This document shows positions 1 through 53,276 of a stretch of DNA of 53,276 nt, in pieces; the first letter of the stretch is position 1, and every line of letters begins with the position of its first letter. Origin of the DNA: Desulfomonilaceae bacterium (GTDB lineage Bacteria > Desulfobacterota > Desulfomonilia > Desulfomonilales > Desulfomonilaceae); contig JAVHLK010000031.1 of NCBI GenBank assembly GCA_031082285.1, positions 1-53,276 on the forward strand, given 5' to 3'. The position numbers were made by a program, and so were the translations under genes. Under the pieces are notes generated by a model. The model was not told the DNA's origin. It did not search any database and worked only from the letters and a program-made list of their open reading frames with translations.

Positions 1-21
1 GGTCGCACATTTCTTCCGCGT

Positions 22-97
22 CGAGATTGCTTCGTCGCTTCGCTCCTCGCAAAGATATGGTAAAGGTTGTCATTGCGAGCAAAGCGAAGCAATCTCA
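22..97. repeat. imperfect inverted repeat (REP-like)
   Basis: The left arm (about 22-52) reads as the reverse complement of the right arm (about 69-97, beginning TCATTGCGAGC), with a short extra stretch in the left arm. Related arms occur at 9334-9441 and, degenerate, at 45114-45195. It lies just upstream of purE and could fold as a hairpin in RNA. The element may extend left of the window. Confidence 0.7.
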
Positions 98-175
98 CCT
101 CGCCGGAATCCGCGACCGTATTTAGGAAACGGAGTACTAAGCATTCGACCGTCGGAGCGAATCCGGAAGGATACT

Positions 176-676
176 ATGGATGCAATACAAGTCGGGATTA
201 TCATGGGAAGCGATTCCGATCTTTCCACGATGACCAAGTGTGCCGAGATTCTCAAACAATTCGGCATCCCCTACTACATGACGGTGGCTTCGGCACATCG
301 GACGCCGGACCGAGTCGCGGCCGTAGTGAAGCGCGCCGAAGAAGAAGATTGGAAGGTGATCGTTGCCGGCGCGGGAATGGCCGCGCATTTGGCCGGTGTT
401 GTCGCCGCTCACACCATCATCCCCGTGATCGGCGTGCCCATGCCCTCGTCGGACCTGAACGGACTCGATGCCTTGCTTTCGACGGTTCAGATGCCCGGAG
501 GGGTTCCCGTGGCGACAATGGGATTGGGTTCCGCAGGCGCAAAGAACGCGGGGCTCCTTGCGGTCCGGATTCTTGCGACGTCCGATCAGGCACTTAGGGA
601 TAAGCTTCGGGAGTACCGTGACCGGGAAGCGAGATCCGTGATCGAGAAGGCCGAGAAGATCGAGTCGACGCAGTAA
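176..676 (+). CDS. purE: N5-carboxyaminoimidazole ribonucleotide mutase / AIR carboxylase PurE
   Basis: PurE catalyses the carboxylation step that gives 4-carboxy-AIR in de novo purine synthesis in the cytoplasm. The 166-residue length is normal for the stand-alone enzyme. Family motifs are present: GSDSD near residue 11, SAHRTP near 39 and AGMAAHLAG near 66, which form the nucleotide-binding and catalytic pocket. The start is supported by GGAAGG five bases upstream. No purK lies beside it, so class I (mutase, needs PurK) and class II (direct use of AIR and CO2) cannot be separated from context. It appears to be a single-gene unit behind a palindromic repeat. Confidence 0.95.
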   Translation: MDAIQVGIIMGSDSDLSTMTKCAEILKQFGIPYYMTVASAHRTPDRVAAVVKRAEEEDWKVIVAGAGMAAHLAGVVAAHTIIPVIGVPMPSSDLNGLDALLSTVQMPGGVPVATMGLGSAGAKNAGLLAVRILATSDQALRDKLREYRDREARSVIEKAEKIESTQ

Positions 677-810
677 CCGTGTGACGAAGGAAGCGGTCCT
701 CTGCCGAGGATGTCGCTGCCTGCGGGAGTCATGGGCATCCCGCGTCGGAACATCTCATTACGTTCGGCAGGAGGAACGAGCCCCCGCTCGCGTCGAATCA
801 TAAGACACGG

Positions 811-1767
811 ATGAATGTGCACATGAGAAAGCCCCGGAAAACCGATAGTCATCACGGCACTCAGCAGAATCTTTTTCTCTCCTCCGGCGGGAAATTCGAT
901 ATGGGCGGCGAAAAGTGGATCGAGTTGTACCGCGGGGACTGTTTCGCGGGAATGAAAAGACTTCCCGAGGAAAGTATCGATGTGGTGGTTACCTCGCCTC
1001 CCTACAATTTGGGCGTGAAGTACGGGGTGTACAATGACCGGGTTAGTCGAGAGAATTACTTGAACTGGCTGGACGAATGGGCGTCCCTCGTCTCAAGGGT
1101 TCTCGGTGGACGGGGTTCATTGTTCCTGAATATCGGCGGGAAGCCGAAAGATCCATGGGGGCCGATGGAAGTTGCCCTTCGTTTTCGTAAGTACTTCGAA
1201 CTTCAAAACACCATCCATTGGATCAAATCGATTGCCATTGATAAGTCGGGCAACGGGGACGACCACGGATTGACCGAAAACATCAACGTCGGACACATCA
1301 AACCGATCAACAGTCCCCGCTATGTCTCGGACGCGCATGAGTATGTTTTTCATTTCACAAAATTCGGCGATGTGAAACTTGACAGAAAGGCCATAGGCGT
1401 CGAGTACAAACACAAATCGAACATTACCCGCTGGAAGTCCGCGGGAACGGATCGTCGATGCCGGGGAAATACCTGGTTCATTCCCTACAAGACGATTGTC
1501 TCACGTGATCGCGACCGGCCGCACCCAGCCTCCTTTCCCCCACGACTGGCCGAGATGTGCATCCAGCTCCACGGCACTTCGGATGTGCGCACCGTGATGG
1601 ACCCGTTCATGGGGCTTGGAAACACGGCATTGGCATGCGTACGGCTCGGGAAGTCCTGTATCGGTTACGAGATCGATCCCGAGTACTGGAAGGTAAGCTG
1701 CGAGCTGGTCGGTGAAGCCATTCTACACGGAACCGGTCCTCATGGCTCAAATTCTGTTCAAGAATAG
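811..1767 (+). CDS. site-specific DNA methyltransferase (beta-class, SPPY type)
   Basis: This is an S-adenosylmethionine-dependent DNA amino-methyltransferase (N4-cytosine or N6-adenine). Motif IV, TSPPY, is at residues 61-65. The cofactor motif, DPFMGLGNT, comes late, at 264-272. This permuted order, with catalytic motif first, target-recognition region in the middle and SAM site at the C-terminus, defines the beta class. SPPY is common in N4-cytosine enzymes but not exclusive to them. The start is uncertain: Met31 at 901 directly precedes the conserved fold, and neither start has a strong ribosome-binding site. No restriction endonuclease is recognisable on either side, so it looks solitary. 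The roughly 365 bases after it hold no convincing gene. Confidence 0.9.
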   Translation: MNVHMRKPRKTDSHHGTQQNLFLSSGGKFDMGGEKWIELYRGDCFAGMKRLPEESIDVVVTSPPYNLGVKYGVYNDRVSRENYLNWLDEWASLVSRVLGGRGSLFLNIGGKPKDPWGPMEVALRFRKYFELQNTIHWIKSIAIDKSGNGDDHGLTENINVGHIKPINSPRYVSDAHEYVFHFTKFGDVKLDRKAIGVEYKHKSNITRWKSAGTDRRCRGNTWFIPYKTIVSRDRDRPHPASFPPRLAEMCIQLHGTSDVRTVMDPFMGLGNTALACVRLGKSCIGYEIDPEYWKVSCELVGEAILHGTGPHGSNSVQE

Positions 1768-2133
1768 TGCCGGGTGAGCAGAAGATTGGAGGGCGGGGAC
1801 GGAATCCGTTTCATACGCGGCAGCATGCCCGTGACGCAATTTGGTGCGGTGTGCCGACCGGTTCGAGACCATCAAGATATCGGTGCGCCTGCGAGAGGGC
1901 ACTCTCAGGAACAACCATTCAGTGTCGATCGGAAGCCGGCTCCGGCCGGGCACATGTCTACGTATCTCGTTATACCCGTAGGAATGGTGCCCAGGCCCGT
2001 ACAGATTGCTTCGCCCGCCTGCCGTGCCAGGCTCATAGACAAGAACTCTCAGGGCAACGCACTTTAGAAGAGCGGCGGGACGAAGCAACCCTCGGAGCGA
2101 AAGAAAGCTCGATCGGACTCATCAATCCGGACA
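1768..2133. other. intergenic stretch, no gene seen
   Basis: About 365 bases lie between the methyltransferase and the convergent aldolase-family gene. Open frames exist on both strands, but none has a ribosome-binding site, a recognisable domain or convincing composition. If the methyltransferase once had a partner restriction gene here, no remnant is recognisable by eye. Confidence 0.5.
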
Positions 2134-3429
2134 CTAGTCCTCGAAATCGCCCTCAGGGCCCTTGTCGGTACTGATGGCTGCCGCCTTTTGCCTGAACTTC
2201 TCCTCGGTCCAATCCGCGGGATCCTCGATTCGGGAAGCCTTTGGCCCGAGATCGAACGACCCTGCCTTAAGGACGGCTTCCACGGCGAGAGGAGCAGTGT
2301 CGGATCCGTTGAAGACGTCATTGATCAAGAGGTACACAAAATCCTCGACGCTCTTGACCATTCGTTCCCGCTCGTCGCGGGGAAGCCCCAACAGTCTGTT
2401 CTCAAAGGGCCGATTCAGCTTCTTGAAATCGCCCCCTCGCCATCCCAGTTTTTCGGCATAGACCGTCATTTCCCGCCACACGTCGTCTCCGGGCCCCGCG
2501 TCCGGCAACTTGATGAAGCTTCCGTGCTCGTCCATGACCGCGTTCCCGTATTCGTTCACCTTCACGCCCCATGAGACCATCTGGAGCGCCGTGGCCACAT
2601 TGGCCTTGGTCGTACGGGTCCGTTTCGCGATTTCCCTCAGCCTATCGAAGCTGTTCCCGGAAGTCCCGTGCTGAGCACCGGAAATACGGTACGGCTCGAG
2701 CGCCTCGTGAATGCGCGCGGTGAGGTCGACCTGAATACCCGCTCCATCGGCCTCGATTCCGTGCGTCGTCCCGTTGTTGAGCGCGATCCAGTCCGGGAAG
2801 ATGTCATGCGCGTTCAGACCTTGAATGAGAAAGAGCGCTTCCTCCACCGTGGAAAGGCCGGATTTACCCTTGATCTCTCCCACCTCGGTTTCGTACCCGG
2901 CCCATGAGGGAACAAACTTGCTCAGCTCGATGTTTGCCTGCAGATTGTCCGCATCGGGAAGATGCGACGCGTCAATGGCAATGGACGTTATGCCGGCGTC
3001 GAAAAGGCTCGGGATTTCTACCGTGGCGCCCGTCTTGTCCTTCTCGCTCTTGATCCCGTAGTGATCTGCGTGGATGGCGACGGGAACCGTGATTCCCAGT
3101 TCATTGCAGAACGAATCGACCAATCGAGCCATGTTCCACAAGCTCACGTCACAATAGGCGTTGGCGCCGCCCTCGGATCTCGCAATCTCTATCAAGATGG
3201 CCGCATTGGCGCGTTGAGCGGCCCTAAGTGCCCCCCGCACCACAAACGAATTCCGAACGCTGGCCGCTATGGCAATGGAGTTGCCCTTCGCAAGAGCGGC
3301 CCGATCGATAGCCTTGCCGCTCACAATGAGCGCCCTGGAATTGGGGAACAGCGACACCACGTTGGGTGGGCGACCTATTTGCAGGGCTTTCTCAAAATCT
3401 CCCTTTGAAAAACCGCTTTGTGCCGGCAT
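2134..3429 (-). CDS. class II fructose-bisphosphate aldolase family protein
   Basis: This 431-residue protein has the signatures of the zinc-dependent class II aldolase fold. It has an HADHYG motif whose Asp122-His123 match the catalytic Asp and first zinc ligand, GTTHG with His223, and QHGTSG with His254. These are the three histidine ligands of the family. It is clearly longer than the usual 300-360 residues, with an extra C-terminal segment of about 140 residues. Substrate (fructose-1,6-bisphosphate or a related sugar phosphate) cannot be fixed from sequence. The start at 3429 is chosen because GGGAGG lies just upstream; an upstream in-frame start at 3471 lacks this. It stands alone, with no glycolytic neighbours. 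Confidence 0.85.
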   Translation of the reverse strand: MPAQSGFSKGDFEKALQIGRPPNVVSLFPNSRALIVSGKAIDRAALAKGNSIAIAASVRNSFVVRGALRAAQRANAAILIEIARSEGGANAYCDVSLWNMARLVDSFCNELGITVPVAIHADHYGIKSEKDKTGATVEIPSLFDAGITSIAIDASHLPDADNLQANIELSKFVPSWAGYETEVGEIKGKSGLSTVEEALFLIQGLNAHDIFPDWIALNNGTTHGIEADGAGIQVDLTARIHEALEPYRISGAQHGTSGNSFDRLREIAKRTRTTKANVATALQMVSWGVKVNEYGNAVMDEHGSFIKLPDAGPGDDVWREMTVYAEKLGWRGGDFKKLNRPFENRLLGLPRDERERMVKSVEDFVYLLINDVFNGSDTAPLAVEAVLKAGSFDLGPKASRIEDPADWTEEKFRQKAAAISTDKGPEGDFED

Positions 3430-3626
3430 GTACCGCCTCCCTACAAGCTGATTGGATAAAATGTGCCACACATTCGGGGAAAAATGAAGTTCTCAGGGGG
3501 AGTCCCCGACAGGATAATATCAGATCCCCCCGATTGACGTGCAATGGTGCCGCCCGCAAGACGTGTTGAAACTCAATTGTGCCGGCCGCGCGACCAGGGG
3601 GCTCGTACCCCCGGCACCCTCAAACA

Positions 3627-4157
3627 TCAGCGGCGGTGAACGAGCATGTCGCCGGCGTCGTGTAGGTTGTGCGGACTTCCACGGCCGTGGCCGCCCGCGG
3701 TCTTGCCTGACGTCCCGTCCCACCGTACTCCGGCCGGCGGATACCCGTATGCCTTCACGATGGAAAGATCGTACTCGATGCCCCCACGCGTTGCAGGCAC
3801 CGTTTTCAATTCGCACCGCAGCGCACCGAAATGGAGCGGTCGAAATGCTTCGGAATCGCGCAACGAGTACCTTATGCCGTCAAAGTCGAACTCCACTTTC
3901 TTTATCCACCACAACGTTCCATTGTGGAGTTCCACTTTCAGGTACGGCGTACCGTCGTCTTCTCGAAACCGAAGATACCCGGTGGCGAAGACCTTCTTCA
4001 GGTCAACCTCGCTCATGGATTCATACGGAGGAGTGACCATGGAGCTCCGCAGCAACCACGCAACAATTCCCATTGCCGCCATGAAGACGACTCCAATTAC
4101 CGCGGCCGCCACATACATTTCGTGGCGCCGTAATGCACTGGAGAATCGCCTGGTCAT
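3627..4157 (-). CDS. hypothetical membrane-anchored protein
   Basis: I do not recognise this 176-residue protein. It has a basic N-terminus and one hydrophobic segment at about residues 15-37, then a hydrophilic domain rich in alternating beta-type patterns (for example WWIKKVEFDF) and one Cys. This suggests a single-pass protein with a small periplasmic beta domain. Its ATG overlaps the stop of the upstream pilin-like gene (ATGA at 4154-4157), so the two are translationally coupled and probably work together. The last 30 residues are Gly/His/Arg-rich and may be a poorly conserved tail. Confidence 0.75.
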   Translation of the reverse strand: MTRRFSSALRRHEMYVAAAVIGVVFMAAMGIVAWLLRSSMVTPPYESMSEVDLKKVFATGYLRFREDDGTPYLKVELHNGTLWWIKKVEFDFDGIRYSLRDSEAFRPLHFGALRCELKTVPATRGGIEYDLSIVKAYGYPPAGVRWDGTSGKTAGGHGRGSPHNLHDAGDMLVHRR

Positions 4158-4585
4158 CCCGCATCGTCCTGATGCCGCATTACGGTGGTCATCTTTCCGG
4201 TCGTCGAATCATACCTGTGGATAAACGTGCTTCCCGTATAGAAGGCATGACCCGTGAACGCGGTCTTCTCCGGCCCCTGAGACTTCAGACTCAGTACCAC
4301 GTTGGGAGGCACCGATACCGACGTCTTCTCGCCGTCCGGAGTGACCACGACTACGTCGCCGCCGTTACCCGTGACCTCCGCGTCGAAATAGCGGTGTTCG
4401 CGGGTGAAGTACTTCTCCTGAGCCTGGGCGGCCGTCATCAGCACTTTTGCCGCCTGCTCGCTCATTCTCCGTTCGCGGTATGAATCAATCATGAAGAAGT
4501 ATATCCCACAAAGTATCGTAATGACGGCAATTGCACACACCATTTCCACAATGGTGAATCCAGCGTCGGCCTTGGTCTCCGTCAC
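4154..4585 (-). CDS. type IV pilin-like / pseudopilin protein
   Basis: This 143-residue protein has a type III (prepilin) signal: a short polar leader ending in Gly9, then FTIVEM, giving a mature protein with N-terminal Phe and Glu5, followed by about 20 hydrophobic residues. Prepilin peptidase should cut after Gly9. The rest is a small globular domain with no Cys pair in the C-terminus. The start is GTG at 4585 with GGAGG five bases upstream. It is coupled to a downstream single-pass membrane protein, and no pilus assembly genes are in the window. A minor pilin, a type II secretion pseudopilin or a specialised sensor-like pilin are all possible. Confidence 0.85.
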   Translation of the reverse strand: MTETKADAGFTIVEMVCAIAVITILCGIYFFMIDSYRERRMSEQAAKVLMTAAQAQEKYFTREHRYFDAEVTGNGGDVVVVTPDGEKTSVSVPPNVVLSLKSQGPEKTAFTGHAFYTGSTFIHRYDSTTGKMTTVMRHQDDAG

Positions 4586-4801
4586 GAGAACCTCCGTCTA
4601 TAAGAACTCACTCCGTCACTTCGTGATTCCTTGGATGCATCGGATCGGCCGTGTTTCACGGAGATCGACGTCTCCGGGCCGATCGTCCGGTCATCTCTCA
4701 TTACCGTATCCGAGGAACCACCGGGTCGATCCGACGAATCACGTCCAGACAGCCCGTACGGGAGAGACCGGCACGCTTCCTAAGAGTCCGTGCGCACTTT
4801 A

Positions 4802-4830
4802 GTGATAGTCCAGCAGGTCACTTATGTCAA
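4802..4830 (-). promoter_or_regulatory. predicted sigma70 promoter
   Basis: On the minus strand a consensus -35 TTGACA (4825-4830) is separated by 17 bases from TATCAC (4802-4807). It points toward the pilin-like gene, about 215 bases downstream, which leaves a long leader. Flanking sequence is AT-rich compared with the surroundings. Confidence 0.5.
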
Positions 4831-4848
4831 GCCAAAGCAAATGTAGAT

Positions 4849-5697
4849 TTAAATATTTATCGTTCCATTATAAACCGAAACCGACGGTCCCGACATAAGT
4901 ACTGATGATGTAAATGTTTGCCACTCAACCAACAGGTCTCCACCTTTCAGGTGCACCGTCGTCTCCGGATCGACCAATTCCTTCAGGCGGGCCGCTACAA
5001 CCGCGGCACAAGCGCCCGTCCCACAGGCAAAGGTCTCTCCGCTTCCGCGCTCCCACACCCTCATAAGGATGCGCGTACGGTCGATCACCCGGACAAACTC
5101 GACGTTGGTCCGGGCCGGAAAGAGGGAGTGCCGTTCGATGGTCGGTCCGTACAGCACGGGAAGTTCTTCGGGATCGTCGTGGACGAATATCACGCAGTGC
5201 GGATTGCCCATTGAGACAATGGTCGCGTCGAAGGCTCGTCCTTGAGCCTCGATCCGGTGGTCGACAATTGGGAGCGTCTCGGTTTGGATATCTACGGGAA
5301 TGAGGGCCGGATCGAACACAGGCCGGCCCATATCGACCCTGACCGTGTCGATCAGACCATCAGGACCCTGAAAAAGACGAAGCATCTTAATTCCGGCCCT
5401 GGTTCGCACACGAATCGTCGTGTTCCGGGTCAGGCCGTTGTCATACGCGTATTTGGCGAGGCATCGAATGCCGTTGCCGCACATTTCCGCGAGCGACCCG
5501 TCGGAGTTCATGTAGTCCATGAAGAAATCCGCCGACTCATCGGAACGCACGACTATGACTCCGTCGGCACCGACACCGGCCCTCCGGTCACAAATCGCGG
5601 CAACCCGATCCGGGCTGAGTTCTACGGAATTGGTCAGGTCATGGAACACGATGAAATCATTCCGTGTTCCGTGCATCTTCTGGAATTTGATCTCCAT
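4849..5697 (-). CDS. dapF: diaminopimelate epimerase
   Basis: DapF converts LL- to meso-diaminopimelate for lysine and peptidoglycan synthesis. The 282-residue form starts with the conserved block MEIKFQKMHG. The two catalytic cysteines are visible: Cys73 in MCGNGIRC and about Cys225 in ACGTGAC. The GNPH motif (substrate binding) and the ERGSGET motif are intact. In-frame starts further upstream (5712, 5766) lack family similarity, so 5697 is preferred although no strong ribosome-binding site is seen. There is no lysine operon around it. Confidence 0.95.
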   Translation of the reverse strand: MEIKFQKMHGTRNDFIVFHDLTNSVELSPDRVAAICDRRAGVGADGVIVVRSDESADFFMDYMNSDGSLAEMCGNGIRCLAKYAYDNGLTRNTTIRVRTRAGIKMLRLFQGPDGLIDTVRVDMGRPVFDPALIPVDIQTETLPIVDHRIEAQGRAFDATIVSMGNPHCVIFVHDDPEELPVLYGPTIERHSLFPARTNVEFVRVIDRTRILMRVWERGSGETFACGTGACAAVVAARLKELVDPETTVHLKGGDLLVEWQTFTSSVLMSGPSVSVYNGTINI

Positions 5698-6012
5698 ACG
5701 GTGAGGGTACATCTTTTTTGTGTTCCTTACAATCCCTAATGACTCATGATTCCGGCCGTCGGACATACTCGTTCACGGACGCGCGTTACGTGGGCTGCTC
5801 CGGAAATGACGATGGGAGTTCCGCGCGGGACGGAATAATCCGCTCCTCATCGGGACATGCGTGCCCTTTGGACCCGTCCCGCGAGAGTGAATGCGTACCA
5901 TAGGATTGCGTCGCTTGCCAATATCCCGCAGTGCGTGTGATAATCCGACGCGGGAGAATGTCCTGTCCCGATCGGTTGAGATTCGCCGAGGGGTAACCGC
6001 TATCCTAATGCC
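5698..6012. other. intergenic stretch between divergent genes, nothing clear
   Basis: About 315 bases separate dapF (minus) from the small membrane protein (plus). Regulatory sequence for both must lie here, but I see no confident promoter pair, structured RNA or small gene. Confidence 0.4.
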
Positions 6013-6222
6013 ATGAAATATCTGATTGTCCTTATCATTGTCTTGGCCCTGTGGAGCTTGGTGGATCAATTCACGCGCAAAGAAAGAACGTCCCAAGGAG
6101 TGGGTTCGTTCTTCCACGACTTGAAAGATCTGGGAAGAAATCTGCACGTCATGATGGGAATACTTGCCGTGATCATCGTTATCCTGGTCGTGGCACGTCT
6201 CATCTATCAAACCCTGGAGTGA
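6013..6222 (+). CDS. small two-span membrane protein
   Basis: A 69-residue protein of unknown function. It has two hydrophobic segments, at about residues 3-17 and 46-66, joined by a charged loop containing KERTSQG. The N-terminus is MKYLIVL. The composition is strongly that of a real membrane protein, but no good ribosome-binding site is visible immediately before the ATG. It faces a zinc-ribbon gene convergently, with a perfect 7-bp hairpin in the gap. Confidence 0.6.
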   Translation: MKYLIVLIIVLALWSLVDQFTRKERTSQGVGSFFHDLKDLGRNLHVMMGILAVIIVILVVARLIYQTLE

Positions 6223-6230
6223 CCGTGGTC

Positions 6231-6247
6231 TGCGGCCCTCGGCCGCA
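6231..6247. terminator. hairpin between convergent genes
   Basis: TGCGGCC and GGCCGCA form a perfect 7-bp stem with a three-base loop, in the gap between convergent genes at 6222 and 6301. No T-run follows on either strand, so it is at best a weak bidirectional terminator. Confidence 0.35.
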
Positions 6248-6300
6248 CGGGTTCGCCGTTCAGCGCGCGACCGGAATCGTCGTGCTCCGCATAATGTGTA

Positions 6301-6651
6301 TCAGTCGAAAGACCCGGTGAGAATCTTGGTAAGTTCAACCGTGTCCAGCCATTCCGAAGTGTCCTGATTGCACCGGGGGCATTGGCTGAATTTCCGGTCG
6401 GCCGAGTATCCACAGTAGGGGCAGGTGGTCACGTCGTCTTTGCCGGGAGGAGCTCCGACTTGACGCAACGCCCTTTTGTCAAAGTACGCCCGTGTGGCAA
6501 GCTTCGCCTCGATGAGCTTGGAAAAGAGTGCTTGCAGTCCCTGAAAGGACAAGCCGTACTTGTCCATCAGTTCTCCATCACTCAGACCATCCTTGAGGTC
6601 CGTCATAATGGCTTTGGCATTGATCTTCTTAGGGGCTTTCTTCTCGGCCAC
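6301..6651 (-). CDS. helical DNA-binding-like domain plus zinc-ribbon protein
   Basis: The N-terminal part (residues 10-60 of the 116-residue form) contains DGLSDGELMDKYGLS followed by a helix. This pattern recurs in deltaproteobacterial proteins and looks like a helix-turn-helix. The C-terminal part is a zinc ribbon with CPYC (77, 80) and CPRC (91, 94). A regulatory or nucleic-acid-binding role is inferred. The GTG at 6651 is preferred because GGAG precedes it and the conserved helix begins soon after. An ATG at 6759 would add 36 residues of low-quality sequence. Confidence 0.7.
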   Translation of the reverse strand: MAEKKAPKKINAKAIMTDLKDGLSDGELMDKYGLSFQGLQALFSKLIEAKLATRAYFDKRALRQVGAPPGKDDVTTCPYCGYSADRKFSQCPRCNQDTSEWLDTVELTKILTGSFD

Positions 6652-6916
6652 TGTCTCCAAAAGACCTTTTCCCTTATTCCCGGTGGAAACTCGTCTGCCT
6701 GCACGGCAAAGCGTCCCTGACCGACGGTCCGGCAGTGGAATACGCACGGGTCTGAACATCCGGCCGTATCCGGTTCATTCCTGCGTGGGAAAGGCGGTGC
6801 CGACTCGTGCGGACCAACGTTCCGGAGAGCGCCGCCGACCGAACATCCGTGGCCGGCTGGTCAGCAGGCAACGGCATGCCGGTCGGGATCCGCGCTTACC
6901 TCTGTCGGTAGGCTTC

Positions 6917-8146
6917 CTATATCACTTCCAGGGCGCATGCCATTGAGACGCCGCCGCCGCCGCACAGGGTGGCCAGTCCCAGAGTCTTATTGCTCTTCTT
7001 CATCGCGTGAATGAGGGACACCATGATTCGAGCACCGGTGCACCCCACCGGATGTCCCAATCCGATTCCGGATCCGTTCACGTTCGTAATTTCGCGGTTG
7101 AGATTCAGCTCTCTTTCACAACCGATGTATTGAGCGGCAAATGCCTCGTTGAGTTCGATCAGTTCAAAATCGCCAATGCCGTAACCGGACCGGTCCAACA
7201 GATTCTTCACTGCGGGAACGGGGCTCAGGCCCATCACGGTCGGGTCGCACGCCCCCATCCCTACCGCCTTGATCCGCGCCAGTGGGACGAGTCCGTCACT
7301 CTTGGCCCTTTCTTCCGTCATGATCACCACGGCTGCGGCACCGTCGTTAATTCCGCTGGCATTTCCCGCGGTCACCGTTCCTCCCTTGGGGATGAACGCC
7401 GGCTTGAGTTTCGCCAGAGCCTCCAGGGTGAGACCGGGACGAAAATGTTCGTCTTTGTCGAACACTTTCGGATCGCCTTTGCGCTGGGGAACTTGAATCG
7501 GGACTATCTCGTCGGCAAAGGAGCCGTCATTGGTCGCACGTTCCACATTGTTGTGACTGCGCAGGGCCACTTCATCCTGCTCTTCCCTCGTTATCCCGTA
7601 TTTGAGTGCAACGAACTCAGCGGTATGGCCCATGATGTAGGGTTTCCCCCGAAAAAACTCCACGGGGCCGTCCGCGGGGTAGGGCAACAGATGGGATCCG
7701 CAATGAAGGCCCGTAGTCATCGCGTCGGTAATGGTGTCATTTCCCATGCGCACGCCCCATCTCGCCTTTTCCAACGTAAAGGGTACGCCGGACATGTGCT
7801 CTACTCCCCCCGCAAGAATTACCTGGGCCGCGCCTGCCCGTATCATGGCCGCGCCGGACAGGGTCGCCTCCATACCCGATATGCACACCCGGTTAATCGT
7901 GGCTGCGGGTACGCTCTCGGGGATTCCCGCCATCAGCGCACCTACGCGAGTCACGTTCATGGCATCGGTAGGGTTGAGACAACACCCGAATCGGACGTCG
8001 TCAATGATGTCCGCAGGAATTCCCACTCTGTCGATCGCCGCTTTCATGGCCACGCTTGAAATAACCGCCGCGTGCATGTCTCTCAGGGTTCCGCCGAATG
8101 TTCCGATTGCGGTACGGCAAGCGGAAACGATCACCACATCACTCAT
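6917..8146 (-). CDS. thiolase family protein (acetyl-CoA C-acetyltransferase)
   Basis: Thiolases condense or cleave acyl-CoA units in beta-oxidation or acetoacetyl-CoA synthesis. All catalytic elements are present in this 409-residue protein: nucleophile Cys88 (NRVCISG), NEAFA, His365 (GLGHPVG) and Cys395 (CGGGG). An insert around residues 145-175 (GLHCGSHLLPYPADGPVEFF) makes it longer than the typical 390 residues and may affect substrate choice. The start at 8146 has AAGGAG seven bases upstream; an in-frame start ten codons earlier is less likely. No other fatty-acid genes adjoin it, so biosynthetic and degradative roles cannot be separated. Confidence 0.93.
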   Translation of the reverse strand: MSDVVIVSACRTAIGTFGGTLRDMHAAVISSVAMKAAIDRVGIPADIIDDVRFGCCLNPTDAMNVTRVGALMAGIPESVPAATINRVCISGMEATLSGAAMIRAGAAQVILAGGVEHMSGVPFTLEKARWGVRMGNDTITDAMTTGLHCGSHLLPYPADGPVEFFRGKPYIMGHTAEFVALKYGITREEQDEVALRSHNNVERATNDGSFADEIVPIQVPQRKGDPKVFDKDEHFRPGLTLEALAKLKPAFIPKGGTVTAGNASGINDGAAAVVIMTEERAKSDGLVPLARIKAVGMGACDPTVMGLSPVPAVKNLLDRSGYGIGDFELIELNEAFAAQYIGCERELNLNREITNVNGSGIGLGHPVGCTGARIMVSLIHAMKKSNKTLGLATLCGGGGVSMACALEVI

Positions 8147-8390
8147 GGAGCATCTCCTTGCTTTGAAGGTCGGCACGGTCCGTCCTCATGGTTACCGTGA
8201 AGACCCAATGTGAAATCTTGGTAAGGATTGAATTGCACCGTTTCCCGGACGTGGAATCGTACACGCAAACCCGGGTTGCGAATCCGATCGGGATCTCGTC
8301 ACGGTGCCTGTATGCCGGCGCTCTCGCGCTCGCGGTCGGTCCCACGGTCCGGGACCGTCGCACTTCTCGGCGCGAGGGAGGCATGGATGC

Positions 8391-8912
8391 TTACTTAATT
8401 ATGGCCCCTTCCTCCAGCGTCAACTTCTTCTCAAAATCCTCCCAGAAGACTTCTTCGCTCTTGCGCCAGTCTGAACCAAACTTCTTGTTGAAGAGGCTTC
8501 CCACCTGATCCAAGGCTTTCTTCCAGGCAGACTGATAGTTAAGCTTAATGACGTCCTCCAAGAACGGGACCAGCGATCCAAGCTTCTCTTTGGGCAGGTA
8601 GGCTCGGGCGCCAAGCTCAATGGATTTCTTCAGAGCTTCCGGGGTGAAGGCATGCGCGGTCAGCATGACCACTGGAAAACCGGCACTGTTGGCTATTTGG
8701 AGCAAATCGAAACCCCGGACGCCCATAATGTCCAGAATCACCAAATCGTAGGTGTAAGACACGAGGTACTGCTGAGCATGCTCGAAGGTCGTGCAGGTAT
8801 GCAAGGTCACGTTCGCATACTCTGAAAGCTCTTCCTCAATGATGTCCAGGACGTCCTCCTCGTCATCCACCGCCAGGATCAACTTGTCTTGTAAGATTTC
8901 GGAACTGTGCAT
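8391..8912 (-). CDS. single-receiver response regulator with helical C-terminal extension
   Basis: A 173-residue cytoplasmic protein. Residues 9-125 form a CheY-like receiver with acidic pair Asp16/Asp17, phospho-acceptor Asp61 (LVILDIMG), Thr85 and Lys108. Residues 125-173 form a charged helical tail that matches no DNA-binding domain I know. Output may therefore be by protein interaction, or the tail may be a docking element. The start at 8912 is preferred because AAAGGA lies seven bases upstream. No histidine kinase is nearby, so it is an orphan in this context. Confidence 0.88.
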   Translation of the reverse strand: MHSSEILQDKLILAVDDEEDVLDIIEEELSEYANVTLHTCTTFEHAQQYLVSYTYDLVILDIMGVRGFDLLQIANSAGFPVVMLTAHAFTPEALKKSIELGARAYLPKEKLGSLVPFLEDVIKLNYQSAWKKALDQVGSLFNKKFGSDWRKSEEVFWEDFEKKLTLEEGAIIK

Positions 8913-9594
8913 GAGTTTTCCTTTATCTCCAGGGCCTGGTCTCTCCAGATGCCCCATCATCATTGGATATGAGTGGAAGCACTCGCCTTGTTAAGCATTT
9001 AGCCGCGGACCGTGTCGTTGAGGAACGGCCTGATCCTCCGGATCCGAAGGACGGCACTCGCTCTACCGCGTCACGGTCATCCGTCCATACTAATGCTTAC
9101 CTATGAAGACGCGTGAAGTCAACTCTTTACAAGAGCCAATTTGCAGTCGGATAAGAGGGATTCCGGCGACCTTAACGATTCTCGTAAGATAGGCGTTCCA
9201 AAAAAACCGGCGTAAAACCGGACCGGAAGCTTGTGAAAAGGGTGCTTGGGCGGGCACGAGGCATTTATGGGGACGCGCTTTCAATTTCGCGGCGATCCCG
9301 ACCCGGTTCCTCAACGGTCCCACCGATGGCTCCCGTCATTGCGAGGAGCTCAGTCCAGCGCAGAACGCGGGAAAGCCGGCTCAATGCTTCATCAAAGGCA
9401 GGTATTGCCTTGCCCTCCCTTCAGTCGGGCTCGCAATGACGAACGTGAAAGCGTCCGCAGTATTCAGGGAGCGATACTACACTTGTTGCAGACTTGTGAT
9501 ATAGTCTGACCTTGGACACGCCGGGATTCGGCCGAGCAATCCCGAAACCGGTCCGGAAGATTCACAAAACCCGCTGAACCGCACAGAGGTCCAA
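8913..9594. other. long intergenic region upstream of glgP
   Basis: About 680 bases lie between the divergent response regulator and glgP. I see no credible gene. The central part holds the inverted repeat at 9334-9441. Promoters for both flanking genes must lie here, but none stands out. Confidence 0.5.
9334..9441. repeat. inverted-repeat element (REP/MITE-like)
   Basis: A perfect 12-bp terminal inverted repeat (CGTCATTGCGAG at 9334-9345, CTCGCAATGACG at 9430-9441) bounds about 85 bases. The same arm sequence occurs in the repeat at 22-97. An internal block at 9360-9381 matches 19 of 22 bases at 39483-39504. No coding capacity. Confidence 0.7.
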
Positions 9595-12153
9595 ATGACC
9601 GTACGGAGATACATTGTGGTCCCCCCGATGGAGGGAGGACTGGAAGATCTGAAGGAAATAGCCGGAAACCTCTGGTACTCCTGGAACATGGAGGCCGTGG
9701 AACTGTTCGATCATCTGGATGAACAAGTCTGGCAGGACACCAATCACAATCCGCTTCAAACGCTGATAAGAATCTCGCGGCAGAGGCTCAAAGACATCCG
9801 GGACGATGAAGGTTATCAGGAACACGCCGCCAGGGTTCGACAGAAATACGAATCGTATCTCAAACGCACCAGACCCTATGATTTTGACCTCGATCATCCG
9901 GTGGATTTCATCACGGCCTACTTCTCGTTGGAGTTCGGATTGACCGAATCGTTGCCGATCTATTCCGGGGGCCTGGGACTGCTTGCCGGAGACCACCTCA
10001 AGTCTGCCAGCGATCTCAGTTTGCCCCTCGTGGGGGTCGGGTTGATGTACCAAGAGGGCTATTTCAGGCAGAGACTCTCACGAGACGGGTGGCAACAGGA
10101 GTATTACCCGCGGACGGAATTCGACACGCTTCCACTGGAAAAGCAAACGGATTCCAACGGGAATACCCTGCTCGTGGAGGTGGATCTGGCGGGAGAGAGA
10201 CTACTCTCCAGAATTCTGAAAATTAACGTCGGTCGAGTTGCACTCTACTTGCTCGACGCGGATATCCCGGAGAATCCCCCTCACCTGAGGGCGACAACCG
10301 CCAGACTCTACGGCGGGGACGAAGAAATGCGTATTCGTCAGGAAATTCTCCTTGGAATAGGGGGCTGTCGCGCTCTGGAGGCTATGGGCATTTCGCCCGC
10401 CGTGTATCACTTGAACGAAGGCCATGCCGCATTCGTGCTTGTGGAGAGGGTTCGTCACTACGTGGAAGACGAAAAGCTGTCATTGGAAGAAGCGCGCCAG
10501 ATGGCGGCGAGCGAAAGCGTCCTCACGATACATACACCCGTACCGGCAGGGAACGACGTGTTTGAGCGGAATCTCATGGAGAAATATTTCGGTCGGTTGG
10601 TCTCCCGATTCGGAGTGAGTTTCGAGTCTTTTCTCGGTTTGGGACGCAAGCATCCCGAAGACAGGTCCGAAGGTTTCTGTATGACCGTCCTGGGTTTGAG
10701 GCTGACTTGTAGGACAAACGGCGTGAGCCGGCTGCATGGTCAAGTTGCCCGGGACATGTGGCATGAGGTATGGCGGACGGCCGACTGTGAAGATGTTCCC
10801 ATCGGATCCATTACCAACGGCGTTCACATCCCGTCGTACATTTCCCGAGACCTCAACAGGCTATATGATCGATACCTGGAGCCCGGTTGGACGGAGGATC
10901 CGGACAGTCGGAAGATCTGGCAACGCGCTGAGAAAATCCCCGACACGGAACTGTGGCGAAATCACGAGCGATGCCGGAGTCGACTCGTTCACTTTGCCCG
11001 TCGTCGTCTGGTCCGCCGTCTTGAAGCATGCGGGGCGTCAAACAAGGAGATTGACGCGGCGAGACAGGTACTCGACCCGGAAGTGCTCACCGTGTGCTTC
11101 GGAAGACGTTTTGCGACCTACAAGCGGGCCAATCTCCTGTTTCGGGACCTCGAGACCCTTGCGCGGATCGTGGCCGGGCCCGAAAGACCCCTGCAGCTGA
11201 TATTTGCGGGGAAAGCCCATCCGAGGGACAACGAAGGCAAGGCGCTGATTCGACAAATCATCGATGCAATCAAGGACGAACCGTTCAGGAATCGAATCGT
11301 CTTCATCGAAGACTACGATATCAACGTGGCAAGGTACATGGTTCAAGGTGCGGACGTCTGGCTGAACAACCCCAGGAGACCTTTGGAAGCGTGCGGCACC
11401 TCGGGAATGAAGGCTGCGGCGAACGGCGCTCTCAACGTCAGCGTCCTGGACGGTTGGTGGGACGAGGCATACCAGGGAGACAACGGGTGGGCTATAGGCC
11501 GCAGAGAGCAATATGACAATCCCGAACATCAAGACGAAATCGAGAGTCGGGCCTTGTACGATATTCTGGAGGAGAGCGTGAAGCCTCTGTTCTATCAGAG
11601 GGGGATAGACGAAATGCCGAGGCAATGGATCCGTATGATGAAACGCTCCATCCAGACCATTTGTCCCCGGTTCACTTCATTGAGAATGGTATCCGATTAT
11701 GTCCAATCCGCGTACGTTCCGTCGGCCCACAACTCGTCCGATCTTAAGCGTGACAACTACGCAGGATTGAAAGAGATGGTCCACTGGCAAAAAGCCGTTC
11801 GAGACGATTGGCACAAGATCGCGGTGAGCGACGTCACGGTGCGCAATGAAACGGAAGCGGTGAAGGGCCGGGACATAGAGGTCATTGTCACCGTGGATAC
11901 GGCCGGACACAAACCCAAAGAAATCAGTGTGGAACTGATCCATGGTCCGTTGGACCTCAAAGACGATTTCAAGGTGCGTTACGTGACCCCCCTGCAGCCC
12001 GATCCCGTTGCCCGGGATGCCAACGGTGATGTCCGGTTTTCACGCCGAATTCCCCTCAGTCACTCAGGCCTGTACGGGTATTCGGTGCGAGTGACGCCGT
12101 ACCATAAGAATCTTCCCTTATCTCAGGTGTTTGATTTGGTATGCCGCGGATAA
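9595..12153 (+). CDS. glgP: alpha-glucan (glycogen/maltodextrin) phosphorylase, DUF3417 type
   Basis: This enzyme releases glucose-1-phosphate from storage or malto-oligosaccharide glucans using PLP. The 852-residue protein has the long N-terminal DUF3417 region (PPMEGGLEDLKEIAGNLWYSWN near residues 10-32) typical of the archaeal/bacterial phosphorylase subfamily, not of the E. coli type. The PLP lysine is Lys606 in GTSGMKAAANG. YSGGLGLLAGDH near 122 and NEGHAAF near 275 are further family landmarks. AGAGGT lies four bases upstream of the ATG. There is no adjacent glycogen synthase or branching enzyme. It converges with a small secreted-protein gene. Confidence 0.95.
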   Translation: MTVRRYIVVPPMEGGLEDLKEIAGNLWYSWNMEAVELFDHLDEQVWQDTNHNPLQTLIRISRQRLKDIRDDEGYQEHAARVRQKYESYLKRTRPYDFDLDHPVDFITAYFSLEFGLTESLPIYSGGLGLLAGDHLKSASDLSLPLVGVGLMYQEGYFRQRLSRDGWQQEYYPRTEFDTLPLEKQTDSNGNTLLVEVDLAGERLLSRILKINVGRVALYLLDADIPENPPHLRATTARLYGGDEEMRIRQEILLGIGGCRALEAMGISPAVYHLNEGHAAFVLVERVRHYVEDEKLSLEEARQMAASESVLTIHTPVPAGNDVFERNLMEKYFGRLVSRFGVSFESFLGLGRKHPEDRSEGFCMTVLGLRLTCRTNGVSRLHGQVARDMWHEVWRTADCEDVPIGSITNGVHIPSYISRDLNRLYDRYLEPGWTEDPDSRKIWQRAEKIPDTELWRNHERCRSRLVHFARRRLVRRLEACGASNKEIDAARQVLDPEVLTVCFGRRFATYKRANLLFRDLETLARIVAGPERPLQLIFAGKAHPRDNEGKALIRQIIDAIKDEPFRNRIVFIEDYDINVARYMVQGADVWLNNPRRPLEACGTSGMKAAANGALNVSVLDGWWDEAYQGDNGWAIGRREQYDNPEHQDEIESRALYDILEESVKPLFYQRGIDEMPRQWIRMMKRSIQTICPRFTSLRMVSDYVQSAYVPSAHNSSDLKRDNYAGLKEMVHWQKAVRDDWHKIAVSDVTVRNETEAVKGRDIEVIVTVDTAGHKPKEISVELIHGPLDLKDDFKVRYVTPLQPDPVARDANGDVRFSRRIPLSHSGLYGYSVRVTPYHKNLPLSQVFDLVCRG

Positions 12154-12173
12154 ACTCCGTGGCGCCGCGGCAA

Positions 12174-12554
12174 CTAATACCCGTGTCCGGTGACTTTTCT
12201 CACCGACCTGCTCGGCGGGAGCGGGGGACTGTTTTCGGGATAGATCAGCCCTATGGGAAGCTGAAACTCCGCCGGGTCCATGTCCAACGCTTGAGGGCCG
12301 AGATAATATCCATTCTTGTCCCATCCCCACAGAGGGTGAGACCAGGATCCGACGTGGTCGGGGGTGTTCCGGAACCCGTGCAGACCCTTCATTCTCGTCC
12401 ACGGGGTGTTGTCGAGGTACATCCGTTCGCCGTATCCGTGAGGAAGCCACGAAATGGTTGCAGGGGCTTGAGGCATGAGGGGTTCGGCCGAGCACAAGCC
12501 GGGTAAGACAAGAAACACCAAAAGCACTGCCGCGATGTGTACTATTCTGGACAT
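12174..12554 (-). CDS. small secreted protein, aromatic-rich
   Basis: A 126-residue protein of unknown function. A Sec signal peptide spans residues 1-25 (hydrophobic core AAVLLVFLVLPG), with a probable signal peptidase I site after CSA. The mature part is rich in Gly, Pro, Trp and Tyr (SWLPHGYGERMY, SWSHPLWGW), with no Cys. The start at 12554 has AGGAGG four bases upstream; an in-frame start at 12620 is less likely. A good promoter is placed directly upstream, suggesting a single-gene transcription unit. Periplasmic or surface location is expected. Confidence 0.75.
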   Translation of the reverse strand: MSRIVHIAAVLLVFLVLPGLCSAEPLMPQAPATISWLPHGYGERMYLDNTPWTRMKGLHGFRNTPDHVGSWSHPLWGWDKNGYYLGPQALDMDPAEFQLPIGLIYPENSPPLPPSRSVRKVTGHGY

Positions 12555-12604
12555 GAGGCCTCCTAAACTTCCTTTTGCCGGAAAAGCACTGCAAATTATA
12601 CTCA

Positions 12605-12634
12605 ATTTTACCAAGGTCATGCCGTGATTGTCAA
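12605..12634 (-). promoter_or_regulatory. predicted sigma70 promoter for the secreted protein
   Basis: On the minus strand TTGACA (12629-12634) is separated by 18 bases from TAAAAT (12605-12610), about 50 bases upstream of the chosen ATG, in a locally AT-rich patch. An overlapping TATAAT at 12595-12600 could also act as the -10 but would lack a good -35. Confidence 0.6.
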
Positions 12635-12722
12635 GATATTAAATTAATTGAGCAAGGCAACAGACCGCAATCGGTACGATTTGGTTCTCCCGTGAACCAC
12701 CACGCGGAATCCGCGAGATGAA

Positions 12723-13682
12723 TCATTGGAGGGCATCGGCGACGCAACGAACGATCTCGGCCTGCAGCGCTTGGAGTGGGAGGGTGGATCTCAGTCCCGC
12801 GGCATTCTTGTGCCCGCCGCCGCCCAGGGTTGCGGCAATCCGTGCCACGTCCACTCGGCCTTTTGAGCGGAGGCTTGCTCGACATACTTCGTCGGAGATT
12901 TGGGTGAGAAGGACGCCTACTTCCACGCCGGAGTTCTCTCGAAGTCTGTTGACCAGATCTTCCGACTCGGAAACGGAGGCTCCCAATCGCTTGAAATCAT
13001 CCTCGTAGAAGGTGCTCATGACAAGTCGACCTTCAAGCAGGATCCGGATCCGTTCGAGCAGGAGTCTCTCCAGTTCCATTCGACGCAGGGGATACTCTTC
13101 ATATATGTGGCGAGTGACATCGTAGGAGTCGAACCCCGATGCGAGGATGTCCGAAGCCAGGCGCAAGGTGTCACTGTTGACTCCGGCGAATCGGAAGCAA
13201 CCCGTATCGGTGATCAGTCCGGTATAGAGGCACTTGCCGACCTCCGGCGAGGGAGCGTAACCGGCGCGTCGGAGTACCGTAAAGACCAATTCCGCGGTGG
13301 AGGTGGCTTCGGTTTGGATCAGATTGATGTCTCCGAACCCATTGTTGGTGGGGTGGTGATCGATATTGATCAAGGTTGCAGTGCGTCGGATGAGGTCTAC
13401 GTCCGCGCTGATCCGGCCTTCGGATGCCACGTCCAGGGACACGATCCAATCGGGCCGCCCATTAAGCGACTCCGGCGAGGTGCACACGGAGTCTCGGCCG
13501 GGAAGAAACGCGTATCGTTCGGGGAACGAGTCTTTGAGCATGGCCCAAGACTTCTTGCCCATATCGCGAAGTGCCAAATGCATTCCCAACATCGAACCCA
13601 AGGCGTCGCCGTCGGGGTTGACATGGGTCACAATCAGAAAGCGGTCCGCTCGTTTGAGAATGTCCGGGATATCAGTCGTCAT
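12723..13682 (-). CDS. nrnA: DHH-family oligoribonuclease / pAp phosphatase (NrnA)
   Basis: NrnA-type enzymes degrade short RNA oligomers and dephosphorylate 3'-phosphoadenosine 5'-phosphate. The 319-residue protein has the DHH metal motifs THVNPDGDALGS (His20, Asp24, Asp26), SLDVA near 82 and NIDHH at 107-110. The C-terminal DHHA1 domain has GGGGHKNAAG near 287. It is the last gene of the rimP-nusA-ylxR-infB-DUF503-rbfA run. Its start overlaps the end of rbfA by 11 bases, so translational coupling is likely. Confidence 0.93.
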   Translation of the reverse strand: MTTDIPDILKRADRFLIVTHVNPDGDALGSMLGMHLALRDMGKKSWAMLKDSFPERYAFLPGRDSVCTSPESLNGRPDWIVSLDVASEGRISADVDLIRRTATLINIDHHPTNNGFGDINLIQTEATSTAELVFTVLRRAGYAPSPEVGKCLYTGLITDTGCFRFAGVNSDTLRLASDILASGFDSYDVTRHIYEEYPLRRMELERLLLERIRILLEGRLVMSTFYEDDFKRLGASVSESEDLVNRLRENSGVEVGVLLTQISDEVCRASLRSKGRVDVARIAATLGGGGHKNAAGLRSTLPLQALQAEIVRCVADALQ

Positions 13683-14028
13683 GGGAATCCTGAAGATCCA
13701 AGTCTTTGAGAAGTTGGTTGATTCGCAGCGAATGGTCGAATGCGGTGTCGTAGAAGAATGAGAGTTCAGGGATGTATTTCAGGTCCAGTTCACGCCTGAG
13801 TTCACGACGAATGAAGCCTTGGGCCGATTCGAGCCCTTCTCTATGATCGTCGACTTTTCCGTCGGTAAGACTGCTGAAATACACTCTGGCCGTCTTGAGG
13901 TCCGCACTCAAACGGACATCGGTAATGGTGACTCCGAGAACCCTGGGGTCCTTGATCTTGAGAACGACAAGGTCTGCGATCACTTCACGAATAAGTCCTG
14001 CCACGCGATCTTTTCTGAATTTTGCCAT
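13672..14028 (-). CDS. rbfA: 30S ribosome-binding factor RbfA
   Basis: RbfA binds the 30S subunit and assists late 16S rRNA maturation. The 118-residue protein begins MAKFRKDRVAGLIREV and shows the KH-like pattern, with KDPRVLGVTITDVRLS and the C-terminal LKYIPELSFFYD block. The start at 14028 matches the family; an upstream TTG at 14088 would add 20 unconserved residues. It sits between DUF503 and nrnA in the conserved order seen in many bacteria. Confidence 0.93.
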   Translation of the reverse strand: MAKFRKDRVAGLIREVIADLVVLKIKDPRVLGVTITDVRLSADLKTARVYFSSLTDGKVDDHREGLESAQGFIRRELRRELDLKYIPELSFFYDTAFDHSLRINQLLKDLDLQDSHDD

Positions 14029-14084
14029 AGGACCGATCTCGGCACCGCCTGCGCCGATTCGCGCTGAATCGAGCGGAAGCGCCG

Positions 14085-14372
14085 TCAATAGTGTACTATT
14101 TCGATGTTGTATTCCGTTACTTCCGCCAGATGCAGCTTCTCAACATAATCCACCACTTGCTCCAACATCCGGTGAGCATGGCCGGATTCGTTCGTGACGA
14201 AGGCATATCCGATCGAACATCGTTGCCATTTGTCCTGGTCTCCGATTTCTGCAATGGAGACGTCGAACTTGCTCCGGACTTTGCCCAGGATGCTCTTCAC
14301 AACGCGCCTCTTGGCCTTGAGTGAACCAGAGTCGTGAATCATCAAACGTATGAAGCCTACTCCGACTATCAT
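14085..14372 (-). CDS. DUF503 family protein (YlxP-like)
   Basis: A 95-residue protein of the DUF503 family, conserved between infB and rbfA in Gram-positives and deltaproteobacteria. The pattern is typical: SLKAKRRVVKSILGKVR at residues 17-33, then a beta-alpha-beta arrangement like a small ferredoxin-like fold. Biochemical function is unknown; the constant operon position suggests a link to translation or ribosome biogenesis. Confidence 0.9.
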   Translation of the reverse strand: MIVGVGFIRLMIHDSGSLKAKRRVVKSILGKVRSKFDVSIAEIGDQDKWQRCSIGYAFVTNESGHAHRMLEQVVDYVEKLHLAEVTEYNIEIVHY

Positions 14373-14560
14373 GAGGTTCGTGCATCCCTTATCAGATCAG
14401 GACGTCGAATATACACACGATACGCGTTCCAGCCACAGGGAGGACGATGTCCGCCCCGAGCGGATGCGTGCATACGGAAGGACGATCCGCGGGGAACCAC
14501 GGCGAAAGTGTTCAGCAGGCCGCCGACTCTGTTTCTCTTATGTGGGCTCTTGGCGGCGCG

Positions 14561-17473
14561 TCAAGTTAACTCCGCTTTCTCTTGTTCAATGATAAACGCT
14601 TCAATTACATCGCCGATCTTGATATCCCGGTAATTTTCCAAGACAATACCGCACTCATAACCCTCAAGGGCCTCCTTGACGTCATCCTTGAATCGCTTCA
14701 TGGAGACTATCCTGCCCTTGTACACTTCCACGTCGTCTCGCAGCAATCGCACTTGGTTCGATCGTTCGATCTTTCCCGATGTGACGTAGCATCCTGCGAT
14801 CATGCCCACACGTGCCACGCTGAAGGTCTGTCGCACTTCGGCTCTGCCCGTCACCGTCTCTTTCTCAATTGGAGCAAGGAGTCCTGCCATGGCCTTACGG
14901 ACGTCCTCTATGGCTTCGTAGATCACCGTGTAGAGCCTCACATCGACGTCTTCCTGCTCGGCCAGTTGCACGGTCTTCGGTGCCGGGCGAACGTTGAACC
15001 CGATGATGTGTGCATCCGATGCACTGGCGAGCATGACGTCCGACTCGGTGATTGCTCCCACTCCGCTGTGGATTACCTTGACCTTGACCTCGTGGGCCCC
15101 AATTCCCAGAAGTGCCTCTTTGAGAGCCTCGACCGACCCCTGCACATCCGCCTTTATAATGACGTTGTACTCCAACAATTCCCGTTCCTGCATACGCGCA
15201 AGCAGTTCGTCAATGGACGCCGGAGAGACCGTTGCAGCTTCATGCTCTCTTTGTTTCTGTAAGCGATGCGACCCGATTTGCTTGGCGATTCTCCCCTCAT
15301 CGACCACGATGAACAGCTCGCCTGCTTCAGGAACTCCCGAAAATCCCTGGATTTCTACGGGAGTGGCCGGACCGGCCTCCTCCAAGCCTTTGCCCTCATG
15401 ATCGAGCATTGCTCGAACTTTGCCGTAATGGGTTCCGGCTACGAACGGATCTCCCAGTCGAAGAGTGCCTTCACCGACCAGAACCGTCGCCACCGGACCT
15501 CGTCCCTTGTCCAGGCGCGCTTCCACGACGGTTCCAACCGCTTTCTTGGCCGGATTGGCCCTGAGCTCCATCATTTCGGCCTGAAGGAGAATAGTATCGA
15601 GGAATTCATCCATGCCTTCGCCGGTTTTCGCACTCACATACGTAAACAGAGTTTCGCCTCCCCAGGCCTCGGGAATCAGGTCGTGCTCGCTGAGTTCTCT
15701 GAGCACGCGATCTCTGTCGGCTTCCGCCTTGTCAATCTTGTTCACTGCAACCATGATCGGTACGTTCGCCGCCCGGGCATGGTTGATGGCCTCCCGGGTC
15801 TGTTCCATCACGCCGTCATCCGCTGCCACGACAAGCACCACGAAGTCGGTAACATTGGCCCCCCGAGCCCTCATGGCCGTAAACGCTTCATGTCCGGGCG
15901 TGTCGAGGAAGACCACTTCTCCCTTGTCAAGCTTCAGTTTGTACGCTCCGATGTGCTGCGTAATTCCTCCGGCCTCCTGGTCGGTCACATGGGTCGATCG
16001 CACCGCGTCCAAAATGGACGTCTTCCCATGATCCACATGACCCATTACCGTGATCACGGGCGGCCTCGCCACAAGATTCTCTTCGGTGTCCATTATCAAA
16101 GAGGGGAGCATCTCGGTTTCGGCCCGTTCCGTAGGCTCGGCTTCGAAACCGAACTCGGAGGCCACTATGCCGGCCGTCTCATAATCCACCCCCTCGTTCA
16201 TTGAGGCAGTCACTCCCAACGCCAGCAAGTGCTGTATGACCTCGGCCGACTTGACGCTCATCTTGTGAGAAAGGTTGGCAACGGAGACCACCTCGGGGAT
16301 TTTGATCCGTCGCTTACTCGCCTTGGGAATGGTGAGAGCCGGCTTGCGCTGCCTGGGTTTCTTGCCCTTTTGTCTGAGCCGGCCGCCCCTCGGATGTCGC
16401 TCACCGTACAGATCGGAACCGTAAACCACTTCTTTTCTTCGCCGAACCTTAACCTTGGAATCGTCCACTTTCTCGTCAACGATATCCTTAGCCTTCTTAT
16501 CCTTCTTCTTCCGTTTTCTCTTGTCTTCGTCCTCTGCCGACTCGGGGATGATCGGAGTCGGCACTTGAAGTTCAACGACCTGCCGGGGGCGAGGCGGAGG
16601 CGGCTGAGAGATCGGTCTCGCCTTTTCCGGTTCCTTGGGAGGTTCCTTCTTGGGCGGAAGTTCGACTCTGCCGATTATTTGAGCCGGCTGCATCTTCTTC
16701 TCCTTGCGCTTCTTTTTCTTGGCCGGCTTTTCTTCGGCAAGTTTATCTTCTTGATCGGTCTCGGGCGTCACCTCGTCGCCAAGGGCAGCCGCTTGTTCAG
16801 CCTGCCCGGATTCGGCCTCCGGGAGTTCGGAAACCTTCATCCCGGCCGGGACTTCCGTTTCCCGCGCCGGCTCTGACGACTCTTGCTCGACGGCATGAGG
16901 CTCTGCGGCTCGGGATTCGCCTCCGACCGCTCTTGCGCCGGTTTCTCGCTCGGGCTCGGTCTGACCCTCGGCTGCACGCCCGTTCTCATCCGGACCGGTA
17001 ACCTTCCCGCGTTCCCGCGCCGCCTCGGCCTCCGTAGCAGGAGGTTTCGCGGGCATCTCGATGATTCGCGCGGGTTCGACCTTCTTCACCCTCTTCTTGG
17101 GTTTTCGAGGACTCTCGGCCTTTTCAGGTCGGCTCGTTTCGACCGGAACGGTTTGCTCCCTTTCCAGATCGACTGCCACGGTCTCGGCTTCGGCCATGGT
17201 CTCAGGTGTGGGTTCGCTCGGAGGCTGCTCTCTTGCCGCAGAGGGCTTCTTCTTCATCCTCCGCCTGATGACGGTCGGTTTAATTCGCTTTTCAACAACC
17301 TCACGTTGAGGCAGTGCAGTGACCAGCTGAGCGCGCAACGCGACGGGATCGTCCGTCTCCAGATGGCTCTCGGGGCCTTCTACTTCGTACCCCATGGTTG
17401 CCAGTTCTCTCAACAGATCTTCGTTCTTGACCTTTAAGTCTCGGGCCAGGTCATCAACGGTCAACAACGCCAT
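14561..17473 (-). CDS. infB: translation initiation factor IF-2
   Basis: IF-2 is the GTPase that brings initiator tRNA to the 30S subunit and promotes subunit joining. The 970-residue protein starts with an IF2-N domain ([16 protein letters not shown]). A charged low-complexity linker of some 300 residues follows, rich in Glu, Lys, Pro and Ala. Then come a second IF2-N-type segment ([13 protein letters not shown]), the G domain (GHVDHGKTS near 476, DTPGHE, NKID) and domains II-IV. The start at 17473 is chosen on homology, with GGGG upstream, and overlaps ylxR by 20 bases. Upstream in-frame codons are inside ylxR. Confidence 0.97.
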
Positions 17474-17750
17474 CCGGTTTCCCCTTTTTTTCGAATCCTT
17501 GCAACAATCCCTCTCGTGACGGGGGATCAGTAATGTTTTCGCGTAGTGCTCTTGCCAGTAGTCCCTTTTTTGATGCCTTTTCAGCACACCGTTCACTGGG
17601 ACAGATGTAGCAACCTCTGCCCGGAAGCGAACTCTTGGGTGGAGCGACGACAACATGGCCCTTGACCGCCTTCAGGCGAATCATTGAGTGAGCGGGATGT
17701 TTGCCGCCGCAACCTATACACGTGCGGATCGGTACATGTTTCTCTTTCAT
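17454..17750 (-). CDS. ylxR: YlxR family RNA-binding protein (DUF448)
   Basis: This small (98 residues) nucleic-acid-binding protein lies between nusA and infB, its usual place. Family motifs are RTCIGCG at residues 9-15 and GRGCYICP near 44-51. Known structures of the family suggest RNA binding, and regulatory roles have been described in other bacteria. Here the Cys pairs (11/14 and 47/50) could bind a metal. Its 3' end overlaps the infB start, so co-translation is likely. Confidence 0.92.
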   Translation of the reverse strand: MKEKHVPIRTCIGCGGKHPAHSMIRLKAVKGHVVVAPPKSSLPGRGCYICPSERCAEKASKKGLLARALRENITDPPSREGLLQGFEKKGKPDGVVDR

Positions 17751-17767
17751 GCCCGCCGCCGATCCTT

Positions 17768-19357
17768 CTACCGGCTCCCCTGCAACTGCACCGTTCCCGG
17801 GGAAACGCTCTGCGAGTCCGCACTCTGCGCTATTTCCTCCACGGTCTCCCCTTTTTCGTCTGCTTCTCGGACCGAGTCCGTGTCTTCCTCGGCCAAGTCC
17901 GGCACCTCTCCTTCAGCATCCGGCACATCATCCGGGGCCGCCTCGACCTCTTGGGGAGAGTCTTCCGCTCCGGCTGCAGACTCTGCGAGGTCTTCCGAAA
18001 TCTCGTCCACGCCTTCCCCGTCTTCCTCTTCCGAGACCGACACGGATTCGGAAACTTCATCCGAGCCTTCCACGGCCAATGGGCTCTCGTCTCCGCTCTC
18101 TTCTTTGACCTTCCGTTCCGGCGGGTTGGCCAGATAGCGCAGGGCCCCGTGGAGAAGCGTCAACCCCTTCTCTTCAGTGATCCCCATGAAACTCGTCAGC
18201 TCGGCCAAAGTCGCCTTTGCGATGTCCTCGGGATTCCTGTACCCATTGTCGAAAAGAATCGTGGCCGTTTCCTCGTCCATACCCTCCACCGCCAAGAGTC
18301 TCTCAAAGGACTCGCCTGTGATCTTCTCTTCCTTGGATTCGCTCCTCACGTCGATTTTCCAACCGGTGAGCTTGGCGGCCAGCCGAACATTCTGTCCCTT
18401 CTTGCCGATGGCCAGCGAGAGCTGATCGTCCGCGACAATCACTTCCATGGTGTTGGTGTCCTGGTCGATGATGACCTTGGATATCTCGGCCGGTTGAAGC
18501 GCATTGCATACGAAATGCGCCGCATCGTCGTTCCAGGGAATGATGTCTATCTTTTCGCCTCGCAGCTCCTGAACCACGGCTTGGACCCGTGATCCCTTCA
18601 TTCCCACGCAGGCGCCCACGGGATCCACATCAGCGTCCGAGGAGCGTACGCCGATCTTTGCGCGTTGTCCCGGCTCCCGTGCCGCACACATGATGCGCAC
18701 GACGCCTTCCGCAATTTCAGGAACCTCCTGCTCAAAGAGCTTAACCAGAAACGCCGCATTGGAGCGGGACAAGACGATCTGAGGATCCTTCTGGGTTCGT
18801 CGGACATCGAGAATCAACGCCCGAATCCTATCACCTTGGCGGTAGTTCTCCCTTGGAATCTGCTCGGTGAAAGGAAGCACCGCCTCGCCGCGTCCAATAT
18901 TCACAATTATGTTTCGCTTTTCAAAGCGCTGCACCATGCCCGTGATGACGTCGCCCTTGCGATCCTTGTACTCCGCATACAAGTTCTCTCGCTCCGCGTC
19001 CTTCACTTTCTGAATGATCACCTGTTTTGCCGTTTGAGCAGCGATGCGCCCAAAGCTTTCGGTTTCCATCTTGACGCCGAGCTGATCGCCGACTTCGGCC
19101 TCTGGATCCAACTCTCTGCGTGCGGTATCCAAATCGATCTCCACCGTGGAGTCTTCGACCTCGTCCACTACGTCCTTGAACAGAAAGACTTCTACCTCAC
19201 CGGTTTCGTCGCTGTATTGGGCCTCCAGTTCTACTCGGTTGCCGTACTTCTTCCGTGCCGCCGAGACCAACGCGGCTTCCAGCGCTTCGACCAGCGTGTC
19301 TCTTGCTATTCCTTTTTCCTTGGCGACTTGGTCTATCATTCGATTCAGATTGCCCAT
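17768..19357 (-). CDS. nusA: transcription termination/antitermination factor NusA
   Basis: NusA binds RNA polymerase and modulates pausing, termination and antitermination. The 529-residue protein has the N-terminal polymerase-binding domain, S1 (GDVITGMVQRFEKRNIIVNIG near 114), and KH domains with VGACVGMKGSRVQ and SLAIGKKGQNV. One helix-hairpin-helix-like segment follows (VEGMDEETATILFDNGY). The last 120 or so residues are very acidic (runs of Glu, Asp and Ser), an extension beyond the core of about 400 residues. It follows rimP by two bases. Confidence 0.96.
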   Translation of the reverse strand: MGNLNRMIDQVAKEKGIARDTLVEALEAALVSAARKKYGNRVELEAQYSDETGEVEVFLFKDVVDEVEDSTVEIDLDTARRELDPEAEVGDQLGVKMETESFGRIAAQTAKQVIIQKVKDAERENLYAEYKDRKGDVITGMVQRFEKRNIIVNIGRGEAVLPFTEQIPRENYRQGDRIRALILDVRRTQKDPQIVLSRSNAAFLVKLFEQEVPEIAEGVVRIMCAAREPGQRAKIGVRSSDADVDPVGACVGMKGSRVQAVVQELRGEKIDIIPWNDDAAHFVCNALQPAEISKVIIDQDTNTMEVIVADDQLSLAIGKKGQNVRLAAKLTGWKIDVRSESKEEKITGESFERLLAVEGMDEETATILFDNGYRNPEDIAKATLAELTSFMGITEEKGLTLLHGALRYLANPPERKVKEESGDESPLAVEGSDEVSESVSVSEEEDGEGVDEISEDLAESAAGAEDSPQEVEAAPDDVPDAEGEVPDLAEEDTDSVREADEKGETVEEIAQSADSQSVSPGTVQLQGSR

Positions 19358-19359
19358 CG

Positions 19360-19869
19360 TTAAACCCCCGTCCTCACGGTTCCTCTTCTCAAATCTTGCC
19401 GAAAAAACCCGCCGGCCGGCAGATCAAGCCGGGCTCGTTCCACGTCCTCGGGGTTTATCTCCACCCGTGTCCCCTCCACATCCACAATAATCATCGAATT
19501 CTCCACTCCCAGCAATGTTCCGCTGAAGTTCCGTCTTCCCTGTAACTTGCGACGGGTTTTGATCCGGACGGGCGAGCCGGAAAACAATCGGAAGTCTTTT
19601 TCCTTCCGGATGACGCGGTTGACTCCTGGAGAAGAGACCTCAAGGTTGTACGGGTGTTCTATGGGATCCTCCATGTCCAAAAGTGCCCCCACTTGGCGAC
19701 TGACCTGTGCGCAGAGGTCCAGGGTCACTCCGTCGGATGTGTCTATGTACAGCCGCAGAACCCACTTGCCGCCCTCGGGTTTGTACTCGAGGTCGACCAA
19801 CTCTATCCCGTCGGGCTCCAGGACGGGCTCTATGATGTCCCATAGGGACGTGATGAATTCTCTGTCCAT
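19360..19869 (-). CDS. rimP: ribosome maturation factor RimP
   Basis: RimP acts in 30S subunit maturation. The 169-residue protein shows the family landmarks: ELVDLEYKPEGGKWVLRLYID near 23-43 and LEVSSPGVNRVIRKEKDF near 95, equivalent to the conserved SSPG motif, followed by an SH3-like C-terminal domain. It is the first gene of the nusA-infB operon. A purine-rich GGCGGAAGGA runs directly into the ATG. Confidence 0.95.
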   Translation of the reverse strand: MDREFITSLWDIIEPVLEPDGIELVDLEYKPEGGKWVLRLYIDTSDGVTLDLCAQVSRQVGALLDMEDPIEHPYNLEVSSPGVNRVIRKEKDFRLFSGSPVRIKTRRKLQGRRNFSGTLLGVENSMIIVDVEGTRVEINPEDVERARLDLPAGGFFRQDLRRGTVRTGV

Positions 19870-19937
19870 TCCTTCCGCCGCTTAATGGGTGAAAACCGTA
19901 ACTCGTACCGTGACGGGCTCTCCACTGCCGAACATAC

Positions 19938-19965
19938 AAAAAAACCCGGGATTGACAACCCGGGT
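19938..19965 (-). terminator. rho-independent terminator of tRNA-Gly
   Basis: On the minus strand a perfect 7-bp stem (ACCCGGG/CCCGGGT, 19944-19950 with 19959-19965) with an 8-base loop is followed by a run of T residues. It lies 17 bases beyond the tRNA 3' end and should separate the tRNA transcript from rimP. Confidence 0.88.
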
Positions 19966-19981
19966 GGCCTTAACCACACAC

Positions 19982-20057
19982 TGGAGCGGGCAACGGGGCT
20001 CGAACCCGCGACATCAAGCTTGGGAAGCTTGCACTCTACCAACTGAGCTATGCCCGC
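19982..20057 (-). tRNA. tRNA-Gly (anticodon CCC)
   Basis: A complete cloverleaf can be folded. The acceptor is GCGGGCA/TGCCCGC, the D-arm is GCTC/GAGT, and the anticodon stem CAAGC/GCTTG holds loop TTCCCAA, giving anticodon CCC (reads GGG). The T-arm has loop TTCGAGC. Discriminator T and the CCA tail are encoded. It reads the rare glycine codon class and has its own promoter and terminator. Confidence 0.96.
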
Positions 20058-20066
20058 ACCAACCCA

Positions 20067-20095
20067 AATGTAACAACCAGAATCAGCGATGTCAA
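20067..20095 (-). promoter_or_regulatory. predicted sigma70 promoter of tRNA-Gly
   Basis: On the minus strand TTGACA (20090-20095), a 17-base spacer and TACATT (20067-20072) lie 10 bases before the tRNA 5' end. Perfect -35 and spacing make this a strong candidate. Confidence 0.7.
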
Positions 20096-20225
20096 GGGGT
20101 TTTAGGCTATTCCCGCCGCCCGAAAAATCGATTGTGCGAGGATGACCGATCGACGCGGGGAAACTTTGTCCGCACCCTCAATACCGCCGGCGCGAAGTTC
20201 CGACTCCGCTCTCGCCGTCGCGGGC

Positions 20226-22124
20226 CTAGAGAAGCCTATCATTGAGTGTGATGTCGGATTTGTCCCGTAATTTCTGCACCCACCCTTTGAGAAAATCGGT
20301 CTTGCGAACTTCCAAAACCCAGTTCTTAAAGGTGAGCGCCTCCTTTTCGTACTGAACGTCGCTTGCAGGCTCGATTCTCACCAGCCTCACCACCGCCGCT
20401 CCTCCCGCCACGGGCAACGGTTCCGCAAACAGCGGATTCGAGGGGGACACGGTCGTCAGCAATTCGCTCACCGCCGGTGTGCGGCCCAGCTCGGGTACAA
20501 GTCCGGTAGTTCTGGATACGGGGTCCAAGTCTTTCCACGCAAGTCCGAATTCCTCGGCCACTTTTTGGGGATCGCTTGATTCTTTGAGAAGAGCTTTTAT
20601 GATTTCGCCAGCCTTCTTTTCGGCATTGTCCATGGCGACCTGTTTCACATAGTCCTTTTCAACCGAGCTGCGGATCTCATCGAGGGTCGGTATACGTTCG
20701 TCGGTTCTTTCCTCAAGCCTCATGACTACGTAATCGTCGCCGGTTTTCACCAGTCTCGAGATTTCACCGGCTTTGAGCACAAATGCTTCGTCCATGACCG
20801 CGGGGTCCGCCCCCACGTCCGGTATGCCGCCGTGCCGGGTGATGAATTCCCCCTTGCGGACGGCAAGTCCGAATTTGCCGGCCTGCTCGTCCAGGTTTTC
20901 CGTACGGTACACTTGTTCGTAGAAGTCTTGAGCCACTCTGGTTACTCGGTTTCGCGCCGTCTGCTCGGACAGCTTTGCGACGATCTTGTCTTTGGCCAGA
21001 TCAAACTCCACCTTCTTCTCCGGAGCAATCTCATCGACGCGAATCAGGTGATAACCCTCTTCGGAAAGGAGCGGCTCCGAAACCTGTCCCACTTCCATGT
21101 TGAAGGCGACCTCTTCCAGCTTGGGATCCATGGTCCCCTTGGAAAAGAAGCCCAAGTATCCGCCCTTCTTCGCGCTTTCCTCGTCCTGAGATTCCGCCGC
21201 GGCCACCGCCTCGAACTGCTCTCCCCCCTTGATTCCCGCATGCAGAGCTTCGGCCTTCTTACGAACGGATTCCTTCTTCTCGTCGTCGGCGTCCTCCGGA
21301 ACTCTCAGGAGAATGTGACTCACCTTGACACGCTGCGGTACCACGAATTCTTCCGGATGCGTCTCGTAATACGCACGCACGTCTTCCTCCGGGACTTTGA
21401 CGTCCTTGGCAACATCTCTCCATGAAATGACGACGTAGTTGAGATTCAACGTGGCGGGCAGTTCGTACTTGGAACGGTTCTTTTCGTAATAGCTTTCCAA
21501 AGCTTCAACGCTCGGCTGGATCGGTTCCTCCTCGGGCTTGACCAGGAGCATGGAGAGAACCAGCCTGTCATTCTGAAAATGCCAAAGCCTCTTGATTTCC
21601 TCAAGGTCGGTCTCCACTCCGTCGGTCAGCAACCTGACAAGATGACCTGCCAAGATGCGTCTCCGCTCGGAATCTTCGTAGAGGGAGGGGGTGAGCTTGA
21701 TTGACTGGAGATACGCCGCGTACATACGACTATCGAAAGCCCCGTTGCTCTGGAACACCGGATTGGATTGAATATTCCGTACCAAGTCTTGGTCGGTGAC
21801 GAACATTCCGAGCCTTTCCGCCTCCTGCATCAGGAGCAGTTGGTCCACCATCCCTTCGAGTACCTTTTGCTTCAGGTTCAGTTTTTCGATCAGTTCCGCG
21901 GGAAGGGAACCTTGGAATCGAAGCCTCATTTTGGCCAGTTCGCTTTCATACACGGTCTGGAATAGAGCCGGACTGATGATTGTGCCGTTGACTTCCGCGG
22001 CGTAATTCCGCGTTTGGTCGCCGGGCCCGGACCAACCGTACCAGAACACGAAAACTATGATTATTCCGCCCAGTGCGACCTTTATGATCCAGGACCGAGC
22101 GTGTTTCCTCATGAGATCGAGCAC
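20226..22124 (-). CDS. PpiD-like membrane-anchored peptidyl-prolyl isomerase (SurA/parvulin family)
   Basis: A 632-residue periplasmic folding factor. An N-terminal cytoplasmic stub with Arg/Lys is followed by one transmembrane helix at about residues 14-31 (IIKVALGGIIIVFVFWYGW), then a SurA-N chaperone domain. A parvulin domain spans about 265-365 (KVSHILLRVPED, GYLGFFSKG, VSEPLLSEEGYHLIRV), with another chaperone-like region after it. Architecture and length match PpiD. The start is GTG at 22124 with AGGAG six bases upstream. It is divergent from mreB, and its own strong promoter is seen. Confidence 0.9.
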   Translation of the reverse strand: MLDLMRKHARSWIIKVALGGIIIVFVFWYGWSGPGDQTRNYAAEVNGTIISPALFQTVYESELAKMRLRFQGSLPAELIEKLNLKQKVLEGMVDQLLLMQEAERLGMFVTDQDLVRNIQSNPVFQSNGAFDSRMYAAYLQSIKLTPSLYEDSERRRILAGHLVRLLTDGVETDLEEIKRLWHFQNDRLVLSMLLVKPEEEPIQPSVEALESYYEKNRSKYELPATLNLNYVVISWRDVAKDVKVPEEDVRAYYETHPEEFVVPQRVKVSHILLRVPEDADDEKKESVRKKAEALHAGIKGGEQFEAVAAAESQDEESAKKGGYLGFFSKGTMDPKLEEVAFNMEVGQVSEPLLSEEGYHLIRVDEIAPEKKVEFDLAKDKIVAKLSEQTARNRVTRVAQDFYEQVYRTENLDEQAGKFGLAVRKGEFITRHGGIPDVGADPAVMDEAFVLKAGEISRLVKTGDDYVVMRLEERTDERIPTLDEIRSSVEKDYVKQVAMDNAEKKAGEIIKALLKESSDPQKVAEEFGLAWKDLDPVSRTTGLVPELGRTPAVSELLTTVSPSNPLFAEPLPVAGGAAVVRLVRIEPASDVQYEKEALTFKNWVLEVRKTDFLKGWVQKLRDKSDITLNDRLL

Positions 22125-22163
22125 GACCCTCTCCTTTCGATCCGTAAACCAAGTCGATCCGGG

Positions 22164-22192
22164 ATGATAAGAACTCGAGGCTTCGTTGTCAA
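22164..22192 (-). promoter_or_regulatory. predicted sigma70 promoter of the PpiD-like gene
   Basis: On the minus strand TTGACA (22187-22192), a 17-base spacer and TATCAT (22164-22169) lie about 40 bases upstream of the GTG start. Six of six and five of six matches to consensus. Confidence 0.7.
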
Positions 22193-22259
22193 TGACAGAT
22201 GTTGTTTGATGCTCATCCGTTCAGTGATTGTGAATGGTTGCTCTTCGCCGTAATCGAGC

Positions 22260-22288
22260 TTGATAGATGTAGATAGTTCTGCTAAATT
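22260..22288 (+). promoter_or_regulatory. predicted sigma70 promoter of the mre cluster
   Basis: TTGATA (22260-22265), 17 bases, TAAATT (22283-22288), about 50 bases before mreB. It shares the 212-bp divergent region with the PpiD-like gene promoter. Confidence 0.5.
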
Positions 22289-22336
22289 CCGCATGATTTC
22301 TTTCAAAGTCAACCCTGTGCGCTGGAACATCCGCTG

Positions 22337-23374
22337 ATGTTTTTCAACTCGGTTTTCGGTATTTTCTCCAATGACATGGCCATCGATCTGGGCACGGCCA
22401 ACACCTTGGTGTACGTACGAGGTCGAGGGGTGATCCTCTCCGAACCCTCGGTCGTCGCCGTGAAGACCGACCTGAAGCGCGGATCGAGAATAGTGGCCGT
22501 CGGAACGGACGCCAAGAAGATGCTTGGCCGCACCCCGGACAACATCAAGGCCATCAGGCCCATGAAGGACGGGGTCATCGCAGACTTTGAAGTGACCGAG
22601 GCCATGCTCAAACACTTCATTTTCAAGATTCACCGGAGGAGATTTCTCGTCAAGCCGAGGATCGTGATCTGCATTCCGTCGGGGGTGACCCAAGTGGAAA
22701 TGCGGGCTGTTCAGGAGGCTGCGGAAAGCGCGGGGGCACGAGAAGTATACCTTGTTGAGGAGCCCATCGCCGCGGCCATCGGAGCTCACCTCCCCATAAC
22801 GGAACCGACGAGCAGCATGATTGTCGATATCGGGGGAGGAACGACGGAAGTGGCTGTCATCTCCATGTCCGACATAGTATACTCCAAGTCCTTGAGAGTT
22901 GCGGGCGACAAGATCGACACCGCCATCATCAGGTACGTGAAGCAGAAATACAGCCTCCTCATCGGAGAGCGTACGGCGGAGATGATCAAGATGATGATAG
23001 GAAGTGCCTGCCACGAGGAGGAGGAATCCCTCATCGAAGTCAAGGGCCGCGATCTGATTGCAGGCATTCCAAAGGTCATTGCCCTGCGTTCCGGAGAGGT
23101 TACCGAAGCGATCGCGGAACCGGTCCGCGCCATTCTCGAGACCGTCAAGACGGCCCTGGAACAGGCGCCTCCCGAACTTGCCGCGGACATCGTCGACAAC
23201 GGCATCGTCTTGACCGGAGGCGGCTCCCTGTTGAAGAATCTTGACGAAGTCATCCGTCGAGAAACCAGTCTGCCGGTCGTCGTGGCGGAAGATCCTCTAT
23301 CAACAGTCGTATTGGGATCCGGGTTAGTCTTCGAGCACTTCGACATCCTGAAGGACGTCCTGGTGAAATGTTAG
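22337..23374 (+). CDS. mreB: rod shape-determining protein MreB
   Basis: MreB is the bacterial actin homologue that guides lateral wall synthesis. The 345-residue protein has the N-terminal [10 protein letters not shown] nucleotide-binding loop, EEPIAAAIG near 140, [11 protein letters not shown] near 160 and the C-terminal [12 protein letters not shown] motif. Length is standard. It opens the gene run mreB-mreC-mreD-mrdA-rodA. No obvious strong ribosome-binding site is seen before this ATG, but the protein start matches the family. Confidence 0.97.
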
Positions 23375-23380
23375 GAATCA

Positions 23381-23402
23381 ACCGGCGAGGACGACCGCCG
23401 GT
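23381..23402 (+). other. intercistronic hairpin between mreB and mreC
   Basis: ACCGGCG and CGCCGGT form a perfect 7-bp stem with an 8-base loop in the 55-base gap between mreB and mreC. There is no T-run, so it is more likely an RNA-stability or processing element than a terminator. Confidence 0.45.
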
Positions 23403-23429
23403 ACCGGAAACCGTGGTCATCTGTTCGCC

Positions 23430-24275
23430 ATGCCTCGTTCTATCCGTGAAATCGCAATCATCCTGCTCTTCATAGCCGGCGGCCTGGTCATTCTTTTTTC
23501 CACCGGGACCAAGCCGGGAGACAGTGCTGCCGCACGAGCCTTGTACACAGTGATACGTCCCATACAGCACGCGGTGTACGGCATCCACCACAGGATCGGC
23601 GGCATATGGAACTCCTATTTCGATCTCGTGGGAGTAAGGGAAGAGAACAGGTCGCTGCAGGAGGAAATCAGGAAGTTGCGGAGGCAGCGATCCGTACTAC
23701 TGTTCAAGGAACGGGAGAATCGGAGACTGAGGAAATTGCTCGACCTGAAGCGGCAGCACGAGTTTCCCTCCATAGCGGCACGGGTAATAGGAGAGGACGC
23801 GGTCGGATGGTACAGGACCCTGTTCATCGATCGCGGGTCCTCCGACGGCGTGCTGACCGAGATGCCCGTAACCGTTGCCGAGGGAGTGGTCGGGCGTGTC
23901 ACCAGAAACTCTCAGGACATGTCGCAGGTGACCCTTCTGACCGATCCCGGCCTTACCGTGGGATGCAGAATTGCGCGAACCAGGGACCGAGGCGTTCTCA
24001 GCGGATCCCTGGAGAGCGGATGTGTTCTCCGATACATTCGCCTTGAATCGGATGTGCGACCGGGAGACGAGGTCGTGACGTCGGGGATGGACGGAATCTT
24101 TCCCAGGGGACTTCCCGTGGGACGCATAGAGTCCGTTACCAAGGGCGAGCAAGGGCTCTTCCTGGAAGCACGGGTGACCCCTGCGGTGAATTTTTCCGAT
24201 ATCGAAGAAGTTCTGGTCGTCCTGGGGCGACGAGGTGGCTTCGATGTTCGGCCGGGGCTGGAGGATCGACCGTGA
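23430..24275 (+). CDS. mreC: rod shape-determining protein MreC
   Basis: MreC is a bitopic membrane protein that links MreB to the peptidoglycan synthases. The 281-residue protein has one N-terminal transmembrane helix (about residues 6-24). A coiled coil follows (REENRSLQEEIRKLRRQRS near 70-88), then two beta-barrel domains containing GVVGRV near 150 and GDEVVTSGMDGIFPRGLPVG near 215. Its end overlaps mreD by four bases (GTGA). Confidence 0.95.
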   Translation: MPRSIREIAIILLFIAGGLVILFSTGTKPGDSAAARALYTVIRPIQHAVYGIHHRIGGIWNSYFDLVGVREENRSLQEEIRKLRRQRSVLLFKERENRRLRKLLDLKRQHEFPSIAARVIGEDAVGWYRTLFIDRGSSDGVLTEMPVTVAEGVVGRVTRNSQDMSQVTLLTDPGLTVGCRIARTRDRGVLSGSLESGCVLRYIRLESDVRPGDEVVTSGMDGIFPRGLPVGRIESVTKGEQGLFLEARVTPAVNFSDIEEVLVVLGRRGGFDVRPGLEDRP

Positions 24276-24772
24276 GGGTATTCACGTTCATAGTGCTCGG
24301 ATGTCTCGTGGTCGTCATCGTCCAAGTTGCATCGATCGGGTTTGTTGTGCCTGCGGCGTACAAGCCGGATATTATGCTGATCCTTGTCGTGTGGGCCGGC
24401 ATTAGATTGGAAGCGGTACCGGGAATCGTGCTTGCCTTCTTCGGCGGGATTGTCGTGGACATATTTTCCGGATCTCCGACGGGGCTCTTCGCGTTGGTGT
24501 ACTGTCTCACCTTTGTTGCGAGCGGTTCCGCGAACTCTACTTTCGATATCGACACTCCCGTAGGCCGCGCGTTGGTCGTCTTTGTCGCCGCACTTCTTAC
24601 GGGAGTATTCGTCGTCCTGACGAGATGGTTTGCCGGACCGCTCGGCGCGGGAACCTATGCCGTGCCGGCGGCACTTGCCAAGTCTTTGATTACCGGCCTC
24701 ACCTCTCTTGCGGTCTTTCCCCTCCTGGACAGATCGTGGGCCGGGTACGAGAAGCTGGTCGGGGAACGCTGA
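24272..24772 (+). CDS. mreD: rod shape-determining protein MreD
   Basis: MreD is an integral membrane component of the elongation complex. The 166-residue protein has five or six hydrophobic segments, with KPDIMLILVVW near 35 and GGIVVDIFSGSPTGLFAL near 60-77, the typical MreD signature. The GTG start overlaps the mreC stop, and the stop overlaps the mrdA start (TGATG), so the three genes are translationally coupled. Confidence 0.93.
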   Translation: MRVFTFIVLGCLVVVIVQVASIGFVVPAAYKPDIMLILVVWAGIRLEAVPGIVLAFFGGIVVDIFSGSPTGLFALVYCLTFVASGSANSTFDIDTPVGRALVVFVAALLTGVFVVLTRWFAGPLGAGTYAVPAALAKSLITGLTSLAVFPLLDRSWAGYEKLVGER

Positions 24773-26613
24773 TGTCCGAAGCGCTGCGAAGGATCGTCTC
24801 GGGGAACTCCCTCAAGACCAGGTTGTGGATCGCCTCGGCCTTGATGTTGGTGGTGGTGGTGATTCTCGTTGCCCGGCTTTGGCATCTCCAGATGATACGT
24901 GGGAGTTCCCTTGACGAGCAGTCTCTGACGAATCGGGTTCGATTGATCAGACTGCAATCGTCCAGAGGGCGCATTCTCGACTGCGCCGGCCGCGTCTTGG
25001 CTGAGAATAGGCCCAACTTCAGGTTTTCCGTGATGCCGGCGGAGCTGCAGGATTCGTATGAAGTGATTCGTACGTGCGGTCCCGTATTGGGTCTTACGCC
25101 GGAAAGGATGCGGGTGCTCATTCAGCAAAGCAAATCGATTCCAAAGTTCTTGAACTATCCCATCAAGAAGAATGTCTCATTGGAGCAGCTCGTACTGGTT
25201 CAGTCGCGTCTGACGGGTCTCAAGGGCGTCACCCTCGAGGCAAGACCGTATCGCCGGTACAACTATGGAAAGACTCTCTGCCATGTGCTCGGCACGATGG
25301 GAGAGATTTCCCGCAAGGAACTCGTCCGGGGTTCACGAGTCGGTTATCGCCCGGGGGATCTGATCGGCAAGTCCGGAATTGAAAAAGAATACGAAACCTA
25401 TCTCAAAGGCAATGACGGATGGGAGCAGATCGAAATCGACGCACGGGGAAGACAGTTGGCCGTCCGAAGTCGCCGACCCGCGGAAGCCGGTTCGGACGTG
25501 ATCCTCACGGTGGACGCGTTGCTTCAGCGCTACATTGAGGAGATCTTTGTTCCCCGGGCGGGGGCGGTTGTCGCGGTGGATCCGGATTCCGGACGCGTTC
25601 TTGCAATAGTAAGCAAGCCCGATTTCGATCTGAACCTGTTCTCGCCGTCGATCAGCGAGGTTGATTGGAAGGATCTCAACAGCGATCCGCTCCACCCGCT
25701 TGAGAACAGGGCCATCAGAGGCTTGTATTCGCCCGCCAGCACGTTCAAGATCGTAGCGGCCGCCGCAGCTTTGGCTGAAAAGATCGTGACCCCGAAACAG
25801 GCGTTCGAATGCGCGGGGAGGTTCGACCTTGCGGGCAAGTCCTTTCGATGTTGGAACCAATACGGTCATGGCAAGGTCGATCTGCACAGGGCTATTGTGG
25901 AGTCGTGCGACATATACTTCTACAAGCTCGGATTGAAGATGGGTGCCGACCGCATGGCCAAGTACGCTTCTCTTTTCGGGCTGGGCATGCCGAGCGGCCT
26001 GGGGCTCCCTCAGGAGTTGCCGGGTCTGATCCCCACCTCGCAATGGAAACGACGCAATTACGGGGATTACATAAAGGATGGGGAAATGGTCGCCATATCC
26101 ATCGGGCAGGGTTCCGTGGTCACGACTCCCATCCAGCTTGCCATGATGACGGCCGCCCTGGCCAACGACGGCAAACTGCTCAGACCTGCGATCGTGAGTC
26201 AAATACGATCGCCCGAGGGTGGAGTCGTGTACGATCACGCACCGGTGGTTCGGTGGGATCTCCCCCTGGATGACGACATCATGTCGTTCTTGCACAAATC
26301 TTTTTTGGACGTGGTCGACGGGGCTAAGGGGACCGGCAAGCGATGTCGTATCCCCGGAATTACGGTGCACGCCAAGACGGGCACGTCCCAGGTGATCAGT
26401 TTCAAGCAACGTCCCGAAGACAACGCTTCGGTTCCGTATCACGAGCGAAGCCACGCGCTGTTTGTGGCGTACGTCAAAGATCGCCCCAAGAAGATTGCGC
26501 TCGTCGTCGTCGTTGAACACGGCGGAGGGGGAGGCACGAGCGCGGCACCGATTGCGCGAAAGATACTGGCCAAGTATTATGGCGTCCCCGATCCCGGCGA
26601 TCCCGAAGAATGA
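24772..26613 (+). CDS. mrdA: penicillin-binding protein 2 (elongation transpeptidase)
   Basis: PBP2 crosslinks peptidoglycan during rod elongation, partnered with RodA. The 613-residue protein has one N-terminal membrane anchor (about residues 18-38) and a PBP dimerisation domain (SSRGRILDCAGRVLAENRP near 60). Its transpeptidase domain has nucleophile Ser323 in STFK, the SxN-position motif SCD at 378-380 and KTG at 535-537. The second motif is SCD rather than SxN, as in some PBP2 proteins. The start is the ATG overlapping the mreD stop. Confidence 0.95.
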   Translation: MSEALRRIVSGNSLKTRLWIASALMLVVVVILVARLWHLQMIRGSSLDEQSLTNRVRLIRLQSSRGRILDCAGRVLAENRPNFRFSVMPAELQDSYEVIRTCGPVLGLTPERMRVLIQQSKSIPKFLNYPIKKNVSLEQLVLVQSRLTGLKGVTLEARPYRRYNYGKTLCHVLGTMGEISRKELVRGSRVGYRPGDLIGKSGIEKEYETYLKGNDGWEQIEIDARGRQLAVRSRRPAEAGSDVILTVDALLQRYIEEIFVPRAGAVVAVDPDSGRVLAIVSKPDFDLNLFSPSISEVDWKDLNSDPLHPLENRAIRGLYSPASTFKIVAAAAALAEKIVTPKQAFECAGRFDLAGKSFRCWNQYGHGKVDLHRAIVESCDIYFYKLGLKMGADRMAKYASLFGLGMPSGLGLPQELPGLIPTSQWKRRNYGDYIKDGEMVAISIGQGSVVTTPIQLAMMTAALANDGKLLRPAIVSQIRSPEGGVVYDHAPVVRWDLPLDDDIMSFLHKSFLDVVDGAKGTGKRCRIPGITVHAKTGTSQVISFKQRPEDNASVPYHERSHALFVAYVKDRPKKIALVVVVEHGGGGGTSAAPIARKILAKYYGVPDPGDPEE

Positions 26614-26820
26614 TTGCGGCATTCGTGTAATCGCGCGAGGGAGCCGCCGGGCAGCAGTGCCGAAGGTTTAGTTGGAAGTGCAGCCGTCGGAATCGTTCCC
26701 CGGCAAATCGCCCCGTCCCTCCCCGGCAAGGGGTCGGTAAGGGAGATTTCTCCGTTCAGGGTCCGGGAATCGGACTTTACACATCGGTCCGTTTCGGATC
26801 GATCGCGAAGAGCGAGACTA

Positions 26821-27948
26821 ATGATCGGTTCTCATCACGGTAGTACGTTGGCAACTGCGACCCGGTTCGAATGGCCGCTGATTGTAATAAGCCTTTTGCT
26901 GGCCGCGATAGGAGTGTGCATCATTTACAGCGCTACCGTGCCGATGGGTGACGTGGGGATGTCTCTGGTACTGAGGCAGATCACCTGGTGCAGCCTGGGC
27001 CTCATCCTGATGGCCGCGTTTCTCTTGACCGACTATCGTTTCCTGGAACGGTGGGCGGTCTGGTTCTATCTCGCCGTTGTGGTGGCTCTCGTTGTGGTCT
27101 GGAGCCTGGGAAAGGTTACCGCGGGATCCAAGCGATGGATAGATCTGGGCCTGATGCAATTCCAGCCCTCGGAGTTCGCCAAACTGGCTGTCGTGATCAT
27201 CCTCGCGAAGGTTTACCAGGATTTTGCGGGGAAGACCAAGCTTCATCTCCGCGACCTGACAAAGCCCTTTATTCTGGCGGCCATTCCGGTCTTTCTCGTG
27301 TTCGTTCAACCGGACCTGGGAACGGGGGGAGTGATAGCTCTCATCGCGGTGTCAATGACCGTCTTTGTCGGTATCGAGCGCCGCGCACTATTGGTGCTGG
27401 GGACCGTGGCGGCCTGTGCGGTTCCGGTGGCCTGGCTGGCCGCCGATCGGCTCCTCTTCACATACCAGAAACGCAGACTGCTCACGTATCTCAACCCGGA
27501 CTACGATCCGTTGGGATCGGGTTATCACATTATGCAGTCGCACATCGCCATCGGATCGGGAGGCTTACTGGGAAAGGGTTATCTCCAGGGAACACAAAAT
27601 CAACTCATGTTTCTGCCGGCCAAACATACCGATTTCGTCTTTTCCATCCTGGCGGAGGAATGGGGCTTTGTCGGTTGCGCGACCGTATTGGTTTTATTTT
27701 CGCTCCTGTTTCTTCGCGGCATGGCCGTAGCCGCGATGTCCCGGGACAGTTTCGGCGCACTTGCGGCCTTTGGTTGTACGACCATCATCTTTTGGCACGT
27801 GGCCATAAACATAGGGATGGTCATGGGCCTCTTGCCGGTGGTGGGAGTGCCGTTGAGCTTCCTCAGTTACGGAGGGTCATCTCTCTTGTCCTCCTTCCTG
27901 GTCATCGCAATTCTGGTGAATGTGAGTATGCGCAGATTCACTTTCTGA
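26821..27948 (+). CDS. rodA: rod shape-determining protein RodA (SEDS glycosyltransferase)
   Basis: RodA polymerises glycan strands for the elongasome. The 375-residue polytopic protein has about ten hydrophobic spans and SEDS motifs: GSKRWIDLGLMQFQPSEFAKL near 102-122, FVQPDLGTG near 160, and the terminal GVPLSFLSYGGSSLL block. The start at 26821 is in the same frame as an open extension reaching mrdA, but homology begins only after it. The 207 bases between mrdA and rodA hold no other gene. Confidence 0.94.
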   Translation: MIGSHHGSTLATATRFEWPLIVISLLLAAIGVCIIYSATVPMGDVGMSLVLRQITWCSLGLILMAAFLLTDYRFLERWAVWFYLAVVVALVVVWSLGKVTAGSKRWIDLGLMQFQPSEFAKLAVVIILAKVYQDFAGKTKLHLRDLTKPFILAAIPVFLVFVQPDLGTGGVIALIAVSMTVFVGIERRALLVLGTVAACAVPVAWLAADRLLFTYQKRRLLTYLNPDYDPLGSGYHIMQSHIAIGSGGLLGKGYLQGTQNQLMFLPAKHTDFVFSILAEEWGFVGCATVLVLFSLLFLRGMAVAAMSRDSFGALAAFGCTTIIFWHVAINIGMVMGLLPVVGVPLSFLSYGGSSLLSSFLVIAILVNVSMRRFTF

Positions 27949-28067
27949 TCCTGCGACGCACGAATATGCAGAATTATTACTTGAAGCGGCCACTTGTCTA
28001 TGTTAATGAAAAGTCGACAGTTCAAGTCCGGATCCGCCTGTACTGAGTCCGGCCACCGGGAGGACAC

Positions 28068-28583
28068 ATGCTCCGATTCAGAAAAACGAAGAATGACGCC
28101 GTAACGGGATTCCTGGGATCGCAGACGGAATTCACGGGAAAACTGGCCTTTTCAGGAGTCGTACACCTGGATGGGAGTTTCCAAGGAGAGATAATCAGTC
28201 GGGGAACCTTGGTGGTGGGGAGCGAATCGGTCGTCGAGGCTCAGATACACTCCAACATCCTCAAGATCGCGGGAGTGGTCCGGGGAGACCTCACGGCAAC
28301 CGAGAAGATTGAACTCTATCCCCCGGCAAAGGTGTACGGGAACATTCGTACGCCGAGTCTCATCGTGGAAGAAGGAGTCATATTCGAGGGTACCTGCAGC
28401 ATGTCTTCGGTACAAGCCGAAATGCCGGCACTGACCGAACCGGAGCCGAAGGAAGAGTCCAAGGAGGGGGAAGAGCCGTTGGAGGCCATCTCCGCAGAGG
28501 CGTGGCCGCCTTCGTACGGAGAGGAAGACCGGTTGGATACGGACGAAGAAAGTGAGCAGTCAGTACATAAACACGATCGCTAA
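28068..28583 (+). CDS. bactofilin family cytoskeletal protein
   Basis: Bactofilins polymerise without nucleotide into filaments that position wall enzymes or other machinery. The 171-residue protein has the bactofilin beta-helix core at about residues 15-110 (TEFTGKLAFSGVVHLDGSFQGEI, then repeating hydrophobic/Gly steps such as IAGVVRGDLTATEKIELYPPAKVYGNI). An acidic tail (EPEPKEESKEGEEP) follows. GGGAGG lies just upstream of the ATG. It follows rodA by 119 bases and precedes the ATP synthase operon. Confidence 0.9.
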   Translation: MLRFRKTKNDAVTGFLGSQTEFTGKLAFSGVVHLDGSFQGEIISRGTLVVGSESVVEAQIHSNILKIAGVVRGDLTATEKIELYPPAKVYGNIRTPSLIVEEGVIFEGTCSMSSVQAEMPALTEPEPKEESKEGEEPLEAISAEAWPPSYGEEDRLDTDEESEQSVHKHDR

Positions 28584-28625
28584 TCATTTCGTAACGTCTC
28601 GCCACGCTCAGCCCGCAAAAAGATC

Positions 28626-28654
28626 TTGACACCATTCGGTAGGGGTGTTACCAT
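28626..28654 (+). promoter_or_regulatory. predicted sigma70 promoter of the ATP synthase operon
   Basis: TTGACA (28626-28631), exactly 17 bases, TACCAT (28649-28654), followed by about 140 bases of leader before the first atp gene. Downstream of the bactofilin stop, so it should drive the atp operon on its own. Confidence 0.65.
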
Positions 28655-28793
28655 TCGCTTTCATTCTGGGTTTAGGTCACACACAACTTCTTTACACAGT
28701 TAAATCAGGTGGTTGAAAATCAGTTGCCGGCGTGTTCCCGGAAGCGCTCACGTCGGACAGCCGTAAAACTCTGTGAATCGGGAGATTGCGCCA

Positions 28794-29219
28794 GTGATTC
28801 AATTAAACTTTACGCTGTTTATCCAGTTGATCAACTTCCTGGTACTCTTGTTCATTCTGAACGCGATCTTGTACAAACCCATCAGGGCAAAGTTAAAAGA
28901 GCGGTCGGAGCAAATGGCAAGGGATCGGGAAAAGGCTCAACAACTGGAGCAGGAAGTGCACGATCAGGAGAGCCGGCACCAGGAAGAACTCGCCAAGGCA
29001 CGGCAGACCGCGGCGCAAGAGAAAACCGCGCTGATAGGGGAAGCCAAGAAAGAAGAGTCTGCAATCCTGGACAAAGCTCGGGCGGATGCTGCCGGCATAG
29101 TGGATGAAATGAAGGCTACGATTCAGAGCGAATCCGAGGAAGTACGCAAGTCACTCAGGGAGGACATGACCCCTCTCGCCCTGTCAATCACCGAAAAGAT
29201 CCTCGGGAGGGCAATCTGA
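28794..29219 (+). CDS. atpF': ATP synthase F0 subunit b'
   Basis: One of two b-type stator subunits that hold F1 against F0. The protein has one transmembrane helix near the N-terminus (FIQLINFLVLLFILNAIL) and then a long charged coiled coil (about residues 35-130). It has no signal peptide. Start choice: GTG at 28794 with GGGAG nine bases upstream gives 141 residues; a GTG seven codons earlier (28773) has no ribosome-binding site. Its stop overlaps the next start (TGATG). A paired b'/b gene order is found in deltaproteobacteria and cyanobacteria. Confidence 0.88.
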   Translation: MIQLNFTLFIQLINFLVLLFILNAILYKPIRAKLKERSEQMARDREKAQQLEQEVHDQESRHQEELAKARQTAAQEKTALIGEAKKEESAILDKARADAAGIVDEMKATIQSESEEVRKSLREDMTPLALSITEKILGRAI

Positions 29220-29793
29220 TGAAGGCTCGTCACACTGCATTGGTTTTTCTGCTGCTTTTACCGATGGTTCTCGTTATGGCCGGTGCGGCCTGTGCCGCTG
29301 GGGATGGCGAGTCACAGTGGACTGCGTGGAAGATCTCCTGGAGGGTGGTGAACACCATTGCCCTCATCGCCTTGCTCATGTACTTCCTTAAGAAGCCGCT
29401 CGTAAACTTCTTCTATGAGAGGACCGCGCAGATTCGGAAAGACCTCGAAGATGCCCGCGAACAAAGAGAAAAGGCCGAAGCCCTCATTGCCGACTACAAA
29501 GTGAAGATAGCCGGAATGGAGGAAGAGCTGGGCAAGATGCGGGCCGAACTGAAGAAATCGGCTGAATCGGACAGCGAAAAGGTACGTATCAATGCCGAGC
29601 GTATGGCAGCTGCCATTGTGGAGTCCGCTCGGATTACGGCCGACCAGGAGGTCCGCAAGGCCAAGGCCGCTCTTAAGACGGAAGCGGTGGGGTTGGCGAT
29701 GGAGATGGCCGAAACCCTCATCCGGGAGAAAATCAGCGAGGACGACCGTGAACGCATCATAGAAGACTATCTGGTCAAAGTCGGGGGTATGAA

Positions 29794-29797
<4 letters not shown>
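29219..29797 (+). CDS. atpF: ATP synthase F0 subunit b
   Basis: The second stator subunit, 192 residues. It begins with a signal-like hydrophobic stretch (residues 7-24) ending in a possible cleavage site at ACA/AG, then a second hydrophobic helix at about 42-58. A coiled coil to the C-terminus follows (REQREKAEALIADYKVKIAG and onward). The extra N-terminal segment is known in this lineage. GGGAGG precedes the ATG. The stop overlaps atpH (GTGA). Confidence 0.92.
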
Positions 29798-31865
<2,068 letters not shown>

Positions 31866-31927
31866 TAGCCTGAGATAAGGGTACCAGAAACAGCGACACA
31901 CGTTGAACGCTTGATACAGAGGTCGAT

Positions 31928-34305
<2,378 letters not shown>

Positions 34306-34318
34306 TCGGGAGAAGTCC

Positions 34319-34738
34319 ATGTCGGAAAAGTTCACGGTTGAAGTGGTGACGCCGAAAGGCGTACTGCTTCAGAAGGAAGTGGAAGAAGTCGTTGCCCCCG
34401 GAGTATTGGGCGAGTTCGGTGTGTTGATAGGCCACACCCCTATGTTGACCTTCATCAAGCCCGGAGTTCTTTCATACCTGGAAAACGACAGATTCACCAA
34501 GTTCGTGGTGGGAACAGGATTCTGCGAAGTACTAAGGGACTCGGTGACGGTTCTCGTCGATGAAGCGTACTCCGCGGAAGAAATCGATTCCGCGAAGGCG
34601 GCACAGGAAGTGTCCGATCTCGAAAGAGATCTGGAGGGAATCGACTCGGCGACCGATCCTGAACAATACGAAAAGACCTCGACCCGGCTCAAGGTAGCCA
34701 GGGCGAAAGTTGTCCTCAAATCGGGCATCAGCGCCTAA
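34319..34738 (+). CDS. atpC: ATP synthase F1 subunit epsilon
   Basis: Epsilon regulates ATP hydrolysis and binds gamma. The 139-residue protein has the N-terminal beta-sandwich (FTVEVVTPKGVLLQKEVEEVVAPG, GEFGVLIGHTPML) and a C-terminal two-helix part. GGGAG precedes the ATG. It ends the operon, with a strong terminator 33 bases later. Subunits a and c (atpB, atpE) are not in the window and must be encoded elsewhere. Confidence 0.96.
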   Translation: MSEKFTVEVVTPKGVLLQKEVEEVVAPGVLGEFGVLIGHTPMLTFIKPGVLSYLENDRFTKFVVGTGFCEVLRDSVTVLVDEAYSAEEIDSAKAAQEVSDLERDLEGIDSATDPEQYEKTSTRLKVARAKVVLKSGISA

Positions 34739-34770
34739 TTGCATCACGCTGCCGGGAAGATTGCTCATGA

Positions 34771-34824
34771 AATGAGGCCCTTGCATGGCCCGGATGACCG
34801 GTCCGTAGCGGGGCCTCATTTTTG
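34771..34824 (+). terminator. rho-independent terminator of the ATP synthase operon
   Basis: AATGAGGCCC (34771-34780) pairs perfectly with GGGCCTCATT (34811-34820), 10 bp, followed by TTT. The 30-base loop contains an inner CCGG-ATGA-CCGG hairpin, so the RNA may be a branched structure. Confidence 0.85.
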
Positions 34825-34871
34825 TTCGGAGCGGAAATCGCCTTTGAATACGGACCGTTCCGAGAAGTCCC

Positions 34872-34900
34872 TTGACTATTTGGCGTTTTTGGATTATTTA
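34872..34900 (+). promoter_or_regulatory. possible promoter of the TPR-protein gene
   Basis: TTGACT (34872-34877), 17 bases, TATTTA (34895-34900) in an AT-rich patch between the atp terminator and the next gene. The -10 is weak. Confidence 0.4.
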
Positions 34901-34940
34901 ATGAATCCGTGGAGTTGATACCAAGCGTCAATGAGGTACC

Positions 34941-35552
34941 ATGAGCAGCATCGATTCAAAAGGAAATCCCGGGGGAGCCGCATATCAGGATGTTTCGGGC
35001 GGGTCATTCGAGAGCGGCTTGAGCCGTGCTCGGTATCTGATCGACAAGGGCGATCTCAACGAGGCCATGGAGATCCTCCTTCGACTGGAAGCGCGGTACG
35101 TGGGCGCAATCGATCTCTTCGATCTCCTGGGAGAAGTTCTTCTGGCACGAGGGAGCGTCAAGGAGGGCATTCGATACAAGACCCTACATGAGATACTTCG
35201 AGGCACCTTCCAGGTTGCGATCGACGAGGCCTCCCGCGAGTTATCCGGATCTCGCCGGCCGCGTCCGTCAAGGTACTACGGCGACGTTGCCGCCGCGGAT
35301 GGAGACCCGGAGATCGACGATCTTGCGCCGGTCACTCCCGCGATGGGGCAAGAATTCCTGCGGCAGGGGCACTTCGAGCAGGCTGTGAGGGTTTTCGACA
35401 AGCTGATTGCCCGAAACCCCGGCGACGAGTCCTTGAGAGAGGCACGAGAAATCGCGGCGGGCAAGAACCGGGATAGGAAATTGCTCAGTGTCTTCCAGCG
35501 ATGGCTCAAGAATATCGAGCGGATGAAATCTCACGAGACATCCATATCATGA
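34941..35552 (+). CDS. TPR-repeat-like protein
   Basis: A 203-residue soluble protein. Two helix-pair segments of tetratricopeptide type are visible, at about residues 25-70 (LIDKGDLNEAMEILLRLEAR) and 135-175 (EFLRQGHFEQAVRVFDKLIARNP), joined by a charged linker. TPRs mediate protein contacts, and no enzyme motif is present. Its stop overlaps the start of the M24 peptidase gene (ATGA), suggesting a joint role. Confidence 0.8.
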   Translation: MSSIDSKGNPGGAAYQDVSGGSFESGLSRARYLIDKGDLNEAMEILLRLEARYVGAIDLFDLLGEVLLARGSVKEGIRYKTLHEILRGTFQVAIDEASRELSGSRRPRPSRYYGDVAAADGDPEIDDLAPVTPAMGQEFLRQGHFEQAVRVFDKLIARNPGDESLREAREIAAGKNRDRKLLSVFQRWLKNIERMKSHETSIS

Positions 35553-36634
35553 CCGAGCGCGCTCTTCTGCTTCACCGCCGCCTGGCGAGCCTGGGCGTGG
35601 ACGCGGTCCTCTTCAATACGTCGGAAGTCGTGCCGTCAACCAACCTTCGATATCTCTCCGGGTTCTGCGGATCGGACGCGAGTCTGTTAATCACGCGGAC
35701 CGAAAGGCTTCTTTTTACAGACGGTCGCTACAAGACTCAGGCGAAGGAACAGGTGACCGGTTTTCGGATTCGCGTGGTGCGGAACAAGCCGGCGGCACTG
35801 GCCGGGGCGCTCAAGTCCTCGGGTGTGAAACGGTTGGGGATTGAGTCACCTCGGATCAGCTATGAGTTCGTTACGCGCCTCGCGCGGCGGGTTCCGGGAG
35901 TGGAAATCGTACCGTTGAAAGAACGGTTTCTCGAGGAATTCAGGATTTGCAAGGCCGACTGGGAAAGAGAAAGGATCAAGAGAGCGGCGGAGATCGCATC
36001 CGAGGCTTGCCGCGAGGTGGTGGAGGCGGGTCTTGAGGGCCGCCGAGAGTGTGACGTAGCTGCGGACATTGAGGCCGGGTTTCGCGTCAAAGGCGCCGAA
36101 CGCGTAGCCTTTGAGACGATCGTGGCCTCGGGAGTGCGCAGCGCATTGCCCCACGGTACGGCTACGGCCAGGCGCATCGAGCGGAACGACCCGGTCATCA
36201 TAGACTTCGGCTGCCGGTACGAGGGTTACTGCAGCGACGAGACCGTGACGTGCGTGGTCGGCACGGCCGCGAGTGAATTCGTGAACATCCACTCTGCGGT
36301 TTACGACGCGCACATGAAGGCTCTCGACGCCGCGCGAGAAGGAATGAAGGCGAGGGATCTTGACCGAGTGGCGAGAGAGAGCATAGAAAAGGCGGGGTTC
36401 GGCAAGTACTTCATGCACGGACTGGGCCACGGTGTGGGTATGGAGATCCACGAGCCGCCGCATGTGTCTCCGAGAGGTAGAGGAGTGCTGAAGGTTGGGA
36501 TGGTCTTCACTATCGAGCCCGGCGTGTATATCGAGGGCATCGGCGGTGTGAGACTGGAGAGTCTGGTTTATCTCGGTACCGACGGTGCCGAAGTCCTCTG
36601 TCAAATGCCGAAAGATCTGATTGCAGCGGACTGA
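35549..36634 (+). CDS. M24 family metallopeptidase (Xaa-Pro aminopeptidase-like)
   Basis: Cleaves N-terminal residues before proline, or is a related creatinase-fold dipeptidase. The 361-residue protein has an N-terminal creatinase domain and a C-terminal pita-bread domain with all five metal ligands: Asp219, Asp230 (SDET), His294 (HGLGHGVG), Glu323 (TIEPG) and Glu337 (VRLES). The start at 35549 overlaps the TPR gene stop; an upstream ATG at 35501 lies inside that gene. efp follows after about 200 bases, a neighbourhood common in bacteria. Confidence 0.93.
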   Translation: MTERALLLHRRLASLGVDAVLFNTSEVVPSTNLRYLSGFCGSDASLLITRTERLLFTDGRYKTQAKEQVTGFRIRVVRNKPAALAGALKSSGVKRLGIESPRISYEFVTRLARRVPGVEIVPLKERFLEEFRICKADWERERIKRAAEIASEACREVVEAGLEGRRECDVAADIEAGFRVKGAERVAFETIVASGVRSALPHGTATARRIERNDPVIIDFGCRYEGYCSDETVTCVVGTAASEFVNIHSAVYDAHMKALDAAREGMKARDLDRVARESIEKAGFGKYFMHGLGHGVGMEIHEPPHVSPRGRGVLKVGMVFTIEPGVYIEGIGGVRLESLVYLGTDGAEVLCQMPKDLIAAD

Positions 36635-36841
36635 GGTCTCAGGTTTCCGCTCCCCAGGGCCATTGAAAGGGGATGCATCGTCTCGGCTCGGCCATGGTGC
36701 GGCGTGCCGTCCGACAGCCTTCCACCGACGTCTTCAAATACAGGACTTCCGCTTCACCACAGTTCACCGAGACGTACCCGGTTTTGAGGTCGATGCGTGC
36801 CCGCGCATGCGACTGAATTTCACATCAACGGGGGAGGACCC

Positions 36842-37402
36842 ATGTATTCGACTCCTGACTTCAGAAAGGGGCTCAAGATCGAAATTAACGGAGAGCCCTT
36901 TGTTATTGTCGATTTCTTGCACGTGAAACCCGGAAAAGGCGGGGCATTTGTGCGAACCACACTGAAAAGCATGATTTCCGGAAATGTCCTCGACAGGACC
37001 TTCCGATCCGGCGAAAAGGTGGACAAACCGGATCTCGAAGAAAAGCAGATGCAGTACCTATACCAGAGCGACGAAGAGTTCCACTTCATGGATAACGAGA
37101 CGTACGATCAGCTTTTTCTGACCGAGGAGCAATTGGGTGACGCACGCAATTATCTTCAGGAAAACGTGACGGTAACCGTTCTGTTTCACAACGGGAAACC
37201 GATTGGCGTCGAGGTTCCCATATTTGTCGAACTGACGGTGGCGGAAACGGAACCGGGTGTCAAGGGAGACACTGCAGCCGGAGCAACCAAGCCGGCCACA
37301 CTGGAGACGGGTATGACGGTTCAAGTACCCCTTTTCGTGAACGAAGGGGATGTCTTGAAAATCGACACGCGTACCGGAAAGTACATGGAACGGGTTCGGT
37401 AG
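36842..37402 (+). CDS. efp: translation elongation factor EF-P
   Basis: EF-P relieves ribosome stalling at polyproline stretches. The 186-residue protein begins [17 protein letters not shown], and its modification loop is KPGKGGAF with Lys32 at the tip. Lysine suggests beta-lysylation or a related modification rather than Arg rhamnosylation, but no modification gene is nearby. GGGGGAGG lies four bases upstream of the chosen ATG; an earlier in-frame ATG at 36797 would add 15 residues outside the family. Confidence 0.96.
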
Positions 37403-37640
37403 GCTGTCCGTCCATCCGTGGTTCGGATTGATCAGAAACGGTGCGCCACACCATCCGGTCTATTGATGGGCTTGTCGTGTGGGGAAAATTGGAGATCCGA
37501 ATCAGGTGGACGGCTGTCTTACTTCTAGACACAGGAAGGACCCATCACCCGGATACGCTCTTGGAGCGCCTTGCTGGTGATCAACTTGGGGACGGGGCCG
37601 TGCCGGGCGCGCCTCGCATGGTTTCGAGAGGATTGAGTAT

Positions 37641-39368
37641 ATGCATTCTCTGGGACTTATAGTCCATGACGACCAATCGTTCTTGACCAAGGTGGTGGAC
37701 CTGGGGATTGAACAGGGAATATTCACTCGTGACAGGGCCGATGAGATCATACGAATTTCAGTGGCCATGGCGAACAAGTACGTGCTCCAGAAAGAGGTCG
37801 ATTTTCGCTCAACCGAAGAGCTGGCGAAAGTCCAAGAAACGATCCTGAAGCTCGTCGGCGTGGGATTGGAAATCAAGAGCACGTCCAGCGTCGAAGAAGG
37901 AGTTCGGCTCTTGATGGACGCCTCCCCGGTCGATCTGTTTCGGTTGGCCTATACCCGTATCGAGAAGCTTCGCCGGAGATGGAGGTCGCTCCTTCTGAAT
38001 CATCGGGTCGAGATCATGGTGAGCTCGGAAGAGTATGACTGTCTGGACGAACTCAGCTGCCAGCGGCTGGCGGAGATGAGTGCATTTTCGGAAAGCGAGC
38101 TCTTTACGATTCAGTCGCTGACTCTCGATGATCGGCTGTTCTCCACGTTGGGCATGGTGGAATACTACGAAGGCGAGTTGGAGAGGTACGAATTCATCCT
38201 CCGTTTAAGGGACATACTTCCCTTTGCGTACTTGAACAAGTCGAAGAACGTGAAGGGTGGTAGTCTGTCCGAGGTTGACTGCCTGCGCGAGGCCCTGATC
38301 AACACTCTCGTCGTTTCCGCCGCCGTGGATGCGGCGGATCCCGTAGCGGTCTCCATGGAGGATGTCCGTGAGTTTTTGGACAAGCTCGAGGCAGTCGATG
38401 AAGCGGACATTTTGTCACCGGAATTGGAGGAAGTAGTCGTCGACCTGATCCACGAGTTGAGCGAGGGGTTGGACGAGCATGAGGCGGGTCTGTTGGCGAA
38501 AGAATTCTTGGAGGCGGTGCGGAAACTCGTGGAGACCATCGTGACCGAGTGGGAAACCGTGGCGTCTCCCTCGGAAGACACATTCTTCAAACGCTGGTCC
38601 AGGCTGGTGATCCTGACCGACGTTCCGGATCCGGTCGATCGCATACTGTCCACACAAACTGCTCTTGACGAATTCGATTTTGAATTCTTAATCGAAAGGC
38701 TCGCCGGCTTTCACGGTGAAGACGCCCAGGCTCTCATCGACCGGCTGCCCTGGAAAGTGATGTCGCCGGTCCAGGTTACACGCCTGTTTCATCGCTTTCC
38801 GGACCATTACAAGCGGTTCGGCAAGCACGCGTCCCTTGCGGGATTTAGTGCGGACGATCTGATCAATCTCTTGGAAGGTTTGGAACAAAGCGCGGTGAAA
38901 CCCCTGAAGCCCGAACTTACACGTGCATTGGCCTCGGGAAAGTTCACCCTGGAGGAACTGGAACTCCTGGCGGCTCCACCCCATACGGATCTTCTCCCCC
39001 TGCTGCTCTCCGCGGCTCCTCACCCGGACACGGACGTCAAGCGCGTGATGCTGGAGTTCAGAGAGGGTACGAAGAGGCGACGAGAGGTGATACTTTTCTC
39101 GTGTGTCAATGCCGACTTTTTCCCGGTGTTTTTCTCGGAAGCGTGGAGCATCGATCCCGATTTCGTGAAACGGCAGGCAAGAGCAATCCCCGCCTCAAAG
39201 ATCGCCCCGTTCCTTATTTCAGCTGCAGGGGGAGCAAGACCGCGCGTACCTGAGGAAGCGACGACAACACTCGGTGTGGATTTTCGGTCCGAACAAGTCA
39301 ACGAACTGTTCAAGTCTCTGCCCGCGGGAAAGAAAAAGGCGGTCATCGCATCCCTGTCCAAGGATTGA
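37641..39368 (+). CDS. large hypothetical protein, all-helical
   Basis: I cannot assign this 575-residue protein. It has no signal peptide or membrane span. It is rich in acidic and Leu residues and predicted by eye to be mostly helical. The first 200 residues include LRRRWRSLLLNHRVEIMVSS, and the last part (about 430-560) has regular helix-loop steps such as LTRALASGKFTLEELELLA, resembling a repeat solenoid. AGAGGA lies eight bases upstream of the ATG. It stands alone between efp and a convergent gene. Codon use resembles its neighbours. Confidence 0.8.
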   Translation: MHSLGLIVHDDQSFLTKVVDLGIEQGIFTRDRADEIIRISVAMANKYVLQKEVDFRSTEELAKVQETILKLVGVGLEIKSTSSVEEGVRLLMDASPVDLFRLAYTRIEKLRRRWRSLLLNHRVEIMVSSEEYDCLDELSCQRLAEMSAFSESELFTIQSLTLDDRLFSTLGMVEYYEGELERYEFILRLRDILPFAYLNKSKNVKGGSLSEVDCLREALINTLVVSAAVDAADPVAVSMEDVREFLDKLEAVDEADILSPELEEVVVDLIHELSEGLDEHEAGLLAKEFLEAVRKLVETIVTEWETVASPSEDTFFKRWSRLVILTDVPDPVDRILSTQTALDEFDFEFLIERLAGFHGEDAQALIDRLPWKVMSPVQVTRLFHRFPDHYKRFGKHASLAGFSADDLINLLEGLEQSAVKPLKPELTRALASGKFTLEELELLAAPPHTDLLPLLLSAAPHPDTDVKRVMLEFREGTKRRREVILFSCVNADFFPVFFSEAWSIDPDFVKRQARAIPASKIAPFLISAAGGARPRVPEEATTTLGVDFRSEQVNELFKSLPAGKKKAVIASLSKD

Positions 39369-39443
39369 GGCACGAGGAATCGTGTCTCTCAGTGCTCTTT
39401 GGCATCAATACGGTCGCACATTCCTGCAACCACGCGGTAGTGT

Positions 39444-39504
39444 CCCGGCGTCCCTGCCGGGCGAGGGAAGAAAGAGTATCCCGCGGAACGCGGGAAGGCC
39501 GGCG
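39444..39504. repeat. tandem hairpin repeat
   Basis: Two stems follow each other: CCCGGC/GCCGGG (39444-39461) and TCCCGCG/CGCGGGA with a GAA loop (39479-39495). The block 39483-39504 matches 19 of 22 bases of 9360-9381. It lies between convergent genes and may also act in transcription ending. Confidence 0.55.
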
Positions 39505-39601
39505 CTACCAAAGCAGGAACGGTTGCCGTGAATGTGACACCGTACTTGTAAAAGGCTGCACTTAGTCAGGCCGACACGCGCATCAGCGAAATGGAAACGC
39601 G

Positions 39602-40669
39602 TCACGTCAACGTGATTGCCTTCTCAGGGCACATCTCTTGGCAGCAGAAACACGTGATGCACGTGTCGGCATCGACCTGGGGCAGTCCGCCGATCATTGA
39701 CAGAGCCGAGACCGTACAGTGATCCACGCACGTTTCGCAACCGGTACACAATTCGGGATCGGCCCGCGGACGCAACAGCGTTCGGCTGTGAATCATCTCC
39801 TGAAGCGCCTTGTTGCCCAGAATGGCTTCACCGCCCAACGGCGGAAGTGTGAAGTCCGGTATCCTCCGCAGCTCACCCGCAACCTTCGTCTTGTCGAGGT
39901 CGTACTCTCCGAGTCCCTTTTGCTGCGCCCGCCGGAGGAATCCCAACTTGGCCGGATCGCACCCCATCATAAACGCAATGACCGAATCCAGGGCAACGGC
40001 GTTGTCGGAGGCGAGGATCAGTCCTATGTCCCTGAGGTGCGGAGAAGCCGGTCCGTTTCCCTCCATGCCCACCACCGCGTCCACTATGAACAGGTCTGGC
40101 TGCCGGATCTCAAACACATCCACGATCACTTCATGGAATCGACGAGGATTGCCGGCGATCTTGTGAAGCTTCGCCTTTTGTGCTCCAGGAAGAAAACCGT
40201 AACTGTTCTTGATCGCTCCCGTCATGACGGTGAGGCCGTGAGTCTTGAACTTGGGAAGACTGATGATTACGTCCGCTTCCATCACCGCTCGGGACACGCT
40301 CACAGTGGAAATGAAATCAGGATTGAAATCCACCCGTATGGATTCGTCCCCGATGTTTTGGTAGTGGCGTCCCGATGCTTCCATCAGTCCCGTCTGTTGG
40401 AAGCTTGCTTCGTTGGCCCCATAGCTGAAGATACCGGGGTTGTCGCCGACCGTGATGGAAGCGGGCTTCATGGTTTCCACCTTTTCCACCACCGCGCGTA
40501 CTACCGCAGGGTGAGTAACGATGCCTTCGTCCGCCTCCGAGCCGCGAAGCACATTGGGTTTAATCAGGACCGTCTTGTCCCGCACGTCGGTCGGGAATAT
40601 CTCGAATGCCCTGTCAACGGCCCGACGCGCATCTTCGTAGGTGCCCGGTTCGATCATGACTTGGAACAT
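39602..40669 (-). CDS. DUF362 protein with C-terminal 2x[4Fe-4S] ferredoxin domain
   Basis: A 355-residue protein. The N-terminal DUF362 domain has the pattern TVLIKPNVL, VGDNPG and ISLPKFKTHGLTVMTGAIKN. The C-terminal part binds two 4Fe-4S clusters through CxxCxxCxxxC at Cys308/311/314/318 and Cys337/340/343/347, plus one extra Cys342. Electron transfer is expected, but the DUF362 partner reaction is unknown. The family is abundant in anaerobes. The start at 40669 has AAAGGT seven bases upstream. Confidence 0.92.
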   Translation of the reverse strand: MFQVMIEPGTYEDARRAVDRAFEIFPTDVRDKTVLIKPNVLRGSEADEGIVTHPAVVRAVVEKVETMKPASITVGDNPGIFSYGANEASFQQTGLMEASGRHYQNIGDESIRVDFNPDFISTVSVSRAVMEADVIISLPKFKTHGLTVMTGAIKNSYGFLPGAQKAKLHKIAGNPRRFHEVIVDVFEIRQPDLFIVDAVVGMEGNGPASPHLRDIGLILASDNAVALDSVIAFMMGCDPAKLGFLRRAQQKGLGEYDLDKTKVAGELRRIPDFTLPPLGGEAILGNKALQEMIHSRTLLRPRADPELCTGCETCVDHCTVSALSMIGGLPQVDADTCITCFCCQEMCPEKAITLT

Positions 40670-40852
40670 GGTTGGTACCTTTCTCTCCCTATGATCCGTC
40701 ACGCAAGTGTGCTCAAGGCCGCGGTGAGTCGTGTCGTCGTGGATTCCCGCTCGACGAGGCCGGTCTTTCGGGTCCTTCGGGAAAGACGTCTCCGGAGGTA
40801 CCCAAGGATGATCTCATACACGGGGTCACGTGCCCGAAACGTTTCCGGTCCG

Positions 40853-41551
40853 TCAATAGCATAGGGGCACACAGGCATAGTTGACACAGCGTGTGCCGCT
40901 CGTCAAGGACCGCCACCATGAGCCGATCCACCGCACCGGATCCAGGCAGGCAACGGTACTGGTTGCGGCCTGTGGCTGCTGAACGGACACGGGGCCCGGC
41001 TGGATTTGAGTTCCGGGGCTCGGTCCGGTCTGCGGTCGGGCCGGAACAGGATACGGGGCTGCCGGGGGGAGGCCCGCCGCGGTTGCAGGGACGTCCCATC
41101 CTGTTCCTGCGTGAACCGTAGTCGGCACACAGGTGTAACACTGTACCGATGGCGTGTACCCACTCTGCGGAGTCATCGGCCAATGACCGGCCGCCTGTCC
41201 GACCCGCCCTTGCTGCAGAGGCGTCTGGCCTGCACTACGTACCTGCCTGGCACCGGCCGCGGCCGGAACATTCCAGGAATCCGTCTGAGCGTACGCGGGC
41301 GGCCCCCATACCTGGTAACAGGTCGTGACGGTGGTCGCTCCCGCCTGAGGAGCCTGCGCGTTCCACGCGGGAGGGGTCACCTGCGCCGGATCGGTTGCGG
41401 ATGCAGTGCCGGAATTGGGCGGAACGACATTGACATTGATGTGATTCGCATTCGCGCCGGAGGCCTTGACGGCCGACGCCCATGACGCGGTCAGAAACGC
41501 CGAAACAACGGCGGACACCAATAATATGGTTACTATTACACGCATTTGCAT
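40853..41551 (-). CDS. secreted Cys/Pro-rich repeat protein
   Basis: A 232-residue protein with an N-terminal signal peptide (residues 1-27, cleavage near ASA). The mature part is rich in Ala, Pro, Thr, Gly and Gln, with seven cysteines at 78, 138, 141, 202, 222, 227 and 231. Two units about 60 residues apart share [TS]-V-x-C-Y followed by a W-N/D-V-P-A motif (71-100 and 131-160), and a third, partial unit starts with TVAC near 200. The C-terminus is CVPLCY. GGAGG lies seven bases upstream of the start. It is the third gene of a unit with a flavocytochrome and a small membrane protein. Function unknown; disulfide-bonded envelope or haem/metal-binding roles are guesses. Confidence 0.75.
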   Translation of the reverse strand: MQMRVIVTILLVSAVVSAFLTASWASAVKASGANANHINVNVVPPNSGTASATDPAQVTPPAWNAQAPQAGATTVTTCYQVWGPPAYAQTDSWNVPAAAGARQVRSAGQTPLQQGRVGQAAGHWPMTPQSGYTPSVQCYTCVPTTVHAGTGWDVPATAAGLPPAAPYPVPARPQTGPSPGTQIQPGPVSVQQPQAATSTVACLDPVRWIGSWWRSLTSGTRCVNYACVPLCY

Positions 41552-41640
41552 GGAGGCACCTCCAGGTAACACTTCGAGTATCGTCATGCCGACATTTCTA
41601 CTATTTGGATGCCTGCTGTGTCCCGAAGATTCAAAACCTC

Positions 41641-41814
41641 TCATGACCGCGGGTGGAGAGGCACGGAAACCTCTCCGGAAGCAAGCGCGGCGGCCTTCGA
41701 CGGCGCCGCTGGAGGTTTGAAGACATACGTGCGGAGCAGCGCCAAGCCGTACACCGCCAGTACGACCACGATCACGAACAGTACGCTGAATATTCTCAGA
41801 TTTCTGATTCTCAT
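41641..41814 (-). CDS. 57-residue single-span membrane protein
   Basis: A small gene on the minus strand encoding 57 residues. A basic N-terminus (MRIRNLRIF) is followed by a hydrophobic helix at about residues 8-27 (VLFVIVVVLAVYGLALL) and a short Pro/Ala-rich tail. AGGAG lies five bases before the ATG. It begins 33 bases after the flavocytochrome stop and ends 89 bases before the secreted repeat protein, so all three are likely co-transcribed. It may be an accessory subunit of the membrane reductase. Confidence 0.6.
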   Translation of the reverse strand: MRIRNLRIFSVLFVIVVVLAVYGLALLRTYVFKPPAAPSKAAALASGEVSVPLHPRS

Positions 41815-41847
41815 CGCAACTCCTGGTGTCGGGGCGTTCGGGCCGTT

Positions 41848-43158
41848 CTACAGGGAAAACTCTTCTCTTCGCATGCGACGGTACGGCACGCCCATAGAGC
41901 GAAGCCCCCGGATGACCACCTTGGCCATCCCGGGGGGAACACACACGTAATAGGCCCTGTCCTCGGAATCCGGCCCGACCAATCGAACGAGCGCCTCGGG
42001 GGTGAGTCGGCCGGATTGCCCCGTCCATCCCTCGTCAGGCTTGCCGACTACATGTATTACCGACAATCTCGGTCGAGTCCCGTGCTCCATCTCCTCGATC
42101 TCGGACCTGAAGACGATGTCCTGTTCCGTGCTGTTGGCATAAATGAGTAAGACTTCGGCATCATTACCCGTGTCCCGCATGTGCCGTAGCATGCTCATGA
42201 ACGGAGTAATTCCGATCCCGCCCGCGATGAAAACATACTCTTTGTCCTGGGGATATAGAGTATAGGAGAATCGTCCAAACGGCCCTTGCACGATCGCCGT
42301 GTCGCCGGGAGCGGTCCGCCCGATCGTCGAAGTGAAATCGCCGGACTCCTTTATCGTCGAGCTTATGTGTTCCCGCTGCGTCGGGCTCGAGGAAATCGTC
42401 CAGTGATGCTCTTCGACCGGGACGCCCTCCGACCGGTACAGAGTGACGAAATGAAACTGACCGGGATGGTGGTCGTAGATCCGCTCGCCTTCGGGAGGGG
42501 CAAGTTTGACTGTCCAGACGTTGTGAGTCTCCTGTTCCACGTCTGAGACGCGATACGGCCGCCGCTCCAATCGCATCGGTTGCACCAGCTTGCGGTCGAC
42601 GTAAGCCCAGACGGTCAACCCGAGCAGACCAAACCACAGGAGGACCATGGGCTTTGGACCCATATCGTATCCCGACCACCAGCTATGGACAAAGGCGCAA
42701 GGAATGACGATCATCGCGAGAACATTGTGAAACCGGCGCCACTGTTCAAAGCCGAGTCCGAACCGCGCGTACCACATGCTCACGCACACGTTGATCAGCA
42801 GGAGCACAAGCACGGCCTTGCCCAGCAACACGTACCAGGGTTGCTCAAGAGTCAGGAGCAGCTTGACTCCCGCACCCCCGTAGGCCATAAGCGGCGGGTG
42901 AGACAGCAGGAGTGCCGCAGCGAATAGCCCCATGTACCGGTGAAACCGTGAGATTACGTCCAGACCGAAGGGTCGTTCCACAAACTTCCAGCGTGCCGTG
43001 AGGACCGGCTGAAGCGCGATGATGCCGTATGCCGCGAATGCCGCGCTGGTGCCGGTCTCGTGCATGAGGGTCATCTCGCCTTTCATCCACAGAGCGGCTA
43101 CGGTAATCAGAGGACTGAGTATCAATAAACCATAGACAACGACCAGGAGTACGCCCAT
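41848..43158 (-). CDS. ferric reductase-like transmembrane flavocytochrome
   Basis: A 436-residue membrane oxidoreductase of the ferric-reductase/NADPH-oxidase type. The N-terminal half has six or so membrane helices with four histidines placed to hold two b-haems (His73, His87, His144, His158). The C-terminal half is a flavodoxin-reductase-like module with HPGQFHFVTL and HHWTISSSP (FAD) and AGGIGITPFMSML (NAD(P)H). It should pass electrons from cytoplasmic NAD(P)H across the membrane to an outside acceptor. The start at 43158 has GGAGG close upstream. It heads a three-gene unit. Confidence 0.9.
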   Translation of the reverse strand: MGVLLVVVYGLLILSPLITVAALWMKGEMTLMHETGTSAAFAAYGIIALQPVLTARWKFVERPFGLDVISRFHRYMGLFAAALLLSHPPLMAYGGAGVKLLLTLEQPWYVLLGKAVLVLLLINVCVSMWYARFGLGFEQWRRFHNVLAMIVIPCAFVHSWWSGYDMGPKPMVLLWFGLLGLTVWAYVDRKLVQPMRLERRPYRVSDVEQETHNVWTVKLAPPEGERIYDHHPGQFHFVTLYRSEGVPVEEHHWTISSSPTQREHISSTIKESGDFTSTIGRTAPGDTAIVQGPFGRFSYTLYPQDKEYVFIAGGIGITPFMSMLRHMRDTGNDAEVLLIYANSTEQDIVFRSEIEEMEHGTRPRLSVIHVVGKPDEGWTGQSGRLTPEALVRLVGPDSEDRAYYVCVPPGMAKVVIRGLRSMGVPYRRMRREEFSL

Positions 43159-43533
43159 AATCCCCTCCGCACTATTGTGAGCCGTCTTCTTCGAAACCGA
43201 ACTACTTGCGCGCTCAATATCCGTCCGGAGACACAATTATTTCCCCCCCCGGTATCATGAATATAGTATCAGCATATCGCCGTGGATCTCGAAGTCAAGG
43301 ACTTCAACGCGACACGTCATCGCTACGGGCCCGTTGACGTTGGGGAAACTTTTCCCTTGCCGTCCCTGGACCTTTTGGCTATTCGTGACTACATGTAATA
43401 CGAATTCTCGGTCGGGAGAACGGCGACCGTACGTGAGATTCGTACGCGATCGCCCATCCGATCGATCGGATTGGAATTGCGTTCCGCTGATGGTCTCCCC
43501 AGGCTTCGGAAAGCAGTCAAATCAGGAGTGACA
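43159..43533. other. intergenic region between divergent genes, no gene seen
   Basis: About 375 bases lie between the flavocytochrome and the zinc-ribbon gene. It includes a C8 run near 43242 and an AT-rich stretch (43255-43280) that may carry the flavocytochrome promoter, but no clear -35/-10 pair is visible. Confidence 0.4.
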
Positions 43534-43782
43534 ATGAACAGGTCTTATCGTCCGAGATACGGAGTCCCGGCACGCTCGCCCCGACAGAAGGAAAAGCAGT
43601 TCGAAAAGTTGCGGGCAACGGAACTCTATTGCCCTAAGTGCGGTCGCGCTACCCCCGTGAGAGAGCGACTCCTCTTGGTACTCCCCGAAGGGGATAAATA
43701 CGAGTATCTCTGCGTCTACTGCGGGACGTCGTTGGGAGACAAGATCGAGCGAGGAGAACCCAAGCAGCTGGTAGTCCTTTAA
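43534..43782 (+). CDS. small zinc-ribbon protein
   Basis: An 82-residue basic protein with a zinc ribbon made of CPKC (33, 36) and CVYC (60, 63), preceded by an Arg/Lys-rich N-terminus. Such proteins bind nucleic acid or protein partners; the exact role is unknown. AGGAG lies five bases before the ATG, and in-frame codons upstream are not part of the protein. Confidence 0.75.
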   Translation: MNRSYRPRYGVPARSPRQKEKQFEKLRATELYCPKCGRATPVRERLLLVLPEGDKYEYLCVYCGTSLGDKIERGEPKQLVVL

Positions 43783-43912
43783 TGGTGCATCGCCTTCTGG
43801 AGGGTATCCCACGGGAGGCGAGACCGCGTAACCTGTTCGGAGAATGCGGCAGCGGATGAACACGATTCGGTGTCACCCGGCTGCCGGCACGGGCGATCAC
43901 CCCAGGGTGCCG

Positions 43913-44920
43913 TCAGGCCTTCTTTCCGTTCCGCCGTACCAGGTAGAGTAACCCGGGAATTCCCAGAACGAACGCCCACAGAAAGCTTAAGGCCCGAAAG
44001 ACGAGCGTGGCGGCTATGGATCGGGCCGGGTCCAGACCAAACAACTGCGGAACTTGGATCACCACCACGTCGAATATTCCGAGGGAGCCCGGTGTGAGGG
44101 GAATCAGATTCGCAAGGTTTCCCAAACTCGAGGTGATGATGACCGCAGAAAAGGGCAACGGCATTCCGAGTGCACGATAGATGAAGTAAAAGGACAGAAT
44201 CAGCGCGAGTGATATAACGAGAAACGAAGCCATCGCGAGAAACAGGAGCGGCCGGTCTCTGGTGAGCAAATGCCAGGAATGGGCGGCGCGTACCGCGAGT
44301 CCGATCAGTCCTCGTGTCCTCCAGTTCAAGGGCGGCGGGAAGATGCACAGGACAATGCAGAGTGCGAAAATGCCTACAACGACGATGGTCAATACGGGAT
44401 GCCCGTACCCATGAAGCAAGGCAAGGAGAGCCAAGCCCACAAGTGACAATGCGGCGTTGATGAGTGCGACCAGAAGTGCCGTGCCTCCATAGATGGCACC
44501 GAAGGCTTCGAAGTCGAGACCGCGCACCTTCTTGAGGTACACGGCGAGCCCCGCAGTTCCCCCACGCATGGGAATCAACAGGTTGCCTAGTATGGAACCT
44601 CCCGACAGGGCGGCCAGCTCGATAAAGCCGAGACGGAGACCGAATTTCCTCAGGAACAGCTTCATCTGAAACACATTGACGAGGTAGCTCAGGAGGATCA
44701 GCAGGCCCGCGGCAAAGGCTTCAGGCAGGGAAATGTTTCCGAGAAATGCAAAGTCTTGTCGGTGGGACAGTATGTAGTACCCGCACAGAACAACGAACAC
44801 CACGACGATGGCGTACCCCACGAAAGTGGAACCCCACGATCCGGGACGATCGGACTCCACTGTCTCGCTCTCGATCCGTTCCTTCACTGCATAAGCCACG
44901 TGGTTCAACTCCGGCGGCAC
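43913..44920 (-). CDS. YbhN/UPF0104-type polytopic membrane protein (lysylphosphatidylglycerol synthase TM family)
   Basis: A 335-residue integral membrane protein with about eight hydrophobic segments. Signature motifs of the family (the flippase-like part of MprF) are MRGGTAGLAVYLKK near 118-131 and LIPLTPGSLGIFD near 278-290. It lacks the catalytic aminoacyl-transferase domain, so a role in lipid or glycolipid transfer or anchoring is more likely than lipid lysylation. The GTG at 44920 has no clear ribosome-binding site, and the true start may be a GTG a few codons further in. Confidence 0.85.
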   Translation of the reverse strand: MPPELNHVAYAVKERIESETVESDRPGSWGSTFVGYAIVVVFVVLCGYYILSHRQDFAFLGNISLPEAFAAGLLILLSYLVNVFQMKLFLRKFGLRLGFIELAALSGGSILGNLLIPMRGGTAGLAVYLKKVRGLDFEAFGAIYGGTALLVALINAALSLVGLALLALLHGYGHPVLTIVVVGIFALCIVLCIFPPPLNWRTRGLIGLAVRAAHSWHLLTRDRPLLFLAMASFLVISLALILSFYFIYRALGMPLPFSAVIITSSLGNLANLIPLTPGSLGIFDVVVIQVPQLFGLDPARSIAATLVFRALSFLWAFVLGIPGLLYLVRRNGKKA

Positions 44921-45273
44921 CGGAAAACCGCGGAATGACGTGATGTCGGAGCACGTATGAATCCCGAGGTCAGCGGCATCCTGCGCGCGTCCCTTCCATT
45001 CCTTCGTACCCTCGGCCGCTCATCATAAACCGCACACGGAAAAACCGCAAGGACGTAAAATCCTTACCAAGCAGCCCTGGTATCGCGTCGGGAAAAGCCA
45101 CAACGACCACCATGTCATGCCGAGCCAAGCAGAGCAATCTTGCCGATATGACGGGCCAAAATGGGACATTGCCTCTTCGTTTCGCTCACAATAACCGCGG
45201 ATTGTCGTGCGGAGGGGAGGCGATGTCTTGCCCCCGCTCCCCGTGTCTCCGGCGTACGTCCCCGCAATCGCGG
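44921..45273. other. intergenic region with degenerate repeat
   Basis: Between the YbhN-type gene and a small hypothetical gene. Contains the degenerate inverted repeat at 45114-45195; otherwise no gene or promoter is seen. Confidence 0.45.
45114..45195. repeat. degenerate copy of the inverted repeat
   Basis: The left arm, TCATGCCGAGCCAAGCAGAG and onward (45115-45140), resembles the right arm of the repeat at 22-97. The right arm (45166-45195) resembles its inverse. Several substitutions in each arm suggest an old, decaying copy. Confidence 0.55.
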
Positions 45274-45459
45274 TCACGAACTCAACCACAGCGGGGCCAT
45301 GATTTCCTTCATGCGCTTTATCTGGGCTCGTAGCCATTGATTGCTCGGAAACCTTCCCCTAAGGATCCGATGACGGAGTTCAGCATTGAGAGGGTGATGA
45401 GGAAACTGCTGCTGAAACCGCTCATATGTCTTTGAAAATTCGTTGAATAGGGACGACAT
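45274..45459 (-). CDS. small hypothetical protein (61 residues)
   Basis: A 61-residue protein, basic and probably helical: SSLFNEFSKTYERFQQQFP, then HPLNAELRHRIL, ending KEIMAPLWLSS. GGAGG lies exactly five bases upstream of the ATG, which is the main evidence that it is expressed. It is preceded by an unusually AT-rich leader with an 8-bp inverted repeat at 45500-45534. Function unknown. Confidence 0.5.
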   Translation of the reverse strand: MSSLFNEFSKTYERFQQQFPHHPLNAELRHRILRGRFPSNQWLRAQIKRMKEIMAPLWLSS

Positions 45460-45499
45460 TGAAGCCTCCGAATAGACCATATGTAGTAGTGTTGTAAAT

Positions 45500-45534
45500 C
45501 GAGTCTATTAAATAGAGACAATCAAGTAGACTCG
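45500..45534. promoter_or_regulatory. perfect 8-bp inverted repeat upstream of the small gene
   Basis: CGAGTCTA (45500-45507) and TAGACTCG (45527-45534) are exact inverses separated by 19 bases of AT-rich sequence. It lies 41 bases upstream of the 61-residue gene start. It could be a repressor operator or an mRNA hairpin. Confidence 0.45.
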
Positions 45535-46052
45535 AGGTTCCGTAAATTAAAGCTTGATATAAATCTAGAAACCGAACCAACTCAGTGCCGCGGACGGGGC
45601 ATGGGGCGAGCACGCACCGCGTACGAGCTCGGGGGTGGGTACGGGGCAGGGGGCGACAACCGAGGATCGCCGGCGCGTGAGAATACGATTCACGGCAACT
45701 CCGGAGATCTCATTTGGTTCCGGAGCGATGCGCTGAGAATCACGAAAATGGTCGCGGTTTCAAGTGCCTGTCTGGAACGGTCATCGCGATCAACCGCGAA
45801 GTGACGCAAGATTTCTACGCGATAATTGTGTCATCATGCCATTAATTTCTTGACTCGTCATAGATGGAGTGATAGGAGCCATTTTCGAGGGACATGAGTG
45901 CCTCAAAGCCTTTTACCGGGCGCCGAACAGCGCGCGGCTTCTTTGTTTTCAAGTATCATTGCCGGTTGATCTCTAATCCCCCGATTTTCCGTTTGTCTAG
46001 GTGGCGACGCCGAGCCATTGCAATAAACCTTTGGGCGAAAAAGGAGTTGGAT
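45535..46052. other. intergenic region, no convincing gene
   Basis: About 520 bases between divergent small genes. Local AT content is raised around 45540-45570 and 45810-45860. Open frames here lack ribosome-binding sites and look non-coding. Confidence 0.4.
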
Positions 46053-46478
46053 ATGAGTCAGAGTGCGTTCCATGCCTCGGCCGGGGATTTCCTGCAATCG
46101 TACGATTTCAACCAGAATTACCGCTACTTGAAGAAGCTCATCCAGGAACTGAAAGTGGAAGATGATCGGTCCGTCAAACGGGCGCTCTTCGGAGAGGATG
46201 AATGCGAGCGGACGTTGACCAAGAAACAGATGAAGCAGTTGTTCCGATTCCTCAGAAAGATAGAGCACCACTACGAAGAATGCTGCACGCCCCCAATACC
46301 TGCGGAACTGGAGAAATCGATACGAGGCAGGGAGAGCGACCAGTGGCTCCCATGGGAACTCGAAGCCATAGAGAAGGTCGACGCTTGGCGTGAGGAGCTT
46401 CAGGAGCGCAAAGTCGTCGCGCGCCAACTGTTTCAGAAGGCCTTGGATAAGGTACGCAATGGTGAGAAGCTGCCATAA
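46053..46478 (+). CDS. hypothetical protein, helical
   Basis: A 141-residue cytoplasmic protein, highly charged and probably helical (LKKLIQELKVEDDRSVKRALF, KKQMKQLFRFLRKIEHHYEECC), with no known domain. The start at 46053 has AAGGAG six bases upstream; in-frame codons back to 45894 are not needed. It lies upstream of hflK but is separated from it by a hairpin and an hflK promoter, so it is probably its own unit. Confidence 0.7.
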   Translation: MSQSAFHASAGDFLQSYDFNQNYRYLKKLIQELKVEDDRSVKRALFGEDECERTLTKKQMKQLFRFLRKIEHHYEECCTPPIPAELEKSIRGRESDQWLPWELEAIEKVDAWREELQERKVVARQLFQKALDKVRNGEKLP

Positions 46479-46489
46479 TCTAAATATTT

Positions 46490-46527
46490 AGCCGATTCGG
46501 GGGAATTTCCGCTCACCCGAGTCGGCT
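46490..46527 (+). terminator. hairpin, possible terminator
   Basis: AGCCGATTCGGG (46490-46501) pairs with CCCGAGTCGGCT (46516-46527): a 12-bp stem with one G-T wobble and a 14-base loop, 12 bases after the upstream stop. The following sequence is only mildly T-rich, so termination is probable rather than certain. Confidence 0.55.
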
Positions 46528-46645
46528 CCCGTCACCTTCGTTCATTCCGGTCGAGCACTCCTCTGCACAGTGCGACCACGCCCCCCGTCGTCAGTCCTCG
46601 ATTTGCGACATTCCCGATTTCGCGCCAAAACCGTATGGGCATGGT

Positions 46646-46674
46646 TTGATTTCGTGGTTGAGATGGTTTATAAG
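46646..46674 (+). promoter_or_regulatory. predicted sigma70 promoter of hflKC
   Basis: TTGATT (46646-46651), 17 bases, TATAAG (46669-46674), 28 bases upstream of the hflK ATG. Spacing is ideal. Confidence 0.65.
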
Positions 46675-46702
46675 TAATAAACCCTATTGTCGGGGAGGAA
46701 TA

Positions 46703-47758
46703 ATGGATCAATTTAGACCCAGAAACGATGAAAACCCGGTCCGTGAGATTCAGCGCGGAGTGGAAGACCTCAAGTCTCTGCTCGAGGGATTCTTCAAGGG
46801 CCGGGGAACATGGATTGTCATCATCATCCTTGTCCTTTTGTACTTGGCGTCCGGCTTCTATGTCGTGCAGCCTGGAGAGAAGGGTGTCGAGCTCCTGTTT
46901 GGGAAGGTGAAGACCATCACGGATCCCGGCCTTCGGTACCGACTTCCCAAACCTTTCATGGACGCGTTAGTGGTGGACATTGCCCAGATACGGAGGGCGG
47001 AAATCGGTTTTCGATCGGATGGGGCACGAAGTAGAAGCGTACCTCCGGAGGCATTGATGCTCACCGGGGACGAGAACATCGTCGATGTTCAGCTGTTCGT
47101 GCAGTATGTCATCAACGATCCCGTGAAGTTTCTTTTTGGAGCTCAGGCTCCCGAGACGGCCTTGAGGGCTTCGGCCGAAGTGGCTCTGCGAGGAGTCGTG
47201 GGAGAAAACGAGATCGATTACACCATGACCAGCGGCAGAATGGACGTGCAGCAGAAGGTACAGGCATATCTGCAGCGACTGCTCGATACGTACAATACCG
47301 GACTGCTGGCGACTGAAGCTCGTTTGCTCGTCGTGGACCCCCCCGCGCAGGTGCAGGAGGCGTTCCATGACGTCGTCCGGGCCTGGGAGGACAGGGAGCG
47401 GCTTATTAAGGAAGCGGAAGGTTACCAGGAAGACGTTATTCCAAGAGCCAGAGGTATGGCACGGGAGGAGATCAGAAAGGCGGAGGGCTTCAAGGCTCAG
47501 CGCGTAATACGAGCCAAGGGTGACGCGCAAAGGTTCGATCGAGTTCTCGAGGAATATCTCAAGGCTCCGGAAGTAACCAGAGAGAGGCTTTATCTGGAGA
47601 GTGCGGAAAAGTTTCTGCCTGAGGCGAGGAAGTTCATCATGGAAGGCGGCGACTCGCGAGTCCTTCCCCTTTTTCCGCTGACGCAGCCTACCGGCCCTGC
47701 AGGGAAACGCTCCGAGCCGCGGCGGATCGAGCCGTCCTCAGAGAAGAAAGGGGACTGA
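46703..47758 (+). CDS. hflK: SPFH-family membrane protease modulator HflK
   Basis: HflK and HflC form a periplasmic cage that controls the FtsH protease. The 351-residue protein has one transmembrane helix (about residues 35-52), YVVQPGEKGVELLFGKV directly after it, an SPFH domain to about 230 and a charged helical C-terminus (EAEGYQEDVIPRARGMAREE). The start at 46703 has GGAGG four bases upstream. hflC follows after four bases. Confidence 0.93.
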   Translation: MDQFRPRNDENPVREIQRGVEDLKSLLEGFFKGRGTWIVIIILVLLYLASGFYVVQPGEKGVELLFGKVKTITDPGLRYRLPKPFMDALVVDIAQIRRAEIGFRSDGARSRSVPPEALMLTGDENIVDVQLFVQYVINDPVKFLFGAQAPETALRASAEVALRGVVGENEIDYTMTSGRMDVQQKVQAYLQRLLDTYNTGLLATEARLLVVDPPAQVQEAFHDVVRAWEDRERLIKEAEGYQEDVIPRARGMAREEIRKAEGFKAQRVIRAKGDAQRFDRVLEEYLKAPEVTRERLYLESAEKFLPEARKFIMEGGDSRVLPLFPLTQPTGPAGKRSEPRRIEPSSEKKGD

Positions 47759-47762
47759 ATTC

Positions 47763-48701
47763 ATGATAAAAATCATCATCGCTCTCGCAGTCATCGGTAT
47801 TGTCGCGAGCCAGACGGCATTCATCATATATCCGCCGGAACAGGGCCTGATACTGCAGTTCGGAAAACCCATACGGACCATCACGGAGCCCGATCTATAC
47901 TTTAAGTACCCGATGATACAAGATTTGCTTGTCTTCGACAAACGTATCCTCGTTGCCGATGCGCGACCGGCGGAATACATAACGCTTGACAAGAAGCGCC
48001 TCACGGTGGATACGGTAACGCGGTGGAAGATCGTCAAGCCCCTGGAGTTCTACCAGAGCGTGAACAATTACCAGGGAGCCACTGCCCGCTTGCAGGACAT
48101 TATCTTCGGTCGCCTTCGACAGGAGATCGCGAATCACAACTTCAAGGCATTCATCCGTGAAAAGCGGGAGAACATCATGGAGCAGGTCACCCTCGAGACT
48201 CGGCAACAGGCGAGGCGATTCGGCATCGACGTGATCGACGTGCGAATCAAGAGGGTCGATTTACCCGAGGAAGTCCAGAACAGCGTCTTTGCCAGGATGC
48301 GAGCCGAACGGGAGCGCATCGCGAAACGTTACCGTGCGGAAGGGGAAGAGCAAGGGCGTGAGATTCGGGCGAACGCGGACAAGGAGCGCGAGATTATACT
48401 CGCTCGGGCCTACGAAACCGCGCAGCTGCTCCGAGGAGAGGGTGACGCGGAGGCCACGTCCGTCTATGCCGACGCCTATGGAAAGAACAAAGAGTTCTAC
48501 TCGTTTCTTCGGCACCTCGATGTGTACAAGAAAGTGTTTGCAGAGGATACGACGCTCCTGTTGCGGCCCGATTCTCCCCTGCTGAGATTCATCGACTCAC
48601 CGGGCTTCCCGGTGAACAATCGTGCCGGCGGGGAACGGCTTCCGAGGCGACCTATGGGTACGGGAGCGACCGAGGTCAAGCCCGACGTGGAGTCGAGGTA
48701 G
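47763..48701 (+). CDS. hflC: SPFH-family membrane protease modulator HflC
   Basis: Partner of HflK, 312 residues. An N-terminal membrane helix (about 2-22) is followed by YPPEQGLILQFGKPI and the SPFH domain with KRLTVDTVTRWKI near 79. A helical C-terminus holds the HflC-type RAEGEEQGREIRANADKERE block. GGGGA precedes the start. About 300 bases follow before the next gene. Confidence 0.93.
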   Translation: MIKIIIALAVIGIVASQTAFIIYPPEQGLILQFGKPIRTITEPDLYFKYPMIQDLLVFDKRILVADARPAEYITLDKKRLTVDTVTRWKIVKPLEFYQSVNNYQGATARLQDIIFGRLRQEIANHNFKAFIREKRENIMEQVTLETRQQARRFGIDVIDVRIKRVDLPEEVQNSVFARMRAERERIAKRYRAEGEEQGREIRANADKEREIILARAYETAQLLRGEGDAEATSVYADAYGKNKEFYSFLRHLDVYKKVFAEDTTLLLRPDSPLLRFIDSPGFPVNNRAGGERLPRRPMGTGATEVKPDVESR

Positions 48702-49005
48702 GGTTGCCGCAAGACCGGGGCTTAACCGGACAAGGACCTCACAGTGCAGGGCTGCAATTGCTGTTCGTTGCGGTTTCCTTGACGGGTCTGCCTGTGCAAA
48801 GAAATGAGCCGTGTCAAGGATCCGATCAGGCCCATTGCAGGATTTCACAGATACGGTTACGAATTTATAAACGGTCGGCAGCGTCCCGGCCTCTCATGAA
48901 TCAAGGGCCTTGGACCAAGACCCCGGACTGAAGGGGAAGAATATTTCGGTCCGAACACTGTCACTGGATGTGACCGATCAGTTTAATGATCAAGGGAGTA
49001 CCCAC
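48702..49005. other. intergenic stretch, nothing clear
   Basis: About 300 bases between hflC and the radical SAM gene. No gene, hairpin with T-run or obvious promoter is seen, so read-through from hflKC cannot be excluded. Confidence 0.35.
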
Positions 49006-50481
49006 ATGAAAGCTCTCCTCGTGTATCCGGCCATACCTGATACGTTTTGGAGCTTTAAGCACATATTGAAATTCATAAGCAAGAGTGCGGCCCACGTTCC
49101 TTTGGGCTTGCTCACCGTAGGGGCCATGCTGCCAAAGGATTGGGAGATTCGGCTCGTGGACATGAACGTCGAGCCCTTGCGGGACGACGCCCTCGAGTGG
49201 GCGGACCTGGTCTTCGTGGGCGCGATGGTGGTGCAGAAACAGTCGGTCAGGGAAGTGGTGGACCGCGCCAAGGCCAAGGGCAAGACGGTCGTGGCCGGCG
49301 GGCCGTTTTTCGCCAGTGCTGAGGAAAGGCTCGATCAGATCGACCACCTGGTCCTGAACGAAGCGGAAATCACTCTTCCACTGTTCCTCAAGGATTTGGC
49401 TGAGGGGCGTCCGGAACCCGTGTACAGCTCTGATGAACGTCCCGACATCACGACCACTCCGCTGCCGAAATGGGATTTGATCGACTTGAAGCATTACGCG
49501 TCCATGTCCGTCCAGTACTCGAGAGGTTGCCCTTTCGACTGCGAATTCTGCGACATCGTCAAGCTCAATGGTCGCCGCCCGCGGGTCAAATCCAACGAGC
49601 AGATGATCCGGGAATTCGATCTTCTCTACTCAATAGGGTGGCGAGGCCGCCTGTTTATTGTCGACGACAACTTCATCGGCAACAAGGTCAAGGTTAAGGG
49701 ACTCCTTCGGGAACTGGTCAGATGGCAGGAAGCCAGAGATTTCCCGTTCCAACTCTACACCGAAGCATCGGTGAACCTGGCTCAGGACGCGGAACTGATG
49801 CATCTGATGACTTCCGCGGGATTCGACTCGGTTTTTCTCGGCCTGGAGACGCCCGAGGAAGAGTGCCTCATCGAGTGCGGCAAGCACCAGAACCGATCCA
49901 TGGACCTGCTGGAAGCGGTCAAGACCATTCAGCGAAACGGCATGGAAGTCATGGGCGGTTTCATCATCGGCTTCGACAACGACCCGCCGAACATTTTCGA
50001 GCGACAGATCAAGTTTATACAAAACGGCGGCGTGGTGAAGGCGATGATCGGCCTGCTGAACGCAATCCCCGGGACGCGTTTGTATAAGAGGCTGAAAGAG
50101 GAGGGCCGATTGCTTCACGACGTGACCGGTGACAATTGCGACGGCTCCCTGAATTTCGTGCCCAAGATGGACGCGCAGACCGTACGAGAAGGCTACCAGG
50201 CGGTTCTCAACTACATCTACTCACCCAAAGAGTATTACACGCGCGTGTGCCAGTTTCTTGAGGACTACAGACCGGTGCGGAAGAAACGTATTCGTAAGGA
50301 CGATCTCAAGGCATTTTTTCGGTCGATACTCTATCTCGGCATACTCGACAAGGGTAAGAGCAAGCTCTACTACTGGAAATTGATCATCACCGCGTTCATC
50401 TTTCATCGTCACGCGTTCGGGGAAGCCGTTTCCAGTGCAATCTTCGGATACCATTTCCGCAAGCTCCTGAGTAAACGGTGA
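49006..50481 (+). CDS. B12-binding-domain radical SAM protein (DUF4070 type)
   Basis: A 491-residue enzyme. The N-terminal cobalamin-binding-like Rossmann domain (residues 1-135; VDMNVEPL near 51 in place of a base-off DxHxxG motif) is followed by a radical SAM domain. Its 4Fe-4S motif is CxxxCxxC at Cys175/179/182 (SRGCPFDCEFC). The C-terminal part fits DUF4070. Relatives include hopanoid methylases and many methyltransferases of unknown substrate; the reaction here is not known. The start at 49006 has GGGAG seven bases upstream. Confidence 0.88.
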   Translation: MKALLVYPAIPDTFWSFKHILKFISKSAAHVPLGLLTVGAMLPKDWEIRLVDMNVEPLRDDALEWADLVFVGAMVVQKQSVREVVDRAKAKGKTVVAGGPFFASAEERLDQIDHLVLNEAEITLPLFLKDLAEGRPEPVYSSDERPDITTTPLPKWDLIDLKHYASMSVQYSRGCPFDCEFCDIVKLNGRRPRVKSNEQMIREFDLLYSIGWRGRLFIVDDNFIGNKVKVKGLLRELVRWQEARDFPFQLYTEASVNLAQDAELMHLMTSAGFDSVFLGLETPEEECLIECGKHQNRSMDLLEAVKTIQRNGMEVMGGFIIGFDNDPPNIFERQIKFIQNGGVVKAMIGLLNAIPGTRLYKRLKEEGRLLHDVTGDNCDGSLNFVPKMDAQTVREGYQAVLNYIYSPKEYYTRVCQFLEDYRPVRKKRIRKDDLKAFFRSILYLGILDKGKSKLYYWKLIITAFIFHRHAFGEAVSSAIFGYHFRKLLSKR

Positions 50482-50540
50482 TACATTCGCCCATCGGGAA
50501 CAGACAATCGAACCACTAGAGAAACGGCATTCCGCCGGTC

Positions 50541-50578
50541 CTGTGGGAGGCCGGAGCCTCTCGGCCGGCGTTGCCGGC
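50541..50578. repeat. palindromic GC-rich repeat
   Basis: GCCGGC-GTT-GCCGGC (50564-50578), preceded by a second GGCC palindrome pair, lies between the convergent radical SAM gene and response regulator gene. No T-run follows. It resembles a REP-type element. Confidence 0.4.
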
Positions 50579-50640
50579 TGCGAGCCCGGAGACGAGATCG
50601 AAAAGCGGGGGGGCACGCGGGCCTCCCCTATCGTACCATC

Positions 50641-51240
50641 TTAGACAACCTCGTCGGACTCATGTCCCCTCTTGTCGATCTGGTGTTTCAGCGTTTGAAT
50701 CAGCGCGTCCATTGTGATGGGCTTACCCAGGACCGCGTCAATTCCAAGCGTGCCGATGCGCTCGTCACCGTCGATTTCATGAGCCCATGCAGTCACGAAG
50801 ATCAGCGGCGGCTTGCGGACGCCATTTTCCTCACAGAAATGCCGTATGGCCTTTGCAACCGCCCAGCCGTCCATGTGCGGCATGCCCAAGTCGCACAGGA
50901 TCGCGTCCACACGGTTCTCCTTGAACAGCTTCATGCCTGCACTGCCGGAGGCTGCTTTGAGAACCGCGTATCCGGCCCCCGTGAGGCCCACCTCGAAAAT
51001 ATCGAGAATCATCTCCTGGTCGTCTATGACCAGCACCGTAAGCCCTGGACGAGCCCCCTTGTCGGAGCAGAGTCCTTTTGCGTCATCCGGCTTTCCTCGA
51101 TCGGTCATGTCCCCCCTCATGGCAATCCGCGCATTCCCCACGTGGCCCGGGTGCCCCGGTGAGCAGTTAAGTAATTCGCTCCTTTTACCGACCCGGTCGG
51201 TTTTCCGCCGTTCCCGTCTTTCTTGTGCAAGACCGCTCAT
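50641..51240 (-). CDS. single-receiver response regulator
   Basis: A 199-residue protein. The receiver domain spans residues 67-190, with acidic pair Asp73/Asp74, phospho-acceptor Asp117 (CDLGMPHMDGW), Thr150 and Lys173. The N-terminal 65 residues are basic and without known domain. No output domain follows the receiver. The start at 51240 has GGAGG five bases upstream; a shorter form starting at Met41 or Met45 is possible. No kinase is near. It differs in layout from the receiver at 8391-8912. Confidence 0.85.
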   Translation of the reverse strand: MSGLAQERRERRKTDRVGKRSELLNCSPGHPGHVGNARIAMRGDMTDRGKPDDAKGLCSDKGARPGLTVLVIDDQEMILDIFEVGLTGAGYAVLKAASGSAGMKLFKENRVDAILCDLGMPHMDGWAVAKAIRHFCEENGVRKPPLIFVTAWAHEIDGDERIGTLGIDAVLGKPITMDALIQTLKHQIDKRGHESDEVV

Positions 51241-51927
51241 CGTTCCCTCCTCCCCATGATCCACGGCGCTCTCCTTAGGAGTACCGAACCATGCCCCCCC
51301 ACTGTAACCCCGGCAAGTGTCATCCAAGGTCAACGCGACGGGATTTTTTTTGCCAATCGTTCTGAAATGGAAGCAATAAACCCGCGAAGCGCAAATACAC
51401 CCAAGACTCCAAGCGATCCGTGGCATGAATACGGTAGCGTTTACGAGCATCGTCTCCCCGGCGAAGGCCGGGGACCATGGGTCATACCCCTGCCGTCCCA
51501 AGTGTCGATCCGGCCTTTATGTGTCTAGCGCCGCGGTGACCGTTCGCGAATTCTCTTGCTTTCAGAGCGGTCTTTTGCAATACTACAAGCGCCGCTCTTG
51601 GCTGCGCCGATGAAGCCGACTGAAAGGCTTTTTCTGAGGCCAGCCGATCGGACGCGGCTCCCTAGGCGTGTCGTTGACAAGGCTCCGGTGACGCGGGCGG
51701 ACGGAGGCTTTGCGACCAGCGTGGCATGGACACGGCCAAGCATTCTCATGAACGTGCGAAAAGGTCCTCGCGTCTCCGCCGGCCCATTTGCAGGATAAGA
51801 AGACCGTAGCCGGTACCGGTGTAGCCGATGCGTCGCGGTACGTGCTCCCCCGGAGTACGAAGCGACTCTTCTTTCACATCATCACTCTCGGAGGGACGGG
51901 GGTTTTTTTTCATTCCAGAGGGCTGCG
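51241..51927. other. long intergenic region with a hairpin repeat
   Basis: About 690 bases between the divergent response regulator and WYL regulator genes. A perfect 8-bp hairpin (TCCCCGGC/GCCGGGGA, 51455-51474) of REP type lies in it. Short open frames around 51556-51798 lack ribosome-binding sites and domains. A T8 run lies near 51903-51910. Confidence 0.45.
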
Positions 51928-52917
51928 ATGAGGGGAAACCAGATTACGCGTCAGTGGGCCATCATCAGGCTGCTCGAGGGATGTACCCGCGGCCTTTCGG
52001 TTGCGGAGATAGCTTCGCACCTGGAGGCCGGGGTGCGGACCGTGTACCGTGACATAGATCACCTCCAGGCAGCGGGGTTTCCCTTGTACAGCGATACAGG
52101 CGACGGCGCTCAGCGGTGGAAACTCATGGACGGCTCGAAATCGAGCCTTCCTCTCCCGTTGACCATGACTGAGTTGATGTCTCTGCACATGAGCCGGGAC
52201 ATTCTGAAGGTCTTCGAGGGGACCGTTTTCCAGGAGAGCATTGAATCGCTCTTCGACAAAGTCACGCTGAATTTGCCGGCGCAGACCCTTCAATACCTGG
52301 ACAACATTTCAGGACGTTTGGGGATCGGATTCGGTGCAGCGAAGGACTTCAGCGCGTTCAGGGACACGATCGCTCAGCTCAGTGAGGCTACCGCGCGGCG
52401 AACGTGCGTGGAGATTTCGTACAAGGCCCTGTCCACGGGCACGAAGACTAGGCGCGTGGTGGAGCCGTACCAGGTGTGGGCCATGAACGGGTCGTTCTAC
52501 CTGATCGGGAATTGTCGGCTGCGGGAAGAAGTACGCACCTTTGCCATGGATCGCATCATGAAGCTCACGGTGCTCAAGGAGCGATTCTCCATGCCCGAGG
52601 ACTTCAGCCTGGATGAGTACCTCAAGAGCGCGTTCCGGGTCATGACGGGAAAGCCGGAAACGGTCCGGGTATGGTTCAGGCAGAGCGCGGCCCAGGTGGT
52701 GAAGGAACGCATCTGGCATCCCACGCAGGAGATGCGGGAAGAGGGAGACGGCAGCCTGTCGATCACGCTCGAGGTACCCATCAACTACGAAATCGTGTCG
52801 TGGATCTTGGGCTTCGGCTCGGCCGCGGAGGTGTTGAGCCCCGCATCGTTGAAGGAAAGGATAGTCCACGAGCTCGATGCAGCGCGGGCGCGGTACGGCC
52901 AGGAATTTCAATCCTAG
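51928..52917 (+). CDS. WYL-domain HTH transcriptional regulator
   Basis: A 329-residue DNA-binding protein of the YafY/PafC type. The N-terminal winged HTH (ITRQWAIIRLLEGCTRGLSVAEIA, then VRTVYRDIDHLQAAGFPL near 36-54) is followed by a WYL domain at about 150-225 (SYKALSTGTKTRRVVEPYQVWAMNGSFYLIGN) and a WCX-type C-terminal domain. WYL proteins sense ligands such as nucleic acids or nucleotides and often regulate DNA-damage or phage-defence genes. No obvious target operon is adjacent inside the window. AGAGGG lies upstream of the ATG. Confidence 0.92.
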   Translation: MRGNQITRQWAIIRLLEGCTRGLSVAEIASHLEAGVRTVYRDIDHLQAAGFPLYSDTGDGAQRWKLMDGSKSSLPLPLTMTELMSLHMSRDILKVFEGTVFQESIESLFDKVTLNLPAQTLQYLDNISGRLGIGFGAAKDFSAFRDTIAQLSEATARRTCVEISYKALSTGTKTRRVVEPYQVWAMNGSFYLIGNCRLREEVRTFAMDRIMKLTVLKERFSMPEDFSLDEYLKSAFRVMTGKPETVRVWFRQSAAQVVKERIWHPTQEMREEGDGSLSITLEVPINYEIVSWILGFGSAAEVLSPASLKERIVHELDAARARYGQEFQS

Positions 52918-53190
52918 AAAAAACTCACGTGACGGAAAAAGTTCCGCGGCCGTAACCTCGGATGACACGGGGGCTTGGTACGTAGGGGGATGGGACATGG
53001 GCGCAAACTCTTGCCACATGGCAAACCCGGGAGTTCTCAGCGTGGTACACAAATCGTGGGCTGCAGATGCGGTTCGGTTTTGATATTCTGCGATTTTAAT
53101 GTGCCGAAGGCACATACGAATTTAGCCGGGGGACTCAGAAATTGTCTCAAAACTCAAATGTACGCCCAAGTCGTGGCACGCCGCGGCGTA

Positions 53191-53254
53191 GGGGCGGGTT
53201 TTACACCCGCCCGATTCTGGGTGCTCGATTGCGGGCGGGTACAAAACCCGCCCC
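53191..53254. repeat. paired hairpin repeat (BIME-like)
   Basis: Two hairpins, each GGGCGGGT/ACCCGCCC with a five-base loop (53192-53212 and 53233-53253). The two units are also inverse to one another (21 of 23 bases), so a larger stem can form as well. It lies 270 bases after the WYL gene, at the window end. Confidence 0.75.
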
Positions 53255-53276
53255 AGAGAGGTCTGCAGCAAACGTC

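Follow-up and report, generated by a model that had tools for sequence, protein, structure and literature searches.

When a gene for a transmembrane flavocytochrome is followed on the same strand by one for a tiny membrane peptide and one for a secreted protein, the question arises as to which of the three belong together, and to which acceptor the electrons would be delivered. Such an arrangement is found in a Desulfomonilaceae bacterium whose genome is a draft of 5.6 Mb in 314 contigs; the whole stretch of its DNA that was analysed, of 53,276 nucleotides, is hereafter called the window. A sequence-only reading of this DNA had proposed a single three-gene unit made of the flavocytochrome (P0003), the peptide (P0002) and the secreted Cys-containing protein (P0001).

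Organization of the locus

Three minus-strand ORFs, separated by gaps of 33 nt (P0003-P0002) and 89 nt (P0002-P0001) and preceded by ribosome sites, are indeed present as that reading described them, judging from the ORF coordinates and the sequence (Table 1), the ATG of P0001 having a GGAGG just 5' to it. A consensus scan of positions 40600-43600 reports a single terminator-like site, within P0003, and none between the genes. In terms of codon usage, the own frames of P0003, P0002 and P0001 score z values of 8.5, 3.1 and 1.6 against shuffles, respectively, and one reverse-strand frame of P0001 outscores its own; with so weak a codon signal, P0001 is therefore the least certain gene of the three. 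Divergently from P0003, positions 43534-43782 of the window encode a small zinc-ribbon-like protein, whose Pfam matches are all below cut-off and for which tblastn found no match around the flavocytochrome genes of 11 family and class relatives.

Table 1. Features of the flavocytochrome locus, in positions of the window
Feature	Position	Strand	Description and basis
P0003, NOX/ferric-reductase-type flavocytochrome b (bis-haem membrane, FAD and NAD(P) domains)	41848..43158	-	436 aa; Pfam, four invariant His, SpNOX fold
P0002, single-span membrane peptide, proposed output subunit	41641..41814	-	57 aa; position beside relatives, selection, core profile
Ungapped 30-residue core of P0002 (R2, L6, A25, R28)	41725..41814	-	Core profile
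P0001, orphan secreted Cys-containing ORF, outside the conserved unit	40853..41551	-	232 aa
Ribosome site of P0003, GGAGG	43164..43168	-	Sequence
Ribosome site of P0002, AGGAG	41820..41824	-	Sequence
Promoter-like site upstream of P0003	43271..43298	-	Putative, consensus match only, 9/12

The flavocytochrome

P0003 combines in one chain the Ferric_reduct (PF01794), FAD_binding_6 (PF00970) and NAD_binding_1 (PF00175) domains, all above the Pfam cut-offs, and none of the best 25 of its 27 NCBIfam matches exceeds the cut-off. Five residues never vary across 58 aligned relatives, namely His73, His87, His144, His158 and, close to the C-terminus, Phe434. The haem ligands of bacterial NOX enzymes obey a His-X12/14-His rule according to a passage of PMC5676040 and, if this rule is read as 12 to 14, the two pairs of P0003 (H73/H87 and H144/H158, each X13) conform to it. 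At the level of the fold, a profile of twelve P0003 relatives matches the SpNOX chain 8qq7 with an E of 2.5e-22 over profile positions 41-421, the chains that score above SpNOX covering the dehydrogenase half only. In the same line, the AF2 model of the window pair, in which the two proteins were tethered, has SpNOX as its top structural match (8qt6; Z 34.3, rmsd 2.5, 391 aligned, model 1-437) for a P0003-SpNOX identity of 18%, this VIA-align list hardly testing the peptide helix, with at least one fifth of its rows covering model residues 55-438 only. In the light of the Pfam domains, the four invariant His and the SpNOX fold, the membership of P0003 in the bacterial NOX/ferric-reductase superfamily, as a predicted full-length protein of SpNOX fold, is therefore well supported. 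The same family and fold lend support to the earlier proposal that P0003 would export electrons from NAD(P)H by way of haem.

Conservation of the peptide beside the flavocytochrome

P0003 occurs in 5 of the 18 family genomes examined, its own included, the other four proteins being 55-66% identical; two of the three nearest named P0003-bearing relatives are labelled Desulfomonile. In all five genomes the peptide is found downstream, with gaps of 28-36 nt and one exception of 329 nt, which holds an insert. It is likewise downstream in six of six class relatives whose P0003 is 44-47% identical, and in a seventh, at 33% identity, a tetrahaem cytochrome with an N-terminal helix occupies its place. 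When 14 window genes were searched by tblastn in 11 family and class loci, P0003 was recovered in 11/11, P0002 in the three nearest, and no other gene at all; the other peptides, being too divergent for tblastn with P0002, were found by position and pattern. At L033 (2742-3070), which is the same genome region as L044, a palindromic insert of about 300 bases and of the CCACGGGTTTCAACCCGTGG type parts the flavocytochrome from an intact peptide.

A wider survey relied on the P0003 profile alone, which is blind to the peptide, and the best 80 of 347 named-genome stretches were taken; since one of these loci runs off its contig, the counts rest on the other 79. A separate peptide is present in 67 of them and a fused one in 3, none is present in 8, and a cupredoxin lipoprotein is found instead in 1. 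Flavocytochrome and peptide are separated by a median of 12 nt, and by at most 60 nt in 65/67 cases. The 70 peptide-positive loci span 13 phylum names and three unassigned labels, a count that is approximate because the labels stem mostly from metagenome-assembled records, 'Myxococcota' for instance including records titled Deltaproteobacteria, some of them from the window's own class. With a loose automatic rule, defined as a hydrophobic span near the start of an ORF within 120 nt, a peptide-like ORF is detected at 69/79 flavocytochrome ends versus 92/456 when the ends of the remaining long ORFs of these loci are considered, three loci (L080, L085 and L105) being counted via other ORFs and two (L044 and L084) being missed.

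How far this association reaches was further delineated by a scan of the phylum, in which 29/395 genomes gave a flavocytochrome match, and which provided 25 further loci, some from the same genomes as named loci. By eye, the peptide or its cytochrome version is present in 17 of these, an unrelated secreted ORF in 2 and nothing in 6, making 8/25 without the peptide, mostly distant ones; among the six loci without any ORF at this place, one flavocytochrome is 46% identical to the nearest query and the rest are at most 40% identical. As for weaker reductase relatives, the rule picked three hydrophobic ORFs in 18 loci (L014-L031), none of which is peptide-like by eye, and no annotated peptide gene is found behind the Paracoccus plasmid relative (29.5% identical), the next annotated gene being convergent. 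In a quick tree of 77 flavocytochromes, from which three of fewer than 380 residues were left out, the peptide accompanies 11/11 members of one group and 55/57 members of another, which includes the window (support 92); outside both groups it is seen in one more pair, other lines being mostly devoid of it. Two of the nine named loci without the peptide, the cupredoxin case among the nine, fall inside the main peptide-bearing group.

Judged from these gene neighbourhoods, the conserved unit is one of two genes, P0003 and P0002, not three, and the window itself conforms to its definition, with a peptide core shortly downstream of a P0003-like gene. The earlier reading had placed both downstream genes with the flavocytochrome; inspection of the neighbours of homologous flavocytochromes upheld this for P0002, which is present beside them, and spoke against it for P0001, which is absent.

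Core of the peptide and selection

P0002 is made of a basic N-terminus followed by one hydrophobic span. It reaches no model of Pfam or NCBIfam, DUF2627 (Pfam, E 0.019) being its sole match, below cut-off; a weak match, also below cut-off, was recorded between the 30-aa peptide of L120 and NF005268 (NCBIfam, E 0.011). When 82 distinct peptides are laid side by side from the start codon without gaps, Arg2 is shared by 61/82, Ala21 by 50/82, Ala25 by 47/82 and Arg, Gln or Lys at position 28 by 58/82, the start codons having been picked by a score that favours ATG, a ribosome site and basic residues and thereby biases toward Arg2. Besides, position 28 carries the first polar residue after position 22 in 59/82 peptides. 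Helices commonly pack through small residues spaced four apart, a spacing seen here at positions 21 and 25. The controls for a ten-fold cross-validation were 1775 hydrophobic 30-mers taken from these loci at more than 450 nt from the end of the flavocytochrome gene; 65/82 held-out peptides beat 99.9% of them, 77 beat 99% and all 82 beat 95%. These scores indicate that the core is homologous across relatives, beyond mere hydrophobicity.

The window shares 27/33 core residues with its two nearest relatives, with a dN of 0.11-0.12 and a dS of 3.26 or not computable, P0003 being 65-66% identical in the same two pairs. When the window and its three nearest relatives are considered, the core dN ranges from 0.07 to 0.21 for a dS that is at least 1.65 or not computable, and comparisons with the more distant L035 yield a dN/dS of 0.23-0.42. 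Such substitution rates indicate that, among the closest relatives, purifying selection acts on the P0002 core. Past the core, conservation between relatives is lost, and the window peptide has a short tail with neither a metal nor a haem site.

Exchange of tails and natural fusion

What follows the core in the relatives may be nothing, a Pro/Ala tail, a His-rich tail, a mono-haem cytochrome c or a multihaem cytochrome. Over the 77 rows of the tree, 20 have a short tail, 18 are bare (about 30-45 aa), 15 carry a mono-haem cytochrome c and 5 a His-rich tail, the remaining labels being long His/Met-rich (5), fused (3), multihaem (2), cupredoxin (1) and absent (8); cytochrome tails amount to 17/77. 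These labels change at least 24 times across the tree, keeping in mind that they were assigned by hand, with arbitrary cut-offs separating the tail, bare and His-rich classes. Pfam confirmed Cytochrom_C in both of the mono-haem tails tested.

Some loci show further variations at this place. At L105 (7387-7857), labelled Brocadiaceae, a lipoprotein-like ORF with a cupredoxin/COX2-like domain (Pfam) stands where the peptide would be. The peptide of L052 (7309-8025) bears a long His/Met-rich extension, which matches Metal_resist below cut-off. Nearby, positions 8810-11212 encode a P-type ATPase that has heavy-metal-binding domains. Similar long His/Met-rich versions of the peptide are seen at L055, L068, L082 and L086.

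In Stieleria sedimenti and in strain TBK1r, which has two copies, the helix and its His-rich end form the C-terminus of the flavocytochrome itself. Because the dehydrogenase domain is cytoplasmic, the fused helix would run from inside to outside, and this natural fusion ties helix and flavocytochrome together in these species. The AF2 model of one natural fusion has a mean pLDDT of 91.6 and a pTM of 0.88, its helix spanning residues 444-472 (pLDDT of 87, 98 and 97 for blocks 441-450, 451-460 and 461-470), and that of the tethered window pair has a mean pLDDT of 90.2 and a pTM of 0.86, with blocks 451-480, nearly the whole P0002 core, at 91-98 and the linker below 60; the chains being fused or tethered, the proximity of helix and flavocytochrome is forced in both. 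When covariation of the two partners was measured as mutual information (68 pairs, Neff 56), no membrane contact signal emerged: of the 60 top-scoring pairs, 45 lie in the dehydrogenase domain, where column numbers alone would predict 33, and the membrane helices account for few; as relatedness confounds this measure, no interface was derived from it. The suggestion that the tiny protein could be a subunit nonetheless gains support from its conserved place beside relatives, from purifying selection and from the natural fusion.

Electron donor and acceptor

In six named loci (L050, L054, L067, L074, L077 and L086; raw count, Pfam), zwf and/or gnd lie within 6 kb of the flavocytochrome gene, some of these glucose-6-phosphate or 6-phosphogluconate dehydrogenase neighbours being broken or partial; at L067, the flavocytochrome is flanked by gnd-pgl on one side and rpe-zwf on the other. 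Neither gene was found among the window neighbours examined. These oxidative pentose-phosphate neighbours point to NADPH, which is probably the donor of P0003.

Regarding the acceptor, SpNOX is reported, in passages of PMC11564096, to use O2 and weakly Fe(III) in vitro and to reduce cytochrome c directly, oxygen not being needed; there, its authors question a physiological role of O2 or Fe(III) as acceptor and suspect a protein. No CxxCH-bearing ORF of at least 100 aa is found in the window and, since its peptide keeps a short tail only, the acceptor would have to be found elsewhere outside the cytoplasm, as a cytochrome, a metal or an oxidant. In the Planctomycete locus L080 (5113-5895), a multihaem cytochrome gene lies just upstream of the flavocytochrome (Pfam), with relatives of it also upstream at L054, L084 and L085; at L054, L080 and L085 it is preceded by a further ORF, without a Pfam match at L080, where this was checked.

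Proposed mechanism and alternatives

With a probability that we put at roughly two in three, P0003 and P0002 would constitute a two-subunit membrane NAD(P)H:extracytoplasmic-acceptor oxidoreductase. The reduction of cytochrome c by SpNOX, together with the acceptor left open for this enzyme, leads to a scheme in which electrons from NAD(P)H would cross FAD and two haems b before reaching an acceptor outside the cytoplasm, the peptide being docked in the membrane as output subunit. More precisely, cytoplasmic NAD(P)H, probably NADPH, would transfer a hydride to the FAD of P0003, from which single electrons would pass to the inner haem (His73/His144), then to the outer haem (His87/His158), and leave at the outer face. 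The P0002 helix would pack on the P0003 core, N-terminus inside and C-terminus outside, and would both stabilise P0003 and mark the place where electrons leave; its counterpart in many relatives would tether the acceptor, whether mono-haem cytochrome c or multihaem cytochrome, or bear a tail rich in His that may bind metal. The physical complex, its topology and direction, and its donor and acceptor are what we infer. A broader proposal, to which we give slightly less than even odds, is that a large clade of bacterial NOX homologues would act in vivo as NADPH:cytochrome (or metal) oxidoreductases rather than as oxidases. Their one-helix output subunit, near-obligate, would serve as a shared socket, and its extracytoplasmic tip, exchanged in evolution between nothing, a His-rich tail, a cytochrome c and a multihaem cytochrome, would choose the acceptor.

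P0002 could also be a subunit of assembly or stability only, as CydX is for cytochrome bd, in which case the tails would be cargo that any anchored helix carries. The bare forms, to which can be added peptides of exactly 30 aa in several genomes of the phylum scan, agree with such a role, as does the description of CydX as a single-helix subunit needed for enzyme function (PMC6005532, PMC4325964). However, redox or His-rich domains were repeatedly added at the outer end of the helix, which suggests that this end is near the electron exit, and a purely structural role therefore appears rather unlikely. The superfamily and fold of P0003, as well as the in vitro use of O2 and Fe(III) by SpNOX, would also suit a classical superoxide-producing oxidase or an assimilatory ferric reductase to which the peptide is incidental; the conservation of a peptide with cytochrome tails and the doubts of the SpNOX authors mentioned above nevertheless render this improbable.

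The secreted open reading frame

In the three-gene unit of the sequence-only reading, P0001 would be the extracytoplasmic electron acceptor, a metal binder or a disulfide substrate. In its favour, P0001 is on the same strand, 89 nt away, with a good ribosome site and a signal-peptide-like start, contains 7 Cys and two loose repeats (copies of CY...W[ND]VPA, in a protein with no Glu and one Lys), and the one terminator-like site reported for the region falls within P0003. Yet P0001 has no CxxCH or haem motif and a weak coding signal, and no match to it was found in 59 relatives (E up to 0.01), nor, among the matches listed, in the phylum sample (394 other genomes, E up to 0.001, at most 7 first-look candidates per genome being scored), two sets that overlap, nor by tblastn around the flavocytochrome genes of the 11 family and class relatives. 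Its own locus is its sole match in its own genome, its match to DUF6535 is weak (Pfam, E 0.23, below cut-off), and the third place of the named loci holds six unlike ORFs and no recurring secreted gene. The confinement of its matches to its own locus and the lack of a recurring third gene speak against P0001 as a member of the unit, so that the three-gene proposal now looks very improbable. P0001 is a lineage-specific neighbour outside the conserved unit, for which a lineage-specific role is possible; it could be a secreted protein of recent origin, or an ORF present by chance.

Finally, although related loci have a cytochrome c on the same helix and the window tail is unconserved between relatives, it is scarcely credible that the P0002 of the window is a decayed, non-working remnant of an anchored cytochrome c gene, given the core dN of 0.07-0.21 against a large or non-computable dS and the wide recurrence of bare forms.

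Comparison with known systems

The accessory proteins p22phox and DUOXA are eukaryotic multi-span proteins that are not known to carry cytochrome domains. The pairs NOX2-p22phox and DUOX-DUOXA resemble P0003-P0002 in joining a flavocytochrome to an accessory membrane protein (passages of PMC5676040 and PMC11031084), whereas the partner P0002 is one helix. On the bacterial side, SpNOX of Streptococcus pneumoniae resembles P0003 in its whole-length fold, with bis-haem b and FAD/NAD(P) domains (passages of PMC5676040, PMC11564096 and PMC11031084). It differs in being described as independent of a p22phox-like subunit (in a passage of PMC5676040), and the available parts of the same three papers mention no single-span partner; the word 'operon' is absent from the main texts of PMC5676040, PMC3591440 and PMC11031084.

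In MsrPQ and MsrQ-like flavinylation systems, as would be the case for P0003, a PF01794 membrane haem protein passes electrons outward, and it is a separate extracytoplasmic redox domain that receives them; a C-terminal NAD domain is often found (parts of PMC8238504). Genes for ApbE and for an FMN-binding protein are typical of their clusters (same source), whereas the partner of P0003 is a bare helix or a helix with a cytochrome c, and inspection of the neighbour clusters common to at least four loci revealed no recognisable ApbE or FMN-binding gene. The CydX, CydY and CydZ proteins of cytochrome bd share with P0002 the feature of a single-helix small protein encoded just 3' of a haem enzyme (parts of PMC4325964), and CydX-type subunits are the best analogy for the bare peptide form. 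P0002 differs from them in that its enzyme is another one, in that it adjoins P0003 and not cydAB, and in that it has no Pfam or NCBIfam model of that kind; the words 'fusion' and 'fused' are absent from PMC4325964.

Among the open papers listed by the literature searches, considered by title and abstract, none describes a single-span partner of bacterial NOX homologues, most subscription papers and all preprints lying outside this scope. Within the open literature searched, the enzyme is of a known kind, and what appears to be new is its conserved micro-subunit, with tails that can be exchanged. P0002, itself without a Pfam or NCBIfam model, points to a very small membrane-peptide family. Since the physiological role and the acceptor of bacterial NOX are left open in PMC11564096, at least in the part available, the conserved partner, which often is or anchors a cytochrome c, is a candidate; were it confirmed as a near-obligate output subunit, the peptide would fill the place of the protein partner that bacterial NOX enzymes have so far lacked.
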